Assembly (NCBI GenBank): GCA_020848745.1 | Contig: JADLHM010000055.1 | Location: forward strand, 62,001-126,000 | Origin: Deltaproteobacteria bacterium | GTDB lineage: Bacteria > Desulfobacterota > Binatia > UTPRO1 | Direction of reading: 5' to 3' | Length of the DNA: 64,000 bases | Shown here: one piece after another, positions 1 through 64,000 of the stretch | Position numbering within the stretch: the first letter of the stretch is position 1 | Layout: each line of letters begins with the position of its first letter | The notes under the pieces: model-generated | Database searches by the model: none | Seen by the model: the letters and a program-made list of their open reading frames with translations, nothing else | What the model was told of the DNA's origin: nothing | Made by a program: the position numbers and the translations under genes

Positions 1-356
1 CCGTCGGTCGTGCGCGCGTCGGCCTGCCAGAGCTGCGAACGGCGCCCGCGTGTCAGTGGACGCGCCGTCACGGTGATCCGCCCCTCGCGGACCGCGTGGA
101 TGAAGCTCGTGTGGTTCTCCACGCCGACGACGGCCTGGCGGCGCGGCATGGCGGCCAGGGCGGCGCCGATCGAGCAGGCCGTCTCGACGGCAGTGCAGTG
201 CATGCCCCCGTGCACGATGCCGTAGGGCTGGCGGTGACGGTCGTCGACGTCGTACTCGAGCACGACCTCATCGGGCCCGCTGTGGACGACGCGGATCCCG
301 AGCGTCGCGTCGAGCCCGCCCGCGGGACCGACGAGTCGCGTTGATTCGGAGGACAC
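1..356 (-). CDS. PaaI-family hotdog thioesterase, C-terminus cut by window edge
   Basis: Reading the minus strand from a GTG at 356 gives an uninterrupted frame to the window edge. The segment GIVHGGMHCTAVETACSIGA is the hallmark of PaaI-type acyl-CoA thioesterases: the HGG loop followed by the central helix. It is preceded by a typical first strand (LGIRVVHSGPDEVVLEYDV) and followed by VGVENHTSFIHAVREG, where family members keep the N-H-x-x-F strand. The family hydrolyses CoA thioesters of aromatic or fatty acids in the cytoplasm. The start is uncertain because the frame stays open further upstream, and the last residues are missing. Confidence 0.8.
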   Translation of the reverse strand, partial: MSSESTRLVGPAGGLDATLGIRVVHSGPDEVVLEYDVDDRHRQPYGIVHGGMHCTAVETACSIGAALAAMPRRQAVVGVENHTSFIHAVREGRITVTARPLTRGRRSQLWQADARTTD

Positions 357-425
357 GCCGAGGTAGTGGCGCGGGCGAAGGGTTAACGCAAGCGCCGCGG
401 CGCGCGGCGCCGGAGGGAGCGAGGG

Positions 426-950
426 ATGAGTGAGATAAAGAACCGCTTGTGCCGCCGGATCCTCGTGCCGCACGACTTCTCGAGCCACGCGACGCGCGCG
501 CTCGAGATCGCGGCCGGGCTCGCGGGACCCGGGAGTGCGATCACCGTGCTGCACGCGCTCCCGCCGGTGTACTCTTCGATGGGCGGACCCGCCGCCGATC
601 TTGCGTGGGCGCCGACGCCGGCGGTGGTTGCCGACGTGAGGCGCCAGCTGACGCGTACCGTGGAGCGCGCGCTCGGGCGCGAGGACGCCGCGCGCGTTCG
701 CTGTCGCGTCGAGCTGGCCGATCCGCTGACGGCGATTCTCGCCGCGGCGAAGGGCGCCGACTTGATCGTGATGACGACCCTCGGGCGCACGGGACTGGGG
801 CACCTCCTCATGGGGAGCGTCGCGGAGAAGGTGGTGCGGCACGCGACCGTGCCCGTGCTCACGGTGCACCCGAAGGCGGCAGCGCGTCTCGCGCGCAGCC
901 GCACGCGGGTCGCCGCGCGTCCCCGCGCCAAGCGGAAGGCCCCCGCGTAG
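426..950 (+). CDS. Universal stress protein (UspA family)
   Basis: A 174-residue single-domain Usp protein. The first strand ends in ILVPHDFS (residues 12-19), the usual IL-x-P-x-D start of the fold. The glycine-rich nucleotide loop GRTGLGHLLMGS lies near residues 120-131, so this is the ATP-binding subtype. A basic tail of about 25 residues rich in Arg and Ala (RVAARPRAKRKAPA) extends past the domain and is unusual. The start is supported by a GGAGGGAGCGAGGG stretch directly upstream of the ATG. It stands alone and converges on nadA. Usp proteins are generally induced by stress; no specific regulator is visible. Confidence 0.9.
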   Translation: MSEIKNRLCRRILVPHDFSSHATRALEIAAGLAGPGSAITVLHALPPVYSSMGGPAADLAWAPTPAVVADVRRQLTRTVERALGREDAARVRCRVELADPLTAILAAAKGADLIVMTTLGRTGLGHLLMGSVAEKVVRHATVPVLTVHPKAAARLARSRTRVAARPRAKRKAPA

Positions 951-969
951 CGCGTGTTCAGCGCGGCTC

Positions 970-2307
970 TTAGCGCTCGGTGATCGCGATCATCTGCTCG
1001 AGCGCCCGCCGTGCGTCGCGGACCAGCACGGCGCGCTCGGCCTCGGACAGGCGCTCGCGCGCGCCGGTGTGCTCGTTCACGGCGTCGCCCGGCAGCACGT
1101 GGTTCAGGTCGGGCGGCATGCCCTTGCGCAGCAGGTCGAGGATCGCGACCAGGTGCGGCGGGTCGTTCCGCGACATCGTTGCGCAGCCGCATCCCATGCC
1201 CCCGAACTGCTCGCGCGGGACGTCGGCCATGTTGACGACCTCGACACCGCGGAGCGCGCCTTGTTCGCGTGCGTTCCGCACGAAATGCCCTTCGGTCGCG
1301 ATGGCGAGCTTGTCGCCGGGCTCGGCATCGGTCATCGCCTTCCAGAGATAGCTCGTCGAGCCGGCGCCGTCGGCGACGTCGACGACGACCTTGGGGCACT
1401 CCGGGTGGACCAGCACGCGGTAGCCGCGGCCTCGCCAATACGCGACCTGTGACGGTGTGAAGACCGTGTGAACGCCGCAGAAGCTGCCCCAGAGCACCAT
1501 GCGCGCGCGGTCGAGCCGATCGCGCGCGGCGGCGGGCAGGGCGGCGACGGTCTGCGCCGCGCCGTCGAGGCCGCCGGGCCACTGGAAGAGCGCGTCCGGA
1601 CCGAGCCCGCACCATCCCGCGGCGACCTCGCCGAGATGGCGATCGGGGACGAAGAAGATCTTCTTGTGCTGCTGGAGCGCCCAACCCACTACGGCCCTGG
1701 CGTTGGAGCTCGTGCAGACGGCGCCGCCCGTCCGGCCGGCGAGCGCCTTCACGCGTCCCGAGGTGTTCATGTAGGCGACCACGAGGAGATCCTCGCCGTA
1801 GCGCACCCGTAGATCGTCGAACACGGGCTCCACCATGGAGTCCTTCGCCAGCATCTCCATCGTGCAGCCGGACTTCGGGTTGGTGATCCAGACGTCCTGA
1901 TCCGGGTGCGCGAGGATCGCGATCGACTCGGCCATGAAGTGGACGGCCGACTCGACGAAGATCTTCACCTCGGGATGCCGCTGGGTCTGGAGCGCGAGCT
2001 GATACGAGTCGGCGATGTGCCCGCCATAGCGCTCGACGAGCTTCACGATCTCGCCGCCCATGTAGTAGTGCGCCAGGAGCATCACGCGGTCGCCGAGCGC
2101 GGCGAGCGCCGGGCGGATGTACGCGTCCATCCACGGCAGCACCGTTTCCGGGAGACGGTCGGGGAGGGCGAGGTACTCCTCGGCGTACGGTTGGAGCTCG
2201 GGCTGATACCAGTCGAGGGGGAGATCCGTCTGGCAGATCGGCATGTTCGGTACGAGCCGGATGCCGCTGCCGGGGACGTCGGACGCGTGCTGGGTCGGAA
2301 TCGCCAT
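970..2307 (-). CDS. nadA: Quinolinate synthase NadA
   Basis: A 445-residue NadA, longer than the usual 300-370 because of an N-terminal extension before the AHYY motif (residues 79-82). NadA condenses iminoaspartate with dihydroxyacetone phosphate to quinolinate in de novo NAD synthesis and carries a [4Fe-4S] cluster held by three cysteines. Matching positions are Cys148 (NPKSGC), Cys277 (GSFCGVH) and one of Cys373/375 (GMGCGC). The family motif HPECP is at 301-305. No nadB or nadC lies next to it. The gene follows a transglutaminase-like gene by about 55 nt on the same strand and may be cotranscribed with it. Confidence 0.95.
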   Translation of the reverse strand: MAIPTQHASDVPGSGIRLVPNMPICQTDLPLDWYQPELQPYAEEYLALPDRLPETVLPWMDAYIRPALAALGDRVMLLAHYYMGGEIVKLVERYGGHIADSYQLALQTQRHPEVKIFVESAVHFMAESIAILAHPDQDVWITNPKSGCTMEMLAKDSMVEPVFDDLRVRYGEDLLVVAYMNTSGRVKALAGRTGGAVCTSSNARAVVGWALQQHKKIFFVPDRHLGEVAAGWCGLGPDALFQWPGGLDGAAQTVAALPAAARDRLDRARMVLWGSFCGVHTVFTPSQVAYWRGRGYRVLVHPECPKVVVDVADGAGSTSYLWKAMTDAEPGDKLAIATEGHFVRNAREQGALRGVEVVNMADVPREQFGGMGCGCATMSRNDPPHLVAILDLLRKGMPPDLNHVLPGDAVNEHTGARERLSEAERAVLVRDARRALEQMIAITER

Positions 2308-2361
2308 CTCTGCAGTCGTCGCTACCAGGCGCGCCGATGCGATGCCATCGGAGCGCGCGGC

Positions 2362-3036
2362 TCAACGCGCGCGGTCGGCGTCGGCCTCGCGCTCGAAGTC
2401 GCCGCTCGCGCCGTCGGCCGCTGGCCCGGGATAGTACTCGGCGAACACGGCGTGCATCTCGTCGAACGGCACGTCGACGTGGGTCCCGCGGTCGCGGAGG
2501 TACTCCATGTGGCGCTCACCGGCGGTGTCGAACGGGTGCAGGACGCTGTCGGACACTCCGTCGAACTCGAGCGGCTTCACGCCGAATCGATCGCACAGGG
2601 AGCGGTTGAACGTCGGCGTCGCCTTCACCCACCGATCGTCGAGGAAGAGCTCCGTGAAACCGTGGAAAACGAAGACGTCCGTGCCCATCTGCGCCCGGAG
2701 GCGCTCGGTCGTGAGGTGGTTCCGGACGTCGGCGAAGCCGAGCCGCGCCGGGATGCCGACGGCGCGCGCGGCGGCCGCGAGCACGACCGCCTTCGCGACG
2801 CAGAATCCGGCGCCGCGGGTGAGGACGCTCGAGGCGCCGAGGAAGTCGGGCGTGAGGACGACGCCGTAGGGGTCGTAACGGATCTCGTCGCGGACCGCGT
2901 AGAAGAGACGCACGGCGCGTTCGCGATCGTCGGCGGCCCCCTCGGTGACGCGGGCGGCGAAGGCGCGGACGGCGGGGGCGTCGCTCTCTACGCAGGGGGA
3001 CGGCTGCAGGAAGGGGGCGAGCTCGGGCGTCGGCAT
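2362..3036 (-). CDS. Transglutaminase-like (papain-fold) protein
   Basis: About 224 residues. The core GAGFCVAKAVVLAAAARA carries the presumed catalytic Cys, and FHGFTELFLDDRWVKATPTFN supplies the His. The usual Asp of the triad falls in an ATPTFN segment where Thr replaces it. That substitution is seen in a subset of bacterial transglutaminase-like proteins, whose substrates are mostly unknown. I place the start at the internal ATG (3036) because GAGGAG lies 5 nt upstream of it; an ATG 24 nt further upstream has no ribosome site. The gene is divergent from the histidine kinase and upstream of nadA. There is no signal peptide, so the protein is cytoplasmic. Confidence 0.8.
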   Translation of the reverse strand: MPTPELAPFLQPSPCVESDAPAVRAFAARVTEGAADDRERAVRLFYAVRDEIRYDPYGVVLTPDFLGASSVLTRGAGFCVAKAVVLAAAARAVGIPARLGFADVRNHLTTERLRAQMGTDVFVFHGFTELFLDDRWVKATPTFNRSLCDRFGVKPLEFDGVSDSVLHPFDTAGERHMEYLRDRGTHVDVPFDEMHAVFAEYYPGPAADGASGDFEREADADRAR

Positions 3037-3179
3037 CGGGTCTCCTCGGTCGGGCGTCATGGCGTCCGGGGGTGGTAGCAGCTCGGCGGAGCCGACGGTA
3101 CCTGGGCCTGAAAGAAGGTCCCGCCGGGGCGTGGCCGGGACTCAAGAGTCTCCGCGAGCCTGTCGATGTGTACCGGCGA

Positions 3180-4985
3180 GTGGCCGTGCCCGTTTCCGAT
3201 TCGTGCGTTTCCCGGACCGCTTACCGGTCCGAGACGACCGCCGCCTTGCGGCAGCGCCTGGCGGTCGCCCTGGGGATCTTCGTCCTGTTCATGGGGGCCG
3301 GAACCTTCTTCGAGGTCGTGCGCTACCCGGAACGCATGCGGCCTGCCTTGCTGCTCTACACCGTCGAGGCCGGCATCGCGGTCGCCGGCGTGGTGCTCTG
3401 CCGCCTGCCGCGCTTCGACGCCTGGTCCGCGCCGATCGCGCTCGGAATCGGCGTCGGCGAAATGGCCTCCATCTGCGCCTACCACGCGATGGTGGGGGCG
3501 CAGGCCGAGCGCGTCACGACGATTCTCGGCGGCCTGCTGAACCTGCTCTCCGTGCTCTGTCCATGGGGCTGGGCGGTGCAGGCCTGGGCCGCGGCCGGCG
3601 CGGTCGCGAGCTTCGCGGCGGCGGCGCCGTTCCTGGTCACCACCGACGCGCTCGTGTTTCCGGGCATGGTGCTCCTCTGCGTCGCGACGACCTCGGTGTG
3701 GGCGGCGTTCTTCCTCGACCGCTATCGCTTCGAGGCCTTCACCCACGCCGCGCTACAGAGGGAGGAGGCTGAGATCGCAGCGCCGCTCGCGCGGATCAGC
3801 GAGACGCTGAGCCGACACCTCGGCCAGGCGGACGTGCTCGATCAGGTCAATCGCCTCGTGCGCGACGCGCTCGGGTGCGATTGGAGCAGCTTGTACCTCT
3901 TCGATCCGCATCGCTGCGTGTACTGGCTCGCGTCGAACGTCGGCTCGCCGCCGGACGTGGAGGCCGAGCTGACAGAGCTCGAGTTTCCGCCGACGAGCCT
4001 GGCGCTGATCCAGGCGCTGGCGCCCGGCGAGCTCATCGAGATCGCCGACGCCGACGACCAACCATGGGTTCCCGCCGCGCTGATGCGTCGCCTCGCGGTC
4101 GCGTCCGCGCTCTATGCCCCCGTCGTCCGCGGCGAACAGATCATCGGGGTGCTCGCTCTCGGGTACGTCGGCCGCCGCGGTGCCTTCTCGAGTCGGCAGC
4201 GCCGGCTGGCGCTCGGCATCGCGCACGTCACGGCGACGACGCTCGAGAACCGCCGGCTGATCGCCGACCTTCAAACGGCCAACCGCCTCAAGTCCGAGTT
4301 CGTCGCGACGATGTCACACGAGCTCCGCACGCCCATCAACGTCATCATGGGGTACACGGAGATGCTCGCCGACCGGGCCGTGACCGTCGACGAGTCCGCG
4401 TTCGATGACACGCTCGACCGCATCCGAACCCAATCGGTCGAGCTGTTGAATCTCGTGAGCGCCACCCTCGACATGGGGCGACTCGAGTCGGGACGCGAGA
4501 GCCTGACCCTCGACACGATCGCGCTCGACCCCCTCTTCGCGGAGCTGGCACGCGAGCTCGACGCGTTGACGCCCCCGAGCGTGCAGCTCCGCTGGCGGAA
4601 CGGCGTGGATCGGGTCGCGATCGTGAGCGACCGCGCGAAGCTGAAGACGATCCTGAAGAATCTGGTCGGGAACGCGCTCAAGTTCACTGACGCGGGAACC
4701 GTCGACGTGACTGCGCAACGTATCGACAGCTGGGTGCGCTTCACCATCCGGGACACCGGCATCGGCATTGCGCCCGAGCACCTCTCGGTGATCTTCGAGA
4801 TGTTCCGGCAAGTGGACTCGTCGTCGACCCGGAAGTTCGGCGGCGTGGGGCTCGGGCTGCACATCGCCCGGCGCCTTGCGGAGCTCCTCGGCGGGACGAT
4901 CGCGGTGGAGAGCGCGGCGGGAGCGGGGTCGATGTTCGCGGTGACGATCCCGGTCGAACGGCTCACCGACCGCCTCGCCTCGTAG
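3180..4985 (+). CDS. Membrane-bound GAF-domain sensor histidine kinase
   Basis: About 601 residues from the GTG I prefer at 3180; the frame is open upstream to 3072, inside the divergent control region. Order: roughly six hydrophobic segments (residues 20-190), a GAF domain (about 215-370), HisKA with the phospho-acceptor His380 in SHELRTP, then HATPase_c with N-box NLVGNALKF, DTGIGIAPEH and GGVGLGLHIARRL. It autophosphorylates on His and passes phosphate to a response regulator. No regulator is adjacent, so it is an orphan sensor. The ligand cannot be told from sequence. Start choice is the main uncertainty. Confidence 0.88.
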   Translation: MAVPVSDSCVSRTAYRSETTAALRQRLAVALGIFVLFMGAGTFFEVVRYPERMRPALLLYTVEAGIAVAGVVLCRLPRFDAWSAPIALGIGVGEMASICAYHAMVGAQAERVTTILGGLLNLLSVLCPWGWAVQAWAAAGAVASFAAAAPFLVTTDALVFPGMVLLCVATTSVWAAFFLDRYRFEAFTHAALQREEAEIAAPLARISETLSRHLGQADVLDQVNRLVRDALGCDWSSLYLFDPHRCVYWLASNVGSPPDVEAELTELEFPPTSLALIQALAPGELIEIADADDQPWVPAALMRRLAVASALYAPVVRGEQIIGVLALGYVGRRGAFSSRQRRLALGIAHVTATTLENRRLIADLQTANRLKSEFVATMSHELRTPINVIMGYTEMLADRAVTVDESAFDDTLDRIRTQSVELLNLVSATLDMGRLESGRESLTLDTIALDPLFAELARELDALTPPSVQLRWRNGVDRVAIVSDRAKLKTILKNLVGNALKFTDAGTVDVTAQRIDSWVRFTIRDTGIGIAPEHLSVIFEMFRQVDSSSTRKFGGVGLGLHIARRLAELLGGTIAVESAAGAGSMFAVTIPVERLTDRLAS

Positions 4986-5028
4986 CGTGCGGTACGGCCG
5001 CGCCGCCGGCCGACGCCAGAAGCGCGAA

Positions 5029-5062
5029 CGCCCGCGTCCGGTGGACCCACCGGACGCGGGCG
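5029..5062. terminator. Perfect 16-bp hairpin between convergent genes
   Basis: Arms 5029-5044 and 5047-5062 are exact reverse complements (CGCCCGCGTCCGGTGG and its complement) around 2 central bases. It sits in the 101-nt gap between the ends of the histidine kinase and the FKBP gene, so it could end transcription from both sides. There is no T-tract, so intrinsic termination strength is unproven. Confidence 0.65.
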
Positions 5063-5086
5063 TCCAGACGCGACCTGGCGGCGCGC

Positions 5087-5776
5087 TTACTTCACGATCT
5101 CGAGGAGCTCGATGTCGAAGACGAGGGTCGAGCCGGGCTTGATCTGCGGCGGGCGGCCCTGGTCGCCGTAGGCGATGTCGGAGGGACAGATCAGCTTCGC
5201 CTTGCCGCCGACCTTCATGAGCTGCACGCCCTCGGTCCAACACTTGATGACGCCGTTCAGCGGGAAGGTGGCGGGCTGGTTGCGCTGGACGGAGCTGTCG
5301 AAGACGGTGCCGTCGGTGAGCGTGCCGGTGTAGTGCACCTTCACCTTGTCGGTCGCCTTCGGCTGCTCGCCCGTGCCGGCTTTGATCTCTTGGATCACCA
5401 TGCCGGACGCGGTCTTGGTGGCGCCTTTCTCCTTGGCGGCCTTCTCGAGGTACTCCTGGCCGGCCTTCTTCTCGGCCGCCGCGGTCGCCGCGGCGTTCGC
5501 GGAGATCCGGTCGCGAAGCTTCTGCTGCATCTTCGCAAAATTTTCCTTGACGTCTGCTTTCGGCTCCTTCTTGAGCGCTCCGTCCTCGAACCCCTCCTTG
5601 ACCTTGGCGAACTCCTCGGGCGTGAGGTTCAACATCGAGAGCTGCTGGCTCAGGTTGAAGCCGAGGGCGTAGAAGCCCTTGTCGTCATCGGTCTTCAGCT
5701 CCGGATCGGCGGCGAACGCCGGGATCGTACACACGAGCGTCGCGCACACCAGCAACGCGGTTCGAACACGCAACAT
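5087..5776 (-). CDS. Exported FKBP-type peptidyl-prolyl isomerase (Mip/FkpA-like)
   Basis: 229 residues with a cleavable signal peptide (MLRVRTALLVCATLVCTIPAFA) and a helical N-terminal dimerisation region with a charged Ala/Lys/Glu-rich helix (about 60-125). The C-terminal FKBP domain (about 130-229) contains VKVHYTGTLTDGTVFDSS, WTEGVQLMKVGGKAKL and ending strand TLVFDIELLEI. The family catalyses prolyl isomerisation and acts as a folding chaperone in the periplasm. CPSDIAYG replaces the usual I/V-P-x-x-L-A-Y-G. The start has an AAAGGAGTC ribosome site. It is transcribed away from recQ, with which it shares an overlapping promoter region. Confidence 0.95.
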   Translation of the reverse strand: MLRVRTALLVCATLVCTIPAFAADPELKTDDDKGFYALGFNLSQQLSMLNLTPEEFAKVKEGFEDGALKKEPKADVKENFAKMQQKLRDRISANAAATAAAEKKAGQEYLEKAAKEKGATKTASGMVIQEIKAGTGEQPKATDKVKVHYTGTLTDGTVFDSSVQRNQPATFPLNGVIKCWTEGVQLMKVGGKAKLICPSDIAYGDQGRPPQIKPGSTLVFDIELLEIVK

Positions 5777-5821
5777 CAGGGACTCCTTTCAAAATGCGGG
5801 GGTGACCTCGAGAATCCGAGC

Positions 5822-5850
5822 GTACTATCCGCGTTGCGCGGCGCGCGCAA
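5822..5850 (-). promoter_or_regulatory. Candidate sigma70 promoter of the FKBP gene
   Basis: On the minus strand TTGCGC (5850-5845) and TAGTAC (5827-5822) are separated by 17 bp, about 45 nt before the FKBP start. It overlaps a plus-strand candidate promoter for recQ, so the two genes may compete for polymerase. This is a pattern match only. Confidence 0.4.
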
Positions 5851-5862
5851 TGCCTCTATACG
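5834..5862 (+). promoter_or_regulatory. Candidate promoter upstream of recQ
   Basis: TTGCGC (5834-5839) and TATACG (5857-5862) with 17-bp spacing. Transcription would begin at about 5868-5870, inside the first possible RecQ codons and with no canonical start codon before 6004, so the message would be leaderless or nearly so. Confidence 0.35.
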
Positions 5863-5868
5863 ACCGCG

Positions 5869-7422
5869 ATCGAGTCCCACCGGCAAGCGTCGATCTTCGG
5901 TCCCCGCGAGATCCTGCGCGGCGTTTTCGGCTACGAGGACTTCCGTCCCGGCCAGGAGAAGATCATCTCGACCGTCGTCGGCGGCCGCGACTGCATCGGC
6001 GTCATGCCGACCGGCGCGGGAAAGTCCCTGACCTTCCAGATTCCGGCTCGCATCCTGCCAGGCACCGTGCTCGTGGTGAGTCCGCTCATCTCGTTGATGA
6101 AGGATCAGGTCGACGCGCTCACGCGCTACGGCTTCCGCGCGACCGTCCTCAACTCGTCGATCGACTACGAGACCCGACGCGACCGCCTCGAGCGCTTGCG
6201 CGCCGGCGAGTACGAGCTCGTGTACGTCGCCCCCGAAGGGCTCGAGGGCAGCCTCCGGACGATGCTCGCGCAGACGCCGATCTCGCTCGTGGTGGTGGAC
6301 GAGGCGCATTGCATCTCGGAGTGGGGGCACGACTTCCGGCCGGCGTATCGACGCCTCTGCGGGTTGAAGCAGGAGCTCGGCGGCGTGCCGGTCCTGGCCC
6401 TCACGGCGACGGCGACGCGCAAAGTGGCCGGGGACATCATCCGGCAGCTCGGCATGGTGAAGCCCGACGGCTTCAAGGGCTCGTTCTTTCGCGCCAACCT
6501 CCGGCTCTGGGCCCACAAGAAGGGCGACGGCCGCGGCTCGCGGCAGGATCTGCTCGGTTACGTGCGGGGACGCGCGGGCGAAAGCGGCATCATCTATTCG
6601 TTGAGCCGGAAGAACGTCGACACGCTCGCCGCATTCCTCGCCGCGAACGGCGCGCGTGCGCTGCCGTATCACGCCGGACTCGACGAGGAGACGCGCGCGC
6701 GCCACCAGGACGCGTTCGCTCGGGACGAGATCGACGTCGTGGTGGCGACGATCGCGTTCGGCATGGGCATCGACAAGTCGAACGTTCGCTACGTCATCCA
6801 CCGGGAGATGCCGCGCTCGATCGAGGGCTACACCCAGGAGGTCGGGCGCGCCGGACGCGACGGATGCGCCAGCGACTGCATCTTGCTGTACTCGTGGGCC
6901 GACGTCATCGCGCACGAACGGCTGCAGAGCACGATCGAGGACGCGACCGTCCGCAACGCCGCGCGCGCGAAGACCAAGGCGATGTTCGAGCTCGCCGACG
7001 CGCCCGGCTGCCGTCATCAGCGTCTGGTGGCCACCTTCGACGAGACGATCCCGCCGTGCGGCGAGTCGTGCGACCACTGTCGGGGCGAGTCCCTCGGCGA
7101 CGTGCTCGTCGGGGCGCGCGCGAGCGGAAAGGCGATGCGCGGCGGCGCCGGCGGGGCGAAGACCGCGGCGGCGGACGCGCCGCTCGCGGGCGCCGCCGCG
7201 GCCCTGTTCGAGCGCTTGCGCGTGCTCCGTCGCTCACTCGCCGACGCGGAGGGCGTGCCCGCGTACATCGTCTTCAGCGATGCCGTCCTGGCGCGCATGG
7301 CGGCGACGCGTCCGGCCGACGACGCGGGACTGCTCGCCGTCCCGGGCGTCGGTCCCGCGAAGCTTGCGCGCTACGGCGCCGCGTTCCTGCAAGCCATCCA
7401 AGAGGGAGATCCTCATCGATGA
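5869..7422 (+). CDS. recQ: ATP-dependent DNA helicase RecQ, start codon unresolved
   Basis: The RecQ reading frame is clear from about 5893: [19 protein letters not shown] is the conserved N-terminal Q-motif region, followed by Walker [13 protein letters not shown] box [34 protein letters not shown] and [11 protein letters not shown] zinc site follows (C-x15-16-C-x3-C-x2-C near CGESCDHC), then directly an HRDC domain ending at 7422; the RQC winged helix appears to be missing. Between an in-frame stop at 5803 and the ATG at 6004 there is no ATG, GTG or TTG. Starting at 6004 would delete the Q motif. The coordinate 5869 (ATC) is only a placeholder. RecQ unwinds DNA in recombination and fork repair. 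Confidence 0.88.
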
Positions 7423-8087
7423 CGACGTCCCCACCGCCCTCGACGCGCCCAAGCGTCAAGACGACGCCCCCCGCGGGTCCGCTCGCACGCGCCCTCGCGC
7501 GCGCCTGGCTCTGGTTTTTCGGCTGGAAGGTCGAAGGGGAGCTGCCGCCCGGCATCAAGGCGGTCGCGATCGCGTATCCGCACACCACGAACTGGGACAT
7601 GCCGTTCATGCTGGCCGTGGCGTATCGCCTCGGCGTGCGGCCGTCGTGGCTCGGAAAGCGGCAGATCTTCCGCACGCCCTTCGGCGGGTTCATGCGATGG
7701 CTCGGCGGCATTCCCGTCGACCGGAGCGCCCGCACGAACATGGTGGCCCAGGTGGTTGAGCGCTTCGCCGGCATCGACCGCCTCTTCCTCGTGGTGCCGC
7801 CGTCGGCGACACGCCACAAGGCGGCCCACTGGAAGTCGGGCTTCTACCACATCGCGCGCGGCGCCGGGGTGCCGATCCTCTGCACGTTCCTCGACTACAC
7901 CCGCAAGGTCGGTGGGATCGGCGCCGTGGTCCACCCGACGGGCGACGTGCGCGCCGACATGGACGTCATCCGGGCATTCTATCAGGGGATCGAGGGCCGC
8001 TACCCCGAGAACCAAACCCCGATCTACCTTCCCGAGGAGGACCCGCCGCAGGCCCGGGCCGCCGGGGGCGCCGGACCGGTCGGCTAG
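7419..8087 (+). CDS. PlsC-type lysophospholipid acyltransferase-like protein
   Basis: 222 residues. [12 protein letters not shown] supplies the H-x4-D catalytic motif of glycerolipid acyltransferases, followed by [25 protein letters not shown], the usual second block. In block III the common FPEGTRS is replaced by VPPSATR, so substrate preference may differ from PlsC. A hydrophobic stretch near residues 20-40 suggests peripheral or single-pass membrane attachment. The ATG overlaps the RecQ stop (ATGA, 7419-7422), with GAGGGAG upstream, implying translational coupling. A functional link to RecQ is not apparent. Confidence 0.82.
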
Positions 8088-8091
8088 ATGG

Positions 8092-8136
8092 GATGAAGCG
8101 GCGGGCCACCACGTGGTGGGGGCCAGCCGCTTCATC
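8092..8136. terminator. Nested hairpin after the acyltransferase gene
   Basis: Outer arms GATGAAGCGGC (8092-8102) and GCCGCTTCATC (8126-8136) are exact complements. Inside them lies a perfect 14-nt palindrome, CCACCACGTGGTGG (8106-8119). The position 4 nt after the stop fits a terminator or processing structure, but no T-run follows. The inner palindrome could equally be a protein-binding site. Confidence 0.5.
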
Positions 8137-8310
8137 TAGGAACCTCCGCGCCGCGTACGCCTGGGCGCGGGGGCGAGCAGCCGGCGGCGGCCGCTCCGGA
8201 GTGCGCGGCAGGAACGGCCGCGTCGGAGGGACGATTTTTCCCATGGGCGGACGCGGATACGGCTCGGCCGGCCGTTTCGCCGCTGGCATCGAACCTGCTG
8301 TCACCGGGGC

Positions 8311-9114
8311 ATGGCGTATCGGTCATGGATTCGCGGACGGCTCCGGGCCTCGTTGGTCGGGGCGGTGGTGTTCACCGTGGCGGCGGGGGCGGTCGGGCTG
8401 CTCGATCCGACGGCGCTCGTGATCACCATCGGCGGCGGGCTCGGCGTCACGGCGATGACGTTCTCCCGCGAGCGCATCGCGCGCGCGTGGCAGCTGGTCC
8501 AGGCGGCGCTCGAGGAGCCCGCGGATCCCGAAGATATCCTCGCGACGCTCAAGCGCTATGCCCGCATCCACCGGCTCGAAGGGGCGCCGGCGCTCGAGCG
8601 CGCGGCGGCGCAGGCAGACGATCCGTTCCTGTGCGCGGCGATCATGCTCGCGACCGAAGGGCGCGACGACGAGGGGCTCGCGGGGGCGCTCGCCGGCGAG
8701 GTGCGGCGAGCGTCGGTGGAAGGTGAGAACGCGCGTCAGGTGGTGCTGCTGCTCGGGAAGCTCTTTCCCGCCTTCGGCCTCATCGGGACGCTGATCGGGC
8801 TCGCCCACCTGCTGCACAACCTCGGCAACGCGACGAATCTCGCCGCCATCGGTCCGGGACTTGGGATCGCGGTCACGACGACTCTCTACGGCGCCGTGCT
8901 CGCCAACGTGGTCGTCCTGCCGCTCGCGACGAAGCTGCACGCGCACCTCGACCGCCGCCACGCGACGATGCAGTTGATTGCGGACGGCACGTTGATGGTG
9001 CAACGCAAGGAATATCCGACCCGCATCGAACAGATGTTGCGCGGGGCGTTCGCACTGCCGACGCGCGGCGATGCCTCGTCCGCCGCCCTGACCCTCGCCG
9101 ACCGTGCGGCCTGA
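8311..9114 (+). CDS. motA: MotA-type stator proton-channel subunit
   Basis: 267 residues with MotA/TolQ/ExbB architecture: two N-terminal membrane segments (about 12-50), a cytoplasmic stretch, then a pair of C-terminal segments around LLGKLFPAFGLIGTLIGLAHLL and GIAVTTTLYGAVLANVVVLPLATKL. The P-A-F-G-L-I-G-T-L-I-G pattern is the MotA channel helix. With MotB it forms an inner-membrane ion channel that drives torque. It overlaps motB by 11 nt. No other flagellar gene is in the window, so the pair could energise flagella encoded elsewhere or another surface machine. Confidence 0.88.
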   Translation: MAYRSWIRGRLRASLVGAVVFTVAAGAVGLLDPTALVITIGGGLGVTAMTFSRERIARAWQLVQAALEEPADPEDILATLKRYARIHRLEGAPALERAAAQADDPFLCAAIMLATEGRDDEGLAGALAGEVRRASVEGENARQVVLLLGKLFPAFGLIGTLIGLAHLLHNLGNATNLAAIGPGLGIAVTTTLYGAVLANVVVLPLATKLHAHLDRRHATMQLIADGTLMVQRKEYPTRIEQMLRGAFALPTRGDASSAALTLADRAA

Positions 9115-9988
9115 CCCGCGAGCGCGGAGCGCCGGGGCGTCCTTCCTCGAGGAGGACTCGAACGGCTGGCTCGTGACCTTCAGCGACCTCGTGCTGCAGC
9201 TCTTCGCCTTCGTCCTGGTGGCGGCGGTGCTCGGGGGCGGTGCGGGACCGATCGCGGCGCCGCGTTCGCCGCGCGCGGCGCTGCGGCAGGTCGTGTCCGC
9301 GCCGCCGCTCGTGGAGGCGCCGACGCGGCGCGGGCCGGACGCGCTCTCGCTGGCGCGCTTCGAAGAGCCGCCTGTGATGACCGTCTCCACGGCGCCGGCG
9401 GAGTCGGCGGTACTCGGCGCGGCCGCGGCCGTTCCCGGCGCGCGTTCTGAGCCAGCGACCGAGTCTCCAGCGCGCGTCGCCGCTGCGGTCGTCGTGCCGC
9501 CGAGGACGGGCGTCACGGCCGCGCCTGCCCGCTCGCTCGCGAGCGAGCTCGAAGCGTTCGTCACGGCGGAAGGGCTCGAAGAGGTGGTGCACGTCGCCGT
9601 CAAGGGCGGCGGCGTCATCCTCTCAATCGGCGACACGATCGGCTTTGCCTCCGGCAGCGCGGAGCTCCTGCCGGACACCGGCGCGGTGCTGGACGCCGTA
9701 CGGGCGCTCGTGGCGGCGCGGCCGGATCTCGTCGTGGAGGTCTCGGGGCACACCGACGACCGTCCGTTGCACGCGGGGCCGTTCCGCTCGAATCTCGACC
9801 TCTCGCTCGCACGCGCCGCGCGCGTGGCGCACGCCTTGGCGGCCGACGACCCGGCGCTCACGAGCCGCGTCTTCGCGGCCGGCTACGGCGACGCGCGGCC
9901 GGTGGCGCCGAACGATGGCGCCGACGGCCGCGCGCGCAATCGCCGCGTCGAGCTGCGCCTGGTTCCCGGGCGCGACTCGGTATCCTGA
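9104..9988 (+). CDS. motB: MotB-type stator with OmpA peptidoglycan-binding domain
   Basis: 294 residues from a GTG overlapping the motA stop. A single membrane helix near residues 20-45 begins WLVTFSDLVLQLFAFVLV, where the Asp is the expected proton-carrying residue. An Ala/Pro-rich linker of about 100 residues follows, then an OmpA/MotB domain (about 165-290) with TIGFASGSAELLPDTG, VEVSGHTDDRPLH and GDARPVAPNDGADGRARNRRVEL. It should anchor the stator to peptidoglycan. The linker is longer than in classic MotB. Its stop abuts, with no spacer, the stop of the convergent gene. Confidence 0.88.
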   Translation: MRPDPRARSAGASFLEEDSNGWLVTFSDLVLQLFAFVLVAAVLGGGAGPIAAPRSPRAALRQVVSAPPLVEAPTRRGPDALSLARFEEPPVMTVSTAPAESAVLGAAAAVPGARSEPATESPARVAAAVVVPPRTGVTAAPARSLASELEAFVTAEGLEEVVHVAVKGGGVILSIGDTIGFASGSAELLPDTGAVLDAVRALVAARPDLVVEVSGHTDDRPLHAGPFRSNLDLSLARAARVAHALAADDPALTSRVFAAGYGDARPVAPNDGADGRARNRRVELRLVPGRDSVS

Positions 9989-11788
9989 TCAGCGCCGCCC
10001 GGGCGCGGCGCCCGCGCGCTTCGGGTCGGGCAGGGCGTTGCGGCAGACCTTGACGAGCTCGTTCACGTCGAGGGCGGACGACCGCATCATGCGTTCGGCG
10101 ATGCGAGCGAGCGATGCGCCGGTCGCGTCGCCGTGGACGATCAGCGTCAGCACGCGGCCGCTCTCCGGGCCGAGCGCGTCGAGGAACTCGACGGCGGGTT
10201 GGCCGGCCTGCCGCACGTCGATCACGACCGTGTCGGGGCGCAGGATGGCGAGCAGATCGAGCGCCTGCTTCTCGTCGCATGCCATCGAAACGGAATGGCC
10301 CGCCTTCACGAGCGCCGCTTTCGCCGCCATGAATCCGTCGATGTCCTCGGTGAGGAGGATCGTACGTCGGTTGCCGCGGCCGGCGCCCTCGACGGCGGCC
10401 GCGATCTCGGCGGCGCTCGGCGGGGTCACGAAGCAGCGGAGCGGACCGAGGATCCGGCTGCCGGACTCGGCATGCGAGGCGTAGCCGACCAGCGGTACGC
10501 CGCTCTCGCCTGCCGCCGTCATCTCGGCGATGCGCCCGCCGTCGCAGCCCGCGAGGTTCAGCACCGTGACGCTGCCGCGTCCCGCGGGGATCGCGCTCGC
10601 GAGCGCGGTCTGGATGTGGTCGCGGAGGATCGGATCGGGCTCGAGAACGCGGTGCTGCGCCGGATCGCCCGAGGTCGGCAGAACGGCGCGCGGCGCCGCG
10701 AGCTCCGGCCCGGCCTCGGGCTCGGGAGCGGTTGTCGCGGCCGGTGGCGACGCGGGCGCGGCGGGCGTCGCGGACGATGCGACGGCCGCGGCGTCGGCGA
10801 CCGGAGACGCGGCGCAAGCGGCACCGACCGGGAGCTTCGCCGCCAGCACCTCCTCGAGCGATGCGAGCCGCGACGCGAGCAGGTTGCGGTCTTCCTCCGT
10901 GATCGCGAGCTGGGCGGCGAGCCTCCGGTGCTCCTGCTCGAAGCTCGCGAGCCGATCGGTGAGCGCGCTCCGCTCGCGCGCCGTCGCCTGCCGCTCGGCG
11001 TCCATGCGCGTGACGACGCCGCGCAACTCTTGCAGCGTCGCGTCGAGCGCGGAGCGCTCCTCGGAACGCTCGGCGAGATCCATCGCGCGGGGCCGGTCGT
11101 CGGCCGCCGCGCGCTCGCGGCGGTCGATCCACGGTACGCAGATGAGCGGCGACGGAGCCACGTCCGGGGCGGGAAGCGGCGTCGCGCCGCGCTCCTCGCG
11201 CGCCCACATGAGGGTCGAGAGTGCGAGGGACAGGACGGCATAGGCGAAGGAGGGCGCGAGCAACGCCTCGGAGGCGAGCGGCGCGGTGCCGCCGAGCACG
11301 AGCAGCACGCCGACCGGCAGATGCCAGCGGTAGAGCGGCACGGCGGCTACCGAGGACACCGGGCGGCGCTGATCCGTTCCGATCAAGCGCCGGATGAACG
11401 GATCCTGCGCGGGCTCGCCGACGACGTAGATCTTGCGGTCGACGAGCGCGCGGAGCGGCATCTCCGAGGTTTCCTCGTCGCCCCAGCGGAGCACGCCGAG
11501 CGCCTCGGCGCCCGCGACTGCGAGCCCGCGCGCGGCGGCGAGCGTCAGGACCGCGTCCTCGCGGCGGTAGAGCAGCAGTGCGCCCGCCGGCGCTTCGAAG
11601 AGATCGAGCACCGCCGGAAGCGCGTCCGCCGTCAGGGTGTCGAGCGGCACTTGGCGGAGCTGCAGCTCGACGATGCGAACCACCGCCGCGAGCGCGGGCC
11701 CTTCGATGGCGTCGTTCGGCGCGCGCGACGGCGGATCGGGAGCCGGATCGCGCACGATCCGGCTGAGTCCTGTCGGAGCCATCGCCAT
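9989..11788 (-). CDS. GAF / coiled-coil / receiver-like signalling protein
   Basis: About 599 residues from the ATG at 11788 (a GTG lies 24 nt upstream; neither has a clear ribosome site). Order: a GAF-like domain (about 30-190), a long Glu/Arg-rich coiled coil (about 235-330), an Ala/Pro linker, a degenerate receiver-like segment, then a C-terminal receiver domain beginning RTILLTEDIDGFMAAKAAL with the presumed phospho-Asp in TVVIDV. There is no kinase, DNA-binding or GGDEF output domain. It probably acts as a scaffold or phospho-relay partner. It converges on motB with no gap. Confidence 0.65.
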   Translation of the reverse strand: MAMAPTGLSRIVRDPAPDPPSRAPNDAIEGPALAAVVRIVELQLRQVPLDTLTADALPAVLDLFEAPAGALLLYRREDAVLTLAAARGLAVAGAEALGVLRWGDEETSEMPLRALVDRKIYVVGEPAQDPFIRRLIGTDQRRPVSSVAAVPLYRWHLPVGVLLVLGGTAPLASEALLAPSFAYAVLSLALSTLMWAREERGATPLPAPDVAPSPLICVPWIDRRERAAADDRPRAMDLAERSEERSALDATLQELRGVVTRMDAERQATARERSALTDRLASFEQEHRRLAAQLAITEEDRNLLASRLASLEEVLAAKLPVGAACAASPVADAAAVASSATPAAPASPPAATTAPEPEAGPELAAPRAVLPTSGDPAQHRVLEPDPILRDHIQTALASAIPAGRGSVTVLNLAGCDGGRIAEMTAAGESGVPLVGYASHAESGSRILGPLRCFVTPPSAAEIAAAVEGAGRGNRRTILLTEDIDGFMAAKAALVKAGHSVSMACDEKQALDLLAILRPDTVVIDVRQAGQPAVEFLDALGPESGRVLTLIVHGDATGASLARIAERMMRSSALDVNELVKVCRNALPDPKRAGAAPGRR

Positions 11789-11920
11789 CGGGGGGTCCGA
11801 CCAAGCTAGCACGCGAGGTCGCGGCTGCCGCCTGTGATTATCTCCGGCGCGTGATCGCGCGCCGCCGGCATGCGCGATGCGTTGTAGTCTTCCGAAGCGC
11901 CGCCGCGCGGCGCGGTCGTA

Positions 11921-12463
11921 CTACTCGCCGCAGGCCGTGCTGCAGTCGCGGCCGGTCCCGACCGTGCCGCCGATCGCGGTGCAGCGCTCGGCGGATGCCG
12001 CGATCTCGCAGCGCGGAACCATGCACTCCGTCACCCGATCGCACCTGCGCTTGGTGCCGGTGCACGTGCCGTCCTTCGCGCCGTCCCCGGGCTTCGAGTC
12101 GCCCGCGCAATCGCGCTGCTTCGCGACGCAGCAAGTGACGGTCTCGGCCGCCTTGCCGCAGGCCGATCGGGACGCGAGCCGGCGGATCTTCGCGACGCAG
12201 GCGCGCGGGACCGATCCGCAGCTGCGCTTGCCGTTCGCGTCGGGTCCGCAGGCGCTGAGCTCGCGGAGCTTCCGGGTGACGCACCGGACGTGGTCGGCGT
12301 GGCTCCCGACCCCGTCACAGGGGCAGGCGGCGTCGAGGGCGGCCTTGGCCTCCTTCTGCGCGGCCTCGCAGTCGACGTCCGTGGCGCGCGCGTGGGCGGG
12401 GCCGGCGGCCAGGAAGGTCAGCGAAAGGGCGAGAGCGGCTATCGAGCCCAGCGTCTTGGTCAT
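11921..12463 (-). CDS. Secreted cysteine-rich protein, unknown function
   Basis: 180 residues starting MTKTLGSIAALALSLTFLAAGPAHA, a clear signal peptide, with GGAGG about 10 nt upstream of the ATG. The mature part has about 20 Cys, in patterns such as ACPCDGVGSHADHVRCVTRKLREL and TVTCCVAKQRDC, suggesting several disulfides in the periplasm or outside the cell. I recognise this style (paired Cys with H-x2-HV-x-C-V) as recurring in environmental deltaproteobacterial genomes but know of no assigned function. It is not similar to CxxCH cytochromes. Confidence 0.7.
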   Translation of the reverse strand: MTKTLGSIAALALSLTFLAAGPAHARATDVDCEAAQKEAKAALDAACPCDGVGSHADHVRCVTRKLRELSACGPDANGKRSCGSVPRACVAKIRRLASRSACGKAAETVTCCVAKQRDCAGDSKPGDGAKDGTCTGTKRRCDRVTECMVPRCEIAASAERCTAIGGTVGTGRDCSTACGE

Positions 12464-12637
12464 GGATGGAGTCCTCCGGAGGGATTGGCAGCAGCCACTA
12501 TCGTATGCCGTCCGTGACCGGGCAAGCGTCCTTCGCGGGCCCTGCCGGCGCCAACGCCGTGACGCCGAGCCAACGAAGTGGCGCACGCCCGACGGGCCGC
12601 CGATCGCCAACGACCGAGATTCCAAGGATTTCCGGTC

Positions 12638-12651
12638 ATGCCGGGTGGCAT
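12638..12651. promoter_or_regulatory. Short inverted repeat upstream of the XRE regulator
   Basis: ATGCC-GGGT-GGCAT lies about 65 nt before the XRE start. The size suits an XRE-type operator, so autoregulation is possible. The arms are only 5 bp, so chance is a real alternative. Confidence 0.2.
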
Positions 12652-12715
12652 ATCAGTTGCTCCCGTACCAGGCAGAGCTTTGTCGTCACTTCGCCAAACC
12701 GGAGGACCGTTGAAC

Positions 12716-12925
12716 ATGGAAGCCGAGAACATCCGCACGTTGCGCCACAATCTGGGTCTCACGCAGGAAGAGTTCGCGCACCGCCTCGGGATCACCGTCG
12801 CGACCGTGAACCGCTGGGAGAACGGTCACAACAGCCCGACCCGCCTCGCGCGCAAGGCGCTCTACGACCTCGCGTCCGAAAAGGGTGGCCCCGGCCCGCA
12901 ACTGAACACGCCGTCCGAAGGCTGA
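12716..12925 (+). CDS. Small XRE-family helix-turn-helix regulator
   Basis: 69 residues, nearly all one HTH_3 domain: IRTLRHNLGLTQEEFAHRLGITVATVNRWENGHNSPTRLARKAL contains the classic LTQEEFA, GIT-x-x-TVNRWE and N-x-x-P elements. The ATG at 12716 is preceded by GGAGGA at 12701. It ends 10 nt before the response-regulator gene, so the two probably form an operon. There is no ligand or dimerisation domain, so partner proteins or DNA cooperativity must give specificity. Confidence 0.88.
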   Translation: MEAENIRTLRHNLGLTQEEFAHRLGITVATVNRWENGHNSPTRLARKALYDLASEKGGPGPQLNTPSEG

Positions 12926-12935
12926 GCGGGCTCGC

Positions 12936-13388
12936 ATGCTCCGGGGACCGAGTCCGCGCGACGGCCGGCCCCTCACGATCCTGCTGGTCGAGGACAATCT
13001 CGACCACGTGGTGATCACGCGTCAGGCCGTGACGTCCATCCTGCCGTGCGAGGTCGAGGTCGTGGGCGACGGCGCGAAGGCGGTGGAGCGACTCGCGGAA
13101 TCGCCGCAGGTGCGGCCGCGGCCGGATCTGATCCTGTTGGATCTGCACCTGCCGCTGATGAACGGCATCGACGTGCTGCGGTGGATCCGTCGCGACCCGA
13201 CCTTCCACGGCACGCCGGTCATCGTGCTCACCGCCGCGGGTGACGACGAGACGCTGATCCTCGACTGCTACAAGAGCGGCGCCAACAGCTTTTTGCCGAA
13301 GCCGGCGACCGATCACCGGTTCGCCGAGGCGTTGCGCGTACTCACCGGGGCACCGCCGCCGGACGCGGAGGCGCCCGGCGCGGCATGA
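12936..13388 (+). CDS. Single-domain response regulator (Rcp1-like receiver)
   Basis: 150 residues, essentially one CheY-like receiver domain. ILLVEDNLDHVVITRQAV provides the acidic pair, LILLDLHLPLMNGIDVL the phospho-acceptor Asp, VIVLTAAGDDET the Thr/Ser switch and FLPKPATDH the conserved Lys. The N-x-D-H and L-x-L-P-x-M-N-G signature resembles the Rcp1 subgroup that pairs with phytochrome-type or GAF kinases. There is no output domain. It lies directly behind the XRE gene. The orphan histidine kinase at 3180-4985 is one possible partner, but nothing in the sequence proves this. Confidence 0.9.
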   Translation: MLRGPSPRDGRPLTILLVEDNLDHVVITRQAVTSILPCEVEVVGDGAKAVERLAESPQVRPRPDLILLDLHLPLMNGIDVLRWIRRDPTFHGTPVIVLTAAGDDETLILDCYKSGANSFLPKPATDHRFAEALRVLTGAPPPDAEAPGAA

Positions 13389-13408
13389 AGCGGGGGAGGG
13401 CGCTCGCC

Positions 13409-13771
13409 TTAGCGGCGACCGCCCGAGCGGCCCCCCGACGGCCGGAAGTTCGCGAACGCCTCGCTCCCCGGGCGAATCGCCCTGGTGTCGAAGAAGCGTT
13501 CCGGCTTCTTCGGGAAGCAGAGCCGTTCGTGGGTGCGCTTGATGCGTTCGCGCAGGATCGACGAGTCGCGCGAGCTCTCGCCGGCGCGGCGCAGCTCCTC
13601 CACCGAGAGCTCCATCGTCGCTTGCTGATGGCCGCGGGCGAGGCCGAGCGAGAGCAGGTGATCCTGCGGGGTCGGGCCGTCGTTCAGCTGGATCTGCAGC
13701 CGCTTGTCGACGGTGCGGACGATCTTCCGGAGGAGATTCTGTGACTCGGTCTCGAGATCTTGATGGCGCAT
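13409..13771 (-). CDS. Hypothetical cytoplasmic protein, 120 residues
   Basis: Starts at ATG 13771 (MRHQDLETESQNLLRK) with AGGAAGGA 8-9 nt upstream; a longer frame exists but lacks such a site. The protein is highly charged, with helical segments (LLRKIVRTVDKRLQIQL, ATMELSVEELRRAGES, ILRERIKRTHERL) and a Gly/Arg-rich basic tail. I do not recognise a family. The charge pattern and tail would suit nucleic-acid binding, but this is a guess. The -35 box of its candidate promoter contains the stop codon of the upstream lipoprotein gene. Confidence 0.6.
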   Translation of the reverse strand: MRHQDLETESQNLLRKIVRTVDKRLQIQLNDGPTPQDHLLSLGLARGHQQATMELSVEELRRAGESSRDSSILRERIKRTHERLCFPKKPERFFDTRAIRPGSEAFANFRPSGGRSGGRR

Positions 13772-13828
13772 CGGGTGGTTCCTTCCTGCGTGGCGTGGTT
13801 GGCGGCCGCTCACCGCGAAAAGCGGGGA

Positions 13829-13857
13829 AGTGTAGGAGCCGCCCGCCGAGGTGTCAA
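13829..13857 (-). promoter_or_regulatory. Strong sigma70-like promoter for the hypothetical gene
   Basis: Minus strand TTGACA (13857-13852), 17-bp spacer, TACACT (13834-13829), with a predicted start about 50 nt before the ATG at 13771. The -35 matches consensus exactly and includes the TGA stop of the lipoprotein gene. Confidence 0.6.
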
Positions 13858-14585
13858 GGCGAGGCGAAGCGGATGGTTGCCATCGCGGTCGCGCCAGCGG
13901 CGACCGTCACCGCCAGCTCGCGGCGGCCGAGAGTGGGGTGGAGGGCCGCGAGGGTGTACGCGCCCGCGGGCACGTTCGGGAGCCGGAACGTTCCGTCCGC
14001 TCCGGTCACGACGAAGTAGGGATGGGGGACGACGCTCAACTCGAGCCGCATCCACGGGTGCACGTCGCAGCGGACCGTCGCCATGACCTCGGGCGCGTCG
14101 AGGACCATCGTCCGCTCCGTGGACGGGCCGGGCAGGCCGAAGTTCCAGCGCGCGTTGGCGCGCGGCTCGCCGTGGACGTTGTGGAGCGTGTCGTCGCTGC
14201 TTTTGAACACGATCGGCTGCCCGACCTGCGCCGCCGCCACGCGCGGCACGTAGCGGCAGCCGCGTTGGTCGATCACGACGGGCGCCGTCGGCGGCGCGAA
14301 GACGCGATCCTCGAGCCCGGACGCGACGTAGACGAACGCGTCGGCGAGGCCGCCGTCCGCTCCTTCGACGTCGCGAACGACGAGGCCGCCAGGGTGTGCG
14401 GCGGCGCAGGTCGGGTCGCTCTCCATTGCGATCGTGCGGGGCGGGGGAGGAACGCCCTCGAAGAGGACGCGTCCGGCGATCGTCCCGGTCGTCGCCGGGT
14501 CGAGCGGCGTCGGCGTGCCGACGACCCGCGGCGTCGGCGGCACGCGCTCGCATCCGAGCACGGACGCGAGCGCGAACAGCAGCAC
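13854..14585 (-). CDS. Lipoprotein with cupredoxin-like copper site
   Basis: About 243 residues. An N-terminal lipobox (FALASVLGC) predicts a lipid-anchored periplasmic protein. The central part resembles a cupredoxin: IVFKSSDDTLHNVH gives a His, and VRCDVHPWMRLEL gives Cys-x2-His-x2-Met, matching type 1 copper ligands. The C-terminal part (DGTFRLPNVPAGAYTLAALHP) is a carboxypeptidase-regulatory-like beta domain. The start is a GTG 11 nt after the preceding gene's stop. Basic in-frame codons upstream suggest the true start could lie slightly earlier. It probably exchanges electrons with the adjacent membrane protein. Confidence 0.7.
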   Translation of the reverse strand: MLLFALASVLGCERVPPTPRVVGTPTPLDPATTGTIAGRVLFEGVPPPPRTIAMESDPTCAAAHPGGLVVRDVEGADGGLADAFVYVASGLEDRVFAPPTAPVVIDQRGCRYVPRVAAAQVGQPIVFKSSDDTLHNVHGEPRANARWNFGLPGPSTERTMVLDAPEVMATVRCDVHPWMRLELSVVPHPYFVVTGADGTFRLPNVPAGAYTLAALHPTLGRRELAVTVAAGATAMATIRFASP

Positions 14586-14595
14586 GAGGGTCGGC

Positions 14596-15354
14596 TTAGA
14601 AACCTTGGACCTTCGCCGCGCGATCGTAGATGTGGTAGACGATCGCCCACCCCACCAGCACGATCACGCCGAGCGTGATCGGATTGGACGCCCACGTCGC
14701 GTGCTGCGCGATCATCATGAAGATGAGCGGCACCGACAGGTAGGTGTTGTGCTTCGAGCGCAAGCCGGCGAGCGCCACGTCGTCGGGATTGGGCGCGGTG
14801 CCGTTCTTGGTCGCGGTGATGATCGCGCGCTGCAACGGCCAGATCCGGAACCACACGTTGAAGGCCATGATCGTGCCGAAAGTCGCGCCGAGGTGGATCG
14901 AATAGCCGCGGAAGCCGAAGCCGCCGACCCACTGGAACACGAAGAGCAGCACGGTCGCGAGCACGACGCCCGCGCCGAACGCGGTCTGCGGGTCTTTCAG
15001 GGGCCCCTTCGCGAGCGGGTCGTAGATGAAGGGCGCGACCAGCACGAGCACGAGCATCAGGCCAGGAAGGATGCCGAGGCCGGCGTCGGCGTCCTGGAGC
15101 GCGAGCTTGTGATGGTAGAAGAGGTACAGCAGCAGGTAGATGCCGGTCACCCACGTGAAGGCGGCGCCCCAACGGAACCAGTAGAGCGCGCGCGGCATCA
15201 GCTCGGGGACCAGCTTCTTCTTGGTCTCGCCGTCGAGCTTCGGCATCACGTTCGCGTTCACCCAGTTGAAGAAATAGAGCAGGCCGATCCACAGGACTCC
15301 CGCGACCACGTGGATCCAGCGGAAGAGCGACTCGACGATTGGCATCACTTCCAT
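14596..15354 (-). CDS. PuuD-type (urate oxidase N-terminal) membrane haem-protein domain
   Basis: 252 residues and about seven or eight hydrophobic helices. The N-terminus IVESLFRWIHVVAGVLWIGLLYFFNWVN and the following MPRALYWFRWGAAFTWVTG match the Urate_ox_N membrane module of PuuD urate hydroxylases; conserved His and Trp would suit haem binding. The C-terminal cytochrome c domain of full PuuD is absent. Instead the next gene, in the same transcription direction and 10 nt away, encodes the copper-site lipoprotein. No other purine-degradation genes are near, so urate as substrate is unproven. A GGAGGTGG-rich leader precedes the ATG. Confidence 0.75.
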   Translation of the reverse strand: MEVMPIVESLFRWIHVVAGVLWIGLLYFFNWVNANVMPKLDGETKKKLVPELMPRALYWFRWGAAFTWVTGIYLLLYLFYHHKLALQDADAGLGILPGLMLVLVLVAPFIYDPLAKGPLKDPQTAFGAGVVLATVLLFVFQWVGGFGFRGYSIHLGATFGTIMAFNVWFRIWPLQRAIITATKNGTAPNPDDVALAGLRSKHNTYLSVPLIFMMIAQHATWASNPITLGVIVLVGWAIVYHIYDRAAKVQGF

Positions 15355-15385
15355 GACCCCACCTCCTGCGCGATTTCGCGACGGG

Positions 15386-15412
15386 CTTAGAGCCGCTCCC
15401 CAGGGTTGTCAA
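15386..15412 (-). promoter_or_regulatory. Candidate promoter of the PuuD-type/copper lipoprotein operon
   Basis: TTGACA (15412-15407) and TCTAAG (15391-15386) on the minus strand, with a short 15-bp spacer (CTAAGC gives 16). It lies about 30 nt before the ATG. The -35 is perfect; the spacing is suboptimal. Confidence 0.4.
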
Positions 15413-15485
15413 GTTTGGGAACGGAGCGCGCGCACGCTGGCCAGGCGCGCCGTCGTGGGGTAAACCGCCAGAGGCCGACCGGGAT

Positions 15486-15574
15486 GGAGAGATGGCCGAG
15501 TGGTCGAAGGCGCACGCCTGCTAAGCGTGTGTAGGGGTAACACTCTACCGAGGGTTCGAATCCCTCTCTCTCCG
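15486..15574 (+). tRNA. tRNA-Ser(GCT)
   Basis: Class II tRNA, 89 nt. The acceptor stem GGAGAGA (15486-15492) pairs with TCTCTCC (15567-15573), followed by discriminator G. The anticodon loop holds GCT in a stem of GCACGC-type pairs. There is a long variable arm (TGTAGGGGTAACACTCTACC region) and a T-arm GAGGG-TTCGAAT-CCCTC. CCA is not encoded. It reads AGC/AGT codons. Confidence 0.97.
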
Positions 15575-15693
15575 CTCTCCCGCCGACCGGCAGCGGCTCC
15601 GGCCGTCGAGTGAGACGGACGGTCGCCGCGCACCCGCGCTGACAAGTGCGTGCGGGTCCGGCGTCGTCGTCGTGGCGGTCGCCGCCGGGCGGG

Positions 15694-15719
15694 ACGGCGG
15701 ACGCCGCCGCGTCCGCCGT
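15694..15719. terminator. 11-bp GC hairpin between tRNA-Ser and the cysteine-rich gene
   Basis: Arms ACGGCGGACGC (15694-15704) and GCGTCCGCCGT (15709-15719) pair perfectly around CGCC. The 280-nt gap 15575-15855 otherwise contains only an imperfect repeat of TGACAAGT-CGTG (about 15641 and 15719). There is no T-run; it may be a terminator or a leader structure. Confidence 0.35.
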
Positions 15720-15855
15720 GACAAGTCGCGTGGGGGCCGTGCCCGCCTCGGATTTCCGCCGCGTGCGCGGGGCCGCGCCGCGCAATCGCGCGTGCCCCAC
15801 GTCATGGCACTCGCGTTGCACCGTGCCGTCCCGAACTCGTCTGGAGGAGGATGGC

Positions 15856-16272
15856 ATGAAGTCCACGATGATCGCGATCGGATCGGCCGTGGCCGCGGTG
15901 CTCGCCGCGGCCACGGCGTTCGCGCAATGCGAGCTCAGCTGCGCGGCTGAGTGCCGACAGGAGTCGGCGGTCTGCATGAGCGCCGCGAACCTGGAGGGCC
16001 GGATCGGCCGTCAGCAGTGTGAGGCGGACGCCGCCGACGCCCGCGTCATCTGCGACAGCGACGCGATCGACGCGCGCGCCGACTGCGTCGGGCTCTGCGG
16101 GGTCGACCTGAAGCAATGCGGCGGAGCCGCCAAGGCCGCTCTCAAGCAGTGCAAGGAGCAGGCGAAGATCGAGCTTGCCGGCTGCGAGAACGAGGTCGCG
16201 ACGCAGCTTGCCGCCGACCGCCAGGCGTGCTCCGAGGATGCCGCCGACTGCGGCGCGAGCTGCGTGGAGTAG
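15856..16272 (+). CDS. Small secreted cysteine-rich protein
   Basis: 138 residues. The signal peptide MKSTMIAIGSAVAAVLAAATAFA is followed by a mature part with about 16 Cys spaced in an Ala/Asp/Glu/Gln-rich helical context (CELSCAAECRQESAVC, CVGLCGVDLKQC, CSEDAADCGASC). GGAGGAGG sits about 8 nt before the ATG, confirming the start over longer frames. The repeating Cys pairs would form helical hairpins joined by disulfides. No family is recognised; it could be a structural, metal-binding or adhesive surface protein. A hairpin 18 nt after the stop likely ends the transcript. Confidence 0.75.
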   Translation: MKSTMIAIGSAVAAVLAAATAFAQCELSCAAECRQESAVCMSAANLEGRIGRQQCEADAADARVICDSDAIDARADCVGLCGVDLKQCGGAAKAALKQCKEQAKIELAGCENEVATQLAADRQACSEDAADCGASCVE

Positions 16273-16290
16273 CGGACCGACTCCCCCCGA

Positions 16291-16324
16291 CGCCGGCGCG
16301 CAGCACGGACCGTGCGCGCCGGCG
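16291..16324 (+). terminator. GC hairpin after the cysteine-rich gene
   Basis: CGCCGGCGCGCA (16291-16302) pairs exactly with TGCGCGCCGGCG (16313-16324). An alternative inner pairing GCACGG/CCGTGC exists. It lies 18 nt past the stop; no T-tract. Confidence 0.55.
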
Positions 16325-16459
16325 AGGCTCCTCGCGCCGGGAATGACGCCGACGCTCCCGCTGCACGATCGGCCGCGGGCCATCGGGCCGTCTCGGAGCC
16401 AACCGGAGCCCGCCGAAGTTGACGGCCGCCGACCCGGCTAGTAGGGTGCGCCCCTTCAC

Positions 16460-16533
16460 GCGCCCATAGCTCAGTTGGATAGAGCGTTTGACTACGAATC
16501 AAAAGGTCGCAAGTTCGAATCTTGCTGGGCGCA
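16460..16533 (+). tRNA. tRNA-Arg(ACG)
   Basis: 74 nt. The acceptor stem GCGCCCA (16460-16466) pairs with TGGGCGC (16526-16532), discriminator A. Standard D-arm (TAGCTCAGTTGGATAGAGC), anticodon ACG in loop CTACGAA, T-arm GCAAG-TTCGAAT-CTTGC. CCA is not encoded. The A34 is expected to be edited to inosine so that it reads CGT/CGC/CGA; no tadA lies in the window. Confidence 0.97.
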
Positions 16534-16774
16534 TTGAGCGATTCGGGTAGCGGCGCGGCTGCACCGGATCCGTGACGGCGAGCCGAGTGGGAGGCCGCGG
16601 CACCGCATCCCGCCTCGAGCGCCCGCGAGGCTCGCCGGTCGCGTCGTGCGGGCCACCTCGGACGCCGCCTCAGGTGGACCCGGCGGGCTGCTACCCTCGT
16701 TTTCCGCGTCGTCTCGGGTGAATGCCGGACGCGCGCATCCTGCGCGCCGAACGTGCTCCGGATAGCGTCGTTGC

Positions 16775-17017
16775 ATGCCTGGCTTGCGCTCCGTGGCTCG
16801 GGGCGCGCCGTACCCCCGCCGGCGCGCACCAGCCGTCGATCCCGGTACGACGGTCACGGCGATCGCCACCGTCATGGTGGCGGTCGCACTCTACGCCCTC
16901 GTGTGGTGGGTGCTCGGCGCGACCGACGACGATGGCGAAGTCTTCGGCTCCGCTCCGGCCGCCCCCTTCGTTGCCGGCGCCGAGAGCGGCGCGCCGTCCG
17001 GCTCTTCGCGGGCGTGA
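16775..17017 (+). CDS. Possible small single-pass membrane protein
   Basis: 80 residues from an ATG at 16775 without a convincing ribosome site. A basic N-terminus (GAPYPRRRAPAV) precedes one strong transmembrane helix (VTAIATVMVAVALYALVWWVLG), then an acidic and small-residue tail. The topology is plausible for a small membrane protein, but no family is recognised. A hairpin at 17062-17096 follows. It may be a chance frame in GC-rich DNA. Confidence 0.35.
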   Translation: MPGLRSVARGAPYPRRRAPAVDPGTTVTAIATVMVAVALYALVWWVLGATDDDGEVFGSAPAAPFVAGAESGAPSGSSRA

Positions 17018-17061
17018 TCTTCGGTCGTTCCGGGTCGGGCCGATACAAGGGTGACGACGCG

Positions 17062-17096
17062 CCCGACCGATGCCGCGGTGCGTGGCATCGGTCGGG
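17062..17096. terminator. 13-bp perfect hairpin near the ALDH gene end
   Basis: CCCGACCGATGCC (17062-17074) pairs with GGCATCGGTCGGG (17084-17096) with a 9-nt loop. It is placed 35 nt beyond the ALDH stop (minus strand) and 45 nt after the small membrane ORF, so it can serve both directions. No clear T-run. Confidence 0.6.
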
Positions 17097-17131
17097 GCGG
17101 CGAGCGTGTCCGCGCCGTCGTGCTCGCCGAG

Positions 17132-18562
17132 TCAGCTCTCGGCGCAGCCCATCACCGCCTTCACCTCGAGGAACTCCTCGAAGCCGTACGCGCCCCATTC
17201 ACGGCCGTTCCCGCTCTGCTTGTAGCCGCCGAAGGGCGCGGCGAAGTCGGCGCCCGCGCCGTTCAGGTGGACGTTCCCGGTGCGCAGCCGCGATGCGACC
17301 CTGAGCGCGTGTTCCGGGTCTCCCGACGCCACGTATCCCGAGAGGCCGTACACGGTGTCGTTGGCGATGCGGATCGCCTCCTCCTCGGTGTCGTAGGGGA
17401 GGATCGACAGCACCGGCCCGAAGATCTCCTCGCGCGCGATCGTCATGTCGTTCCGCACGTTCGCGAACACCGTCGGTCGCACGAAGTATCCCCGCGCGAG
17501 GCCGTCGGGACGGCCGGGACCACCCGCGACGAGCTCGGCGCCCTCCGCGATGCCCTTCTGGATGAGGCCCTGGATCTTGTCGAACTGCGCTTTGCTGACG
17601 ACCGGGCCGATCTGCGTGTCCTCGGCGTTCGGATCGCCCGCGATCGTCGCTTCGGCGGCGGCCTTCGCGATCGCGACCGCCTCGGCGTGGCGCTTGCGCG
17701 GCACCAGCATGCGCGTCGGGGCGTTGCACGACTGGCCGCTGTTCATGAAGCAGCTTCGGATGCCGCCCTTCACCGAGCGTTCGAGGTCGGCGTCTTCGAG
17801 GATGACGTTGGCCGACTTGCCGCCGAGCTCCTGCGCGACGCGCTTCACGGTGTCGGCGGCGTTCTTCGCGACCTGGACGCCGGCGCGGGTCGAGCCCGTG
17901 AACGACATCATGTCGATGCCCGGGTGGGAGGACAGCGCGACGCCGACCGTCGGACCGTCGCCGTTCACCAGGTTGAAGACGCCCGCCGGGACGCCGGCCT
18001 CGTGCAGCACCTGCGTGACGAGGATGGCGTTCAGCGGCGCGATCTCGCTCGGCTTCAGCACCATGGTGCAGCCGGCGGCCAGGGCGGGCGCGACCTTGCA
18101 CATGATCTGGTTCACCGGCCAGTTCCACGGCGTGATGAAGCCGCAGACGCCGACCGGCTCGTGCAGGATGCGCGTCGTGCCCTTGTTCTCGACGAAGCTG
18201 TAGCCCTTGAGAACCTCGATCGTCTGCATCAGGTGGGCCAGACCCGAGGGCGCCTGCGCCGCGTTCGCGAGCCACATCGGCGCGCCCATTTCGAGCGAAA
18301 TCGTCTCGGCGAGCTCGCCGAGCCTGGTCTGGTAGACCGCCATGATGCGCTCGAGCAACGCCACGCGCTCCTCGCGCGTCGTGCGCGAGAAGGTCTCGAA
18401 GGCCTTCCGCGCGGCGGCCACCGCGCGATCGACGTCGGCGGCGCCGCCGACGCTGATCCGCCCGATCACCTCTTCGGTGGCCGGCGACACGACGTCCAGG
18501 GTCTTCGGAACGGCCGGTTTCACCCACTGGCCGTCGATGTAGAAGTCGAGATGTTCGCGCAT
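17132..18562 (-). CDS. NAD(P)-dependent aldehyde dehydrogenase
   Basis: 476 residues from ATG 18562, with GAGGAG about 8 nt upstream. Family features in order: VGVCGFITPWNWPV (cofactor entry), KPSEIAPL, FTGSTRAGVQVAKNAA, ELGGKSANVILEDADLE with the general-base Glu, the catalytic Cys in NSGQSCNAPTRM, EEIFGPVLSI and PFGGYKQSGNGREWG. It oxidises an aldehyde to the acid in the cytoplasm; the substrate is undetermined. It is divergent from the crotonase gene, and the nearby acyl-CoA dehydrogenase and SDR suggest a lipid or aromatic-side-chain degradation neighbourhood. Confidence 0.93.
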   Translation of the reverse strand: MREHLDFYIDGQWVKPAVPKTLDVVSPATEEVIGRISVGGAADVDRAVAAARKAFETFSRTTREERVALLERIMAVYQTRLGELAETISLEMGAPMWLANAAQAPSGLAHLMQTIEVLKGYSFVENKGTTRILHEPVGVCGFITPWNWPVNQIMCKVAPALAAGCTMVLKPSEIAPLNAILVTQVLHEAGVPAGVFNLVNGDGPTVGVALSSHPGIDMMSFTGSTRAGVQVAKNAADTVKRVAQELGGKSANVILEDADLERSVKGGIRSCFMNSGQSCNAPTRMLVPRKRHAEAVAIAKAAAEATIAGDPNAEDTQIGPVVSKAQFDKIQGLIQKGIAEGAELVAGGPGRPDGLARGYFVRPTVFANVRNDMTIAREEIFGPVLSILPYDTEEEAIRIANDTVYGLSGYVASGDPEHALRVASRLRTGNVHLNGAGADFAAPFGGYKQSGNGREWGAYGFEEFLEVKAVMGCAES

Positions 18563-18675
18563 GGTGCTGCTCCTCCTCGTGGAAAATCGCTCCGATCGAT
18601 GTCGCAGAGGCCCGGCCTCCATGCAAGCGCGCGGCCACGTAGGACCCTCGCCACGGCCTGTGGTATGGGTGCGCG

Positions 18676-19443
18676 ATGGCTCGTGAGACCGTGCTTCTCG
18701 AGATCCGTGACGGCGTGGCGATCGTCACCTGGAACCGCCCCCGCCAGCGCAACGCCTTCAACCGCCAGATGTGGTGCGAGGGGCGCGATCTGCTGCGCGA
18801 GCTGCTCGGCGACTCCCGCGCGCGCGCCGTCGTGGTGACGGGCGCCGGCGACGCCTTCACCGCGGGCCAGGACCTGAGCGAGATGTCGGCCGCGCCCGGC
18901 GACGCCGAGCATCCGTTCGGCGGTTTCATGGACGTGCTCGTCGACTTCGACAAGCCGCTGCTCGCGGCGGTCAACGGCGTCGGCGTCGGCATCGGGCTCA
19001 CGATGCTCCTCCATTGCGACGTGGTGCATCTCGCGGAGGAGGCGCGGCTCCGGGCGCCGTTCGTGCCGCTCGGCGTGGTGCCGGAGGCGGCGGCGAGCTT
19101 CATGCTGCCGCTGATCGTCGGGTACCAGCGCGCGGCCGAGGTGCTCTACACGGGCGACTGGATCGACGCCCGGCGCGCGCTCGAGCTCGGGCTCGCGTCG
19201 CGCGTCTCCACGCGCGCGGAGCTCCTGCCGTCGCTGCTCGCGCTCGCGGCCAAGATGGCGGCGGGCCCGATCGGCTCGATCCGCCACACCAAACGCCTCC
19301 TGCTGGCGACGCGCGCCGAGCAGATCCGCGCGGCGCGGGTCCGCGAGGACGCCGGCTTCGTCGAGCGCGTCGGGACGCCCGAAAACATGGAGGCGATCAT
19401 GGCGTTCTTCGAGAAGCGGCCGCCGGACTTCTCGAAGCTCTGA
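18676..19443 (+). CDS. Enoyl-CoA hydratase/isomerase family, isomerase-like active site
   Basis: 255-residue crotonase-fold protein. The oxyanion-hole segment GAGDAFTAGQDLSEM and GVGVGIGLTMLLHCDVV are typical. Of the two catalytic Glu of true hydratases, the first is missing (RAPFVPLG) and the second is kept in VPEAAASFMLP. That single-Glu pattern resembles delta3,delta2-enoyl-CoA isomerases, so isomerase activity on unsaturated acyl-CoA is more likely than hydration. It ends FEKRPPDFSKL, a common C-terminus in the family. No strong ribosome site precedes the ATG. Confidence 0.9.
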   Translation: MARETVLLEIRDGVAIVTWNRPRQRNAFNRQMWCEGRDLLRELLGDSRARAVVVTGAGDAFTAGQDLSEMSAAPGDAEHPFGGFMDVLVDFDKPLLAAVNGVGVGIGLTMLLHCDVVHLAEEARLRAPFVPLGVVPEAAASFMLPLIVGYQRAAEVLYTGDWIDARRALELGLASRVSTRAELLPSLLALAAKMAAGPIGSIRHTKRLLLATRAEQIRAARVREDAGFVERVGTPENMEAIMAFFEKRPPDFSKL

Positions 19444-19540
19444 CGCCGACCGGGGTGGAGCCGTGGGGGCGGACGCCGGGGTGCGCGGCTCCCCGACAGG
19501 ACGGAGACCCACGACCGCCGGGACGCCGCGCGGCTGCCCG

Positions 19541-19999
19541 TCACCGTTCGTCGCGCTCGCGGCGCCGCGCGCCCGCCGTGCCGGCGATCACCGTGCGGAT
19601 GTCCGCGGCCCAGCCCGCGGCGTCCTCGGGCGGGCGGAAGGACCAGCTGGTCGCCGACCTGCCGCTGCCGGCGCGGAGACTCAGCCGCTCGTGGTCGCGC
19701 GCCACCGTGTAGACGCCGGTCGAGCGCGGCGTGATCTCGAGCCAGAAGTAGTCGCGTTGGTGGATGGCGACGCTCCGCTCGGTCACGACGATCGAGGCGA
19801 CGCTCTCCTCCCAGCCCGCGTCGCGCGCGCCGCTGTCGTGGGTCCGTCGCATCGGCAGGTCGATCGCGCGGCGCACGACCCGCTCCGACTCGAAGCGCTG
19901 CTGCTGCGCGTCGCTGAGCGTGCCCGTCGTGCGCTGGCACGCGGCGAGGAGCAGGAGCGCGCCGACCGTGATCCGGGTGCGCGGGCACGCCGCCGGCAT
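19541..19999 (-). CDS. Small lipoprotein of unknown function
   Basis: 152 residues. MPAACPRTRITVGALLLLAACQR gives a lipoprotein signal with lipobox LLAAC. The rest contains beta-rich segments (SVASIVVTERSVAIHQRDYFWLEITP, GVYTVARDHERLSL, ATSWSFRPPEDAAGW) and a basic tail. No family is recognised. Its ATG lies 2 nt after the stop of the acyl-CoA dehydrogenase gene on the same strand, so the two are probably cotranscribed and coupled, though a functional tie to an acyl-CoA enzyme is not obvious. Confidence 0.65.
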   Translation of the reverse strand: MPAACPRTRITVGALLLLAACQRTTGTLSDAQQQRFESERVVRRAIDLPMRRTHDSGARDAGWEESVASIVVTERSVAIHQRDYFWLEITPRSTGVYTVARDHERLSLRAGSGRSATSWSFRPPEDAAGWAADIRTVIAGTAGARRRERDER

Positions 20000-20001
20000 C
20001 G

Positions 20002-21231
20002 TCACAGCGGCAGGTCGCCGGTCGCCTTCCGGCTGCTTCCGTGCTCCCGCCAGGCCGCGAGCGTGCGCTGAGCGATGCGCATCTGGTGCACCTCGTCGGG
20101 GCCGTCGGCGAAGCGCGCCCAGCGCGCGTGCTGGAACATGTGCGCGAGCGGAGTGTCGGTCGAGTAGCCGAGCGCGCCGTGCACCTGGATCGCGCGGTCG
20201 ATGATGCGGCCGAGCGCGTTCGCCACGAAGTGCTTCGCCATCGACACCTCGGAGACGAAGTCGAGGCCGCGGTCGATCTTGTAGGCGGCGTGCAGCACCA
20301 TGAGCTTGCACTGGTAGAGCTCCATGGTGGAGTCGGCGATCATCCACTGGATGCCCTGCTTCTCGGAGAGGAGCGAGCCGTGCGCGAAGCGCTTGGTCGC
20401 GCGGTCGACCATCATTTCCATCGCGGTCTCCGCCTGCGAGATCCAGCGCATGCAGTGCGCGAGGCGTGCGGGCCCGAGCCGATACTGTCCGAGGCGATGT
20501 CCCTGGCCGCGGCCGCCGAGCACGTTCTCGTTCGGCACGCGCAGATCCTCGATGCGGATCTCGGAGTGTCCGGTCGCGCCGTGCATCGTCTCGACCTCGC
20601 GTACGCGCGTCCAGCCGGGCGAGGGGAGGTCGACGATGAAGCCGGTGTTGGCGGCCTGCGGCCGCTCCGGGTGATCCTCGGTGCGCGCGATCAGGATCGC
20701 GAAGCTCGCGCGCCGCGCGTTCGAGATGAACCACTTGTGCCCGTGCACGACCCAGTCGTCGCCGGCGCGGACAGCCTTGGTCTGGATGAGCGTCGGGTCG
20801 GAGCCCGCGACCTCGGGCTCCGTCATGGCGAAGCAGCTCATCACGTGGCCATCGCAGAGCGGCCGGAGGTACTTCTCCTGCTGCGCCGGGGTCGCCCAAT
20901 GGAGGAGCGTGTGCATGTTGCCCTCGTCGGGCGCCTGGCAGTTCAGCACCCAGGGGCCGTAGGAGGCCTTCGCCGCCTCGGCCTGCACCATGGCGAGCTC
21001 GACGTGGCCGAGCCCCATGCCGCCCCATTCCTTCGGCATGTGGGGAAGCCAGAGGCCGGCGGCTTTGGCCTCGGCGCGCATCGCGAGCAGCAGCTTCACG
21101 TAGTCGCTGCGCTCGATCGTGTCCTTGTTGCCGATCTTGGCCTCGCCCGGGCGGACGACGTTCTGGATGAAGTCGCGGACGCGGGCACGGATGGCTTCGA
21201 GCTCGGGGCTCAGCGTGAAATCGACCGCCAT
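20002..21231 (-). CDS. Acyl-CoA dehydrogenase (ACAD10/11-like)
   Basis: 409 residues. FAD enzyme that introduces a 2,3 double bond in acyl-CoA. The N-terminal helical domain contains GLWLPHMPKEWGGMGLG. FAMTEPEVAGSDPT is the FAD/acyl-CoA loop, and GHKWFISNARRASFAILIART the middle beta domain. The C-terminus has AIQVHGALGYSTDTPLAHMFQHARWARFADGPDEVHQMRIAQ, where the DGPDEVH segment is typical of the ACAD11 group. The start has GAGGAGAAAT upstream. Electron transfer flavoprotein genes are not in the window. Confidence 0.95.
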   Translation of the reverse strand: MAVDFTLSPELEAIRARVRDFIQNVVRPGEAKIGNKDTIERSDYVKLLLAMRAEAKAAGLWLPHMPKEWGGMGLGHVELAMVQAEAAKASYGPWVLNCQAPDEGNMHTLLHWATPAQQEKYLRPLCDGHVMSCFAMTEPEVAGSDPTLIQTKAVRAGDDWVVHGHKWFISNARRASFAILIARTEDHPERPQAANTGFIVDLPSPGWTRVREVETMHGATGHSEIRIEDLRVPNENVLGGRGQGHRLGQYRLGPARLAHCMRWISQAETAMEMMVDRATKRFAHGSLLSEKQGIQWMIADSTMELYQCKLMVLHAAYKIDRGLDFVSEVSMAKHFVANALGRIIDRAIQVHGALGYSTDTPLAHMFQHARWARFADGPDEVHQMRIAQRTLAAWREHGSSRKATGDLPL

Positions 21232-21313
21232 GGGTTCATTTCTCCTCGAGGGGAGGTCCTATCACGCCCCGCCCCGGTTGAAGACACATCGGCCGTCGTG
21301 CAGAAGACGATGC

Positions 21314-21820
21314 GTGCGATCACGACTCGTGGGGGCGTGCTTCGTGGCCATGGCGACGATGGTGCGCGGTCCGGGCGGCGCGGCGGCGCAGCCGGCGGCG
21401 GCGGGCTGGCAGGGCTATGCCAACGCGTGGATCGCGTCGCACGCGCAGCGGGTCCACGGGCAGGCCCCGCGCGACGTCCGCAAGAGCTGCGAGGGCGACG
21501 TGGACGGTGACGGACACACGGACGTGGTCGTGATTTACACGATCGAAGGGGTTGGCGGCGGCAACGACTGGACGCAGTACGCTACCCTCCTCACCTCGAC
21601 GCCCCGGGGCTACGGCGCCTCCATGCCGAAGGAGGTCGGCGGCAAGGGCGTACGCGTCGTCGAGGGCTGTACGATCGGTGCCTCGAGCGTCGAGCTCGCG
21701 CTCAAGACCTACGGCCCGCAGGACGCGTCGTGCTGCCCGAGCGTCCCCGGGAAGGCGCGTTTGGCGTTCGCCGCCGGCGCGCTCTCCGAGGCGCCGGCGC
21801 CGGCCGCGCGCGGGAAGTGA
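21314..21820 (+). CDS. Exported hypothetical protein with an FG-GAP-like DVDGDGHTD motif
   Basis: 168 residues from GTG 21314, which gives a good signal peptide (MRSRLVGACFVAMATMVRG, cleavage near GAAAQ). The mature part contains CEGDVDGDGHTDVVVIYTIEG, a calcium-binding D-x-D-x-D-G loop as in FG-GAP/EF-like repeats, and two further Cys-containing segments. A single copy of the motif is too little for a propeller. Periplasmic or outer-surface location is inferred; the function is unknown. It is divergent from the acyl-CoA dehydrogenase. Confidence 0.6.
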   Translation: MRSRLVGACFVAMATMVRGPGGAAAQPAAAGWQGYANAWIASHAQRVHGQAPRDVRKSCEGDVDGDGHTDVVVIYTIEGVGGGNDWTQYATLLTSTPRGYGASMPKEVGGKGVRVVEGCTIGASSVELALKTYGPQDASCCPSVPGKARLAFAAGALSEAPAPAARGK

Positions 21821-22131
21821 CGCCTCCGGCGCGGCGATCCCGCCGGTACGGATTCGATGCGGCAACCAGGCGTCTCCCGCGCCTCGTGCACGGCCGCCGA
21901 CTCCGTGCATGGCTGCCACGCGGGGGTCCGGCGCCGCGCGTGCGCTTGGCGCTGCGGCACGCGATGGCGTCCGCCCGATCGACCGGCGTGGGATCCGCGC
22001 CGGCGCGCGGCGTCCATGTGCACGTCGGGACTCGGCTCGTGCGCTCCGGGCGCGCGCGCCGTCGGGGCAATGCCGCCGCGGTCGGCGCGGAGACCTGCCG
22101 CGTGGCATCCAACTTGAAAACCCGGCGCCAC

Positions 22132-22794
22132 ATGCGTCCGATCATCGACGGGGTCATGCGTCAGCTCGCCGGGGCCACGGTGGAGCCGCAGCGCATCCTG
22201 AAGCTGCACCCCATCTCCCGCGACCTCGCGGCCGGCCTGCTCTCGCGCAGCACGTACGTCGCTTGGCTGAGCCAGCTCTTCTTCGTGCACCGCGCCCTCG
22301 AATGGCATCTCGGCCGCCTGCGCGCCGTCGTGCCCGCGCTCGGCTTCGTCGTGCGCGACCACTACTTCCACACGCCGGCCATCGCGTCGGATCTCGCGTG
22401 CTTCGGCGTCGGGCTGCAGCGGCTCACGCCGCTCGCGTCGACGAGCGTGCTCGTCGAGATGATCGACGGCCTGGCGGTGCGCGCGCCCCTGTCGCTGCTC
22501 GGGATCGCCTACGTGCTCGAGGACGCCAAGAACGGCGGCCGCCAGATGGCGAAGCGCGCCCGCCTCGCGTACCGCCTGCCGCCGGGGCAGGGCGTTCAGT
22601 TCCTGGATCCGTACGGCGAGGCGCAGCGTCAGCGCTGGCTCGACTTCAAGATCGACATGGAGGCGACCGGCTTCGAGTCGGCGGAGGTGAAGGTGATGGC
22701 GGACGCCGCCAGCATGATGTGCAAGGGCATGACCCACGTGTTGGACGAGATCACCGCGGTCGAGCGCGTCACGCGCCGCGCGCCCGCGGTGTAG
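22132..22794 (+). CDS. Haem-oxygenase-like fold protein
   Basis: About 220 residues from ATG 22132 (GTG at 22102 is an alternative with GGAGA upstream and would add a typical first helix). All-helical, with HPISRDLAAGLLSRSTYVAWLSQLFFVHRALEWHLGRL and LLGIAYVLEDAKNGGRQMAKRA. The latter matches the YVLEGS-x-x-GG helix lining the haem pocket in biliverdin-producing haem oxygenases, but with E-D-A-K instead of E-G-S-T. The proximal His is not certain. It could open haem for iron release or be a non-haem relative. No haem-uptake genes are adjacent. Confidence 0.68.
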   Translation: MRPIIDGVMRQLAGATVEPQRILKLHPISRDLAAGLLSRSTYVAWLSQLFFVHRALEWHLGRLRAVVPALGFVVRDHYFHTPAIASDLACFGVGLQRLTPLASTSVLVEMIDGLAVRAPLSLLGIAYVLEDAKNGGRQMAKRARLAYRLPPGQGVQFLDPYGEAQRQRWLDFKIDMEATGFESAEVKVMADAASMMCKGMTHVLDEITAVERVTRRAPAV

Positions 22795-22797
22795 AGC

Positions 22798-23580
22798 TCA
22801 CGTCATCGTCAGCGAGACGTCGGGGCCGCCGCGCAACGTGTGGCCGCCGTCGACGGCGAACACCTGGCCCGTGATCCAGGACGCGGCGTCGCTCAGCAGG
22901 AACGCCGCCGTCGCGGCCACATCCTCCACCGTCCCGAGGCGGCCGAGCGGCATCAGCGACTCGTAGTTGGCGCGCGCGAGTGGATGGGAGGCCAGCGGCG
23001 CGGCGAGGTCGGTCGGCACGAGGCCGGGGCGGAGCGCGTTCACGCGGATCCCGTGCTCGCCGAGCTCGTCGGCGGCGCAACGGGTGAGCATCTCGACGCC
23101 CGCCTTCGATACGCAGTAGGCGCTCATCAGCCGGTGGGTGAGCACGCCGGCGATCGACGACACGTTCACGATGCTGCCGCCGTTGCCGAGCTTCAGCATC
23201 GCGGCGGCCTCGTGCTTGAGGGCGAGCATCGTACCGTCGAGATTCGTGCGCAGCACGAAGGCCCACGACTCGAAGGGCTGATCGGCGACGCCGCCCACGC
23301 TGCCCGTGCCGGCGGCGTTCACGCCGTAATCGAGTCGCCCGAAGCGGTCGACGACCGCGGCGACGGCGCGCTCGACGTCGGCCTCGTTACCGACGTCGCC
23401 CGCGACCGTGAAGGCTTCGGCGGAGGCGGGAAGGGCGCTCGCGGCACGCGCGAGCTTCTCGCCGCCGCGGCCCATGAGCGCGATGCGCGCGCCCGTCGCC
23501 GCGAGCGCGGTCGCGATGCCGAGCCCGATGCCGCTGCCGCCGCCCGTGATGAAGCCGACCTTCCGTGCCGTGTTCGCCAT
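22798..23580 (-). CDS. Short-chain dehydrogenase/reductase
   Basis: 260 residues, classical SDR. The Rossmann motif GFITGGGSGIGLG sits at residues 9-21, then NAAGTGSVGG, the catalytic Ser in IVNVSSIAGV, YCVSK with catalytic Tyr and Lys, and PGLVPTDL. The C-terminus has SWITGQVFAVDGGHTLRGG. NAD(P)-dependent oxidoreductase; the substrate cannot be deduced. The ATG is preceded by GGAGGC. It ends 3 nt from the convergent haem-oxygenase-like gene. It may act with the neighbouring CoA-ester enzymes. Confidence 0.93.
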   Translation of the reverse strand: MANTARKVGFITGGGSGIGLGIATALAATGARIALMGRGGEKLARAASALPASAEAFTVAGDVGNEADVERAVAAVVDRFGRLDYGVNAAGTGSVGGVADQPFESWAFVLRTNLDGTMLALKHEAAAMLKLGNGGSIVNVSSIAGVLTHRLMSAYCVSKAGVEMLTRCAADELGEHGIRVNALRPGLVPTDLAAPLASHPLARANYESLMPLGRLGTVEDVAATAAFLLSDAASWITGQVFAVDGGHTLRGGPDVSLTMT

Positions 23581-23651
23581 GGTGTGCCTCCGGGCGGCTT
23601 CTTTCGCACGGCGGCTCGCGGCTGCCAACTCGGCGCGCGCGGGGGGCGGCG

Positions 23652-24974
23652 TTACGGTGAATGCGTCCGGCGCGCCGGGGCGAGGCTCGCCGCGACCGCA
23701 GCGGCGAGCGGCGCCACCTCGTCGGCGTCGAGCGTGGTGATCGTGATGCGGATGGCGGGACCGCTCGCGATCCGGTAGCGCTCGCCCGCGTTCACCGCGT
23801 AGCCGGCAGCGAGGAGGCTCCGCACGACGGGGACCTCCTCCGGTACCGGGACCCAGACGTTCAGCCCGGAGCGTCCGTGCGCGGCGACGCCGTGGCGCGC
23901 GAGCGCGGCGATCAGCTCGGCGCGGCGTGCGGTATAGGCGGCGGCCGCCCGGGCGACGAGCGCGCTGGTCGCGGCGTCGGCCCAGAAGCTCGCGACCAAC
24001 CGTTGCAGCACGTGGCTCACCCATCCGGCGCCGATGAGCTGGCGCCCTTCGACCCGGGCGATGGTGGCGGCGTCGCCGCTCAATACGGCGAGGCGGAGGT
24101 CCGGACCGAGGGACTTCGAGACCGACCGCGCCACCACCCAGCGGGCGCGCTCGGCGTCGCAGAGGGTGGACGCCGGCGTGCCGGCCACCGGCCCCGCGTG
24201 GTCGTCCTCGATGACGAGCACGTCGGGATGCTTCTTCAGGAGGCGACGGAGCTCGCCGGCGCGGGCGGCGTCGAGCGCTGCGCCGCTCGGGTTCTGGGCG
24301 CGCGGCGTCACGATGCAGGCGGCGACCCGGCGGTGGAGGGCGCGCGCGAGCGCGTCCGGCACCATGCCGGCGTCGTCGAGCGCGACCGGCTCAGGCACGA
24401 GGCCGAGGGCCGCGACGAGGTCGATCACGCCCGGATATCCGGGATCCTCGATCGCGATGCGGTCGCCGGGACGGAGGTGCGCCTGCAGCGCGCGCTCGAT
24501 GCCGTCGAGGGCGCCGCCCACGACGGCGAGCGCGTCCGCCGGGATGCCGTCGTGGGCGAGTCGCTCGGCCGCCAGGCGGAGGAGTTCCGGCAGGTCGGCG
24601 CGCTCGCCGTACGACCGCGGCTGCGGGTCGATCGTCGCGAGCGCGGCGCGGAGCGAGGGCAGCAGCGCGGGATTCGGGCTTCCGTTGGCGAGGTCGCGGA
24701 CGTGCGCCGGCACCGTTGCGCTGGCCCGGGTCGGGAGCGGAGGGCGATGACGGACGCGCGTGCCGCGCCGACCGTCCGCTTGGAGGAGGCCGCGGCCGGT
24801 GAGGGTCCGGTACGCGGCGGCGACGGTGCTCGGACTCACCCGGAGGCGCGCCGCGAGGGCGCGGACGGCGGGGACCGCGGCGCCGCTCGCGAGACGGCCG
24901 TCGCGGATGCCCGCCTCGATGCTGCCCGCGATCGCGCTTGCGGTGGCGCCGGCGATTCCGTATCGTACTGTCAC
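23652..24974 (-). CDS. MocR-type regulator (GntR HTH plus PLP aminotransferase domain)
   Basis: 440 residues. The N-terminal GntR winged helix (about 10-75: AVRALAARLRVSPSTVAAAYRTL) is followed by a class I aminotransferase-like domain. PGYPGVIDLV and VVARSVSKSLGPDLRLAVL provide the substrate and PLP-lysine regions. Such fused proteins (PdxR, PtsJ and GabR types) use PLP as effector to control a divergent gene. Here the divergent gene encodes a pyridoxamine-phosphate-oxidase-like protein, fitting that pattern. The start is GTG, within the shared operator. Confidence 0.92.
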   Translation of the reverse strand: MTVRYGIAGATASAIAGSIEAGIRDGRLASGAAVPAVRALAARLRVSPSTVAAAYRTLTGRGLLQADGRRGTRVRHRPPLPTRASATVPAHVRDLANGSPNPALLPSLRAALATIDPQPRSYGERADLPELLRLAAERLAHDGIPADALAVVGGALDGIERALQAHLRPGDRIAIEDPGYPGVIDLVAALGLVPEPVALDDAGMVPDALARALHRRVAACIVTPRAQNPSGAALDAARAGELRRLLKKHPDVLVIEDDHAGPVAGTPASTLCDAERARWVVARSVSKSLGPDLRLAVLSGDAATIARVEGRQLIGAGWVSHVLQRLVASFWADAATSALVARAAAAYTARRAELIAALARHGVAAHGRSGLNVWVPVPEEVPVVRSLLAAGYAVNAGERYRIASGPAIRITITTLDADEVAPLAAAVAASLAPARRTHSP

Positions 24975-24997
24975 GTATTAACGTTTGTACCAGTACG
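24964..24997. promoter_or_regulatory. Inverted-repeat operator between MocR gene and its divergent target
   Basis: CGTACTG (24964-24970) and CAGTACG (24991-24997) are exact complements 27 bp apart centre to centre. A second GTAC pair (24987-24990 and 24993-24996) lies in the right arm. The site spans almost the whole 38-bp gap between the two starts and overlaps the MocR start codon. A MocR dimer binding here would repress both genes. The binding protein is an inference. Confidence 0.55.
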
Positions 24998-25012
24998 AAA
25001 GGAGTACCGCAA

Positions 25013-25666
25013 GTGCCTCTCATGAGTCCGACCCCCCGCACCACCGTGAAGCGGCGCGCCCAGCGCGGCGTGTACGACCATGCCGCGATCCTCCGCATCC
25101 TCGACGAAGCCCTCGTCTGCCACGTGGGCTTCGTCGCCGACGGCCAGCCGTTCGTGCTGCCGACGGCCTACGCGCGCATCGCGGACGACCTCTACCTGCA
25201 CGGCTCCCCGAGCAGCCGCATGTTGCGGACCGGCCGGGGCGGCGTCGGTCTCTGTGTCACCGTCACGCTGCTCGACGGCCTCGTGCTCGCCCGCTCGGCG
25301 TTCCACCATTCGATGAACTATCGTTCGGTCGTGCTGCTCGGTACCGCGACCGAGGTCGTCGACCCCGACGAAAAGCAGGCCGCGCTCCGCGCGCTCGTCG
25401 AGCACGTCGCGCCGGGGCGGTACGCGAGCGTGCGTCCGCCGACCGACGACGAGATCACCGGGACGCTCGTGCTCCGATTGCCGATCGACGAGGGCTCCGC
25501 GAAGGTCCGGAGCGGCCCGCCGATCGACGACGAGGGCGACTACGACTGGCCGGTCTGGGCCGGCGTGATCCCGCTCGGGCTCCGTTCGGGCGCGCCGGTG
25601 CCCGACCCGCGCCTCGATCCCGCGCACGCGATCCCGCGCTTCGCCGTCGCCCACGGGCGCGGCTGA
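25013..25666 (+). CDS. Pyridoxamine 5-phosphate oxidase-like flavin-binding protein (Pyridox_ox_2)
   Basis: 217 residues from GTG 25013, chosen because AAAGGAG lies 8 nt upstream; the ATG at 25022 is an alternative. HVGFVADGQPFVLPTAYARIADDLYLHGSPSSRML is the FMN-binding split barrel of the Pyridox_ox_2/NimA-like family, followed by HHSMNYRSVVLLGTATEVVD. Relatives reduce nitro compounds or bind flavin or PLP. It is divergent from the MocR gene and 10 nt ahead of a GST gene, so expression is probably under MocR control. Confidence 0.88.
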   Translation: MPLMSPTPRTTVKRRAQRGVYDHAAILRILDEALVCHVGFVADGQPFVLPTAYARIADDLYLHGSPSSRMLRTGRGGVGLCVTVTLLDGLVLARSAFHHSMNYRSVVLLGTATEVVDPDEKQAALRALVEHVAPGRYASVRPPTDDEITGTLVLRLPIDEGSAKVRSGPPIDDEGDYDWPVWAGVIPLGLRSGAPVPDPRLDPAHAIPRFAVAHGRG

Positions 25667-25675
25667 GGAGGACCG

Positions 25676-26281
25676 ATGCTGCGACTCTACGACTACCTGC
25701 CCTCCGGAAACGGCTACAAGGTGCGTCTGCTTCTCGCGCAGCGGGCGATCCCGTTCGAGCTCGTGGAGCTCGACATCACGAAGGGCGAGACGCGGACGCC
25801 GGCGTTCCTCGCCAAGAACCCGAACGGCCGAATCCCGCTGCTCGAGGTCGAGCCCGGACGCTTCCTCGCCGAGTCGAACGCCATCCTCTTCTACCTCGCC
25901 GAGGGGACGCCGTTCCTGCCCGACGATCGCTGGCTCCGCGCGCAGGTCCTCCAGTGGATGTCCTTCGAGCAGTACAGCCACGAGCCCAACATCGCCACCG
26001 TCCGCTTCTGGCTCCACTACACCGAGCTCACGCCCGAGCGGCGCGCCGCGATCGAGCAGAAGCGGCCGCTCGGCTATGCCGCGCTCGGCGTCATGGAGCA
26101 CCACCTGTCGGAGCGCCCGTTCTTCGTCGGCGACCGCTACTCGATCGCGGACATCGCTCTCTACGCCTACTCCCACGTCGCCGACGAGGGCGGCTTCGAC
26201 CTTGGCCGCTATCCGGCGGTCGGACGCTGGCTTGGGCGCGTGCGCGCCGAGCCGCGCCACGTGCCGATCACGCACCGCTGA
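25676..26281 (+). CDS. Glutathione S-transferase
   Basis: 201 residues. The N-terminal thioredoxin-like domain includes YLPSGNGYKVRLLLAQRAIPFELVELD, NPNGRIPLLEV with the cis-Pro, and ESNAILFYLAEGT with the glutathione gamma-Glu binding E-S pair. The C-terminal helical domain includes FFVGDRYSIADIALYAYSHVADEGGFDL, with the N-capping/hydrophobic-staple motif. The GAGGAGG ribosome site overlaps the upstream stop, so it is cotranscribed with the flavin-binding protein. The set suggests a detoxification or redox response. Confidence 0.93.
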   Translation: MLRLYDYLPSGNGYKVRLLLAQRAIPFELVELDITKGETRTPAFLAKNPNGRIPLLEVEPGRFLAESNAILFYLAEGTPFLPDDRWLRAQVLQWMSFEQYSHEPNIATVRFWLHYTELTPERRAAIEQKRPLGYAALGVMEHHLSERPFFVGDRYSIADIALYAYSHVADEGGFDLGRYPAVGRWLGRVRAEPRHVPITHR

Positions 26282-26457
26282 CGGACGCGCTCGCGCTCGA
26301 GGCGGCGGCGCCGCCGGTCGCGACTCGCCGCGTGACGGCGCGTGCTGATCGTGATCGGCCTTGACGACGGTTGACGTCGGGTGACGGCGGCCGCCGCGTG
26401 TAACCGCGGTGCCCGCGGGCATCGGGGTCGGGAGCGTTCCTTGCTCTACGCGACGAC

Positions 26458-27483
26458 ATGGCGGGCGAGTTGGTCGCGTGGATGCCGGACGTCGAGGACG
26501 CCCCGGGCGCGGTGGCGATCGGCCGGCCGACGTGGGTACGGATGGCGGAACGGGTGGCGCCGGTCGGCGCGCGTCTTCTCGGCGGCCGACACTTCCGGGG
26601 CGGCGTGGACCGCGCCGCGTGTCGCGCGGTGCACGGGGCGGCGGCGCGCGGCGCGCTCTGGGCGTTCGCGCCGCCGCCGTGCTTCACGCGGGTGACACGC
26701 GGACGGGGGCGGCGCCCGGTCGACGTGTATCGCGGTCGGGCGCCGCTGGTCCACGGCCTCGCGAGCCCGGGCGACGCGTCGCTCCGCCACCATCGGGGGC
26801 CGGGCTCGTCGCGGATCCTCGTGGTCGTGAGTCGCGGCGTCGGCGCGCTCGCCGACCTCGTCGCGCGCCGCCTCGCGGGCGCCCTCGTGCGGGCGGGGTT
26901 CGACGTGGCCATCCCGATGCCGGATCCCCGGCCCGACGGCGGCGAAGCGCTCTGGGCGCGGAGCGTCGGCCGCGCGCTCGTGACGATCGTGCGGCGCGTG
27001 CACGCGGGCGTCGCGGCCGAGGCGTGGGCGCGCCAACTCGGCTACCGCAGCATCCTCGCGACGGGGGTCGGCATCGGCGGCACCGTCACGGCCTTGCTCG
27101 CCGCGACGACCTCGCGCTTCGACGCCTGCGTACCGATCCTCGCCGGCGCCCACCCGGGACGGTTGTGGCTCCCGCCGCGCGGGCTCGCGCGCGCGGCCGA
27201 TCACGCCGCGCTCGCCCGCGACGACGTGCGCGATGCGCGCACGCTGCTCCGCCTCTTCGACCCCGTTGCGCCGTGCCGCTTGCCCGCGCCGCGCCGCCGC
27301 GACGGCTGCGCCGTGGTCGGCCTCCGCTACGATCGCCAGGTGCCGCCGCGCGACGTGCAGGCGCTCGCCGACCATTGGAAGGTGCGATCGGTGTGGCTCG
27401 AGCGCTCCCACGTCGAGGTTCCGATGGCGGTGCGCGCCCTCGCCACGGTGGTCGCCCATACCGCGCGGACGCTCGCGCGCTGA
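26458..27483 (+). CDS. Alpha/beta-hydrolase-like protein with degenerate nucleophile elbow
   Basis: 341 residues, ATG at 26458 without a clear ribosome site. SRILVVVSRGVGALADLVARRLAGALVRAGFDVAIPMP has the beta-strand/helix alternation of alpha/beta hydrolases. The expected G-x-S-x-G elbow reads GVGIGG, so the nucleophilic Ser appears to be replaced by Gly. A late His (ERSHVEVP) is present. It may therefore be a non-catalytic or alternative-mechanism member, near the ABHD18/DUF2048-like groups. Arg-rich N-terminal third of unknown role. Coding potential is good but the function is unknown. Confidence 0.55.
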   Translation: MAGELVAWMPDVEDAPGAVAIGRPTWVRMAERVAPVGARLLGGRHFRGGVDRAACRAVHGAAARGALWAFAPPPCFTRVTRGRGRRPVDVYRGRAPLVHGLASPGDASLRHHRGPGSSRILVVVSRGVGALADLVARRLAGALVRAGFDVAIPMPDPRPDGGEALWARSVGRALVTIVRRVHAGVAAEAWARQLGYRSILATGVGIGGTVTALLAATTSRFDACVPILAGAHPGRLWLPPRGLARAADHAALARDDVRDARTLLRLFDPVAPCRLPAPRRRDGCAVVGLRYDRQVPPRDVQALADHWKVRSVWLERSHVEVPMAVRALATVVAHTARTLAR

Positions 27484-27538
27484 CTGCCGCACCCGGTCAT
27501 CCGAGGCGTCATCTGCCGGCTGTGACGAGCTGGACGGA

Positions 27539-27567
27539 TTGCGGTCGTCGGCGCCCTCCACTATAAG
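27539..27567 (+). promoter_or_regulatory. Promoter of the tRNA-Asn gene
   Basis: TTGCGG (27539-27544), exactly 17 bp, then TATAAG (27562-27567); predicted start at about 27574, giving a leader of about 20 nt before the tRNA. Both spacing and -10 are close to sigma70 consensus. Confidence 0.6.
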
Positions 27568-27594
27568 AGCCCGGTTTTTCCGGTGCCGCAGTGG

Positions 27595-27984
27595 TCCCCG
27601 GTAGCTCAGTTGGTAGAGCGTTCGGCTGTAGAAATGCAGCCTCGTCGGGAAACCGGCGAGTGAAAAGCGGGTGAATTCAGGGAAGCCTAAGTGCGAAGCG
27701 AGGCAGGCTGCCGAGAAGCGGCCGGAAGCGACGGAGCCGACGGTCGGTTGTCGGCAGCCTGCCGGGCATACGGGAACCCTGAGCCAAGCCTCCCAATGAC
27801 CCGGTCGCGAGACCGGCAGGGTGGGGGGAAGGTGCAGAGACTAGGGAGTGACGAAAGAATAACCTCCCCACGAGCGCCCGCCACCTACGTCCGTTGGATA
27901 CGGTGATGAGATAGTCCACGCCCGCCGGAAACGGCGGGACGACGTGTAACCGAATGGTCGCTGGTTCGAGTCCGGCCCGGGGAG
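27595..27984 (+). tRNA. tRNA-Asn(GTT) interrupted by a group I intron
   Basis: Exon 1 is 27595-27629 and exon 2 is 27947-27984; joined they give a 73-nt tRNA. The acceptor TCCCCGG (27595-27601) pairs with CCGGGGA (27977-27983), discriminator G. Standard D-arm, anticodon stem TTCGG/CCGAA, loop CTGTTAA with anticodon GTT. The variable loop is short. The T-arm is GCTGG-TTCGAGT-CCGGC. CCA is not encoded. If the intron is ignored the loop reads CTGTA and the gene can be mistaken for tRNA-Tyr or missed. The intron lies between anticodon positions 35 and 36. It is the only Asn tRNA in the window; whether another copy exists is unknown. Confidence 0.93.
27630..27946 (+). ncRNA. Group I self-splicing intron, 317 nt, no ORF
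   Basis: P1: exon GGCTGT (27624-27629) pairs with guide GCAGCC (27636-27641), with the hallmark U.G at the 5' splice site. P2 is CTCGTCGG/CCGGCGAG with a GAAA loop (27641-27660). P element near 27673-27687 (AATTCAGGGAAGCC); Q near 27775-27785 (AACCCTGAGCC); P4 pairs 27677-27682 with 27777-27782. P5 is a 13-bp stem, 27702-27714 with 27751-27763. R near 27831-27844 (GTGCAGAGACTAG) and S near 27910-27919 (GATAGTCC) form P7 through GACTA/TAGTC. P8 is GGGAG/CTCCC. P9 is CCCGCCG-GAAA-CGGCGGG (27921-27938). The terminal G at 27946 is the omega-G. No homing endonuclease is present. Confidence 0.93.
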
Positions 27985-27987
27985 TTC

Positions 27988-28034
27988 GAGAGCGGGTCGC
28001 TGGAGCGTTGCTCCGGCGGCCCGTTCTCTTTTTT
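27988..28034 (+). terminator. Intrinsic terminator of the tRNA-Asn gene
   Basis: A 19-bp stem (27988-28006 with 28010-28028, a few G.U pairs) and 3-nt loop are followed directly by six T (28029-28034). It begins 3 nt after the tRNA end. It is the clearest T-tract terminator in the window. Confidence 0.88.
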
Positions 28035-28060
28035 GCGGCGGCGTACGGTAGGCGGGGGCG

Positions 28061-28606
28061 ATGAGCGGTTCACACTGGATGATCCGCGCCGCGCGGGCGG
28101 CGGAGCTCGGGCGCATCGGTGAGATCGAGCGCGAGGCGGGTGCACGCTTCGATGGCATCCCGGCGCTTGTCGGTCTCTCGGAAGTCGTGACGCCCGGCGC
28201 CGCGCTCGCCGCCGCGCTCACGCGCGGCCAGCTTTGGGTCGCGGCCGCCGCGGCCGACGACGTCTCTGTCGGATTCGCCTGCGCGGATCCGCTCGACGAT
28301 GCGCTCCATCTCGTGGAGCTCGACGTGCTGCCCGCGTGGAGTCGGCGCGGGATCGGACGGGCGCTCGTCGAGACGGTGGTCGACGCCGCGCGTGCCGTCC
28401 GGCTCGGCGCCGTGACGCTCACGACGTTCCGCGACGTGCCGTGGAACGCACCCTACTACGCGACGCTCGGCTTTCGCGCGCTCGCACCACGCGAGCTCGG
28501 ACCGGAGCTCGCCGAGCTGGTCGCCGCGGAGGACCGCCGCGGGTTGCCGATGCGGCTGCGGGTCGCGATGCGCCGCGAGGTGCGAGCGGTTCCGACGATC
28601 GGCTGA
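28061..28606 (+). CDS. GNAT-family N-acetyltransferase
   Basis: 181 residues. The acyl-CoA binding motif A is LDVLPAWSRRGIGRALVETVVDAARA, with the R-x-x-G-I-G-x-A loop near residues 93-101. WNAPYYATLGFRAL is motif B. The domain fills most of the protein. GNATs transfer acetyl from acetyl-CoA to an amine; the acceptor is unknown. ATG 28061 has a G-rich stretch upstream, and ATG 28079 (MIRAARAAELG) is a reasonable alternative start. It converges on the UbiB-kinase gene with 8 nt between stops. Confidence 0.9.
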   Translation: MSGSHWMIRAARAAELGRIGEIEREAGARFDGIPALVGLSEVVTPGAALAAALTRGQLWVAAAAADDVSVGFACADPLDDALHLVELDVLPAWSRRGIGRALVETVVDAARAVRLGAVTLTTFRDVPWNAPYYATLGFRALAPRELGPELAELVAAEDRRGLPMRLRVAMRREVRAVPTIG

Positions 28607-28614
28607 GGCGGGCG

Positions 28615-30075
28615 TCAGACCGCCGGTGTGCGCAGCAGCTCCTCGAAGAAGGCGCGGTCGGCGAGGAGCGACGTGTCGCCGAGGAACATCTTCCCGTAGC
28701 GCTCGAAGTAGAGGAGCTGCTTCCCGAGCAGGAACGTGCCGCGGTCGAACTCCGTGCCGCGCCCGCCGTGTCGCGCGACGCCGACGTGCATCGCGCGCTG
28801 GCGCTTCAAGCGCGCGAGGATCCGACGCCAGGTCGGACGCTCGCGCGGCCGCCCTTCGGCCGCGGCGACGTTGCCCTGCCAGGCGGCGAGGAACTTGCCG
28901 AGGCTCACCTCACCGAAGGGGCGCGTCAGCATGGGCTCGACGACGCTCCGCGAGAAGGCGGCGAGGCCGTCGCGGTCGAGCCCGAGACCGTCGATCAGCG
29001 CCGGCCCGTAGCTCGCCAGGAACTCGTCGGCGATGTCGCCCCACGCGCTCTCGTCTCCGAGCGCGCCCTCGACGGTGCGCCGCAGGAAGCGCCGCGTGCG
29101 CGCGTCGAGGCGGCCGACGATGCCCCAGTCGACGACGCCGACGCGGCCGTCGCGCAGCACGAGGATGTTCCCCGCGTGCGCGTCGGCGTGGAACGTCCCG
29201 TCGCGGAGCGCCGTGATGAACCATGCCCGCACGAGCTGCCCGAGGAGCGGGCGGGCGTCGAGGCCGAGCCTCGCCATGCCGGCGACGTCGTCGATCGGCA
29301 CGCCGTCGAGGAAGTCCATGACGAGCGCGCGTTGGCCCGAGAGCTCCGGGTACGGGGCGGGCACGACGATGCGCTCGAGGCGGAGCGTGCGGGCGAGGTC
29401 GCGATGGTGCTCCATGGCGCGCGCCTCGTTGCGAAGGTCGAGCTCCTCGGCGAGCTGCTCGCGAAACCCGTCGAGCATCCGCACGAGCTGGCCGGCCTCG
29501 GGGATGCCGACCCGGAACGCCAGGACGTCGAGGAGCGGACCCATCAGGCGGAGGTCGGTCGCGACGGTCGTCTCGATGCCCGGCCGCAGCACCTTGACCG
29601 CGACCTCGCGCCCGTCGTGGAGCGCCGCCCGGTGCACCACTGCGATCGACGCGCGCCCGATGGGCGCCGGGTCGAAACGCGCGAAGACCTCCGCGAGCGG
29701 CCGGCCGAGCGTCGTCGCAACCGCGGTCCGCACGTCGTCGAGGGGCACGAGCGGCCCCGTGTCGAGGCATGAGCGGAACTCGTCGGCGACGGCGTCTCCG
29801 AACACGCCGGGCGACGAGGCGACGAGCTGGCCGAACTTCACGAAGGTCACGCCGAGCGACTCGAAGAGCCGCCGGAGCGGGCGCGCGAACGCCTGCGGCC
29901 CGAGCGGCCGACGGAGCACGCGGCGCGCGAGCGGCGGACCGAGCGTGCGCGCCGCGATCGTCACGATCCGGCGGGTCCGGCGGCGGAGATCGCGCCCGTC
30001 GGGCGTCGGCAGCGGCAACGGAAAGGGACGAAGCACGAGCGGGCTCAATTGAAAGGCCGGGAGCGAGGAAGTCAA
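28615..30075 (-). CDS. ABC1/UbiB-family atypical kinase
   Basis: About 486 residues from a TTG overlapping the MFS stop (TTGA, 30075-30072); later TTG/GTG codons are possible. Family signatures in order: the KxGQ motif in FVKFGQLVASSPGVF (true KxGQ), the A-rich nucleotide loop PIGRASIAVVHRAAL, VAVKVLRPGI with the Lys, ELDLRNEARAMEHH (ExD), FHADAHAGNILV and VVDWGIVGRL. UbiB proteins support coenzyme Q or other isoprenoid-lipid metabolism and bind membranes. Unlike UbiB/COQ8, no clear C-terminal membrane helices are visible. It seems coupled to the MFS gene upstream. Confidence 0.88.
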   Translation of the reverse strand: MTSSLPAFQLSPLVLRPFPLPLPTPDGRDLRRRTRRIVTIAARTLGPPLARRVLRRPLGPQAFARPLRRLFESLGVTFVKFGQLVASSPGVFGDAVADEFRSCLDTGPLVPLDDVRTAVATTLGRPLAEVFARFDPAPIGRASIAVVHRAALHDGREVAVKVLRPGIETTVATDLRLMGPLLDVLAFRVGIPEAGQLVRMLDGFREQLAEELDLRNEARAMEHHRDLARTLRLERIVVPAPYPELSGQRALVMDFLDGVPIDDVAGMARLGLDARPLLGQLVRAWFITALRDGTFHADAHAGNILVLRDGRVGVVDWGIVGRLDARTRRFLRRTVEGALGDESAWGDIADEFLASYGPALIDGLGLDRDGLAAFSRSVVEPMLTRPFGEVSLGKFLAAWQGNVAAAEGRPRERPTWRRILARLKRQRAMHVGVARHGGRGTEFDRGTFLLGKQLLYFERYGKMFLGDTSLLADRAFFEELLRTPAV

Positions 30076-31241
30076 CTCGCCGGACGGTCGGCGGCGAGGA
30101 AGGCGAGCCCCCCGACCGCGACGAGCCCGGCGGCGCAGAGGAACATCGCGCCGTAGCCGACGTCGCGGATGATCGCCCCGAGGAGCGGGCCGCCGACCAG
30201 CGCGCCGGCGTCGAAGAGCGCGGTGAAGATCGACGTCGCGGCCCCGCGCTCCGCGGTGCGCGCGCGCTCGACCACGAGCCCCGAGAGGATCGGGAACGTG
30301 AACCCGTGGCCGAGCCCGGCGCACCCGCCGGCGACCGCGATCGCGGTGGGTGTCGTCGCGCCCGCGAGGAGCACGTAGCCGATCGCCAGCATGGCGAGCG
30401 CGGGCGCGAGCGCCCGCTTCGGACCGACGCGCTCCGGCACCCACGCGAAGCCGAGCCGGAGGATGACCGCCGCGATCGAGTAGGCGGTGAAGAAGAGCCC
30501 GACCGAGCCGATCCCCGTCTCGAGGACGAAGGTCTTCACGAAGGTGAACTGCGCGGTGAGCGCGGTCGCGAAGACGAGCCCGATGAACCAGAGCGGGAGC
30601 AGGTCGCGTTGCCCGAGCGCGGCGAGGAAGCCGCGGCCGGGAAGCTCGCCCTCGGGGTGGCGCACGTCGCGCAGCGGCAACGACAGGAGAAGCGACGTGA
30701 GCGCGAAGACCGTCGAGACGTGAAAGAGGTCGGCGTACGTGCCGTAGTGCAGGATGACGTCGCCGAGGACGCCGCTCACCGACATGGGGAGCAATCCCGA
30801 GATGCCGTAGAGGCCGATCCCCTCCGTGCGCCGCTTCGGCGGCAGGAGGTCGGCGGCGTGGGTCATGAGCGCGGTGAAGAGCGTCGCCTCCGCGACCCCG
30901 TGCGCGGCGCGTACGACGTAGAGCCACGGGCCGAGGTCGCGTACGGTCGGGTAGAGCGCGCACACGAGCACGTTCAAGACGCCGCCCGCGAGGATGACGC
31001 CCCGCCGGCCGCGCGCGTCCATGAGGGTGCCGAGGGGCGGTCGCCAGAGGATCGCGGTCGCGGCGGTCACGCTCACGATCACGCCGATGCGCACCTCGTC
31101 GGCACCGAGCTCGTGCAGGAATCCCGAGAGATGGAGGTAGAGCGTGAAGGCGAGGTTCTGGAGGAAGTTCGCGCCGAAGCAGAGGAAGAACTGCCGCGAG
31201 GCGACCCGCGGCCGCGCGTGCGGCCGCGGGGGCCGTGCCGC
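30072..31241 (-). CDS. MFS transporter, start codon unresolved
   Basis: About 390 residues with 12 predicted hydrophobic segments, beginning RQFFLCFGANFLQNLAFTLYLHL. The MFS signature loop is seen as LGTLMDARGRRGVILAG after helix 2. The second half has FAWVPERVGPKRALAPALAM. It likely exports or imports a small hydrophobic molecule. No ATG, GTG or TTG occurs in frame between the preceding methyltransferase's 3' end and the first helix. The frame runs open, -1 relative to the methyltransferase, for its whole length. The coordinate is arbitrary near the methyltransferase stop. It could be a frameshift error or a -1 frameshifted fusion. Confidence 0.8.
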   Translation of the reverse strand, partial: AARPPRPHARPRVASRQFFLCFGANFLQNLAFTLYLHLSGFLHELGADEVRIGVIVSVTAATAILWRPPLGTLMDARGRRGVILAGGVLNVLVCALYPTVRDLGPWLYVVRAAHGVAEATLFTALMTHAADLLPPKRRTEGIGLYGISGLLPMSVSGVLGDVILHYGTYADLFHVSTVFALTSLLLSLPLRDVRHPEGELPGRGFLAALGQRDLLPLWFIGLVFATALTAQFTFVKTFVLETGIGSVGLFFTAYSIAAVILRLGFAWVPERVGPKRALAPALAMLAIGYVLLAGATTPTAIAVAGGCAGLGHGFTFPILSGLVVERARTAERGAATSIFTALFDAGALVGGPLLGAIIRDVGYGAMFLCAAGLVAVGGLAFLAADRPAS

Positions 31242-31243
31242 TG

Positions 31244-32326
31244 CTACGGGCGCACCTCGTAGTACGCGTTCATCGGGTTGTCGAAGTCGAGGGTGCGAAA
31301 ACGCGTGAATCCCGCCGCCCGTGTCATGTCGCGTGCGACGCCTTCGGTGAACCCGAGCGTGCCGAGCCCGGCGCCGCCGGGCTCCGAGAGCGCCGACGAC
31401 ATGCAGCTCAGCACCGAGAAGCCGTACATCATGGCGGCCATCGGGTTCCTGGCGAGCGTCTCCTCGAAGGTCGGGTGGCTCTTGATGTCGGCGATGAGCC
31501 AGGTGCCGTCCGGTTTGAGGCCGCGTCGGATCGCCGCGATCACCGGCGCGGGGTGCGCCATGTCGTGGAGGCAGTCGAAGGTCGTCACGAGGTCGAAGCG
31601 CGCGTCCTGCGGGAGCGCGTCTCCGTTCGCGTCGTGGAAGACGACGTTCTCGACGCCCGCGTCGCGGAGGTTCTCGGCGGCGCGTTGCAGCGCGTACTTC
31701 GCGATCTCGTAGCCGTGGAACTCGGAGCGCGGGAAGGCCTTGGCCATCTCGATGAGCGCGACGCCGGCCCCGCAGCCGACGTCCGCGACCCGGGCGCCCA
31801 ACGCGAGCTTCGCGACGACGCCGTCGAGCGCCGGCAGGGCGACCGGCACGAGCATGCTGCGGAACCAGGGCGCGAACATGCGCTCGACGCCGCGGTTCCC
31901 TTCGAGCCCGAACGCGTCGTAGGGCAGGCCGAGCCCGCTGCGGAACGCTTCGGGCAGCCGATCGAGCACGGCGAACTGCTGCGGGAGGCCGCAGAAGCCT
32001 CCGGCCGCGAAGGCGGGGCTGCGCTCCTCGGCGAGCACCATCGCGCCTTCCGGCGAGAGCGCGAAGCGGCCGTCGCCCGCGTACTCGACGAGGCGGGCCG
32101 CTGCCTGGCCGCGCAGCCACTCCCGTACCCAGCGCTCGTCGAGGCCCGTGCGGCCGGCGAGTTCCACGCTCGTGACGGGATCCTCGGCGGCGGCGAGGGT
32201 GCGGTACAGGCCGAGGTGGTCGCCGAGGTAGATCATCGACGAGACCAGCGCGCCGCCGAGGTATCCGAACACCTGCTCCACTGTGGCTTCCAGCTTCTCG
32301 GGATCGATCGGACGCGGTGCGGCCAT
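31244..32326 (-). CDS. SAM-dependent methyltransferase with N-terminal winged helix (Rv2258c-like)
   Basis: 360 residues. The N-terminal dimerisation/winged-helix part (LGLYRTLAAAEDPVTSVELAGRTGLDERWVREWLRG) resembles that of O-methyltransferases. The class I SAM site is ARVADVGCGAGVALIEMAKAFP (motif I), with DANGDALPQDARFDLVTTFDCLHDMAHP and LKPDGTWLIADI further on. The substrate is unknown. GGAGG precedes the ATG by 8 nt, and a good sigma70 promoter lies at 32362-32390. It heads an apparent operon with the MFS and UbiB-kinase genes. Confidence 0.9.
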   Translation of the reverse strand: MAAPRPIDPEKLEATVEQVFGYLGGALVSSMIYLGDHLGLYRTLAAAEDPVTSVELAGRTGLDERWVREWLRGQAAARLVEYAGDGRFALSPEGAMVLAEERSPAFAAGGFCGLPQQFAVLDRLPEAFRSGLGLPYDAFGLEGNRGVERMFAPWFRSMLVPVALPALDGVVAKLALGARVADVGCGAGVALIEMAKAFPRSEFHGYEIAKYALQRAAENLRDAGVENVVFHDANGDALPQDARFDLVTTFDCLHDMAHPAPVIAAIRRGLKPDGTWLIADIKSHPTFEETLARNPMAAMMYGFSVLSCMSSALSEPGGAGLGTLGFTEGVARDMTRAAGFTRFRTLDFDNPMNAYYEVRP

Positions 32327-32361
32327 CGTTGCTCCTCCGGGCGGGGATCGCTCCGCACGAC

Positions 32362-32390
32362 ACTCTAGGAGCCGCGCCGTGCCGGTTCAA
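32362..32390 (-). promoter_or_regulatory. Promoter of the methyltransferase/MFS/UbiB operon
   Basis: Minus strand TTGAAC (32390-32385), 17 bp, TAGAGT (32367-32362), about 35 nt before the methyltransferase ATG. The candidate -35 and -10 are each two bases or fewer from consensus. Confidence 0.5.
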
Positions 32391-32413
32391 GACGACTGTG
32401 CTATGCGCGCCGG

Positions 32414-33535
32414 GTGTCGACGCCCGATCCGATCCGCGCGGAACCGCTCGCACTCGAGCGCCGCTTCCCCGCGCTTGCGGGGCGGCTGCCCCGGTTGCCA
32501 CTGGCGGTGCTGCCGACGCCGGCGCACCGCCTCGCGAACCTCGGCCGCGACGTCGGCCTCGCCGACCTCTGGGTGAAGCGCGACGACCTCACCGGCGCGC
32601 CTTATGGCGGCAACAAGGTGCGGAAGCTCGAGTGGCTGCTCGCCGACGCGCGCGCGCGCGGGCACCGCAGCGTCCTCACGACCGGCGCGCTCGGCAGCAA
32701 CCACGCCCTCGCGACGGCGATCTACGCGCGCGCGAGCGGCTTCCGCGCGCACCTCGTGCTGATCCCGCAGCCGGTGACGGAGCACGTCCGCCGAGCGCTC
32801 GTCCTCGACCACGCCTACGGGGCGGCCATCCACGCCGTGCCATCGATCGGAGCCGCGCGCCGGCGCGTCCTCGGCCTCATCGCGCTGGGCGCGCTCGCGG
32901 GCGATCGCCCCTACCTCGTGGCGACGGGCGGCTCGTCGGCGGTCGGGACCCTTGGCTACGTGAATGCGGGCCTGGAGCTCGCGGAGCAGGTGGCCGCGGG
33001 CACGCTGCCGGAGCCGGCGGCGGTCGTGGTGCCGCTCGGAAGCGGCGGTACCGTGGCCGGGCTGGTCGCGGGGCTCAGGCTCGGCGGGCTCGCGACCCGC
33101 GTCCTCGCGGTGCGCGTGACCGATCTGCTGCCGTTGTCGCCGCGGTTCCTCGCCCGCCTCGCCGCGCGCGCGCTCGCGATGCTGGCGCGTCTCGGCGCCG
33201 GGGCGCTCCCGGCGATCGCGCCCGGCGACTTCGACATCCGCTCGGAGTGGCTCGGTCCGGGATACGGCGTGGTCACGCCCGAGGCCGTCGACGCCGCGCG
33301 CAGGCTCGCGGCGACCGAAGGGCTCCGGCTCGAGACGACCTACGGCGCCAAGGCGCTCGCGGGCGCGCTCGCGCTCGGCCAGGCGCCCGCGTGGCGCGGC
33401 CGGCCGCTCCTCTTCTGGCATACGTACAGCGCCGCCGATCCGGCGGCGACGCTCGCCAACCTGCCGGATTGGCGGGAGCTGCCGCGCGAGGTGCACCACG
33501 TGTTCGGGGAAGGTCCCGGCGCCCTCCCGTCTTGA
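32414..33535 (+). CDS. PLP-dependent enzyme, D-cysteine desulfhydrase/ACC-deaminase-like
   Basis: 373 residues from GTG 32414. VKRDDLTGAPYGGNKVRKLEWLL contains the PLP Schiff-base Lys (about residue 68) in the form found in D-cysteine desulfhydrase and ACC deaminase. TTGALGSNHALATAIYA is the conserved S-N-H block, and VVPLGSGGTVAGLVAGLRL the phosphate-binding glycine loop. These enzymes open cyclic amino acids or remove thiol or amine from D-amino acids. It is about 30-40 residues longer than typical because of an N-terminal extension. Divergent from the methyltransferase. Confidence 0.88.
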   Translation: MSTPDPIRAEPLALERRFPALAGRLPRLPLAVLPTPAHRLANLGRDVGLADLWVKRDDLTGAPYGGNKVRKLEWLLADARARGHRSVLTTGALGSNHALATAIYARASGFRAHLVLIPQPVTEHVRRALVLDHAYGAAIHAVPSIGAARRRVLGLIALGALAGDRPYLVATGGSSAVGTLGYVNAGLELAEQVAAGTLPEPAAVVVPLGSGGTVAGLVAGLRLGGLATRVLAVRVTDLLPLSPRFLARLAARALAMLARLGAGALPAIAPGDFDIRSEWLGPGYGVVTPEAVDAARRLAATEGLRLETTYGAKALAGALALGQAPAWRGRPLLFWHTYSAADPAATLANLPDWRELPREVHHVFGEGPGALPS

Positions 33536-33609
33536 CCTCTCGGTCGAGGCCAGCGTACACCCCCCGGCGCTGCGACGGGCGATTCCGTCGCGACGCGGAG
33601 GGGGGTCGA

Positions 33610-34608
33610 TTGCGGAAGGCGGCGTTCGTGCTCACGGGGATCAAGCGGCTCTTCGACAGCCGCCCCGTACATGCCCAGATCGTCGTCACCCGCGAGTGCA
33701 ACCTCGCCTGCGGCTATTGCCACGAGTACACGAACGGCGCGTCGATCGTGCCCTACGAGGTGCTCGCGCGCCGCATCGACCGGCTCGGTGAGCTCGGCGC
33801 CTTCACGATCGACCTGCTCGGCGGCGAGCCGCTTCTTCATCCCGAGATCGTGCCGCTGGTCGCCCGCGTCAAGGCGACCCGCGGGGGGATGAACTTCGCC
33901 ACCATCATCACCAACGCCTTCAAGCTCACCCCGGAGCTGGTCGACGGCTTCAACGAGGCGGGGCTCGACTGCATGCAGGTGAGCGTCGATGGCATCGACC
34001 CCGAGCCCGGTCTGCCGAAGTCGTTGCGCTCGGTGCTGCCGAAGCTCCAGATCCTCGCCGCGCGCGCCGCCTTCCCGGTGAAGATCCAGACGGTGCTCAC
34101 CGAGGAGAGCTGGCGCAGCTACGCCCAGTTCCGCGAGCTGCTGGACCCGTTCGACTTCGAGTTCGGCTTCTCCCTGTTGCACGACGGAGAAGGGCGCATC
34201 GCCATCCGCGGCGAGCATTTCGCGGAGCTGCTGCGCCGGCACGAGCTCTTCCCGGGGATGGCGTTCTTCCGGCGCCACGCGGCCGAGATGCTGGTCGGCG
34301 ATTTCCGCCGGCCGTGGAAGTGCCTCGGCGGCTTCAAGTACCTGTATGTGAACCCCGACGGCCGGGTGCAGTACTGCAGCCAGGTCGCTGGCGCCGCGCC
34401 GGCGCTCGAGACCCTCGGACTCGACGATCTTCGCGACGCCGACGCGCACAAGCCGTGCGAGGCCGGCTGCGCGCTCGGCTGCGTGCGCACGGTCTCGCAC
34501 GCGATGGCCAACCCGCTCGGGTCGCTCGCGACGTCCGTCGAGATCCTCGCGGACTTCATGCGGCCGCGTGCGCCGACACCGGCGCCGATTCCGCGCGGCC
34601 GTCGCTGA
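33610..34608 (+). CDS. Radical SAM protein with SPASM-like C-terminus
   Basis: 332 residues from TTG 33610, with AGGGGGG about 8 nt upstream. The [4Fe-4S]/SAM motif is TRECNLACGYCHEY (C-x3-C-x2-C, near residues 29-36). IDLLGGEPLLHPEI is the conserved GGEP loop. The C-terminal part has further Cys: WKCLGGFKYLYVNPDGRVQYC and PCEAGCALGC, consistent with an auxiliary cluster as in SPASM/twitch enzymes. Such proteins modify peptides or cofactors, or attach groups to lipids. No precursor peptide gene is obvious nearby. The preceding gene ends about 75 nt upstream. Confidence 0.88.
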   Translation: MRKAAFVLTGIKRLFDSRPVHAQIVVTRECNLACGYCHEYTNGASIVPYEVLARRIDRLGELGAFTIDLLGGEPLLHPEIVPLVARVKATRGGMNFATIITNAFKLTPELVDGFNEAGLDCMQVSVDGIDPEPGLPKSLRSVLPKLQILAARAAFPVKIQTVLTEESWRSYAQFRELLDPFDFEFGFSLLHDGEGRIAIRGEHFAELLRRHELFPGMAFFRRHAAEMLVGDFRRPWKCLGGFKYLYVNPDGRVQYCSQVAGAAPALETLGLDDLRDADAHKPCEAGCALGCVRTVSHAMANPLGSLATSVEILADFMRPRAPTPAPIPRGRR

Positions 34609-34676
34609 CGGCGCCGTTCCGGTCGGCGGCTGTCGCATCGCTTGCAGTCGCCGCCGGTGCGCGACATGAGCGGCGG

Positions 34677-37600
34677 GTGGCGACGAAGGAGCGGAAGCCG
34701 CGGTCGGCCGCGGCGGGCGAGCCAGGGCGGATACTGGTGGCGGCGCGGGCGCGCGATCGCGTCGACGCCGCGTGCGCCTGGCTCGCCGCGCATCCGCGCG
34801 ACGCGGAGGTGCTGGTCGTCGCGGCGAGCGCCGAGGCGGTCGACGACCTCGTGCGCGCCGACGTGCGCGTCGGGGGCGCCCGCTTCGGGCTCGCGCGCAC
34901 GACCCTCGGCAGGGTCGCGGGCCTTCTCGCGGCGCCGGCGCTCGCGGCGCGCGGCGGCGTGCCCGCGAGCGTGCTCTCGCTCGATGCGGTCGCGGCCCGC
35001 GCCATTCACCAGCTGAGCGCCGCGGGCCGGTTGCGGTACTTCGCGCCGGTCGCGGATCGTCCCGGGTTTCCCCTCGCCGTGGCGCGGACGATGGCGGAGC
35101 TGCGCGCGCACGGCGTGACGCCCGCGATGCTCGCGGCGCTGCCGCTCGTCGGCGAGGACCTGGCGCTCCTCGCCGCGGAGATGGCGGCCGAGCTCGACGC
35201 GGCCGGGCTCGCGGACCGCACGGCCGTCTTCGCCGCCGCGACGGCGGCCGTCGAGGCGAGCCCGGCGCCGCCGCTCGTCGGCCTCCCGACGCTCCTTCTC
35301 GACGTTGCACTCGCGAGCGCTTGCGAAGCGGACCTCGTGGCCGCGCTGGCGCGGCGGGCGCCCGCGCTGCTCGCGACCGTCCCGCTCGGCGACGACCGGA
35401 GCCGGGACCTCCTCGCCGGCGCGCTCGCCACCGGCCCGACCATCGCCGAGGTCCACGACGACGAGGCGACCTCGCTCGCGCGCTTGCAGCGCCATCTCTT
35501 CGCCCCCTCCACCCCGCCGCCGGCGCCGCTCGACGAGACGGTCACGCTGCTCTCGTGGCCCGGCGAGGCGCGGGAATGCGTCGAGATCGCGCGCCGCATC
35601 CAGGAGGAGGCCGCGCGCGGCGTACCCTTCGATCGCATGGCGGTCTTCCTGCACGCGCCGCGCGAGTACACGGCGCACCTGGAAGAGGCGTTTCGCCGGG
35701 CGGACGTGCCGGCGTTCTTCGCGCGCGGCACGAGCCAGCCCGATCCCGCGGGGCGCGCGCTCCTCGCGCTCCTGGCGTGTGCGGCGGAAGGGCTCTCGGC
35801 GCGACGCTTCGCCGAGTATCTCTCGCTCGCGCAGGTGCCCGATCCCGAGGCGCGAGCGGCGGGCGCGGCGGCGCCGCCGCCGCCCGTCCTCGTCTCGGCG
35901 GAGGAGGCGCTCCTGCCGGCGGCGGTCGCCGAGCAGCTCGCGGCCGTCGGGGCCGCGCTGCGGGCGGACGCGGAGCGGGAGGGACCCTTGCCGCTCGACC
36001 CGCTGGCGGAGGCCGTCGTCGCGGGGACGGTCGCGGCGCCGTGGCGCTGGGAGGAGCTCCTCGTCGAGGCGGCCGTGATCGGCGGCAAGGAGCGCTGGCG
36101 GAAGCGGCTCGACGGCCTCGCGCGGGAGCTCGACGTCCGGCGCGCCGAGCTCGCCGAGGAGGACGAGCCCCGCGCCGCGCGGCTCGCCGGCGTCCTCGCG
36201 CAGCTCGGACACCTGCGCGCCTACGCGCTGCCGTTGATCGAGCGGCTCGACGGCCTCGCCGGGCGGCGCGCGACGTGGGGCGCCTGGCTCGACGAGCTGC
36301 GCGCGCTCGCGGTCGAGGCGCTTCGCGACCCGACCCAGGTGCTCGCGACGCTCGCGGAGCTCGCGCCGATGGCGCCCGTCGGTCCGGTCGCGATCGACGA
36401 GGTGCGGATCGTGCTCGGACCGCGCCTGCGTTCACTGACGGTGCCGCCGCCGCGTCGCCGTCACGGCGCCGTCTTCGTGGCGCCTGCGGAGTCGGCGCGC
36501 GGGCTGGTGTTCGACGTCGTGTTCGTCCCCGGGCTCGCCGAGCGCTTGTTCCCGCGCAAGATCGTCGACGACCCGATCCTCCTCGATCCGAGCCGGCGGG
36601 CGCTCGCGGACGTCGCGGCGGCGCCGCTCGGCACGCGCGCGGATCGGGTCACCGCCGAGCGCCTCGCGCTCCGCCTCGCGGTCGGCGCCGCCGGCGCCCG
36701 CGTCGTCGTCTCCTATCCGCGGCTCGACATGGAGCAGGGGAAGCCGCGGGTGCCGTCGTTCTACGCGCTCGAGGCGTTGCGCGCCGCCGAAGGGCGGTTG
36801 CCGGGCTTCGAGGAGCTCCGCCGGCGCGCGCGCGGCGAGGGGCGGCTCGGGTGGCCCGCGCCGGAGCGCCCCGAGGATGCGATCGACGACGCCGAATACG
36901 ATCTCGCGCTCCTGGCGCCGCTCCTCGACGCTCAGATCGATCCCAAGGCGACGGTTGGCACCGCCCGCTACCTCCTTGGCGCGAACGCACATCTCGCGCG
37001 GGCGCTCCGGGCGCGCGCGCAACGCTGGTGGAAACGGTGGACGCCCGCCGACGGGCTCGTCGATCCGGACGATCTCGGCCGCACGGCGCTCGCGGCGCAT
37101 CAGCTCGCGGCGCGCTCCTATTCCCCGACGGCGTTGCAGCACTTCGCGGCGTGCCCGTACCGCTTCTTCCTCCAGGCGGTCCATCGCCTGAAGCCGCGCG
37201 AGGAGCCGGTCGCGATCGAGCTGATCGATCCGTTGACGCGGGGCTCGCTCTTCCACGAGGTGCAGTTCGGGGTGCTTTCGCGCCTCAAGGCGGACGGCCT
37301 GTTGCCGGTGCGCGCGGAGACGCTGCTGCGGGCGCGGGACGTCGTCGATGGCGTGCTCGACGGCGTCGCTGAGCGCTACCGCGAGCTCCTCTGTCCCGCC
37401 ATCCCGCGCGTCTGGGAGGACGGCGTCAACGGCATCCGCGCCGACCTGCGCGAGTGGTTGCGGCGGAGTGCCGAGGACGAGGCCGGCTGGGTGCCCGACC
37501 GCTTCGAGCTCGCCTTCGGGCTGCCGCGGCGCGAGCGCGGCGACGCCGACCCCGCGAGCGTCCCGCAGCCGATCACGGTGGCGGGTCCGCTCCAGCTGCG

Positions 37601-38036
37601 CGGCTCGATCGATCTCGTCGAACGTCATCCGCGCGGCGCGCTGCGGGTCACCGATCACAAGACCGGCAAGGCGCGCGCCGCGAACGGCGTCGTCGTCGGC
37701 GGCGGCGAGGTCCTGCAACCGCTGCTCTACGCGCTCGCCTGCGAGCGGCTGTTGCCGGAACCCGTGGAGGCCGGACGGCTCTACTACTGCACGGCGGCGG
37801 GCGGATACGCGCAGCGCGTCGTGCCGCTCGACGCGGCGGGGCGCGCGGCCGCGGCCGCGGTCGTCGACACCATCGACCAGGCGCTGCGCGACGGATTCCT
37901 GCCGGCGGCGCCCGTCGCGCGCGCCTGCGCGTACTGCGACTACCGGCCGGTCTGCGGCCCGTACGAGGAGATCCGGCAACGGCGGAAGCCGGCCGAGCGC
38001 CTGCGCGACCTCGCGCGCCTGCGGAGCCTGCCGTGA
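34677..38036 (+). CDS. addB: AddB-like PD-(D/E)XK nuclease with inactive helicase fold
   Basis: About 1119 residues from GTG 34677; the upstream frame is open. The N-terminal helicase-like region lacks a Walker A (it begins GRILVAARARDRVDAACAW). The middle has VFDVVFVPGLAERLFPRKIVDDP, a UvrD-like motif. The C-terminal nuclease has GSLFHEVQF, GSIDLVERHPRGALRVTDHKTGK (D and D-x-K), and an iron-sulfur staple from Cys in FAACPYRFF and CAYCDYRPVC. This matches AddB of AddAB, which resects double-strand breaks. It overlaps addA by GTGA. Confidence 0.88.
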   Translation: MATKERKPRSAAAGEPGRILVAARARDRVDAACAWLAAHPRDAEVLVVAASAEAVDDLVRADVRVGGARFGLARTTLGRVAGLLAAPALAARGGVPASVLSLDAVAARAIHQLSAAGRLRYFAPVADRPGFPLAVARTMAELRAHGVTPAMLAALPLVGEDLALLAAEMAAELDAAGLADRTAVFAAATAAVEASPAPPLVGLPTLLLDVALASACEADLVAALARRAPALLATVPLGDDRSRDLLAGALATGPTIAEVHDDEATSLARLQRHLFAPSTPPPAPLDETVTLLSWPGEARECVEIARRIQEEAARGVPFDRMAVFLHAPREYTAHLEEAFRRADVPAFFARGTSQPDPAGRALLALLACAAEGLSARRFAEYLSLAQVPDPEARAAGAAAPPPPVLVSAEEALLPAAVAEQLAAVGAALRADAEREGPLPLDPLAEAVVAGTVAAPWRWEELLVEAAVIGGKERWRKRLDGLARELDVRRAELAEEDEPRAARLAGVLAQLGHLRAYALPLIERLDGLAGRRATWGAWLDELRALAVEALRDPTQVLATLAELAPMAPVGPVAIDEVRIVLGPRLRSLTVPPPRRRHGAVFVAPAESARGLVFDVVFVPGLAERLFPRKIVDDPILLDPSRRALADVAAAPLGTRADRVTAERLALRLAVGAAGARVVVSYPRLDMEQGKPRVPSFYALEALRAAEGRLPGFEELRRRARGEGRLGWPAPERPEDAIDDAEYDLALLAPLLDAQIDPKATVGTARYLLGANAHLARALRARAQRWWKRWTPADGLVDPDDLGRTALAAHQLAARSYSPTALQHFAACPYRFFLQAVHRLKPREEPVAIELIDPLTRGSLFHEVQFGVLSRLKADGLLPVRAETLLRARDVVDGVLDGVAERYRELLCPAIPRVWEDGVNGIRADLREWLRRSAEDEAGWVPDRFELAFGLPRRERGDADPASVPQPITVAGPLQLRGSIDLVERHPRGALRVTDHKTGKARAANGVVVGGGEVLQPLLYALACERLLPEPVEAGRLYYCTAAGGYAQRVVPLDAAGRAAAAAVVDTIDQALRDGFLPAAPVARACAYCDYRPVCGPYEEIRQRRKPAERLRDLARLRSLP

Positions 38037-41000
38037 GCGGCGAGCGCCCGGCGGCGGCGCTCGCCGATCACCGCGAGCGCGAGCGCATCGCGACCGACCT
38101 CGACGCGACCCTGATCGTCGAGGCGGCGGCAGGCACCGGGAAGACGACCGCGCTCGTCGCCCGCATGGTCGCCATGCTGGCGGCGGGTCGCGGCGAGCTG
38201 CACCGGATGGTCGCGGTGACGTTCACCGAGCTCGCCGCGGGCGAGCTGAAGCTGCGCCTGCGGACCGGTCTCGAGCGGGCGCGTCTCGACACCGCGCCCG
38301 CGTCCGACGAGGCCCGGAACCTCTCGCGCGCGCTCGGGCAGCTCGAAGAGGCGAGCATCGGCACCATCCATTCTTTCTGCAGCGACCTCCTGCGCGAGCG
38401 TCCCGTCGAGGCCGGCGTCGATCCGCTCTTCGAGGTCGCGCCGGCGGACGTCGCGGACGGCCTCTTCGACCAGGCGTTCCACCGCTGGTTCGAGGAGGTG
38501 CTGAAGGATCCACCGGAAGGAGTGCGCCGCATCCTGCGCCGGCCGCCGCGTCGCGGTCAGAGCGTGCGCGGCCTGCTGCGCGGCGCCGCCTGGGAGCTCA
38601 AGGAGCGGCGCGACTTCGCCGCGCCGTGGCGCGCGGAGCCGTTCGCGCGCGAACGCGAGGTCGACGCGCTCATGACCGAGCTCGAGATCCTCGGCCGGCG
38701 CGCGATCGACGGCGACCGCAACGACTACTTCTACCGCTCGCTCGCCGAGATCGGCGACTTCGTCCAGGAGGTGCTGCGGCGCGAGGCGATCTGGGGCCGC
38801 GACTACGACGGGCTCGAGGCGGAGCTGCTGCAGGTGGCGAAAACCGTGCACTGGCATTGGGTCGGCTTCACGAGCGGTCCGGGCGCCGCCCTGAAGACGA
38901 CGTTGCGCGCGGAGCGGACGCGGGTGCAGGCGCGTCTGACGAGCTTCGTCGACGCGGTCGGCGCCGACCTGGCGCCGCGCCTGCAGGCCGAGCTCTGGCC
39001 GGTGATCGAGCGCTATCAGGCGCTCAAGCGGAACGCGGGCCGTCTCGACTTCGGCGACCTCCTCCTGGTGGCGCGGGACCTCCTGCGGCGCGATCCGACC
39101 GTGCGGCGCGATTATCAGGAGCGCTTCACGCACGTCTTCGTCGACGAGTTCCAGGATACCGACCCGCTGCAGGCGGAAATCCTGCTCCTGCTCGCGGCCG
39201 ACGACCCCGCGCAGGCCGATTGGACGGCGGCGCGCCCGCGGGCCGGGAAGCTCTTCATCGTCGGCGACCCCAAGCAGTCGATCTATCGCTTCCGCCGCGC
39301 CGACGTGGCGCTCTACGAGGACGTGAAGCGGAGGCTCCTCGCCGCCGGCGCGCTGCTGCAGCACCTCACCGTGAGCTTCCGCGCCGTGCCGGAGATCCAG
39401 ACGGCCGTGAACGCGGCGTTCGCCCCCCGGATGGCGGGCGCGACGCCGAGCCAGGCGACCTACGTGCCGCTCGTCCCCGCGCGCGCGGCCGTCGCGACCC
39501 AGCCGCCGATCGTGGCGCTGCCGGTGCCGTCGCCCTACGGGGATTTCGGGAAGGTCGTCGACTGGCAGATCGAGAAATCGCTGCCCGACGCGACCGCGGC
39601 GTTCGTCGCCTGGCTCGTCCGTGAGAGCGGCTGGACCGTGAGTGAGCCCGACGCGCCGCGCCGCCCGATCGAGCCGCGGGACGTGTGTATCCTGTTCCGG
39701 CGCTTCAAGTCGTTCGAGACCGACGTGACGCACGCCTACGTACGCGCGCTCGAGGCCCGCCACCTGCCCCACGTGCTCGTCGGCGGCAGCGCGTTCCACG
39801 TTCGCGAGGAGGTCGAGGCGCTGCGCAACGTGCTCGGCGCGATCGAGCGACCCGACGACGAGCTGGCGGTCTTCGCGACCCTGCGCGGACCGTTCTTCGC
39901 GCTCGGCGACGGCGCGTTGCTCGCGTTTCGCGAGCAGTACGGAACGCTGCATCCGTTCCGCCGGATTCCCGACGATCCGCCGCCGGGGCTCGCCGAGGTC
40001 GCGGCCGCGATGGCGGTGGTGCGCGACCTCCATCGCGGACGCAATCGCCGGCCGATCGCCGACACGATCGCGCGCTTCCTCGCGGCGACGCGCGCCCATG
40101 CGGGCCTCGCGATCTGGCCGGCCGGGGAGCAGGCGCTCGCCAACGTCGTGCGGCTGACGGACCTCGCGCGCCGCGCCGAGCGGCAGGGGATCACGTCCTT
40201 TCGCGCCTTCGTCGAGCGGCTCGCGGCCGCCGACGGGGAGGCGAGCGACGCGCCGATCCTCGAGGAGGGGACGGGCGGCGTGCGGCTCATGACCGTGCAC
40301 CGCGCAAAGGGCCTCGAGTTCCCCGTCGTGATCCTCGCCGACCTCACCGCCAAGGAGGCGCCCGGCGAGCCGCGCCGCTACAGCGACGGGAGCCGGGGGC
40401 TTTGTGCGATGCGGATCGCCGAGTGCTCGCCGCCCGAGCTGCTCGCCCATCGCGACGAGGAGCGGGAGCGCGAGCGGGAAGAGGCGGCGCGCATCCTCTA
40501 CGTCGCGGCGACACGCGCCCGCGACCTCCTGGTGGTGCCGGTCGTGGGCGACGAGCGCCGCGACGGCTGGCTCGCGGCGCTGCATCCGGTCGTCTACCCG
40601 GACGAGTCGCGGCGGCGGCAGCCCGAGACCGCGACGCCGGTCGCGTGTCCGCGGTTCGGGCTCGACAGCGTGCTGCAGCGTCCGGACCGCGCGCCGGGCC
40701 GCGAGCGCGCGGTCGCGCCGGGGCAGCACGTCCCGGAGGCCGGCGATCACCGGGTCGTGTGGTGGGATCCGAAGGCGCTCGAGCTCGGGGTGGAGGAGAG
40801 CGTCGGTCTCCGCCAGCAGAAGCTCCTCGAAGCCGACGCGAGCGGCGAATCCTCGGAGCGCGGCGTCCGCGCGCACGCCGCGTGGCGGGCGACGCGCGAG
40901 CGCGTACGCGGGGAGGCGGGACGGGCAACGGTCGCCGTCGCCACCGCGACCGCGTGGGCGGCCGCGACGGCGGAGACGGGCGCGGCGCCGGCGGAGCTCG

Positions 41001-41500
41001 CGCCGCTCGCCGCCGCCGTCACGGTCGAGTCGGCACGCGGCGGCGCGCCGGCCGAGCGGCCCGCGGGCACGAGCTTTGGCGTGCTCGTGCACGCGGCGCT
41101 CTCGGTGGTCGACCTCGATGCCGGGTCCGACGCGATCGCGGCCACGGTCGCGTCGCAGGCGCGGCTCTTGGCCGCGACGGCCACCGAGGTCGCGGCCGCC
41201 GTCGTCGTGGTGCGCGACGCGCTCGCCCATCCGCTCGTCCGGCGCGCGGCCGCCGCGGCCCGCGCCGGGGGTTGTCGGCGCGAGGTCGCACTCGCCTGCG
41301 TGCTCGACGACGGCACGCTCGTGGAAGGTGTGGCGGACCTCGTGTTCCGCGACGACGACGGCTGGACCGTGGCCGACTTCAAGACCGACCGCGACGTCGC
41401 GACCCGGCTCTCCGAGTACCGATGGCAGCTCGCCGCCTACGCGCGCGCCGTCGCCGGCGCGACCGGCGCGCCGACTCGCGCCGTCGTGCTCAACGTGTGA
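38033..41500 (+). CDS. addA: AddA-like UvrD helicase-nuclease
   Basis: 1155 residues from GTG 38033, overlapping the addB stop. Superfamily 1A helicase: Walker A VEAAAGTGKTTALVARM (about residues 28-44), VAVTFTELAAGELKLRLR, TIHSFC, the motif II FVDEFQDTDPLQ, GDPKQSIYRFRRADV, VRLMTVHRAKGLEFPVV and ILYVAATRARDLL. The C-terminal RecB-like nuclease has GVADLVFRDDDGWTVADFKTD (catalytic D and D-x-K). With AddB it forms the ATP-driven end-resection complex feeding RecA. The Ala/Val-rich stretch at about 960-1010 is a low-complexity linker. Confidence 0.92.
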   Translation: MSGERPAAALADHRERERIATDLDATLIVEAAAGTGKTTALVARMVAMLAAGRGELHRMVAVTFTELAAGELKLRLRTGLERARLDTAPASDEARNLSRALGQLEEASIGTIHSFCSDLLRERPVEAGVDPLFEVAPADVADGLFDQAFHRWFEEVLKDPPEGVRRILRRPPRRGQSVRGLLRGAAWELKERRDFAAPWRAEPFAREREVDALMTELEILGRRAIDGDRNDYFYRSLAEIGDFVQEVLRREAIWGRDYDGLEAELLQVAKTVHWHWVGFTSGPGAALKTTLRAERTRVQARLTSFVDAVGADLAPRLQAELWPVIERYQALKRNAGRLDFGDLLLVARDLLRRDPTVRRDYQERFTHVFVDEFQDTDPLQAEILLLLAADDPAQADWTAARPRAGKLFIVGDPKQSIYRFRRADVALYEDVKRRLLAAGALLQHLTVSFRAVPEIQTAVNAAFAPRMAGATPSQATYVPLVPARAAVATQPPIVALPVPSPYGDFGKVVDWQIEKSLPDATAAFVAWLVRESGWTVSEPDAPRRPIEPRDVCILFRRFKSFETDVTHAYVRALEARHLPHVLVGGSAFHVREEVEALRNVLGAIERPDDELAVFATLRGPFFALGDGALLAFREQYGTLHPFRRIPDDPPPGLAEVAAAMAVVRDLHRGRNRRPIADTIARFLAATRAHAGLAIWPAGEQALANVVRLTDLARRAERQGITSFRAFVERLAAADGEASDAPILEEGTGGVRLMTVHRAKGLEFPVVILADLTAKEAPGEPRRYSDGSRGLCAMRIAECSPPELLAHRDEEREREREEAARILYVAATRARDLLVVPVVGDERRDGWLAALHPVVYPDESRRRQPETATPVACPRFGLDSVLQRPDRAPGRERAVAPGQHVPEAGDHRVVWWDPKALELGVEESVGLRQQKLLEADASGESSERGVRAHAAWRATRERVRGEAGRATVAVATATAWAAATAETGAAPAELAPLAAAVTVESARGGAPAERPAGTSFGVLVHAALSVVDLDAGSDAIAATVASQARLLAATATEVAAAVVVVRDALAHPLVRRAAAAARAGGCRREVALACVLDDGTLVEGVADLVFRDDDGWTVADFKTDRDVATRLSEYRWQLAAYARAVAGATGAPTRAVVLNV

Positions 41501-41512
41501 TGCGCGCCGCGG

Positions 41513-41710
41513 TCAGTGGACCGTCGGGTCGCCGCGTCGTAGGGGTCCCGTCGGCGTTGCGCCGAGTCGCGTGAGCGGCGCCGCGACGTCGCCCGGCGCT
41601 TGTCGGACCGGCGGCGAGAACCACCGCGCCGTCCGATGACGCAGAATGCGGATACGGCGCCCGAGCATGAGGCGCTCGGTGACGACGTCGAGCAGGCGTT
41701 TCTCCCCCAT
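41513..41710 (-). CDS. Small hypothetical protein, 65 residues
   Basis: The ATG at 41710 is preceded by GGAGGGGAGGAG, one of the strongest ribosome sites here, which is why I accept this short frame. The sequence MGEKRLLDVVTERLMLGRRI is followed by basic residues and a Pro/Thr/Arg tail. No family is recognised. It lies between the end of addA (convergent) and the TetR gene on the same strand, so it could be the last gene of a TetR operon. Confidence 0.5.
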   Translation of the reverse strand: MGEKRLLDVVTERLMLGRRIRILRHRTARWFSPPVRQAPGDVAAPLTRLGATPTGPLRRGDPTVH

Positions 41711-41846
41711 GTTCACTCCTCCCCTCCGTCTTCGGTATGCGAGATGATCTCCATACCCGTCATGATGTTTTGCCATCTGTCGTCGCGAGACAACACGCGA
41801 CACCGCCCGAGCTTCAGAAAAGCCGCGCCCTTCTGGAGCGCCTGCG

Positions 41847-42530
41847 TCAATCCGGAGCAGGTGTGTGGAGCAAACGCTCGCTGACGACCCGCCAAGCGCG
41901 GTCCGCGAGCTCGTCGGGCGGACAGAAGGCGACGTCCATCGTCGCGTGCATCAGGAAGCCGTCGACGACGGCGAAGAGGATCCGCGCCTCCCACGGGGGG
42001 TCGAGGTCGGGGCGGAAGTCGCCTTCGTCCATCGCCTGGCGGATCGTCATGGCGGCGGCTTCGAGGAGCCGAGCGCGTATTCCGGGGGCGCGGGGGAACG
42101 CGCCCGGGTCGCGCATCATCTCGACCCGGAAGTTCATGAGGCAACGGAAGTACTCGGGACGCTGCCGACCCCACGTGGCGGCGGCGCGGATCTGCGTTTC
42201 GAGCCGCGCGCGCGCGGTCGGCCCTTGCGCCTGCTCCACCTGGAACGTCGCCCAGTCGCTCCCGACGGCGGCGAAGGCGAGGGTGATGATCTCCTCCTTG
42301 GAAGAGAAGTGATACGTGAAGTGGCCGCGGGCGAAGCCGGTCTCGCTCTCGAGCGCGCTCACGGTGCAGGCGCGGATGCCGTCGCGGGCGATCACTCGGA
42401 TGGCGGCCGCGATGATCTCGCTCCGACGCGCGACGCTCGCGGACCGCGCCTTGGCGGTGCGATCCGTCGGTGCGACCGCGGCGGGTCCGCTCGTGGACGG
42501 TGGCGCGTCTTCCCGCGTACCGGGCAACAT
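41847..42530 (-). CDS. TetR/AcrR-family repressor
   Basis: 227 residues. The N-terminal HTH is RSEIIAAAIRVIARDGIRACTVSALESETGFARGHFTYHFSSKEEIITLAF, with G-F-A-R-G-H-F-T-Y-H-F as recognition helix and Y-H-F-x-S-K-E-E as the family hallmark. The C-terminal ligand/dimer domain is all helical (TetR_C-like). ATG 42530 follows an A-rich leader. It is divergent from the di-haem propeller gene, which it may control together with itself; a weak TTGTAC-18-TAAAGA promoter (42538-42567) points to that gene. Confidence 0.92.
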   Translation of the reverse strand: MLPGTREDAPPSTSGPAAVAPTDRTAKARSASVARRSEIIAAAIRVIARDGIRACTVSALESETGFARGHFTYHFSSKEEIITLAFAAVGSDWATFQVEQAQGPTARARLETQIRAAATWGRQRPEYFRCLMNFRVEMMRDPGAFPRAPGIRARLLEAAAMTIRQAMDEGDFRPDLDPPWEARILFAVVDGFLMHATMDVAFCPPDELADRAWRVVSERLLHTPAPD

Positions 42531-42658
42531 TTTTCTCTTGTACAGTCATACTACGCCATGGTAAAGACGGAGCGCTCGCGGCGGGGAGCTGAAATCGTGA
42601 GTGCCGTCATGGGTTCCCCGTCTTCGTCCATGCCCTCGCCCGTCAGGAGGCTTCGCCA

Positions 42659-45600
42659 ATGAATCCAGCCTGGTCCCGCCGCGCCGTGGCGCTCCTCGGC
42701 GCGCTCGTGTGCTGTCTCGCGGTCGCGCCCCGGGTGATGGCCGCGCCGTCGTTTACCCTCTTCGAGTCCGGGCAGGTGCGACCCCTCGCGTCTTCCCCCG
42801 ACGGGACGCGTCTTTTCGCGGTCAACACTCCCGACAACCGGCTCGAGGTCTTCGACGTGACCGGCGCGAGCATCGCCCACGCCGGGAGCGTCACGGTCGG
42901 TCTCGAGCCGGTCGCCGTCGCGGCTCGCACCAACGGCGAGGTCTGGGTCGTGAACCATCTCTCCGACAGCGTGAGCGTCGTCGACGTCAGCGATCCCGCG
43001 GCGCCGCGCGTCGTCCGGACGCTGCTCGTCGGCGATGAGCCCCGCGACATCGTCTTCGCCGGTGCGGGCGGCAACCGGGCGTTCATCACGACGGCGCACC
43101 GTGGCCAGAACACGCCCCACCACGCCACCATCGAGACGATCCTCTCGACGGCCGGCCTCGGCCGCGCCGACGTGTGGGTCTTCGACGCCGCGAACCTCGG
43201 GGTCTCGCTCGGCGGGACGCCGCTCACGATCGTCACCGTGTTCGGCGACACGCCGCGTGCGCTCACGGTGTCGCCCGACGGCGGCACGGTCTACGCCGCC
43301 GTCTTCCACTCCGGGAATCGCACCACGACGCTGTCCGAGGGGGTCGTGCCCGACACGGGTCCGAATGCGCTTCCACTTCCGAACGACAACTTCCAGAACA
43401 TCGTCGGTCCCGAGGTCGGACTCATCGTCCGCTACGACGGGACGAAATGGACCGACGAGCTCGGCCGCGACTGGAGCAGCTCCGTCAAGTTCTCCCTGCC
43501 CGACAAGGACGTCTTCTCGATCGACGCCGACGCCAACCCGCCGGCGCAGGTCGTCGGTCCGACGAGCTTCTACGCCGACGTCGGCACGATCCTGTTCAAC
43601 ATGGTGACGAACCCGGTGAACGGGAAGGTCTACGTCACCAACCTCGACTCGAAGAACCACGTGCGCTTCGAAGGCGAAGGCGTCTATGCCTCGGGCTTCA
43701 AGCCAGTGGGCGAGCCGGCGAGCGTCCGCGGCCACCTCGCGGAGTCGCGCATCACCGTGCTCGACGGGGCGTCGGTCTTGCCGCGACACCTGAACAAGCA
43801 CGTCGATTACTCGACGTGCTGCGCGCCGATCCCGAACACCGAGAATGCCGACAGCCTGGCGTTCCCGCTCGGCATGGCGGTGTCGAGCGACGGCGGCACG
43901 CTCTACGTCGCCGGTTTCGGGACCGGCGAGATCGGCGTCTACGACACGAGCGAGATCGAGAACGATACCTTCACGCCGGCGTCGGCGGACCAGATTCCGC
44001 TGACCGGCGGCGGTCCGACGGGCCTCGTGCTCGACGAAGCCCGGACCCGCCTCTATGTGCTGACGCGCTTCGACAACTCGCTTTCGGTGGTGAGCACCGC
44101 GACCGGTGCCGAGACCGCGCACGTCGCCTTGCACAACCCCGAGCCCGCGAGCGTGGTCACGGGCCGGCCGCGGCTCTACGACACGAGCTTCTCCTCGAGC
44201 CACGGCGACTCGTCGTGCGCGAGCTGCCACATCTTCGGCGACTTCGACAGCCTGGCCTGGGACCTCGGCAACCCCGACGACACCGTGCTCAACAACCCCG
44301 GCCCGTTCTCGGTCGGGCCGTTCATCAACCCGGATTTCCACCCGATGAAGGGCCCGATGACGACGCAGAGTCTGCGCGGCATGGCGAACCACGGGCCTAT
44401 GCACTGGCGCGGCGACCGCACCGGCGGCAACGAGCCCGGCGTTGTGACCGCCCAGCCCGACTCCGGCACGTTCGACGAGGACGCGGCGTTCAAGAAGTTC
44501 AATCCGGCGTTCCCCGGTTTGGTCGGGCGGGATCAGCAACTGACGGCGAACGAGATGCAGCAGTTCACCGACTTCGTCCTGCAGGTCACGTATCCGCCGA
44601 ACCCGATCCGCAACCTCGACAACTCGCTGACACCGTCACAGATGAACGGCCGGAACTTCTTCTTCGGGCCGGTGTCCGACACCTTCCAGGACTGCGACGG
44701 CTGCCACCGCCTGGTGCCGTCCGCGAACGCGGCGGCCGGCGTCGCGGCGCCGGGCTTCTTCGGCACCGACGGGCGCTCGTCTTTCGAGAACGAGACGCAG
44801 ATTCTGAAGGTTCCGCAGCTGCGCAACATGTACCAGAAGGTCGGCATGTTCGGCATGGCGGCGGTGCCGTTCTTCAACGCCGGCAACAACGGGTTCCAGG
44901 GCGACCAGGTCCGTGGCTTCGGCTTCCTGCACGACGGCAGCGTCGATACGCTCTTCCGCTTCCACCAGGCGACCGTCTTCAACCAGACGGGCATCAACGG
45001 CATCAATCCGACCGGCATTCCGGCGGGCCCCGCGGGCGATCCGCTGCGTCGCGACCTCGACGCGTTCATGATGGCGTTCGACTCGAACCTGGCGCCGATC
45101 GTCGGCCAGCAGATCACCCGCACGAGCACGAACGGCGCGACGGTCGATCCGCGCATCACACTGCTCGAGCAGCGCGCCGACGCCGGAGAATGCGACCTCG
45201 TCGCGAAGGGCAAGATCGGCGGCGAGGAGCACGGATGGCTCTACGTCGGCGGCGGCGACTTCGAAACCGATCGCTCTGGCGAGGTGCCGCTCGGCGACTC
45301 CGCGATCCGCGCGCTCGCGAACACGGCCGGGCAGGAGATCACCTTCACCTGTGTGCCGCCGGGGTCAGGGCTCCGCATCGGCATCGACCGCGACGGCGAC
45401 GGCTACGGCGACGGCGACGAGCGCGACAACGGCAGCGATCCGACCGATGCCGGCAGCATTCCAACGGGCGTTCCTCCCGTCTGTGCGACCGTCTCGCCGG
45501 CGCTGTGGAAGTCGGCGACCCTCACCGACAAGACGGGCCGTCTCTCGCTCCGCGGCGACCTGTTCCTCGGCGCGTACGCGCAGGAGCCGGTCTCGGCGAG

Positions 45601-45880
45601 CGCCGACGACAACGACGGCGCGATCTTCGCCGACGGCGTCGCGGGCAACGTGATCGTGCCGAAGGGCTCGGGCTTCAAGTACAAGGCGCCGCGCGGCGCG
45701 ACCGGCGTGACCGAGGTCGCCGTGAAGGAGAAGCGCAACTCGGGCGGCATCTTCACCGTCACGGTGAAGACGAAGGGCGCCTGGATGCAGGGCGCGGCCG
45801 ACGAGGACGAGACGACGACCGTCGTCAATCTGAACATCGGCGGCGCGTGTTTCCGCGGCAACGCCAAGCACGTACGCTGA
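42659..45880 (+). CDS. Secreted beta-propeller di-haem cytochrome c
   Basis: 1073 residues with a signal peptide ([24 protein letters not shown]). The first 500 residues are YVTN/NHL-type repeats ([54 protein letters not shown]). Two CxxCH haem sites follow: CASCH (about residue 520) and CDGCH (about 680), with later His and Met as possible axial ligands. Next is a calcium-type [19 protein letters not shown] segment and a beta-rich C-terminal domain (about 940-1073). It is placed in the periplasm or on the surface and probably works in electron transfer or peroxidase-like chemistry. GGAGGC precedes the ATG. Confidence 0.88.
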
Positions 45881-45904
45881 TCGCGTCCGCGATCCGTTGA
45901 GCGG

Positions 45905-45942
45905 AGCGACGCCGCCCGCAGTTCGGTGCGGGCGGCGTCGCT
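45905..45942 (+). terminator. Strong hairpin after the di-haem gene
   Basis: AGCGACGCCGCCCGCA (45905-45920) pairs perfectly over 16 bp with its complement at 45927-45942; loop GTTCGG, followed by CGTTTG. It starts 24 nt after the stop. Confidence 0.75.
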
Positions 45943-46007
45943 CGTTTGCACGATCCCGCCTCGCGGCGCATCCTGCGGGCTTTGCGGAGTCTGGGGAGGA
46001 GCCGATC

Positions 46008-47294
46008 ATGCCGAGCGACACGCTCACGGTCACCGACAATCGCACCGGGCGCACGTACACGTTGCCGATCCGCGGCAACGCGATCACCGCGACCGACCTC
46101 CGGCAGATCAAGGGACCCGACGATTCGGAACTGATCTCGTTCGATCCGGCGCTCCGCAACACGGCGACGTGCCGGAGCGCGATCACGCACCTCGACGGCC
46201 GGGCCGGGACGCTCAGCCACCGCGGCTATGCGATCGAAGACCTCGCCGATCGGTCGAGCTACCTGGAGGTGGCCTACCTGATCCTCGAGGGCGGGCTGCC
46301 GAACCGGACGCAGCTCGACGCCTGGCAGGCGGAGCTCGCGCGGCACGCGCTCATCCACGAGTACGTCACGCGATTCATCGACGGCTTCCGCTATGACGCG
46401 CACCCGATGGGCATGCTCATGAGCACGGTCGCCGGGCTCTCGACGTTCTACCCGGAGGCGGCGCACGTCGACGATCCGGCGGTGCGCCGCCGCCAGATCG
46501 TGCGGCTCCTCGGGCAGGTGCCGACGCTCGCCGCGTTCGCGCACCGCAAGCGCACGGGCCTGCCGTACGTGTATCCCGACCTCGGGCTCTCCTACGTCGG
46601 CAACTTCCTCAGCATGATGTTCCGCATGACCGAGCTCCGGTACGAGGCCGACCCGGTGATCGAACGCGCGCTCGACGTGGTCTTCTTGCTGCACGCGGAC
46701 CACGAGCAGGCCTGCTCGACGACCACCATGCGCTGCGTGGGGAGTGCCAAGACCGACCCCTACAGCGCCGCGGCCGCCGCGACCGCGGCGCTCTTCGGGC
46801 GCTTCCACGACGAGGCGTACGAGGCCGTGATCACGATGCTCGAACGGATCGGCGGACCGGAGGGCGTACCGGCGTTCGTCGCCGAGGCCGCACGCACGCG
46901 CAGCGAGCCGCCCGGCTTCGGGCACCGCGTGTATCGCACCTACGATCCGCGCGCGCGCATCCTGCGCGGGCACGCGGCGAAGGTGTTCGCCGTGACCGGC
47001 CGTCCGCGCATCTTCGAGACCGCGCTCGCGCTCGAGGAGGCCGCCGCCGGGGACGCATACTTCATAGAGCAAGCGCTCCACCCGACGATCGACTTCTACG
47101 AGACGATCATCTATCACGCGATCGGCTTTCCCCCGGAGATGTTCCCCGTGCTCTTCGCCATCCCGCGCTTCGTCGGATGGGCGGCGCAGTGGAACGAGAT
47201 GATGAACGATCCCCACCAACGAACGTACCGGCCGCGCCAGCTCTACACGGGCGTCGGCGCGCGCCCGTACCTGCCCATGACGGAACGTGCATGA
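46008..47294 (+). CDS. Citrate synthase family protein with altered active-site loop
   Basis: 428 residues, full length for type II citrate synthase. GGGGAGGA precedes ATG 46008. Conserved: LRNTATCRSAITHLDGRAGTLSHRGYAIEDLA, the catalytic His in LLHADHEQACSTTTMR, GFGHRVYRTYDPRA, and the Asp region PTIDFYETIIYHAIGFPPEMFPVLFAIPRFVGW. The segment usually reading GPLHGGANEAV is GRFHDEAYEAV: the His stays but G-G-A-N becomes D-E-A-Y. That loop contacts oxaloacetate and CoA, so the acceptor 2-oxo acid may differ (2-methylcitrate or another Claisen product). It is coupled by ATGA to a class II aldolase gene. Confidence 0.88.
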   Translation: MPSDTLTVTDNRTGRTYTLPIRGNAITATDLRQIKGPDDSELISFDPALRNTATCRSAITHLDGRAGTLSHRGYAIEDLADRSSYLEVAYLILEGGLPNRTQLDAWQAELARHALIHEYVTRFIDGFRYDAHPMGMLMSTVAGLSTFYPEAAHVDDPAVRRRQIVRLLGQVPTLAAFAHRKRTGLPYVYPDLGLSYVGNFLSMMFRMTELRYEADPVIERALDVVFLLHADHEQACSTTTMRCVGSAKTDPYSAAAAATAALFGRFHDEAYEAVITMLERIGGPEGVPAFVAEAARTRSEPPGFGHRVYRTYDPRARILRGHAAKVFAVTGRPRIFETALALEEAAAGDAYFIEQALHPTIDFYETIIYHAIGFPPEMFPVLFAIPRFVGWAAQWNEMMNDPHQRTYRPRQLYTGVGARPYLPMTERA

Positions 47295-47896
47295 ACCTCG
47301 ATGATCTGAAGAAGCACCTGGTCGACATCTGTCATTGCGCGAGCGAGCGGTGGTTGACCGCCGGCTCGGGCGGCAACATCAGCGTCCGCATCCCCGACAC
47401 GACCCGCTACCTCTGCACCGCGACCGGAGTCACCTTCCGCGACACGGCGGTCGAGAACGTCGTCGAGATGGATCTCGACGGCCGGCAGATCAGCCCGGGT
47501 CCGTGGAAGCCGTCGAAGGAGCATCGCTGGCACGCCGGCATCCTGGCGCTCCGTCCGGAGGTCCATGGCGTCGTCCATACGCACTCCACCGCGACCATGG
47601 CCTTCGGCATCGTGAACATGACGCCGCCCCACATGACGGGCCAGGCGCGCGCCCACCTCGGCAACATCCAAATCGTTCCCTATGCGGATGCGGGATCCGA
47701 CAAGCTCCGCGACCTCATCGTCGACGTGTACGAAGAGCATCCGGAGACCCGCATCGTGCTCCTCGCGAACCACGGACTCGCGGCGACCGGGCCGACCCTC
47801 CTCGAGGCCTACAATCGGGCCGAGATCGTCGAAGATTCCGCCCAGGCCTATCTGGACTGCCGGATCCTCGGCCGGGAGCCCAAGACCGACTTCTAG
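47291..47896 (+). CDS. Class II aldolase/adducin family protein
   Basis: 201 residues; the ATG overlaps the citrate-synthase stop (ATGA). WLTAGSGGNISVRIPD is the conserved N-terminal GN-S block. The catalytic and zinc-ligand set is visible: Glu in PSKEHRWHAGI, H-x-H in VVHTHSTATM, and the third His in LLANHGLAATG. Members (fuculose-1-P, ribulose-5-P, methylthioribulose-1-P) act on phosphorylated ketoses or dehydrate them. Coupling to a citrate-synthase-like enzyme suggests the two act on consecutive metabolites, for example an aldol product feeding a 2-oxo acid. Confidence 0.9.
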   Translation: MNLDDLKKHLVDICHCASERWLTAGSGGNISVRIPDTTRYLCTATGVTFRDTAVENVVEMDLDGRQISPGPWKPSKEHRWHAGILALRPEVHGVVHTHSTATMAFGIVNMTPPHMTGQARAHLGNIQIVPYADAGSDKLRDLIVDVYEEHPETRIVLLANHGLAATGPTLLEAYNRAEIVEDSAQAYLDCRILGREPKTDF

Positions 47897-47925
47897 CGGC
47901 ATCGCCGGGGACGCCGGCGGTCGTT

Positions 47926-49661
47926 TCACTGCTGCAGGCAGTAGACGTGGTGGGGCGTGCCGCACGCCGACGTGGTGGCGGTGTTGTTCCACCACGTCGG
48001 GCTCGCGAAGGTCGCGCTGCCGAAGATCGCGGCGCCGGTGCCCGCGGCGAAGTCCCCGCACGTCGTCGTGCTCGTGCCGGCGACCGACGGGGTCGTCGCG
48101 CCGCTCCAGGCGACGTCCGAAAGGCTGCTGAGATACGCGCCGGTCGGCCGCTGCCAGATGCCGCTCGCGAGGGTGCCGCCGGCGGCGAGCGTCGCGCCGT
48201 CGGAGACGAACGTGCCGTCGCGGCGCACGTAGGTCGCGGCGAGCGCGATCCGTGACACCGCGCTCGCGGCCGAGGTCGCGAGAAGGGCCTTGTAGGTGCC
48301 GGAGAGCGACGCGCCGAGCGCTTCGCTCGCGCACATCGCGTCCGCGCTCGCGAGCCCGTCGCCGACGCTCGGGTCGATGGTGCCGTTCGTGATGAACGCG
48401 AGCTTGCCTTCCGTGACCGTCGGCCCGAGCGCGTTCGCGCCGAGGCTGGTGCCGAAGCAATAGTGGCGGCGGGGCTGCGAGCAGTTGCCGTTCGCGGCGT
48501 CCGTCCAGGCGGCGGGGCCGCCGAGGCCGTTGCCGATGCGGCCATTGCCGCTCGTCGCCGTCCAGTTGGTGCAGGTGTTGTCGCTGGCGACGCCGTTTTT
48601 CTGGGTGCCGGTCCACACCTCGACCCCGCCGACGTCGTTGCCGAGCTCGTCGAGGTGGATCGCGTTGAAGACCTGGTTCGCCGCCAGCGCGGACGGGAGG
48701 TCGGCGACCGGCGCGCCGTCGGGGCGCACGAAGCCGCGCGCGCCGCCGAGCCGGTCGATCGCGTTCACCGTCGCCGTCGAGAGCCAGGCGACGTAGGTGC
48801 CCGGCAGGCCGGCTGCGGCGGCGCGGGCGCCGCAGATGGCATCGGCGCCGACGAGCCCGCCGAAATCGCCGCCGTGGGTCGTCGAGGTCACGAAGACGAC
48901 GTTGAAGAGCCCGGGGGTCGCGCTGGCGGTCGGGGTCGCGGTCGCGGTCAGCGTGGGCGTCGGGGTCTGTGATTGGGTCGGCGTCGGGGTGAGGCTCGTC
49001 GCGGTTTCTTGCGGGGTCGGCGTGGCCGTCGTCGCGACGGTCGCCGTGGCCGTCGGTAGGGCGGTCGGGGTGGGGGCGGCCGAGGGCGTCGCCGACGCTG
49101 CGGGCGCGGGGCACGCGGCGGTGCGCAGATCGTACCCGACGCTCGCGAGGAGCGCCTCGGCGCGCGGCATGCCCGACTCGGTGACGTCCGCGGCGCGGCA
49201 GTCCGCGACGCGCAACACGCACTCGACGTAGTCGTCGAGCGCGCCCGTCGGGTCGGTGCCGAAGCGGAGGCACGTCGCGCGGAGCGCGTCCACGTCGAGG
49301 GCGGCGGCGCCACGCAGCACGTCGTACGAAACGGCCGCGGTTCCGCAGGCCTTCACGATGGCCGCACGGAGCTTCACGCCGGCCCGCCCGACGCGCAGGA
49401 TCTGGTTGTCGCAGAGCGTGGCGGCCTTGGCGGCGCACCCGCCGTCACCCGGCTTCAGCTGCACGCACGAGAAGACCGCGTCGAGGCACTTCTGCACGCT
49501 CGCGAGCTTTCCGGCCGTGAAGGTGCGCGCGGCCTGCCGATCGCCTTCTGGCACTTCACGACGACGCGGGCCGTCGCCGGGTCGGGAACGCTCTGGGCCG
49601 CGGCGCGGGACGCGAACGACGCGAGAACGACGGCGAGGACGATGGTGAACGGGAAGCGCAC
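47926..49661 (-). pseudogene. Secreted DUF1554-type repeat protein, broken by a one-base frameshift
   Basis: GTG 49661 opens a signal peptide (MRFPFTIVLAVVLASFASRAAA) and then KCQKAIGR, where the frame breaks near 49540. The continuing frame resumes RQAARTFTAGKLASVQKC, which completes the expected sequence if one base is restored. Downstream are a Cys-rich helical domain, a Thr/Pro linker of about 60 residues, and two DUF1554-like repeats (FVTSTTHGGDFGGLVGADAICG...HYCFG and FITNGTIDPSVGDGLASADAMC...HVYCLQQ). It would be exported. A sequencing or assembly indel is as likely as true inactivation. Confidence 0.75.
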
Positions 49662-49741
49662 GGCGGGAATTCGGGGAGAGCGGCTCCTGCGAGGATGGTC
49701 GTCGCCGCTTTCCCGGTCAAGGGCGGTTCCGGGCGCCGAGA

Positions 49742-50395
49742 TCAGCCCGACAAGCGCGACAGGAACCCCTGGTCCTGCTCGACGAGCGCCTGCAGCGAGG
49801 GCCGCCCGACGATGCGTTCGAACCACGCGGCGAGCGCGGGGAACCTCGCGCGGTCGATCTCGACGCCGGCGTGGCGGAGGTTCACGAGCTGGCAGGCGAC
49901 GCTCACGTCCGCGAGCGTGAAGGTCTCGGCGACGAGGTGGTGGCGGCCGTCGAGCTCGCCTTCGAGGTACGCGAGGAACGTCGGCAGCTCCTTGAGGCCG
50001 CTTTGCACGACCGCCTCGTCGCAGCCGCCCTTGATGAGCTTCGCGCTGATGACGCGCTGGAAGAACACCTTGGCCGTGAGGCTCGGGGCCATGCCGCCGT
50101 CGGCGTACTCGTCGAACCAGCGCACCCGGGCACGCTCGTAGGGATCGCGGGGGAAGAGGGCGGGCGTCGGGAAGCGCTCCTCCAGGTACTCGGCGATGAC
50201 CGTGCTGTCGGCGAGCGAGCGGCCCTGTTCGTCCTCGAGGGCGGGAATGCGTCCGAGCGGACTGCGCTTCAGCAAGTCGCCGCTCTTGTCGAACGGATTC
50301 GTCGCGACGAGCTCGTAGGGGATCTGCTTCTCGGTCAGCACGCAGCGGACCTTGCGCACGAAGGGGGAGAGCAGGGCGCCGTAGATCTTGAGCAT
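49742..50395 (-). CDS. Glutathione S-transferase
   Basis: 217 residues from ATG 50395 (GGAG upstream; a longer in-frame start lacks a site). Thioredoxin-fold half: KIYGALLSPFVRKVRCVLTEKQIPYELV, SPLGRIPALEDEQG with the cis-Pro, and LADSTVIAEYLEERFP with the D-S glutathione contact. The helical half includes LVAETFTLADVSVACQL. S-P-F-V resembles the Ser-type active site of bacterial GSTs. It conjugates glutathione or acts as a glutathione-linked reductase or isomerase. It stands alone, divergent from the cyclase gene. Confidence 0.93.
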   Translation of the reverse strand: MLKIYGALLSPFVRKVRCVLTEKQIPYELVATNPFDKSGDLLKRSPLGRIPALEDEQGRSLADSTVIAEYLEERFPTPALFPRDPYERARVRWFDEYADGGMAPSLTAKVFFQRVISAKLIKGGCDEAVVQSGLKELPTFLAYLEGELDGRHHLVAETFTLADVSVACQLVNLRHAGVEIDRARFPALAAWFERIVGRPSLQALVEQDQGFLSRLSG

Positions 50396-50474
50396 GGGGG
50401 AGCTCCTTCCGAGGCTGACGTGCGCCGCAGCGCGGCGCCGAGCGGTCAACTAACGGCCGCCGCCGGCTGAAGCA

Positions 50475-50502
50475 ATGACGTTCGACCGCCTCTTGGTATA
50501 GA
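50475..50502 (+). promoter_or_regulatory. Candidate promoter just upstream of the cyclase gene
   Basis: ATGACG (50475-50480), 16 bp, TATAGA (50497-50502); the ATG follows 10 nt later, so the transcript would have a leader of only a few bases. Confidence 0.35.
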
Positions 50503-50512
50503 GCGAACGGCG

Positions 50513-53500
50513 ATGGCAGCCCCTGAAGCCGCCGCCGACCTCGACCGGCGCCGCGCGACGGTGGTCTTCGTCGACCTCCTCGGCGCGTCGACCCTCGCCA
50601 GCGAGGCCGGCATCGAGCGCGCCTACGCGATCGTCACGGGCTGCATGCGCGTGCTCGACGGCATCGCGCGCCGGCACGGGGGTGTCGTCGATCGCTACCT
50701 GAGCGACGCCCTCATGGCGGTGTTCGGCTTTCCCATCCGGAAGGCCGATGCCCCGGCCTTGGCGGTCGCCGCGGCCGTGGAGATGCTCGATGCCGCGGCC
50801 CGCTACGCGGGCGAGGTGCGAAGCCCGGTTCCGCTCCAGCTCCGCATCGGCATCAACACCGGCCTCATGATCGCCGGCGATCTGCGCGGCGCGGTGGTCC
50901 GCGAGTTCGCCGTCATGGGCGACGCGGTGAACGTGGCGGCGCGCTTCAAGGATCTCGGCGATCCCGGCCACATCCACATCGGCGCCGCGACCGCCGCCGG
51001 GGCGCGCGAGCGGTTCGAGCTGCTCGCGCTGCCATCGCTCGTGCTGCGGGGGAAGCAGCAGGAGGTCGAGGCCTTCCGGGTCGTCCCGCGCGCGCGGCGC
51101 GGCCGGGCCCGGCCGGGCGACGAGCTGGCTCTGGTCGAAACGCCGCTCGTCGGCCGGGCGGAGGCTCTCGCCGCGCTCCGCGCCGCGGCCGAGGCGGCGC
51201 GCGCGGGCCGGGGGCGGTTCGTGCTGCTCCAGGGCGCCGAGGGCATGGGCAAGTCGCGGCTCGTCGCCGAGCTGGCGCGCGAGGCGCGCGCAGCCGGGGC
51301 GCGCGTGCTCGCGGGCGCCGCGCGGCCGAGCCACGCCGACGATCCGCTGCGTCTCGCCCTCGATCTCCTCGCGGACGGGATCGGCGTCGCCGTCGGCGAC
51401 GATGCGGCGACGATCGCCGCGAGCCTGCGGGCCGCGGCTCGGGGATGGCCGCCGCTCGACCGCGACGCGCTCGCGGCGGCGCTCGCCGGGACGATCCCGG
51501 CGCGGGACGCGGCGGCGGCGCTCGCCGCCGCGCTCGAAGCCGTGCTGGCGTCGTTCGCGGCGCGCGGGCCGCTCGTAGTCGTGGCCGAGGACGCGCACTG
51601 GGCGGACGAGGCGTCGCTCGACCTCCTGGCGGCGCTCGCAGTGAAGCTCGCGGCGACGCCGGCGCTCTTCCTCGTCGCCATGCGCCCCGACGCGGCGCGG
51701 GCGGCGCGGCTCCACGCCGCGCTGCCGGGGCTCGTCGCGCTCGACGTCGGGCCGCTCGCGGCGGCGGACGCGGCGGCGCTGGTCGACGCGGTCACCGGGG
51801 GACGCGACCTCGCGCCCGCCGTGCGCGCGCGGCTCGAGACGCGGGCCGGCGGCGCGCCCGCGCGGCTGATCCTCGGCGCGCTCCTCGTCGGGGCGCTCGA
51901 GACCGAACTCGCGCAGGAGGCCGCGACCATCGAGCGCGGCAGCGACGCCGAGCGCCGCCGGGTGACCGTGCTCTTCGCGGACATCACCGGCTTCACGCGC
52001 ATGTCGGAGCAGCTGCCGCCGGCCGAGGCGTATCGCGCGGTGAGCGGCTGCCTCCAGATCCTGCACGAGGCCGCGGTCGAGCACGGCGGCTCGGTCGACA
52101 AGTACCTCGGTGACTGCATCCTGGCGGTATTCGGCGCGCCGATCGCGGTCGAGGACGCGCCGCGCGCCGCCGTCAACGCCGCGATCGAGATGCGCCGGCG
52201 CGTCCGTGCGTACAACGCCGCCGCCGCGCTGCCGTCGCCGCTCGACATCCACGTCGGCATCAACACGGGCTTGAGCGTCGCGGGCGACGTGAGCGGACCT
52301 TTGCTGCGCGAGTTCACGCTCATGGGCGACGCGGTGAGCATCGCCTCGAAGCTCAAGGACGCGGCGCCGGCCGGGCAGGTGTGGGTCGGCCCCGAGACCC
52401 ACCGCGCCACGCAGGCCGACTTCGCCTACGAGGCTGCGCCTGAGAACTCCGGGATCGGCCCCGCCTGGGACCTCCGCTCCGAGCAGGTGCAGGTCTACCG
52501 CAAGCGTCTCGGGCGCGGCGCGACGATCTTCGCCGAGCTCGTCGGGCGCGACGAGGAGCTCGCGGCCTTGCGCCGCATGGTCGCCCGCCTCGTGTGTGGC
52601 GAGGGCGGCGTCGCGGGCATCGTCGGCGAGGCCGGGCTCGGGAAGTCGCGGCTCTTCACCGAGCTCGCCGTGACCGATGAGGGGCGCGCCGTGCGCTGGG
52701 CGGAAGGGCGCGCGGTCGCCCTCGGCCGCAACCTGCGCTTCCACCCCTTCGTCGACCTCCTGCGCTCGCTGCTCGGCGGCGATGGGCAACCGGGGTCCGA
52801 GACGTGGGACGGCCTCGTCGGGACGGCCGCGCCGTTTCTCGGCGCCGAGACCGACGAGCTGATGCCGCCGCTCGCGATGATCGCCGGCGCGGCGCTCCCG
52901 CCGGGGGACGCGGAGCGCATGGCGGAGGTCCGTCCGGAGATCATCGACCGCCTGTACGTGCGCGCGATGCGCGCGCTCATCCGAGGCGTCGCGCGCGCTC
53001 GGCCGCTCGTGCTGTTCTTCGAGGATCTCTACTGGGCGGACCGCGCCTCGATCGAGCTCCTGACGGAGCTCCTGCCGCTGGCGTCCGAGGTGCCCGTGCT
53101 CTTCCTTTACGCGGCCCGTCCCGGGTTCCCGGAGACGACGGGGCGCATCGCGGCGGCCGCGGTCGACGTGCTGCCGGCCGACCGGGTGCTGCGGATGGAT
53201 CTAGGGCCCCTCGACGGCGCGGCGACGATGAAGCTGCTCGGCACGCTCTTCCGCCACGGCGCGCTGCCCCGTACCTCGCGCGAGCGCATCGCCGAGCGCG
53301 CCGGCGGGAATCCGCTCTACGTCGAGGAGCTCCTGCGATCCTTGATCGAGCAGGGCGCGGTCGAGGTCGCGGGCGACGGCCTCCGGGCGACGGCCGCGAT
53401 CGAGTCCATGGTCGTGCCGGCGACGGTGCAGGAGGTGATCCTCGCCCGCGTCGACCATCTGCGGCCGCGGCCGAAGCAGGCGCTGCAGATCGCGGCGGTC

Positions 53501-55345
53501 GTCGGGCAGCGGGTCGCCGAGCCGGTGCTCGCCGACCTCGTCAGCGAGCCCGAGGAGATCCCGGAGATCCTCGACGCGCTCGTCGAAGCGCAACTCCTCA
53601 CGAGCGAGGTCCGCGGCGAGGTCCGGACTTTCGTCTTCAAGCACCGCCTCATCCAGGACGTCACCTACGAGTCGATCCTCGAGACCCGGCGCGCCGATCT
53701 GCACAGCCGGGTCGGGCGTGTGATCGAGCGCCGCATGCCGGGCGCGCCCGGATACCACGGCATGCTCGCGTACCACTACTCGCTCGGGAACGACCTCGAG
53801 CGCGCCGAGGAGGAGCTCTTCCTTGCCGGCGACGACGCCTCCCGCGCCGGCGCGCCCGTCGAGGCGCTCGAGCTGCTCCAGGAATCGTCGCGGCTCTACC
53901 TCGCGCGGCATCCGGGCGGCGGCGACCCCGTGAAGCGAGTCGCGCTCCACGAGCGCCTGGCCGGCGCGTATCTGCACCGCGGCCAGATGGAGGAGTCGAC
54001 GCGCCACTTCGACGAGGCGTTGGCGCTCCTCGGCGAGGAGAACCCGAGCTCGCGGCTCGGCATCGTGCTGGCGCTGATCAAGACGCTCGTGCCGGTCGGG
54101 ATCGACCTGTATCTCCGCGGCGGCGGCGCGCGTCACCGGCCGCCCGCGACGCCACGCGACCGCGAGATCATTCAGCTGATGTTCGACCGCGCGCGGACGC
54201 AGACGACGGCCGACCCGGCGCGGTTTCTCCTGCAGGGCATCGCGACCATCGGCCGGATGCGGCGTATCGATCCGGTGACCGTCCCGAACGCGGCCATGGT
54301 GTACGCCGGAATGGTCGGCATCTTCGCCTACGGCGGCCTCTCGTTCGACGTCGCGCGGCGCTTCCTCGACGTCGCGGATCGCTACGCCGATCCCGCGAAC
54401 CCCAACGAGCTCTTCCTCGTACGGATGATGCGCTTCACCTACGCGTTCTGCTGCGGCGACTGGGACGACCGCCACGAGATCCCGCTGGCCGTCGTCGACG
54501 ATGCGGTGCGCCGCGGCCAGCTCTGGGACGTCGCGCACCACGTCGGGCTCGAGGCCATCAAGCACACCGCGCAGGGCCGCTGGCACGAGACCGACGCGCA
54601 GATCGACTGGATGGCCGCGCTCGCGCAGTCCTACGCGTACGATCTCGCGGCCGTCTACGTCCACGCGTGTCCCGCGTATCTCTACGCCGAGCGCCGTCAG
54701 CTCGACGCGGCGCTCGCGGCGAGCGAGGCGTATCTCCAGGGGTACGACGAGGTGCTGCTGAACCTGCACGCGCTCGGCACCAAGGCCAAGGTGCAGGTGC
54801 TCCTCGGCGACCTCTCCGGCGCGCGCGCGACGATCGCCGATGCCGACGAGCCGCTCTCGAAGGGGCCGATCCCCCCGTGGCACTTCGGCCAGATCGCCCG
54901 CTCGCGGCTCATGCTGCGCGTGAGCGAGGCCGAGCAGGCGGGGAGCCGCGCGGCGCCGCTCCGCGCTTCGCGAAAGGCCAGGCGCGACGCGCTCTGGGCG
55001 GCGGCGCGCTTCGCCTCGTTCCGTCCCGAGATCTGGTCGGCGACCGCGCAGCTCCATTGGCTCGGCGGCGCGCAGCGGAAGGCGCTTCAGTGGTTCGGCC
55101 GGGCGCTCGACGAGGCCGAGCGCCTCGGGATGCGCCCCGAGGCGGCACGTGTCCGCCGCGAGATCGGGCGGCGGCTCCACGAGTCCGGTGCCGGCGCGAT
55201 CTTCCGCGGCCGCGACGCGCGCGCCTGGTGGAGCCATGCGCGGCGCGAGCTCGAGGCGCTCGACCTGCGCTGGGATCTCGCGCGGCTGAGCCTGCTCGAG
55301 GGCGGCGGCGCCGGGCGCGGCGCGCGGCTCCGCGTTGCCGGGTGA
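50513..55345 (+). CDS. Tandem adenylate/guanylate cyclase-ATPase protein with TPR tail
   Basis: 1610 residues. Two copies of a cyclase-plus-ATPase module: cyclase 1 (about 14-196), ATPase 1 (about 210-450, Walker [21 protein letters not shown]), cyclase 2 (about 480-665), ATPase 2 (about 675-1000, [20 protein letters not shown]), then TPR-like helices. Cyclase 2 has the full metal and substrate set ([25 protein letters not shown]). Cyclase 1 is less standard ([26 protein letters not shown]) and ATPase 1 is shorter, so the first half may be regulatory. The likely product is cAMP. It is probably a cytoplasmic STAND-type sensor. Confidence 0.88.
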
Positions 55346-55429
55346 GGCGCGCGTCGGGGTCGGGGAGTGCGGCGACGGGGAGGCTCCCTTCGTCCCCGTG
55401 CATCTGCGATCCGTAGCGCGACCTCGCGA

Positions 55430-57043
55430 TTACGAGCTCCGCAGGTCGAGCTCCTTCATCTTCTTCTGCAGCATCACGCGCGAGAGCCCGATGGCCTGCG
55501 CGGTCCGCGTCACGTTGCCGCCGTTCTGGCGGAGGGCGCCCGCGATGAAGTCGCGCTCGAAGGCGGTGCGCGCGTCGCGCAGGGACGCGGCGGTGCTCGC
55601 CGGCGCGGCGCCGGCGGTTGCGAGCCCGCACGCCTGTGGGTCGGCGGCCGAGGCGTTCGGACCCGCGCCCACGCCCGTCGCGGCCACGACGTGCGGGGAC
55701 AAGTGGTCGACGCCGATCGCTTCGCCGGGCTGCGCCAGCGCTACGGCGCGCTGGATCTCGTTGGCGAGCTCGCGGATGTTGCCCGGCCAGGCGTACTCGG
55801 CGAGGCGGCGCGTGCTCTCGAGCTCGATTCGCGGCACCTCGCGGCCGAGCTGCCGGCACGCCTCCCGCAGGAAGCGATCGACGAGCAGCGGCACGTCGTC
55901 GCGCCGCTCGCGAAGCGGCGGCAAGCGGATCGGGAACGCGGCGAGCCGGTAGAAGAGGTCTTCGCGGAACCCCTTCCGCGCCACCTCTTCGCGGAGGTTC
56001 CGGTTGGTCGCCGAGATCACCCGGACGTCGACGGCGCGCGGACGGGTGTCCCCGACCGGCACCACCTCGCCCTCCTGGAGAACCCGCAGGAGCTTCGCCT
56101 GCATGCCGGGCGGCATCTCTCCGACCTCGTCGAGGAAGACCGTCCCGCCCGAGGCGGCCTCGAAGAGCCCGCGCCGATCCTGGAGCGCACCGGTGAACGC
56201 GCCGCGGCGGTGGCCGAAGAGCTCGCTCTCGAGCAGGCTCTCCGAGAGCGCGGCGCAGTTGACCGCGATGAAGGGCCCGTCGGCGCGCGCGCTCGCGCGG
56301 TGGATGGCGCGCGCCGCGAGCTCCTTCCCCGTGCCGGTCTCGCCCTCGACCAGCACCGCGATCGGCGAGGTCGCCGCCCGCTCCATCAAGCGGCGGACGT
56401 TTGCCATGGCGGGGCTCGTGCCGACGATCTCGCGCTCCGCGTCGCGCGTGGCGAGGTCACGCCGGAGCGCTCCGACCTGCGTTCGCAGGCGCTCCTCGTC
56501 GGCCCTGATGCGCGCGTACATGCGGGCGTTCTCGATCGCGATCGCGACGCTGCCGGCGAGGGCGGCCAGGAATCCGAGGTCGGCGTCGTCGAACGAGCCC
56601 CCGACGCGGTTCACCACCTGGAGGACGCCGATCGCGCCGCGGCCGGTGACGAGCGGCGCGCACAGGATGCCACGGGTGACGGTGCCGGTGATCCGATCGA
56701 CGTCCCCGGTGAAACGCGGATCCGCGGACGGATCGTCGATGCGCTCGGCCCGACCGCTCCGCAGCACCGCCCCCGCGATGCTGCGGTCGGCCGCCACGCG
56801 TATCGACCGGAGCTTGGCGGTCACATCGGCCGCGTCGGCGGCGTTGTAGGTGACCTCGAGCTCGCGCGCGCCCGGATCGGCGAGGAAGATCGTCGCGCCC
56901 TCGGCCGCGAGCGCCGTCCGGCACCGCTCGAGCACGAGGGGCATGAGCTCGTCGAGCTCGACCCGTTCCGCGAAGGCGCGACCGAGGTCGTAGAGCAGCC
57001 GGAAGCGGGCGGAGTCGGCGGGTGCGGGGGGCGGGTCGGGCAT
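55430..57043 (-). CDS. Sigma54-dependent transcriptional activator with GAF domain
   Basis: 537 residues from ATG 57043. An N-terminal GAF domain (about 15-180) senses an unknown ligand. The central AAA+ domain has [16 protein letters not shown] (Walker A), the sigma54-contact loop [19 protein letters not shown] (Walker B) and ISATNRNL, with the arginine-finger region [22 protein letters not shown]. The C-terminal Fis-type HTH is [25 protein letters not shown]. There is no receiver domain, so it is controlled by the GAF rather than by phosphorylation. Targets would carry a -24/-12 promoter; I did not find one in the window. Confidence 0.94.
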
Positions 57044-57116
57044 CGGCGCGTGAGCGTGACGTGCGGCGGGGTTGGTAGCAGATCGGGGAGCGGCCGGGGA
57101 AGCGCCGAACTCCGGT

Positions 57117-57148
57117 CGGCCGCCGCCGGCTCCGTGTGGCGGCGGCCG
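57117..57148. terminator. 11-bp GC hairpin before the decayed secreted-protein fragment
   Basis: CGGCCGCCGCC (57117-57127) and GGCGGCGGCCG (57138-57148) are exact complements with a 10-nt loop. No T-run. It may be a relic of the missing upstream part. Confidence 0.35.
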
Positions 57149-57187
57149 GGTGGCGGCGCGCGCCAGTGCCGAGGTTCGACGCGTTCG

Positions 57188-57451
57188 ATGCCGGCATCGT
57201 CTGATCCAACTTGGCGCACGCCCACCGGCGCCGCGCAACTCGTGCTCCGCGAGGGCCTCGTTCCCGGCAAGGCGAAGATCCTCTTCAAGGGGAAGGGCGA
57301 CCGGCTCGGGATGCCGCCGAACCTCGCCGCCCTCACGTCGCCGGTGCGCGCGCAGCTCGTGAACGACACGAGCGGGATCTGCTGGGAAGCGGTCTTCAGC
57401 GCGCCCTTCAAGAAGCAGGACGCGACCACCTTCACGGACAAGGCAGATTGA
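57188..57451 (+). pseudogene. C-terminal fragment of a secreted beta-domain protein
   Basis: An 87-codon frame from ATG 57188. Residues from about 20 onward ([20 protein letters not shown], then [23 protein letters not shown] and a final FTDKAD) look like the end of the beta-rich C-terminal domain that closes large secreted proteins in this kind of genome; the di-haem protein at 42659-45880 ends in a comparable domain. There is no signal peptide and no N-terminal part, so I read it as a truncated remnant. Confidence 0.45.
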
Positions 57452-57474
57452 CGCGCGGGCTTCCCGTCGGCGGG

Positions 57475-57693
57475 CTACATGCCGAGCAGCGGACGCAGGG
57501 CGTCCGTGGATGCGCGCAGGTCACGGCCCGGTAGCAACCGGGTGACGTTGCTCGTGAGGGATGCGACGATCAGGTCCGAGCGTCCCCGATGGTACGCCGC
57601 CGTCGACAGCACCAGGACGGGGCGCCGCTTGGTGCCGTCCTCGTCGGCGAAGACGAAGCGCACGAGGGCGATGTCCCCGCGCTCAGATCGTCG
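57475..57693 (-). pseudogene. Truncated MazF/PemK-type toxin remnant
   Basis: 72 residues: RGDIALVRFVFADEDGTKRRPVLVLS matches the N-terminal barrel of MazF/PemK endoribonucleases (GDI-x-L-V-x-F-F-D ... KRRP-x-LVLS), followed by DLIVASLTSN and LPGRDL. MazF proteins are usually about 105-120 residues; the last third is missing. There is no canonical start codon, and the frame overlaps the C-terminus of the upstream methyltransferase gene by 124 nt. No antitoxin is seen. It is probably decayed. Confidence 0.6.
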
Positions 57694-58856
57694 CAGCTCG
57701 CGGCGCCGACCTCGCGCGGCCTCCTCCCCGCGACGACGTGGTAGGCCCGCGTCCGGCGCGTGCGGAAGAAGTGGTACGACGACCAGAAGAGCAGGAGGAA
57801 GGTGCGGACGCTCGCTTCGCCGAAGCGGGCCGCGAGCTCGCCTCGGTGCGCCTCGATGCCGCGCGCCCAATCGCGGACGGTGTAGGCGTAGCTCAGCGTG
57901 TCGTCGGTCACCTCGTGGATGACGAAGCCGGCCCCGGTCAGCACCCCGATGAGTCGCCCGAGATCGACCGCCGCCACCGGGCCGGGCCAGACGTGCTTCG
58001 TGATGAAGGCCGCGAACTGATGCGCACGGCCGCGCGCGCAGAAGTCGGCGTAGACGCGCCCTTCGGGCGTGAGCCAGCGCGCGAGGAAGCCGCCGACGCG
58101 CCGGTAGTCGGGCACGTGCTCGAGGGTGCCCATGAAGACGGCCGCGTCGTAGGGCGCCGACGGTCGATACTCGAGGAAGTCCGCGAGTTCGACGCGACAG
58201 GGGAGGCCGAGCCGGACGATGAGATCGCTGACGAAGCGATGCTGCGCGCGCGAGATCGTGATGGTCTCCACCCGGATTCCTCGGAGGCCCGCGTACTCGA
58301 CGAACGCGCCCCAGCCGCCGCCCATGTCGAAGACCCGCATGCCGGGACGGAGGCCGAGGCGATCGATCGCGTGCTGCATCTTGCGGCCCTGCGCCGCGCT
58401 CGGGTCGTCGTCCGGAGCGGCGTAGTACCCGTGCGAGTAGGACCGCCAGCGCTCGAACCAGGGCAAGAAGAACTCGGCGGGCCGGTCGTAGTGGAACGCG
58501 ATCGCGGCGGCGTTGTAGGCGAGCCGATTCGGGAGGCGGAGCCGCAGCAGCCGGAGCGCCCGCGTCGCCCAGGGGACGTCGAGCGACAGCACGTCGGTCG
58601 CTTTCACGACCTCGAAGCCGTCGCCCTCGAGGTCGATGCGGGCGGCGAGGAACGCTTCGGCGACGGCCAGGTGGTCGCCGCGGGCGAGCGCCGCCACGTC
58701 GCGCTCGTCGGAGAAGACGATGCGCGCGAGCGGCGCGCCCGTGGCGGAGGCGAGGGTCGTGCCGTCGGGAAGCGTGAGCGCGAGCCGGGCGCCCGTGCGG
58801 CCGAGCGCTTCGATCATGGCGGTGAGCGCCGGCGGGATCGAGGCGGCCGCCGCCAT
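57570..58856 (-). CDS. Cyclopropane-fatty-acid-synthase-like methyltransferase
   Basis: 428 residues. The N-terminal part (ARIDLEGDGFEVVKATDVL) and NAAAIAFHYDRPAEFFLPWFERWRSYSHGYY resemble CFA/mycolic-acid cyclopropane synthases; the SAM site is GMRVFDMGGGWGAFVEYAG. The last 41 or so residues (after YHVVAGRRP) are low-complexity and overlap the MazF remnant in another frame, so the native C-terminus may have been lost. It would transfer a methylene or methyl to unsaturated acyl chains in the membrane. It starts directly after the desaturase stop (TGA-ATG), so they form an operon. Confidence 0.88.
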   Translation of the reverse strand: MAAAASIPPALTAMIEALGRTGARLALTLPDGTTLASATGAPLARIVFSDERDVAALARGDHLAVAEAFLAARIDLEGDGFEVVKATDVLSLDVPWATRALRLLRLRLPNRLAYNAAAIAFHYDRPAEFFLPWFERWRSYSHGYYAAPDDDPSAAQGRKMQHAIDRLGLRPGMRVFDMGGGWGAFVEYAGLRGIRVETITISRAQHRFVSDLIVRLGLPCRVELADFLEYRPSAPYDAAVFMGTLEHVPDYRRVGGFLARWLTPEGRVYADFCARGRAHQFAAFITKHVWPGPVAAVDLGRLIGVLTGAGFVIHEVTDDTLSYAYTVRDWARGIEAHRGELAARFGEASVRTFLLLFWSSYHFFRTRRTRAYHVVAGRRPREVGAASCDDLSAGTSPSCASSSPTRTAPSGAPSWCCRRRRTIGDART

Positions 58857-59672
58857 TCAGATGACGAGGTCGCGCGGGATGGCGTGCGCGATCGTCGCGT
58901 GGAACGCCGGGAGCTTCGACCAGTGGAGCATCGGACGCAGGTGGTGCGCCGTATGGTACCCGAGATTGAAGGTGCGAAGGTTGTAGAGGCGCGCGGTCGC
59001 CGAACGGGAGGCATGCCAGTGATCTCGTGCGTCGAGGCCCGCGTGGTGGTAGTGCGTCGCCTGCGCCTGCAGCACCAGGGCCAAGGGCAGGGGGAGCGCG
59101 AACACCAGGAGCGCGTTCACGGGAGAGGCGATGATCAGGCACGCGAGCACGATGGCGCAGACGCCTGCCATCCGGCGGAAGCGACGGAACACGATCGGGT
59201 GATCGCGGCCGATGCGACAGGCAACGGGATAGATGTTCACCGCCAGCACCCAGGCGAACTCCCACGAGCCCATCGTACCGCCGTCCCGCCGGCGCCAGCG
59301 GTTCGAGTCGCGTTGCTGGTCGAGATAGTGCCGGTGATGTCCGAGGTTGTGGTGCAGCGTGTAGACGTACGGCAGCATGCCGAGCTGGAAGAACATCATC
59401 ACTTCGAAGACCCGGTTCAGGATCGGCTGGCGGAAGGTTCTGATGTGGTGATGGTTGTGGCACATGCCGGCGAAGTTCACCTGCAACGGGAAGAGCAGGG
59501 CGGTGCAGGCGAGGACGTGGAGCGGCGCCGAGATCCCGAGGAAGATCGCGATCTGCGCCGCGCTCACGGCCGTGATCAGCGCGGCGGGCACGACGTCGAT
59601 CGGGTGGCGGAACACGCGCCGCAGCGGCGAACGCACCGCACGCTGCCGGCGGAACGCGGGAGACTCGGCCAC
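58857..59672 (-). CDS. Membrane fatty acid desaturase
   Basis: 271 residues. The three histidine boxes of di-iron acyl desaturases are present: HNHHH (in GMCHNHHHIRT), HHNLGHHRH, and YHTAHH near the C-terminus. An extra THYHH lies before the last. Four or so hydrophobic helices. It inserts a double bond into acyl chains in the membrane. GTG 59672 lies 5 nt after a TACCGT -10 element, so the mRNA may be leaderless. Its stop abuts the methyltransferase start: a desaturase supplying the alkene that a cyclopropane-synthase-like enzyme would methylate. Confidence 0.92.
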   Translation of the reverse strand: MAESPAFRRQRAVRSPLRRVFRHPIDVVPAALITAVSAAQIAIFLGISAPLHVLACTALLFPLQVNFAGMCHNHHHIRTFRQPILNRVFEVMMFFQLGMLPYVYTLHHNLGHHRHYLDQQRDSNRWRRRDGGTMGSWEFAWVLAVNIYPVACRIGRDHPIVFRRFRRMAGVCAIVLACLIIASPVNALLVFALPLPLALVLQAQATHYHHAGLDARDHWHASRSATARLYNLRTFNLGYHTAHHLRPMLHWSKLPAFHATIAHAIPRDLVI

Positions 59673-59677
59673 GCCGC

Positions 59678-59707
59678 ACGGTATCCGATGCTTTCGCGGC
59701 GTGGCAA
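59678..59707 (-). promoter_or_regulatory. Promoter of the desaturase/methyltransferase operon
   Basis: Minus strand TTGCCA (59707-59702), 18 bp, TACCGT (59683-59678), then 5 nt to the GTG start. The layout implies transcription begins at, or within a base or two of, the start codon. Confidence 0.5.
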
Positions 59708-59758
59708 GCGACGCGGCCGCCTCGCGGTCACGGCGCGCGGCGCCGCGGGCCGACGCGG

Positions 59759-61294
59759 GTGAGACTGCCGCGCGCGGTCGGCCTCACGGCGCTCTCTGGC
59801 GCGCTGTACGGGTTGGCGTTCCCGCCGGTCGGCTGGTGGCCGCTCGCGTGGGTGGCGTTGGCTCCCTTCCTCGCCGCAGTGGCCGCGAGCTCCCGGCGGC
59901 GCGCGGCGGGGCTCGGCATCGTACTCGGCGTCACCCTGTCGTACGGGGTCGGGACCTGGATGCCGGATGCGGTCGTCAACTACTACCAGCAATCGGTCGT
60001 CGTCGGCGTGGCCATGTTCTTCGCCTGCGCGCTGTGGCAGGCGGCGTGGCAGTACGCCCTGTTCGCCGTCGGCGAGCGACGGTGCCTGGCGACGCCGCGC
60101 GCCGCGACGCCCCTCGTCGTCGCCGCGGGGTGGACGGCCGCCGAGGTGGCGCGCGTCCACGTGCCGTTCGGGAACCCGTGGGCGCTGCTCGGCTACTCGC
60201 AGACGGCGGCGCCGGTCGTCGTGCAGGTCGCCGATGCGGCCGGCGTGTTCGGCGTCGGCTTCGTCGTCATGACGGTCAACGCGGCGCTGGCGTGTTGGTG
60301 GACGGCGCGGGCGGCCTCGCCGCCCGCGCGCAGGGGCGCGATGCGCGGGCTCACGATCGCGGCGCTGCTGGTGGTCGCGGTCCTGGGGTACGGCGCGTTC
60401 CGACTCCGCACCGAGGCGGGCAAGCCGGGGCGCCCGGCGCTCCCGGTGGTGGCCGCGCAGGCGAACCTCGACCTCGGCGCGCAGTGGAAGTCGGAGTTCT
60501 ACGGGGCGAACCTCGCCGCCTACACCGACCTCACGCTCACCGCGACCAGGGAGCGGCCCGCGGCGGTCGTGGTCTGGCCCGAGAGCGCGCTCACCTTCTT
60601 CCTCGAGCGCGAGCCGACCTACGCGGCGTATCTCGCGCGGGTTGCCGGCGCCGCGGCGGCGACGCTGGTCACGGGCGGACCCCGCGTCCTCGCCGACGCG
60701 GGGCGCGAGGAGTTCCGCAACGCGGCCTTCCTGGTCTCGCCGCGGGGCGCGACCAGGCTCGTGTACGAGAAGGGGCGCCTCGTGCCCTTCGCCGAGTACT
60801 TCCCGCTCGCCGGCGCGACGCTGCTCCGGCGCCAGTTCGGCAAGGTGCGCGAGTTCACGCCCGGGGCGACGCAGGCGCCGTTCCCGACCCCGCTCGGGCT
60901 CGCCGGCATGATGATCTGCAACGAGGCGATGCTCGGCGCCGAGGCGATCGATCGCGTACGGCGGGGCGCGGCGTGGCTCGTCACCCTCACCAACGACTCG
61001 TGGGTGGGCCGCCGGCAGTACGCCGAGATCGCGCTCGCGATGGTGCGCCTGCGGGCCGTCGAGGTACGGCGCTGGCTCGTGCGCTCGTCGACCTCGGGGC
61101 CGTCCGCGATGATCGACCCGGTCGGCCGCGTCGTCGACGTCCTGCCGTTCGATCGTAGCGGCGTCGTGCGCGCCGACGTCGCACCGCGCGAGGACCGGAC
61201 GCTCTACGCGCGCCTCGGCGACGCCTTCGCCTGGAGCTGCGTGGCGGTGACCCTGGTGGCGGTGCTCGCGCGCCGCGGACGCCGCGGCGGATAG
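59759..61294 (+). CDS. lnt: Apolipoprotein N-acyltransferase Lnt
   Basis: 511 residues from GTG 59759. The N-terminal half has about six membrane helices (LSGALYGLAFPPVGWWPLAW..., VHVPFGNPWALLGYSQ, typical of Lnt). The C-terminal half is a nitrilase-fold domain whose triad is visible: Glu in VVWPESALTFF, Lys in YEKGRLVPFAEYFPL, and Cys in GMMICNEAM. It adds the third acyl chain to lipoproteins in the inner membrane. The lipoproteins in this window (13854-14585, 19541-19999) are potential substrates. Full length for the family. Confidence 0.95.
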   Translation: MRLPRAVGLTALSGALYGLAFPPVGWWPLAWVALAPFLAAVAASSRRRAAGLGIVLGVTLSYGVGTWMPDAVVNYYQQSVVVGVAMFFACALWQAAWQYALFAVGERRCLATPRAATPLVVAAGWTAAEVARVHVPFGNPWALLGYSQTAAPVVVQVADAAGVFGVGFVVMTVNAALACWWTARAASPPARRGAMRGLTIAALLVVAVLGYGAFRLRTEAGKPGRPALPVVAAQANLDLGAQWKSEFYGANLAAYTDLTLTATRERPAAVVVWPESALTFFLEREPTYAAYLARVAGAAAATLVTGGPRVLADAGREEFRNAAFLVSPRGATRLVYEKGRLVPFAEYFPLAGATLLRRQFGKVREFTPGATQAPFPTPLGLAGMMICNEAMLGAEAIDRVRRGAAWLVTLTNDSWVGRRQYAEIALAMVRLRAVEVRRWLVRSSTSGPSAMIDPVGRVVDVLPFDRSGVVRADVAPREDRTLYARLGDAFAWSCVAVTLVAVLARRGRRGG

Positions 61295-61311
61295 CGATCG
61301 CGCGCCCCCGA

Positions 61312-61339
61312 TTGCGAGGCCGCGGCGGAGTGTTACGGT
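61312..61339 (+). promoter_or_regulatory. Candidate promoter of the repair fusion gene
   Basis: TTGCGA (61312-61317), 16 bp, TACGGT (61334-61339), then 8 nt to ATG 61348. Short or no leader. Confidence 0.4.
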
Positions 61340-61347
61340 CGCCCGCC

Positions 61348-62529
61348 ATGACGACGCCGTTCTTTGCGCTCTTCGACACCCCGATCGGCCACTGCGGCAT
61401 CGCCTGGGGACCGGAGGGCATCACGGGACTCCAGCTCCCGGACGCCGGTCCGCGGGCGACCCGGGCGCGCCTGCGCGCGCGCTTCCCCGCCGCGACCGAG
61501 GCCGAGCCGCCCGCCGCCGTCGCCCGCGTCGTCGACGCGATCGGCAGGCTCCTCGCCGGCGAGAAGGTCGACCTCTCGACGGTCACGCTCGACATGGACG
61601 GCGTGCCGCCGTTCCATCGCCGCGTCTACGAGGCCGCGCGCGCGATCGCGCCCGGCACGACGCTGTCGTACGGGGAGATCGCCGCCCGGCTCGGCATGCC
61701 GGGCGCGGCGCGGGCGGTCGGCCAGGCCCTCGGGCGGAATCCCTTTCCGATCGTCGTACCGTGCCATCGCGTGCTCGCGGCCGGCAACAAGGCGGGCGGC
61801 TTCACCGCGACCGGCGGCGTCGACACGAAGCTCCGCATGCTCGCGCTCGAAGGCGCGGCGCGGCCCGCGGCGCGCGAGCCACGGCTCTTCGACGGCAACG
61901 CGGGCCTCGGCTTCGACTGGCGTACGGCCGTCGCCCATCTGAAAGCCGCCGACCCGAAGCTCGGGCGCGTGATCGACGCCGCCGGCCCGGCGAACGCGCT
62001 CGTCCTCAAGAATACGCCGAGCGTCTTCGGGGCGCTCGCCGAGGCGATCGTCCATCAGCAGCTCTCCGGCAAGGCGGCGGCCACCATCTACGGCCGCGTG
62101 TGCGCGCTCTTCCCGCGCGCGCCGCACGGCCCGACCGCCGAGCACGTCCATCGTACCGCCGAGGAGCGCTTGCGCGGCGCCGGGCTCTCGGCTGCGAAGG
62201 TCGCGGCGCTCAAGGACCTCGCGCGCCGCGAGCGTGCCGGCGAGATCCCGACGCTCGCGGAGGCGCGCGCGATGGACGATGCGGCGATCGTCGAGCGTCT
62301 GATCGCCGTTCGCGGCATCGGGCGCTGGACGGCCGAGATGCTGCTCATCTTCCGCCTCGGCCGCCCCGACGTGCTCCCCGTCGACGACTACGGCGTCCGC
62401 AAGGGCTTCGCGCTCGCGCACGGGAAGCGCGAGCTCCCGACGCCGCGAGCGCTCGCGAAGCACGGCGAGCGCTGGCGGCCGTATCGGACGGTCGCGAGCT
62501 GGTACTGCTGGCGCGCGCTCGATCTGTAG
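61348..62529 (+). CDS. Ogt-type methyltransferase fused to AlkA-type glycosylase
   Basis: 393 residues. Residues about 1-170 are an O6-alkylguanine-DNA alkyltransferase: the acceptor Cys sits in IVVPCHRVLA, with FHRRVYEAARAIAPGTTLSYGEIA and AGNKAGGF. Residues about 190-393 are a helix-hairpin-helix DNA glycosylase: AIVHQQLSGKAAATIYGR, the hairpin LIAVRGIGRWTAEMLLIF and the catalytic Asp in VLPVDDYGVRKG, as in AlkA. One chain would thus repair O6-alkylguanine directly and excise N3-alkyl purines. Joining is in frame with a short linker; no stop or frameshift is seen. Confidence 0.93.
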   Translation: MTTPFFALFDTPIGHCGIAWGPEGITGLQLPDAGPRATRARLRARFPAATEAEPPAAVARVVDAIGRLLAGEKVDLSTVTLDMDGVPPFHRRVYEAARAIAPGTTLSYGEIAARLGMPGAARAVGQALGRNPFPIVVPCHRVLAAGNKAGGFTATGGVDTKLRMLALEGAARPAAREPRLFDGNAGLGFDWRTAVAHLKAADPKLGRVIDAAGPANALVLKNTPSVFGALAEAIVHQQLSGKAAATIYGRVCALFPRAPHGPTAEHVHRTAEERLRGAGLSAAKVAALKDLARRERAGEIPTLAEARAMDDAAIVERLIAVRGIGRWTAEMLLIFRLGRPDVLPVDDYGVRKGFALAHGKRELPTPRALAKHGERWRPYRTVASWYCWRALDL

Positions 62530-62590
62530 CCGTCGTTTTGGCGCCGCAGGGGAGGCGGGCCCGCCCACGAAGGCGATCTGGCGGTGCCGC

Positions 62591-62619
62591 TTGACATGAA
62601 GAAGCGATGAAACTACTCG
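62591..62619 (+). promoter_or_regulatory. Promoter of the toxin-antitoxin pair
   Basis: TTGACA (62591-62596), 17 bp, TACTCG (62614-62619); the GTG start follows 6 nt later, so the message would be leaderless. The antitoxin is expected to bind here, but no clear repeat was noticed. Confidence 0.5.
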
Positions 62620-62625
62620 GTTCGC

Positions 62626-62853
62626 GTGTCGATGGTCCAGCTGCGTAGCGTCCCGCCCGATCTGCACCGCCGCCTCAAGGTCCGTGCGGCGATGGAAGGC
62701 ATCAGCATGTCCGACTACGTGATGCGTGAGCTGCGGAAAGCCCTGGAGCGGCCGATGCGGCAACAAGTGCTGGACCGGTTGCAGGCGCGTCCCGTCCGGA
62801 AGCTCAAGCGGCGTCCCGCCGAGGTCATCCGAACCGAACGCGCCGCCAGGTGA
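62626..62853 (+). CDS. FitA/VapB-like ribbon-helix-helix antitoxin
   Basis: 75 residues from GTG 62626 (ATG 62632 also possible). VQLRSVPPDLHRRLKVRAAMEGISMSDYVMRELRKAL is the typical RHH fold of FitA-type antitoxins (R-x-V-P-x-x-L-H-R-x-L-K-x-R-A, then S-x-S-E/D-Y). The basic C-terminal tail would contact the toxin. There is no ribosome site. The stop overlaps the toxin start (GTGA). It represses its own operon and blocks the PIN nuclease. Confidence 0.92.
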   Translation: MSMVQLRSVPPDLHRRLKVRAAMEGISMSDYVMRELRKALERPMRQQVLDRLQARPVRKLKRRPAEVIRTERAAR

Positions 62854-63245
62854 TCGTCCTCGACGCGTCCGCGCTCGTCGAGCTGCTGCTCGGAACCGCG
62901 CAAGGGCGGCGTGTCGGCGCTCGCATCGCCGATCCGGCGCTCGGATTGCACGTTCCGCACCTCGCCGACATCGAGGCCGCGCAAACGCTGCGTCGCTATG
63001 TGCGCGATCGCGAGATCGACCAGGAGTCCGCGACGGCCGCGCTCGAGGATTTGCACGCGCTCGACCTGGTGCGACACGCTCACGAACCGCTCCTGGATCG
63101 CGTCTGGGAGCTGCGGCAGAACCTGACGGCGTACGACGCCGTCTACGTCGCCCTGGCGGAGGTGCTGGATACGGTCGTGCTGTCGTGCGATCGCAGGCTG
63201 GCGCGGGCGCCCGGAATGTCGAAGCGCGTGGATCTGATCGTCTGA
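62850..63245 (+). CDS. VapC-type PIN-domain toxin
   Basis: 131 residues; GTG 62850 overlaps the antitoxin stop. PIN nuclease acidic residues are present: D5 in VLDASALVELLLG, Glu in DIEAAQTLRR, Asp in LTAYDAVYVALAE and Asp in LSCDRRLARA. VapC toxins cut tRNA or rRNA with Mg or Mn. The complete acidic set suggests an active enzyme. The pair is intact, unlike the MazF fragment 5 kb away. Confidence 0.93.
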   Translation: MIVLDASALVELLLGTAQGRRVGARIADPALGLHVPHLADIEAAQTLRRYVRDREIDQESATAALEDLHALDLVRHAHEPLLDRVWELRQNLTAYDAVYVALAEVLDTVVLSCDRRLARAPGMSKRVDLIV

Positions 63246-63356
63246 GGAGGTGCGCGCCCGTTTGCGGCATGCGGCGCGGCCCCTCGCCCATGCCGCTCAC
63301 GGAAGGAGGGCGTCGCCGCGAGACGCCGCCGCCGATTCGGTCTATGGAGGCGCGTG

Positions 63357-64000
63357 GTGCGCCGCCTGCGTGCGTGGGTCCTCCGGATGGTGCTCGGCTG
63401 CGCGCTCGGCGCCGGGGCGCTCGTCGGCGTCGTGTGGTGGCGGCTCGCCGAGGGGCCGATCCCGCTCCGCGCGCTCGACCGCCCGATCGGCGACGCGCTC
63501 GCGGCGCTGGTCCCCGACGTCACGGTGCGGGTCGGGACGACGGCGCTCGTGCGCGCCGGACGGGGCGTCGCGCTCGAGGTCGGCGACGTGCGGCTGCTCA
63601 CGCCCGACGGGACGCCGGCGATCTCGCTGGCGCACGTGCGGGTCCGTCCGAGCCTCGGCGCGCTGCTGCGCGGCCGCGTCGTCATCGCGCGCGTCGACGT
63701 CGACGACGCGGTGCTGCCGCTCGTACGGCGCGCCGACGGCACCCTGGCGATCGGCGAGGGGGAGGGAGCCGCGCTCGTGCTCGGCGGGCCGGCGGGAGCG
63801 ACGCCGTCCGCCGCGCGCGCGGCCGTGGCCCTGCCGCGTATCGCGCTCGGCCGGAGCCGGGTCAGCCTCGACGACCGCCGCGCCGGGGGTACGATCGCGC
63901 TCTCCGACGTCGGCCTCGTGGTGTCGCCGCGGCCGGGCGGACTCGACGGCTCACTCGCGGCGACCGTCGATCTCGCGAGCGCCGTCCCGCCGATTCGCGG
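63357..64000 (+). CDS. AsmA/YhdP-like envelope protein, C-terminus beyond window
   Basis: GTG 63357 with GGAGG 6 nt upstream opens a frame that runs off the edge (214 codons seen). An N-terminal membrane anchor (VLRMVLGCALGAGALVGVVWW) is followed by a beta-rich, low-Cys region of hydrophobic/charged alternation (ALEVGDVRLLTPDGTPAISLAHVRVRPSLGALLRGRVVIARVDVD), typical of the AsmA_2/DUF3971 family that bridges inner and outer membranes in phospholipid transport. Truncation prevents certainty. Confidence 0.75.
   Translation, partial: MRRLRAWVLRMVLGCALGAGALVGVVWWRLAEGPIPLRALDRPIGDALAALVPDVTVRVGTTALVRAGRGVALEVGDVRLLTPDGTPAISLAHVRVRPSLGALLRGRVVIARVDVDDAVLPLVRRADGTLAIGEGEGAALVLGGPAGATPSAARAAVALPRIALGRSRVSLDDRRAGGTIALSDVGLVVSPRPGGLDGSLAATVDLASAVPPIR

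Follow-up and report, generated by a model that had tools for sequence, protein, structure and literature searches.

A group I intron within the anticodon of tRNA-Asn(GUU) in a Deltaproteobacteria bacterium and the occupation of the same site in other phyla

How are asparagine codons decoded in a bacterium whose tRNA-Asn gene is interrupted within the anticodon itself? This question was raised by a locus in the draft genome of a Deltaproteobacteria bacterium, from which a stretch of 64,000 nucleotides (the window) was analyzed; all features given below lie on its forward strand. A tRNA-Asn(GUU) gene at 27595–27984 is split by a group I intron that separates the anticodon bases U35 and U36. The 5′ exon (27595–27629) comprises 35 nt, corresponding to tRNA positions 1–35, and ends in ...CUGU; the intron (27630–27946) is 317 nt long; and the 3′ exon (27947–27984) supplies the remaining 38 nt, positions 36–73, with the CCA not encoded. 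Once joined, the exons fold into a standard cloverleaf with a GUU anticodon, which ARAGORN identified as tRNA-Asn(gtt); with introns allowed, it gave the same call for the unspliced gene and reported an intron (36,317). The original prediction that the exon halves rejoin into a standard tRNA-Asn, with the insertion after anticodon position 35, was borne out, and the boundaries are exact to the base. It had also expected simple tRNA scans to miss the gene, and this was the case: ARAGORN in its default mode, without introns, did not report it, and the plain tRNA model gave 18.2 bits, which is under the cut-off.

The insert at 27630–27946 was confirmed as a group I intron. The Rfam group I covariance model (RF00028), proposed earlier as a check, matched positions 27620–27938 with 60.7 bits (cut-off 50; E = 6e-13 against all of Rfam), and the match spanned the full model (1–253 of 253) and with it the whole core. 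Every helix from P1 to P9 is paired, and all 67 intron pairs that were written out form in the window. The fold had a z-score of −5.5, which no shuffle out of 100 equaled, and P2, P3, P4, P5, P6, P7.1, P8, P9.0, and P9 all appeared in the minimum-energy structure computed without constraints.

Three hallmarks named in the original prediction, a 6-bp P1 with U·G at the splice site, a P7 and a terminal G, were all found. P1 (27624–27641) pairs 27624–27629 (GGCUGU) with 27636–27641 (GCAGCC), all six pairs form, and the splice-site pair U27629·G27636 is U·G in 23 of 23 homologues. P7 (27839–27916) consists of 5 bp between 27839–27843 and 27912–27916 (GACUA/UAGUC) and is invariant in the same 23 homologues, and the 3′-terminal omega-G at 27946 is G in all 23 introns of the alignment. 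The P2 hairpin (27642–27659) has a GAAA loop, and all seven of its pairs show double-sided changes. P3 (27667–27881) joins 27667–27673 to 27875–27881, with 100% of the cells paired and two pairs changed on both sides. P4 (27677–27682 with 27777–27782) and P5 (27686–27694 with 27766–27773) were recovered by both pair counts and the minimum-energy fold. A long and very stable extension of the P5 hairpin (27695–27765) is restricted to the window's genus; it is missing from the sister genera and from G001–G003, and it is shorter or missing in the introns of family f4. P6 and P6a occupy 27784–27832, and P6a is 100% paired with double-sided changes in five of its six pairs. Between P7 and P3 lies a 25-nt P7.1 hairpin (27844–27868), which appears in the minimum-energy fold and shows a double-sided change in relatives; an extra hairpin stands at this place in most tRNA-Asn introns. 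The inner helix of P8 (27882–27905) changes from UA/CG to GC/GC between families. P9.0 (27918–27920 with 27943–27945) contains a pair that is G-C in family f1 and C-G in family f4, and P9 (27921–27938), seen from pair counts, carries a second GAAA loop.

The structure is also supported by strong covariation in relatives. When the intron of the window was aligned with ten relatives from its class, the paired cells amounted to 99.6% and 10 pairs had changed on both sides. With more distant tRNA-Asn introns added, to give an alignment of 23, 94.8% of the cells in the 67 pairs were standard-paired, and slid controls of this alignment reached only 35–48%. Double-sided changes were present in 36 of the 67 pairs, a number attained by none of 500 shuffles. 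P1 and P7 have no covariation support of their own because both barely vary. The tRNA stems covary too, including the anticodon stem whose halves flank the intron. Chance or artefact was ruled out by the Rfam score, the covariation and the recurrence of the intron in other genomes.

The gene had been predicted to possess its own promoter and a T-tract terminator. The terminator is present as a 19-bp hairpin followed by TTTTTT at 27988–28034. For the promoter, the expectation was met in part: a promoter-like TTGCGG-N17-TATAAG, read from the sequence, is visible upstream of the gene at 27539–27567, and both boxes and their 17-nt spacing recur in a congener (G004), but nothing for this gene passed a consensus sigma-70 promoter scan.

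The genome comprises 4.88 Mb in 155 contigs and is 99.5% complete. The tRNA model gave 49 matches, among which ARAGORN called 43 tRNAs, and no other tRNA-Asn gene was found among these matches and calls in the whole draft assembly. The last of the tRNA-model matches is the 5′ part of the intron-bearing tRNA-Asn, and the intron gene has a single match in its own genome. The search for a second tRNA-Asn, suggested with the original prediction, found none, so this gene is apparently the sole asparagine tRNA. Within the window's order, each of the six genomes has the intron at this site, and an intact tRNA-Asn was detected in none of them. Among 148 genomes of the class, 18 had the intron only, 110 the intact gene only, one both and 19 neither, a nearly mutually exclusive distribution (Fisher p = 5e-12). 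An intact tRNA-Asn was also present in only three of 40 further intron-bearing public genomes. Because no other tRNA-Asn gene was found, and because the intron and the intact gene almost exclude each other in the class, splicing is probably required to decode all AAU and AAC codons.

It could be objected that the gene is dead or decaying and that asparagine codons are read by another tRNA-Asn absent from the assembly. Such a gene could have been missed because the draft is divided into 155 contigs and is also without some tRNAs among the 43 called, e.g., Ile-GAT and Ala-TGC, and the intron and intact-gene patterns do occur together in a few genomes (G068, G531, G535, and G554). However, a missing second gene is unlikely because it would have to be absent from all six genomes of the order. 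Moreover, both exons are perfect, their stems covary and the intron core is conserved across the family, so that a dead copy is hardly credible. A separate observation concerns G531 (Elusimicrobia), in which 24 tRNA genes, including an intact tRNA-Asn, are packed into ~2.2 kb (L197), and the same genome also has an intron-bearing tRNA-Asn.

In group I splicing, a guanosine breaks the strand in P1 at the 5′ splice site, and the 3′ hydroxyl released there attacks after the terminal G of the intron. At this locus, the transcript would be a pre-tRNA whose anticodon loop contains the group I ribozyme of 317 nt. The GGCUGU of the 5′ exon would pair with the internal guide GCAGCC, exogenous guanosine would attack after U35, and the freed 3′ hydroxyl of U35 would then attack after the terminal G, which would join the exons into tRNA-Asn(GUU). 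The unspliced RNA would have no readable anticodon loop, and it is likely that no decoding could take place before splicing. Like the original prediction, we infer RNA-only splicing. Alternatively, the core may be intact while splicing in the cell needs a host protein, such as a cofactor of the synthetase or helicase type. Protein-aided splicing occurs in some group I introns of fungal mitochondria, with CYT-18 and CYT-19 (PMC3984707), and here the P7.1 hairpin or the P5 extension of the genus could provide binding or scaffold elements. Against this, the fold is very stable and high in GC, all of the core helices are present, and GAAA loops close both P2 and P9. In addition, bacterial tRNA introns studied to date self-splice in vitro, to our knowledge, and we regard dependence on a cofactor as improbable.

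The insertion had been described as a clean and different integration point. The site between positions 35 and 36 is indeed exact, but it is not peculiar to this genome. A 3′-junction pattern applied to GTDB contigs returned at least 118 stretches, of which those preceded by a matching 5′ exon able to complete the acceptor and anticodon stems were kept; roughly half of the stretches listed had no such exon, were mostly ordinary tRNAs, and were dropped. With hits from the class and phylum added, at least 75 different tRNA-Asn(GUU) genes carried a group I intron at precisely this site (GU/U, the slash marking the insertion), and Rfam confirmed nearly all of those scanned. Their hosts, among the matches listed, belong to about twelve phylum-level groups and also include two Pacearchaeota (Archaea). 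By record title, they are Patescibacteria (many lineages), Cyanobacteria (including L054 and L119), Nitrospira, Omnitrophota, Elusimicrobia, Aminicenantes, Rokubacteria, Gemmatales, Betaproteobacteria, Deltaproteobacteria, Bacteroidetes, Ignavibacteria, and the two Pacearchaeota. Such titles can be wrong for metagenome bins, as for L144 (CAMBFS010000088.1), titled Klebsiella pneumoniae. The intron gene of L144 matches that of G016, a member of the window's class, and its title looks wrong. The occupation of the GU/U site in many phyla ruled out that the insertion is unique to this genome, and the proposed search of related genomes recovered it throughout the order and well beyond.

The two Pacearchaeota introns also interrupt tRNA-Asn(GUU) at GU/U (L055:1884–2214, 83.1 bits; L058:894–1389, 78.8 bits). 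The archaeal intron-bearing tRNA-Asn starts with G1, and the bacterial ones all start with U1. Both loci are adjoined by an archaeal KH-protein gene, for which arCOG04150 was the best match, under its cut-off; further neighbors are aIF2-beta in L055 and TYW3 in L058. Because of G1 in place of U1 and of these neighbor genes, the loci are not obvious bacterial contamination. These archaeal introns are rare; a slightly narrower pattern detected one in 279 genomes of their phylum.

The intron of the window was predicted to encode no endonuclease, and neither an HNH frame nor any other endonuclease frame was found in it; the longest stop-free forward stretch through the gene is 71 codons. Most tRNA-Asn introns longer than about 500 nt hold an open frame for an HNH protein of ~110 aa, as in L172, L174, L182, L132, L162, and other introns above this size. 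These frames match phage HNH families (phrog_2255, E = 3e-31) and had no Pfam or NCBIfam match at E = 0.001. An HNH endonuclease, still present in relatives, may have spread introns that use GU/U of tRNA-Asn as a homing site, and the intron of the window would be an endonuclease-free member of this widespread set that was inherited vertically in its order.

A trace of another event was observed in the congener G004, where a 108-nt copy of the 3′ end of the intron and most of the 3′ exon (L191:1472–1579; G004:C32) lies ~2.4 kb downstream of the intact intron-bearing gene. A second intron-bearing gene in this genome was rejected, as the copy is a 3′-end fragment only. By eye, the DNA between the gene and the copy seems to contain fragments of an IS3-type transposase and an Mrr-type nuclease, and because of this content it is suggested that an element integrated at this tRNA in G004.

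The relationships among the tRNA-Asn introns were examined in a tree of about 210 alignable columns, which was poorly resolved. The introns of the window's family and of family f4 formed one clade (support 100/100). Those of two other families in the class grouped near those of Nitrospira, Rokubacteria and Elusimicrobia, and forcing all class members into one clade was weakly rejected (p-AU 0.037). Weak rejection of class monophyly and placement near other phyla fit repeated acquisition through homing, after which the intron may have been passed on vertically within the window's order. The tRNA-Asn introns branched separately from the tRNA-Leu (L223, L225, and L226) and tRNA-Ile (L222) introns found in the class; the support was 99, from four outgroup rows only.

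The interval between the P7 strands varies in these introns. No extra hairpin is found there in L055, L074, and L093; one is found in the window, Nitrospira and cyanobacteria; and two are found in many Patescibacteria. Because the arrangement ranges from zero to two hairpins, the tRNA-Asn introns may not all be of one family. The introns of different phyla could even be independent, unrelated insertions that converged on an attractive site, an explanation to which the differing P7 interval and the poorly resolved tree lend something. It is opposed by the separation of all of them from the tRNA-Leu and tRNA-Ile introns of the class, with the four outgroup rows noted above, and by the same HNH type in introns of several branches, and we consider convergence possible but rather unlikely. 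We lean instead towards GU/U of tRNA-Asn as an undescribed homing site that crosses domains. A distinct, mostly P7.1-bearing intron family with its own HNH would have invaded it repeatedly in Bacteria, entered Archaea, and often become fixed in the only tRNA-Asn, making the decoding of two codons ribozyme-dependent.

Bacterial tRNA group I introns are usually classed as IC3, a subgroup without P7.1/P7.2 between P7 and P3; a P7.1 at this place is a mark of subgroup IA and not of IC3. The 25-nt P7.1 hairpin of the window's intron departs from IC3, and a classical IC3 intron is disfavored by this hairpin and by the tree. P7.1 is one IA trait, and the intron may be of subgroup IA or IC.

The closest known counterparts are the introns of tRNA-Leu(UAA), tRNA-fMet and tRNA-Ile2(CAU) in cyanobacteria and proteobacteria, which likewise lie in the anticodon loop of a tRNA after a U, are small and mostly endonuclease-free, and share the P1–P9 core; intron-bearing fMet and Ile2 tRNAs are also missed by tRNAscan-SE (PMC8450103). 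They differ from the introns described here, in which the host is tRNA-Asn(GUU), the site is 35/36 within the anticodon, and a P7.1 is added. Group I introns in tmRNA are similarly small, mostly endonuclease-free, spread over many phyla in a tRNA-like host and hard for standard annotation, but they are located in the T-loop of tmRNA and not in the anticodon of tRNA-Asn (PMC11915505). The archaeal group I introns reported so far have Pacearchaeota among their hosts, but all 39 are in rRNA, whereas the two Pacearchaeota introns found here are in tRNA-Asn (PMC6125680). Other group I elements were noticed in the window's class. In L222 and L229 (G015 and G016), a tRNA-Ile(CAU) intron apparently follows U33 and precedes C34, immediately 5′ to the anticodon, and a sub-threshold group I match of 42 bits was seen in L228:1501–1793 (G137).

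Among tRNAs, previous studies reported group I introns for Leu, fMet and Ile2 (PMC8450103, PMC4033280), and one paper claims cyanobacterial ones in Arg, Gly and Lys. A 2014 review confined the bacterial ones to cyanobacteria, alpha- and beta-proteobacteria, with none in archaea (PMC4033280), and chloroplast tRNA-Asn was stated to be without group I introns. The original prediction knew of no intron of this kind in Asn(GUU), and in the open-access literature nothing was found that describes a group I intron in a bacterial or archaeal tRNA-Asn, although an earlier note elsewhere is possible. The intron is real; elements of this kind are known, but tRNA-Asn and this position within it are apparently undescribed as their host. 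On the homing-site reading favored above, the Pacearchaeota cases would be the first group I introns in an archaeal tRNA, as judged from the open-access literature.

How the intron is built, where it sits, how it is distributed, and that no second tRNA-Asn is present in the assemblies are direct observations; that it splices itself, that splicing is essential, that an endonuclease gene was lost, and that these introns home are what we infer from them. Taken as a whole, the locus is very probably a sole tRNA-Asn spliced by its own ribozyme, which would be an endonuclease-free member of a widespread homing set. A single site in tRNA-Asn is occupied by introns in about twelve phylum-level groups, two archaeal genomes included, and the hosts are usually without a detected intact tRNA-Asn gene. 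Standard tRNA callers lose the gene, and such genomes can therefore seem to be without an asparagine tRNA. The site offers a clean system for studying the fixation of ribozymes in essential genes and their passage between domains.
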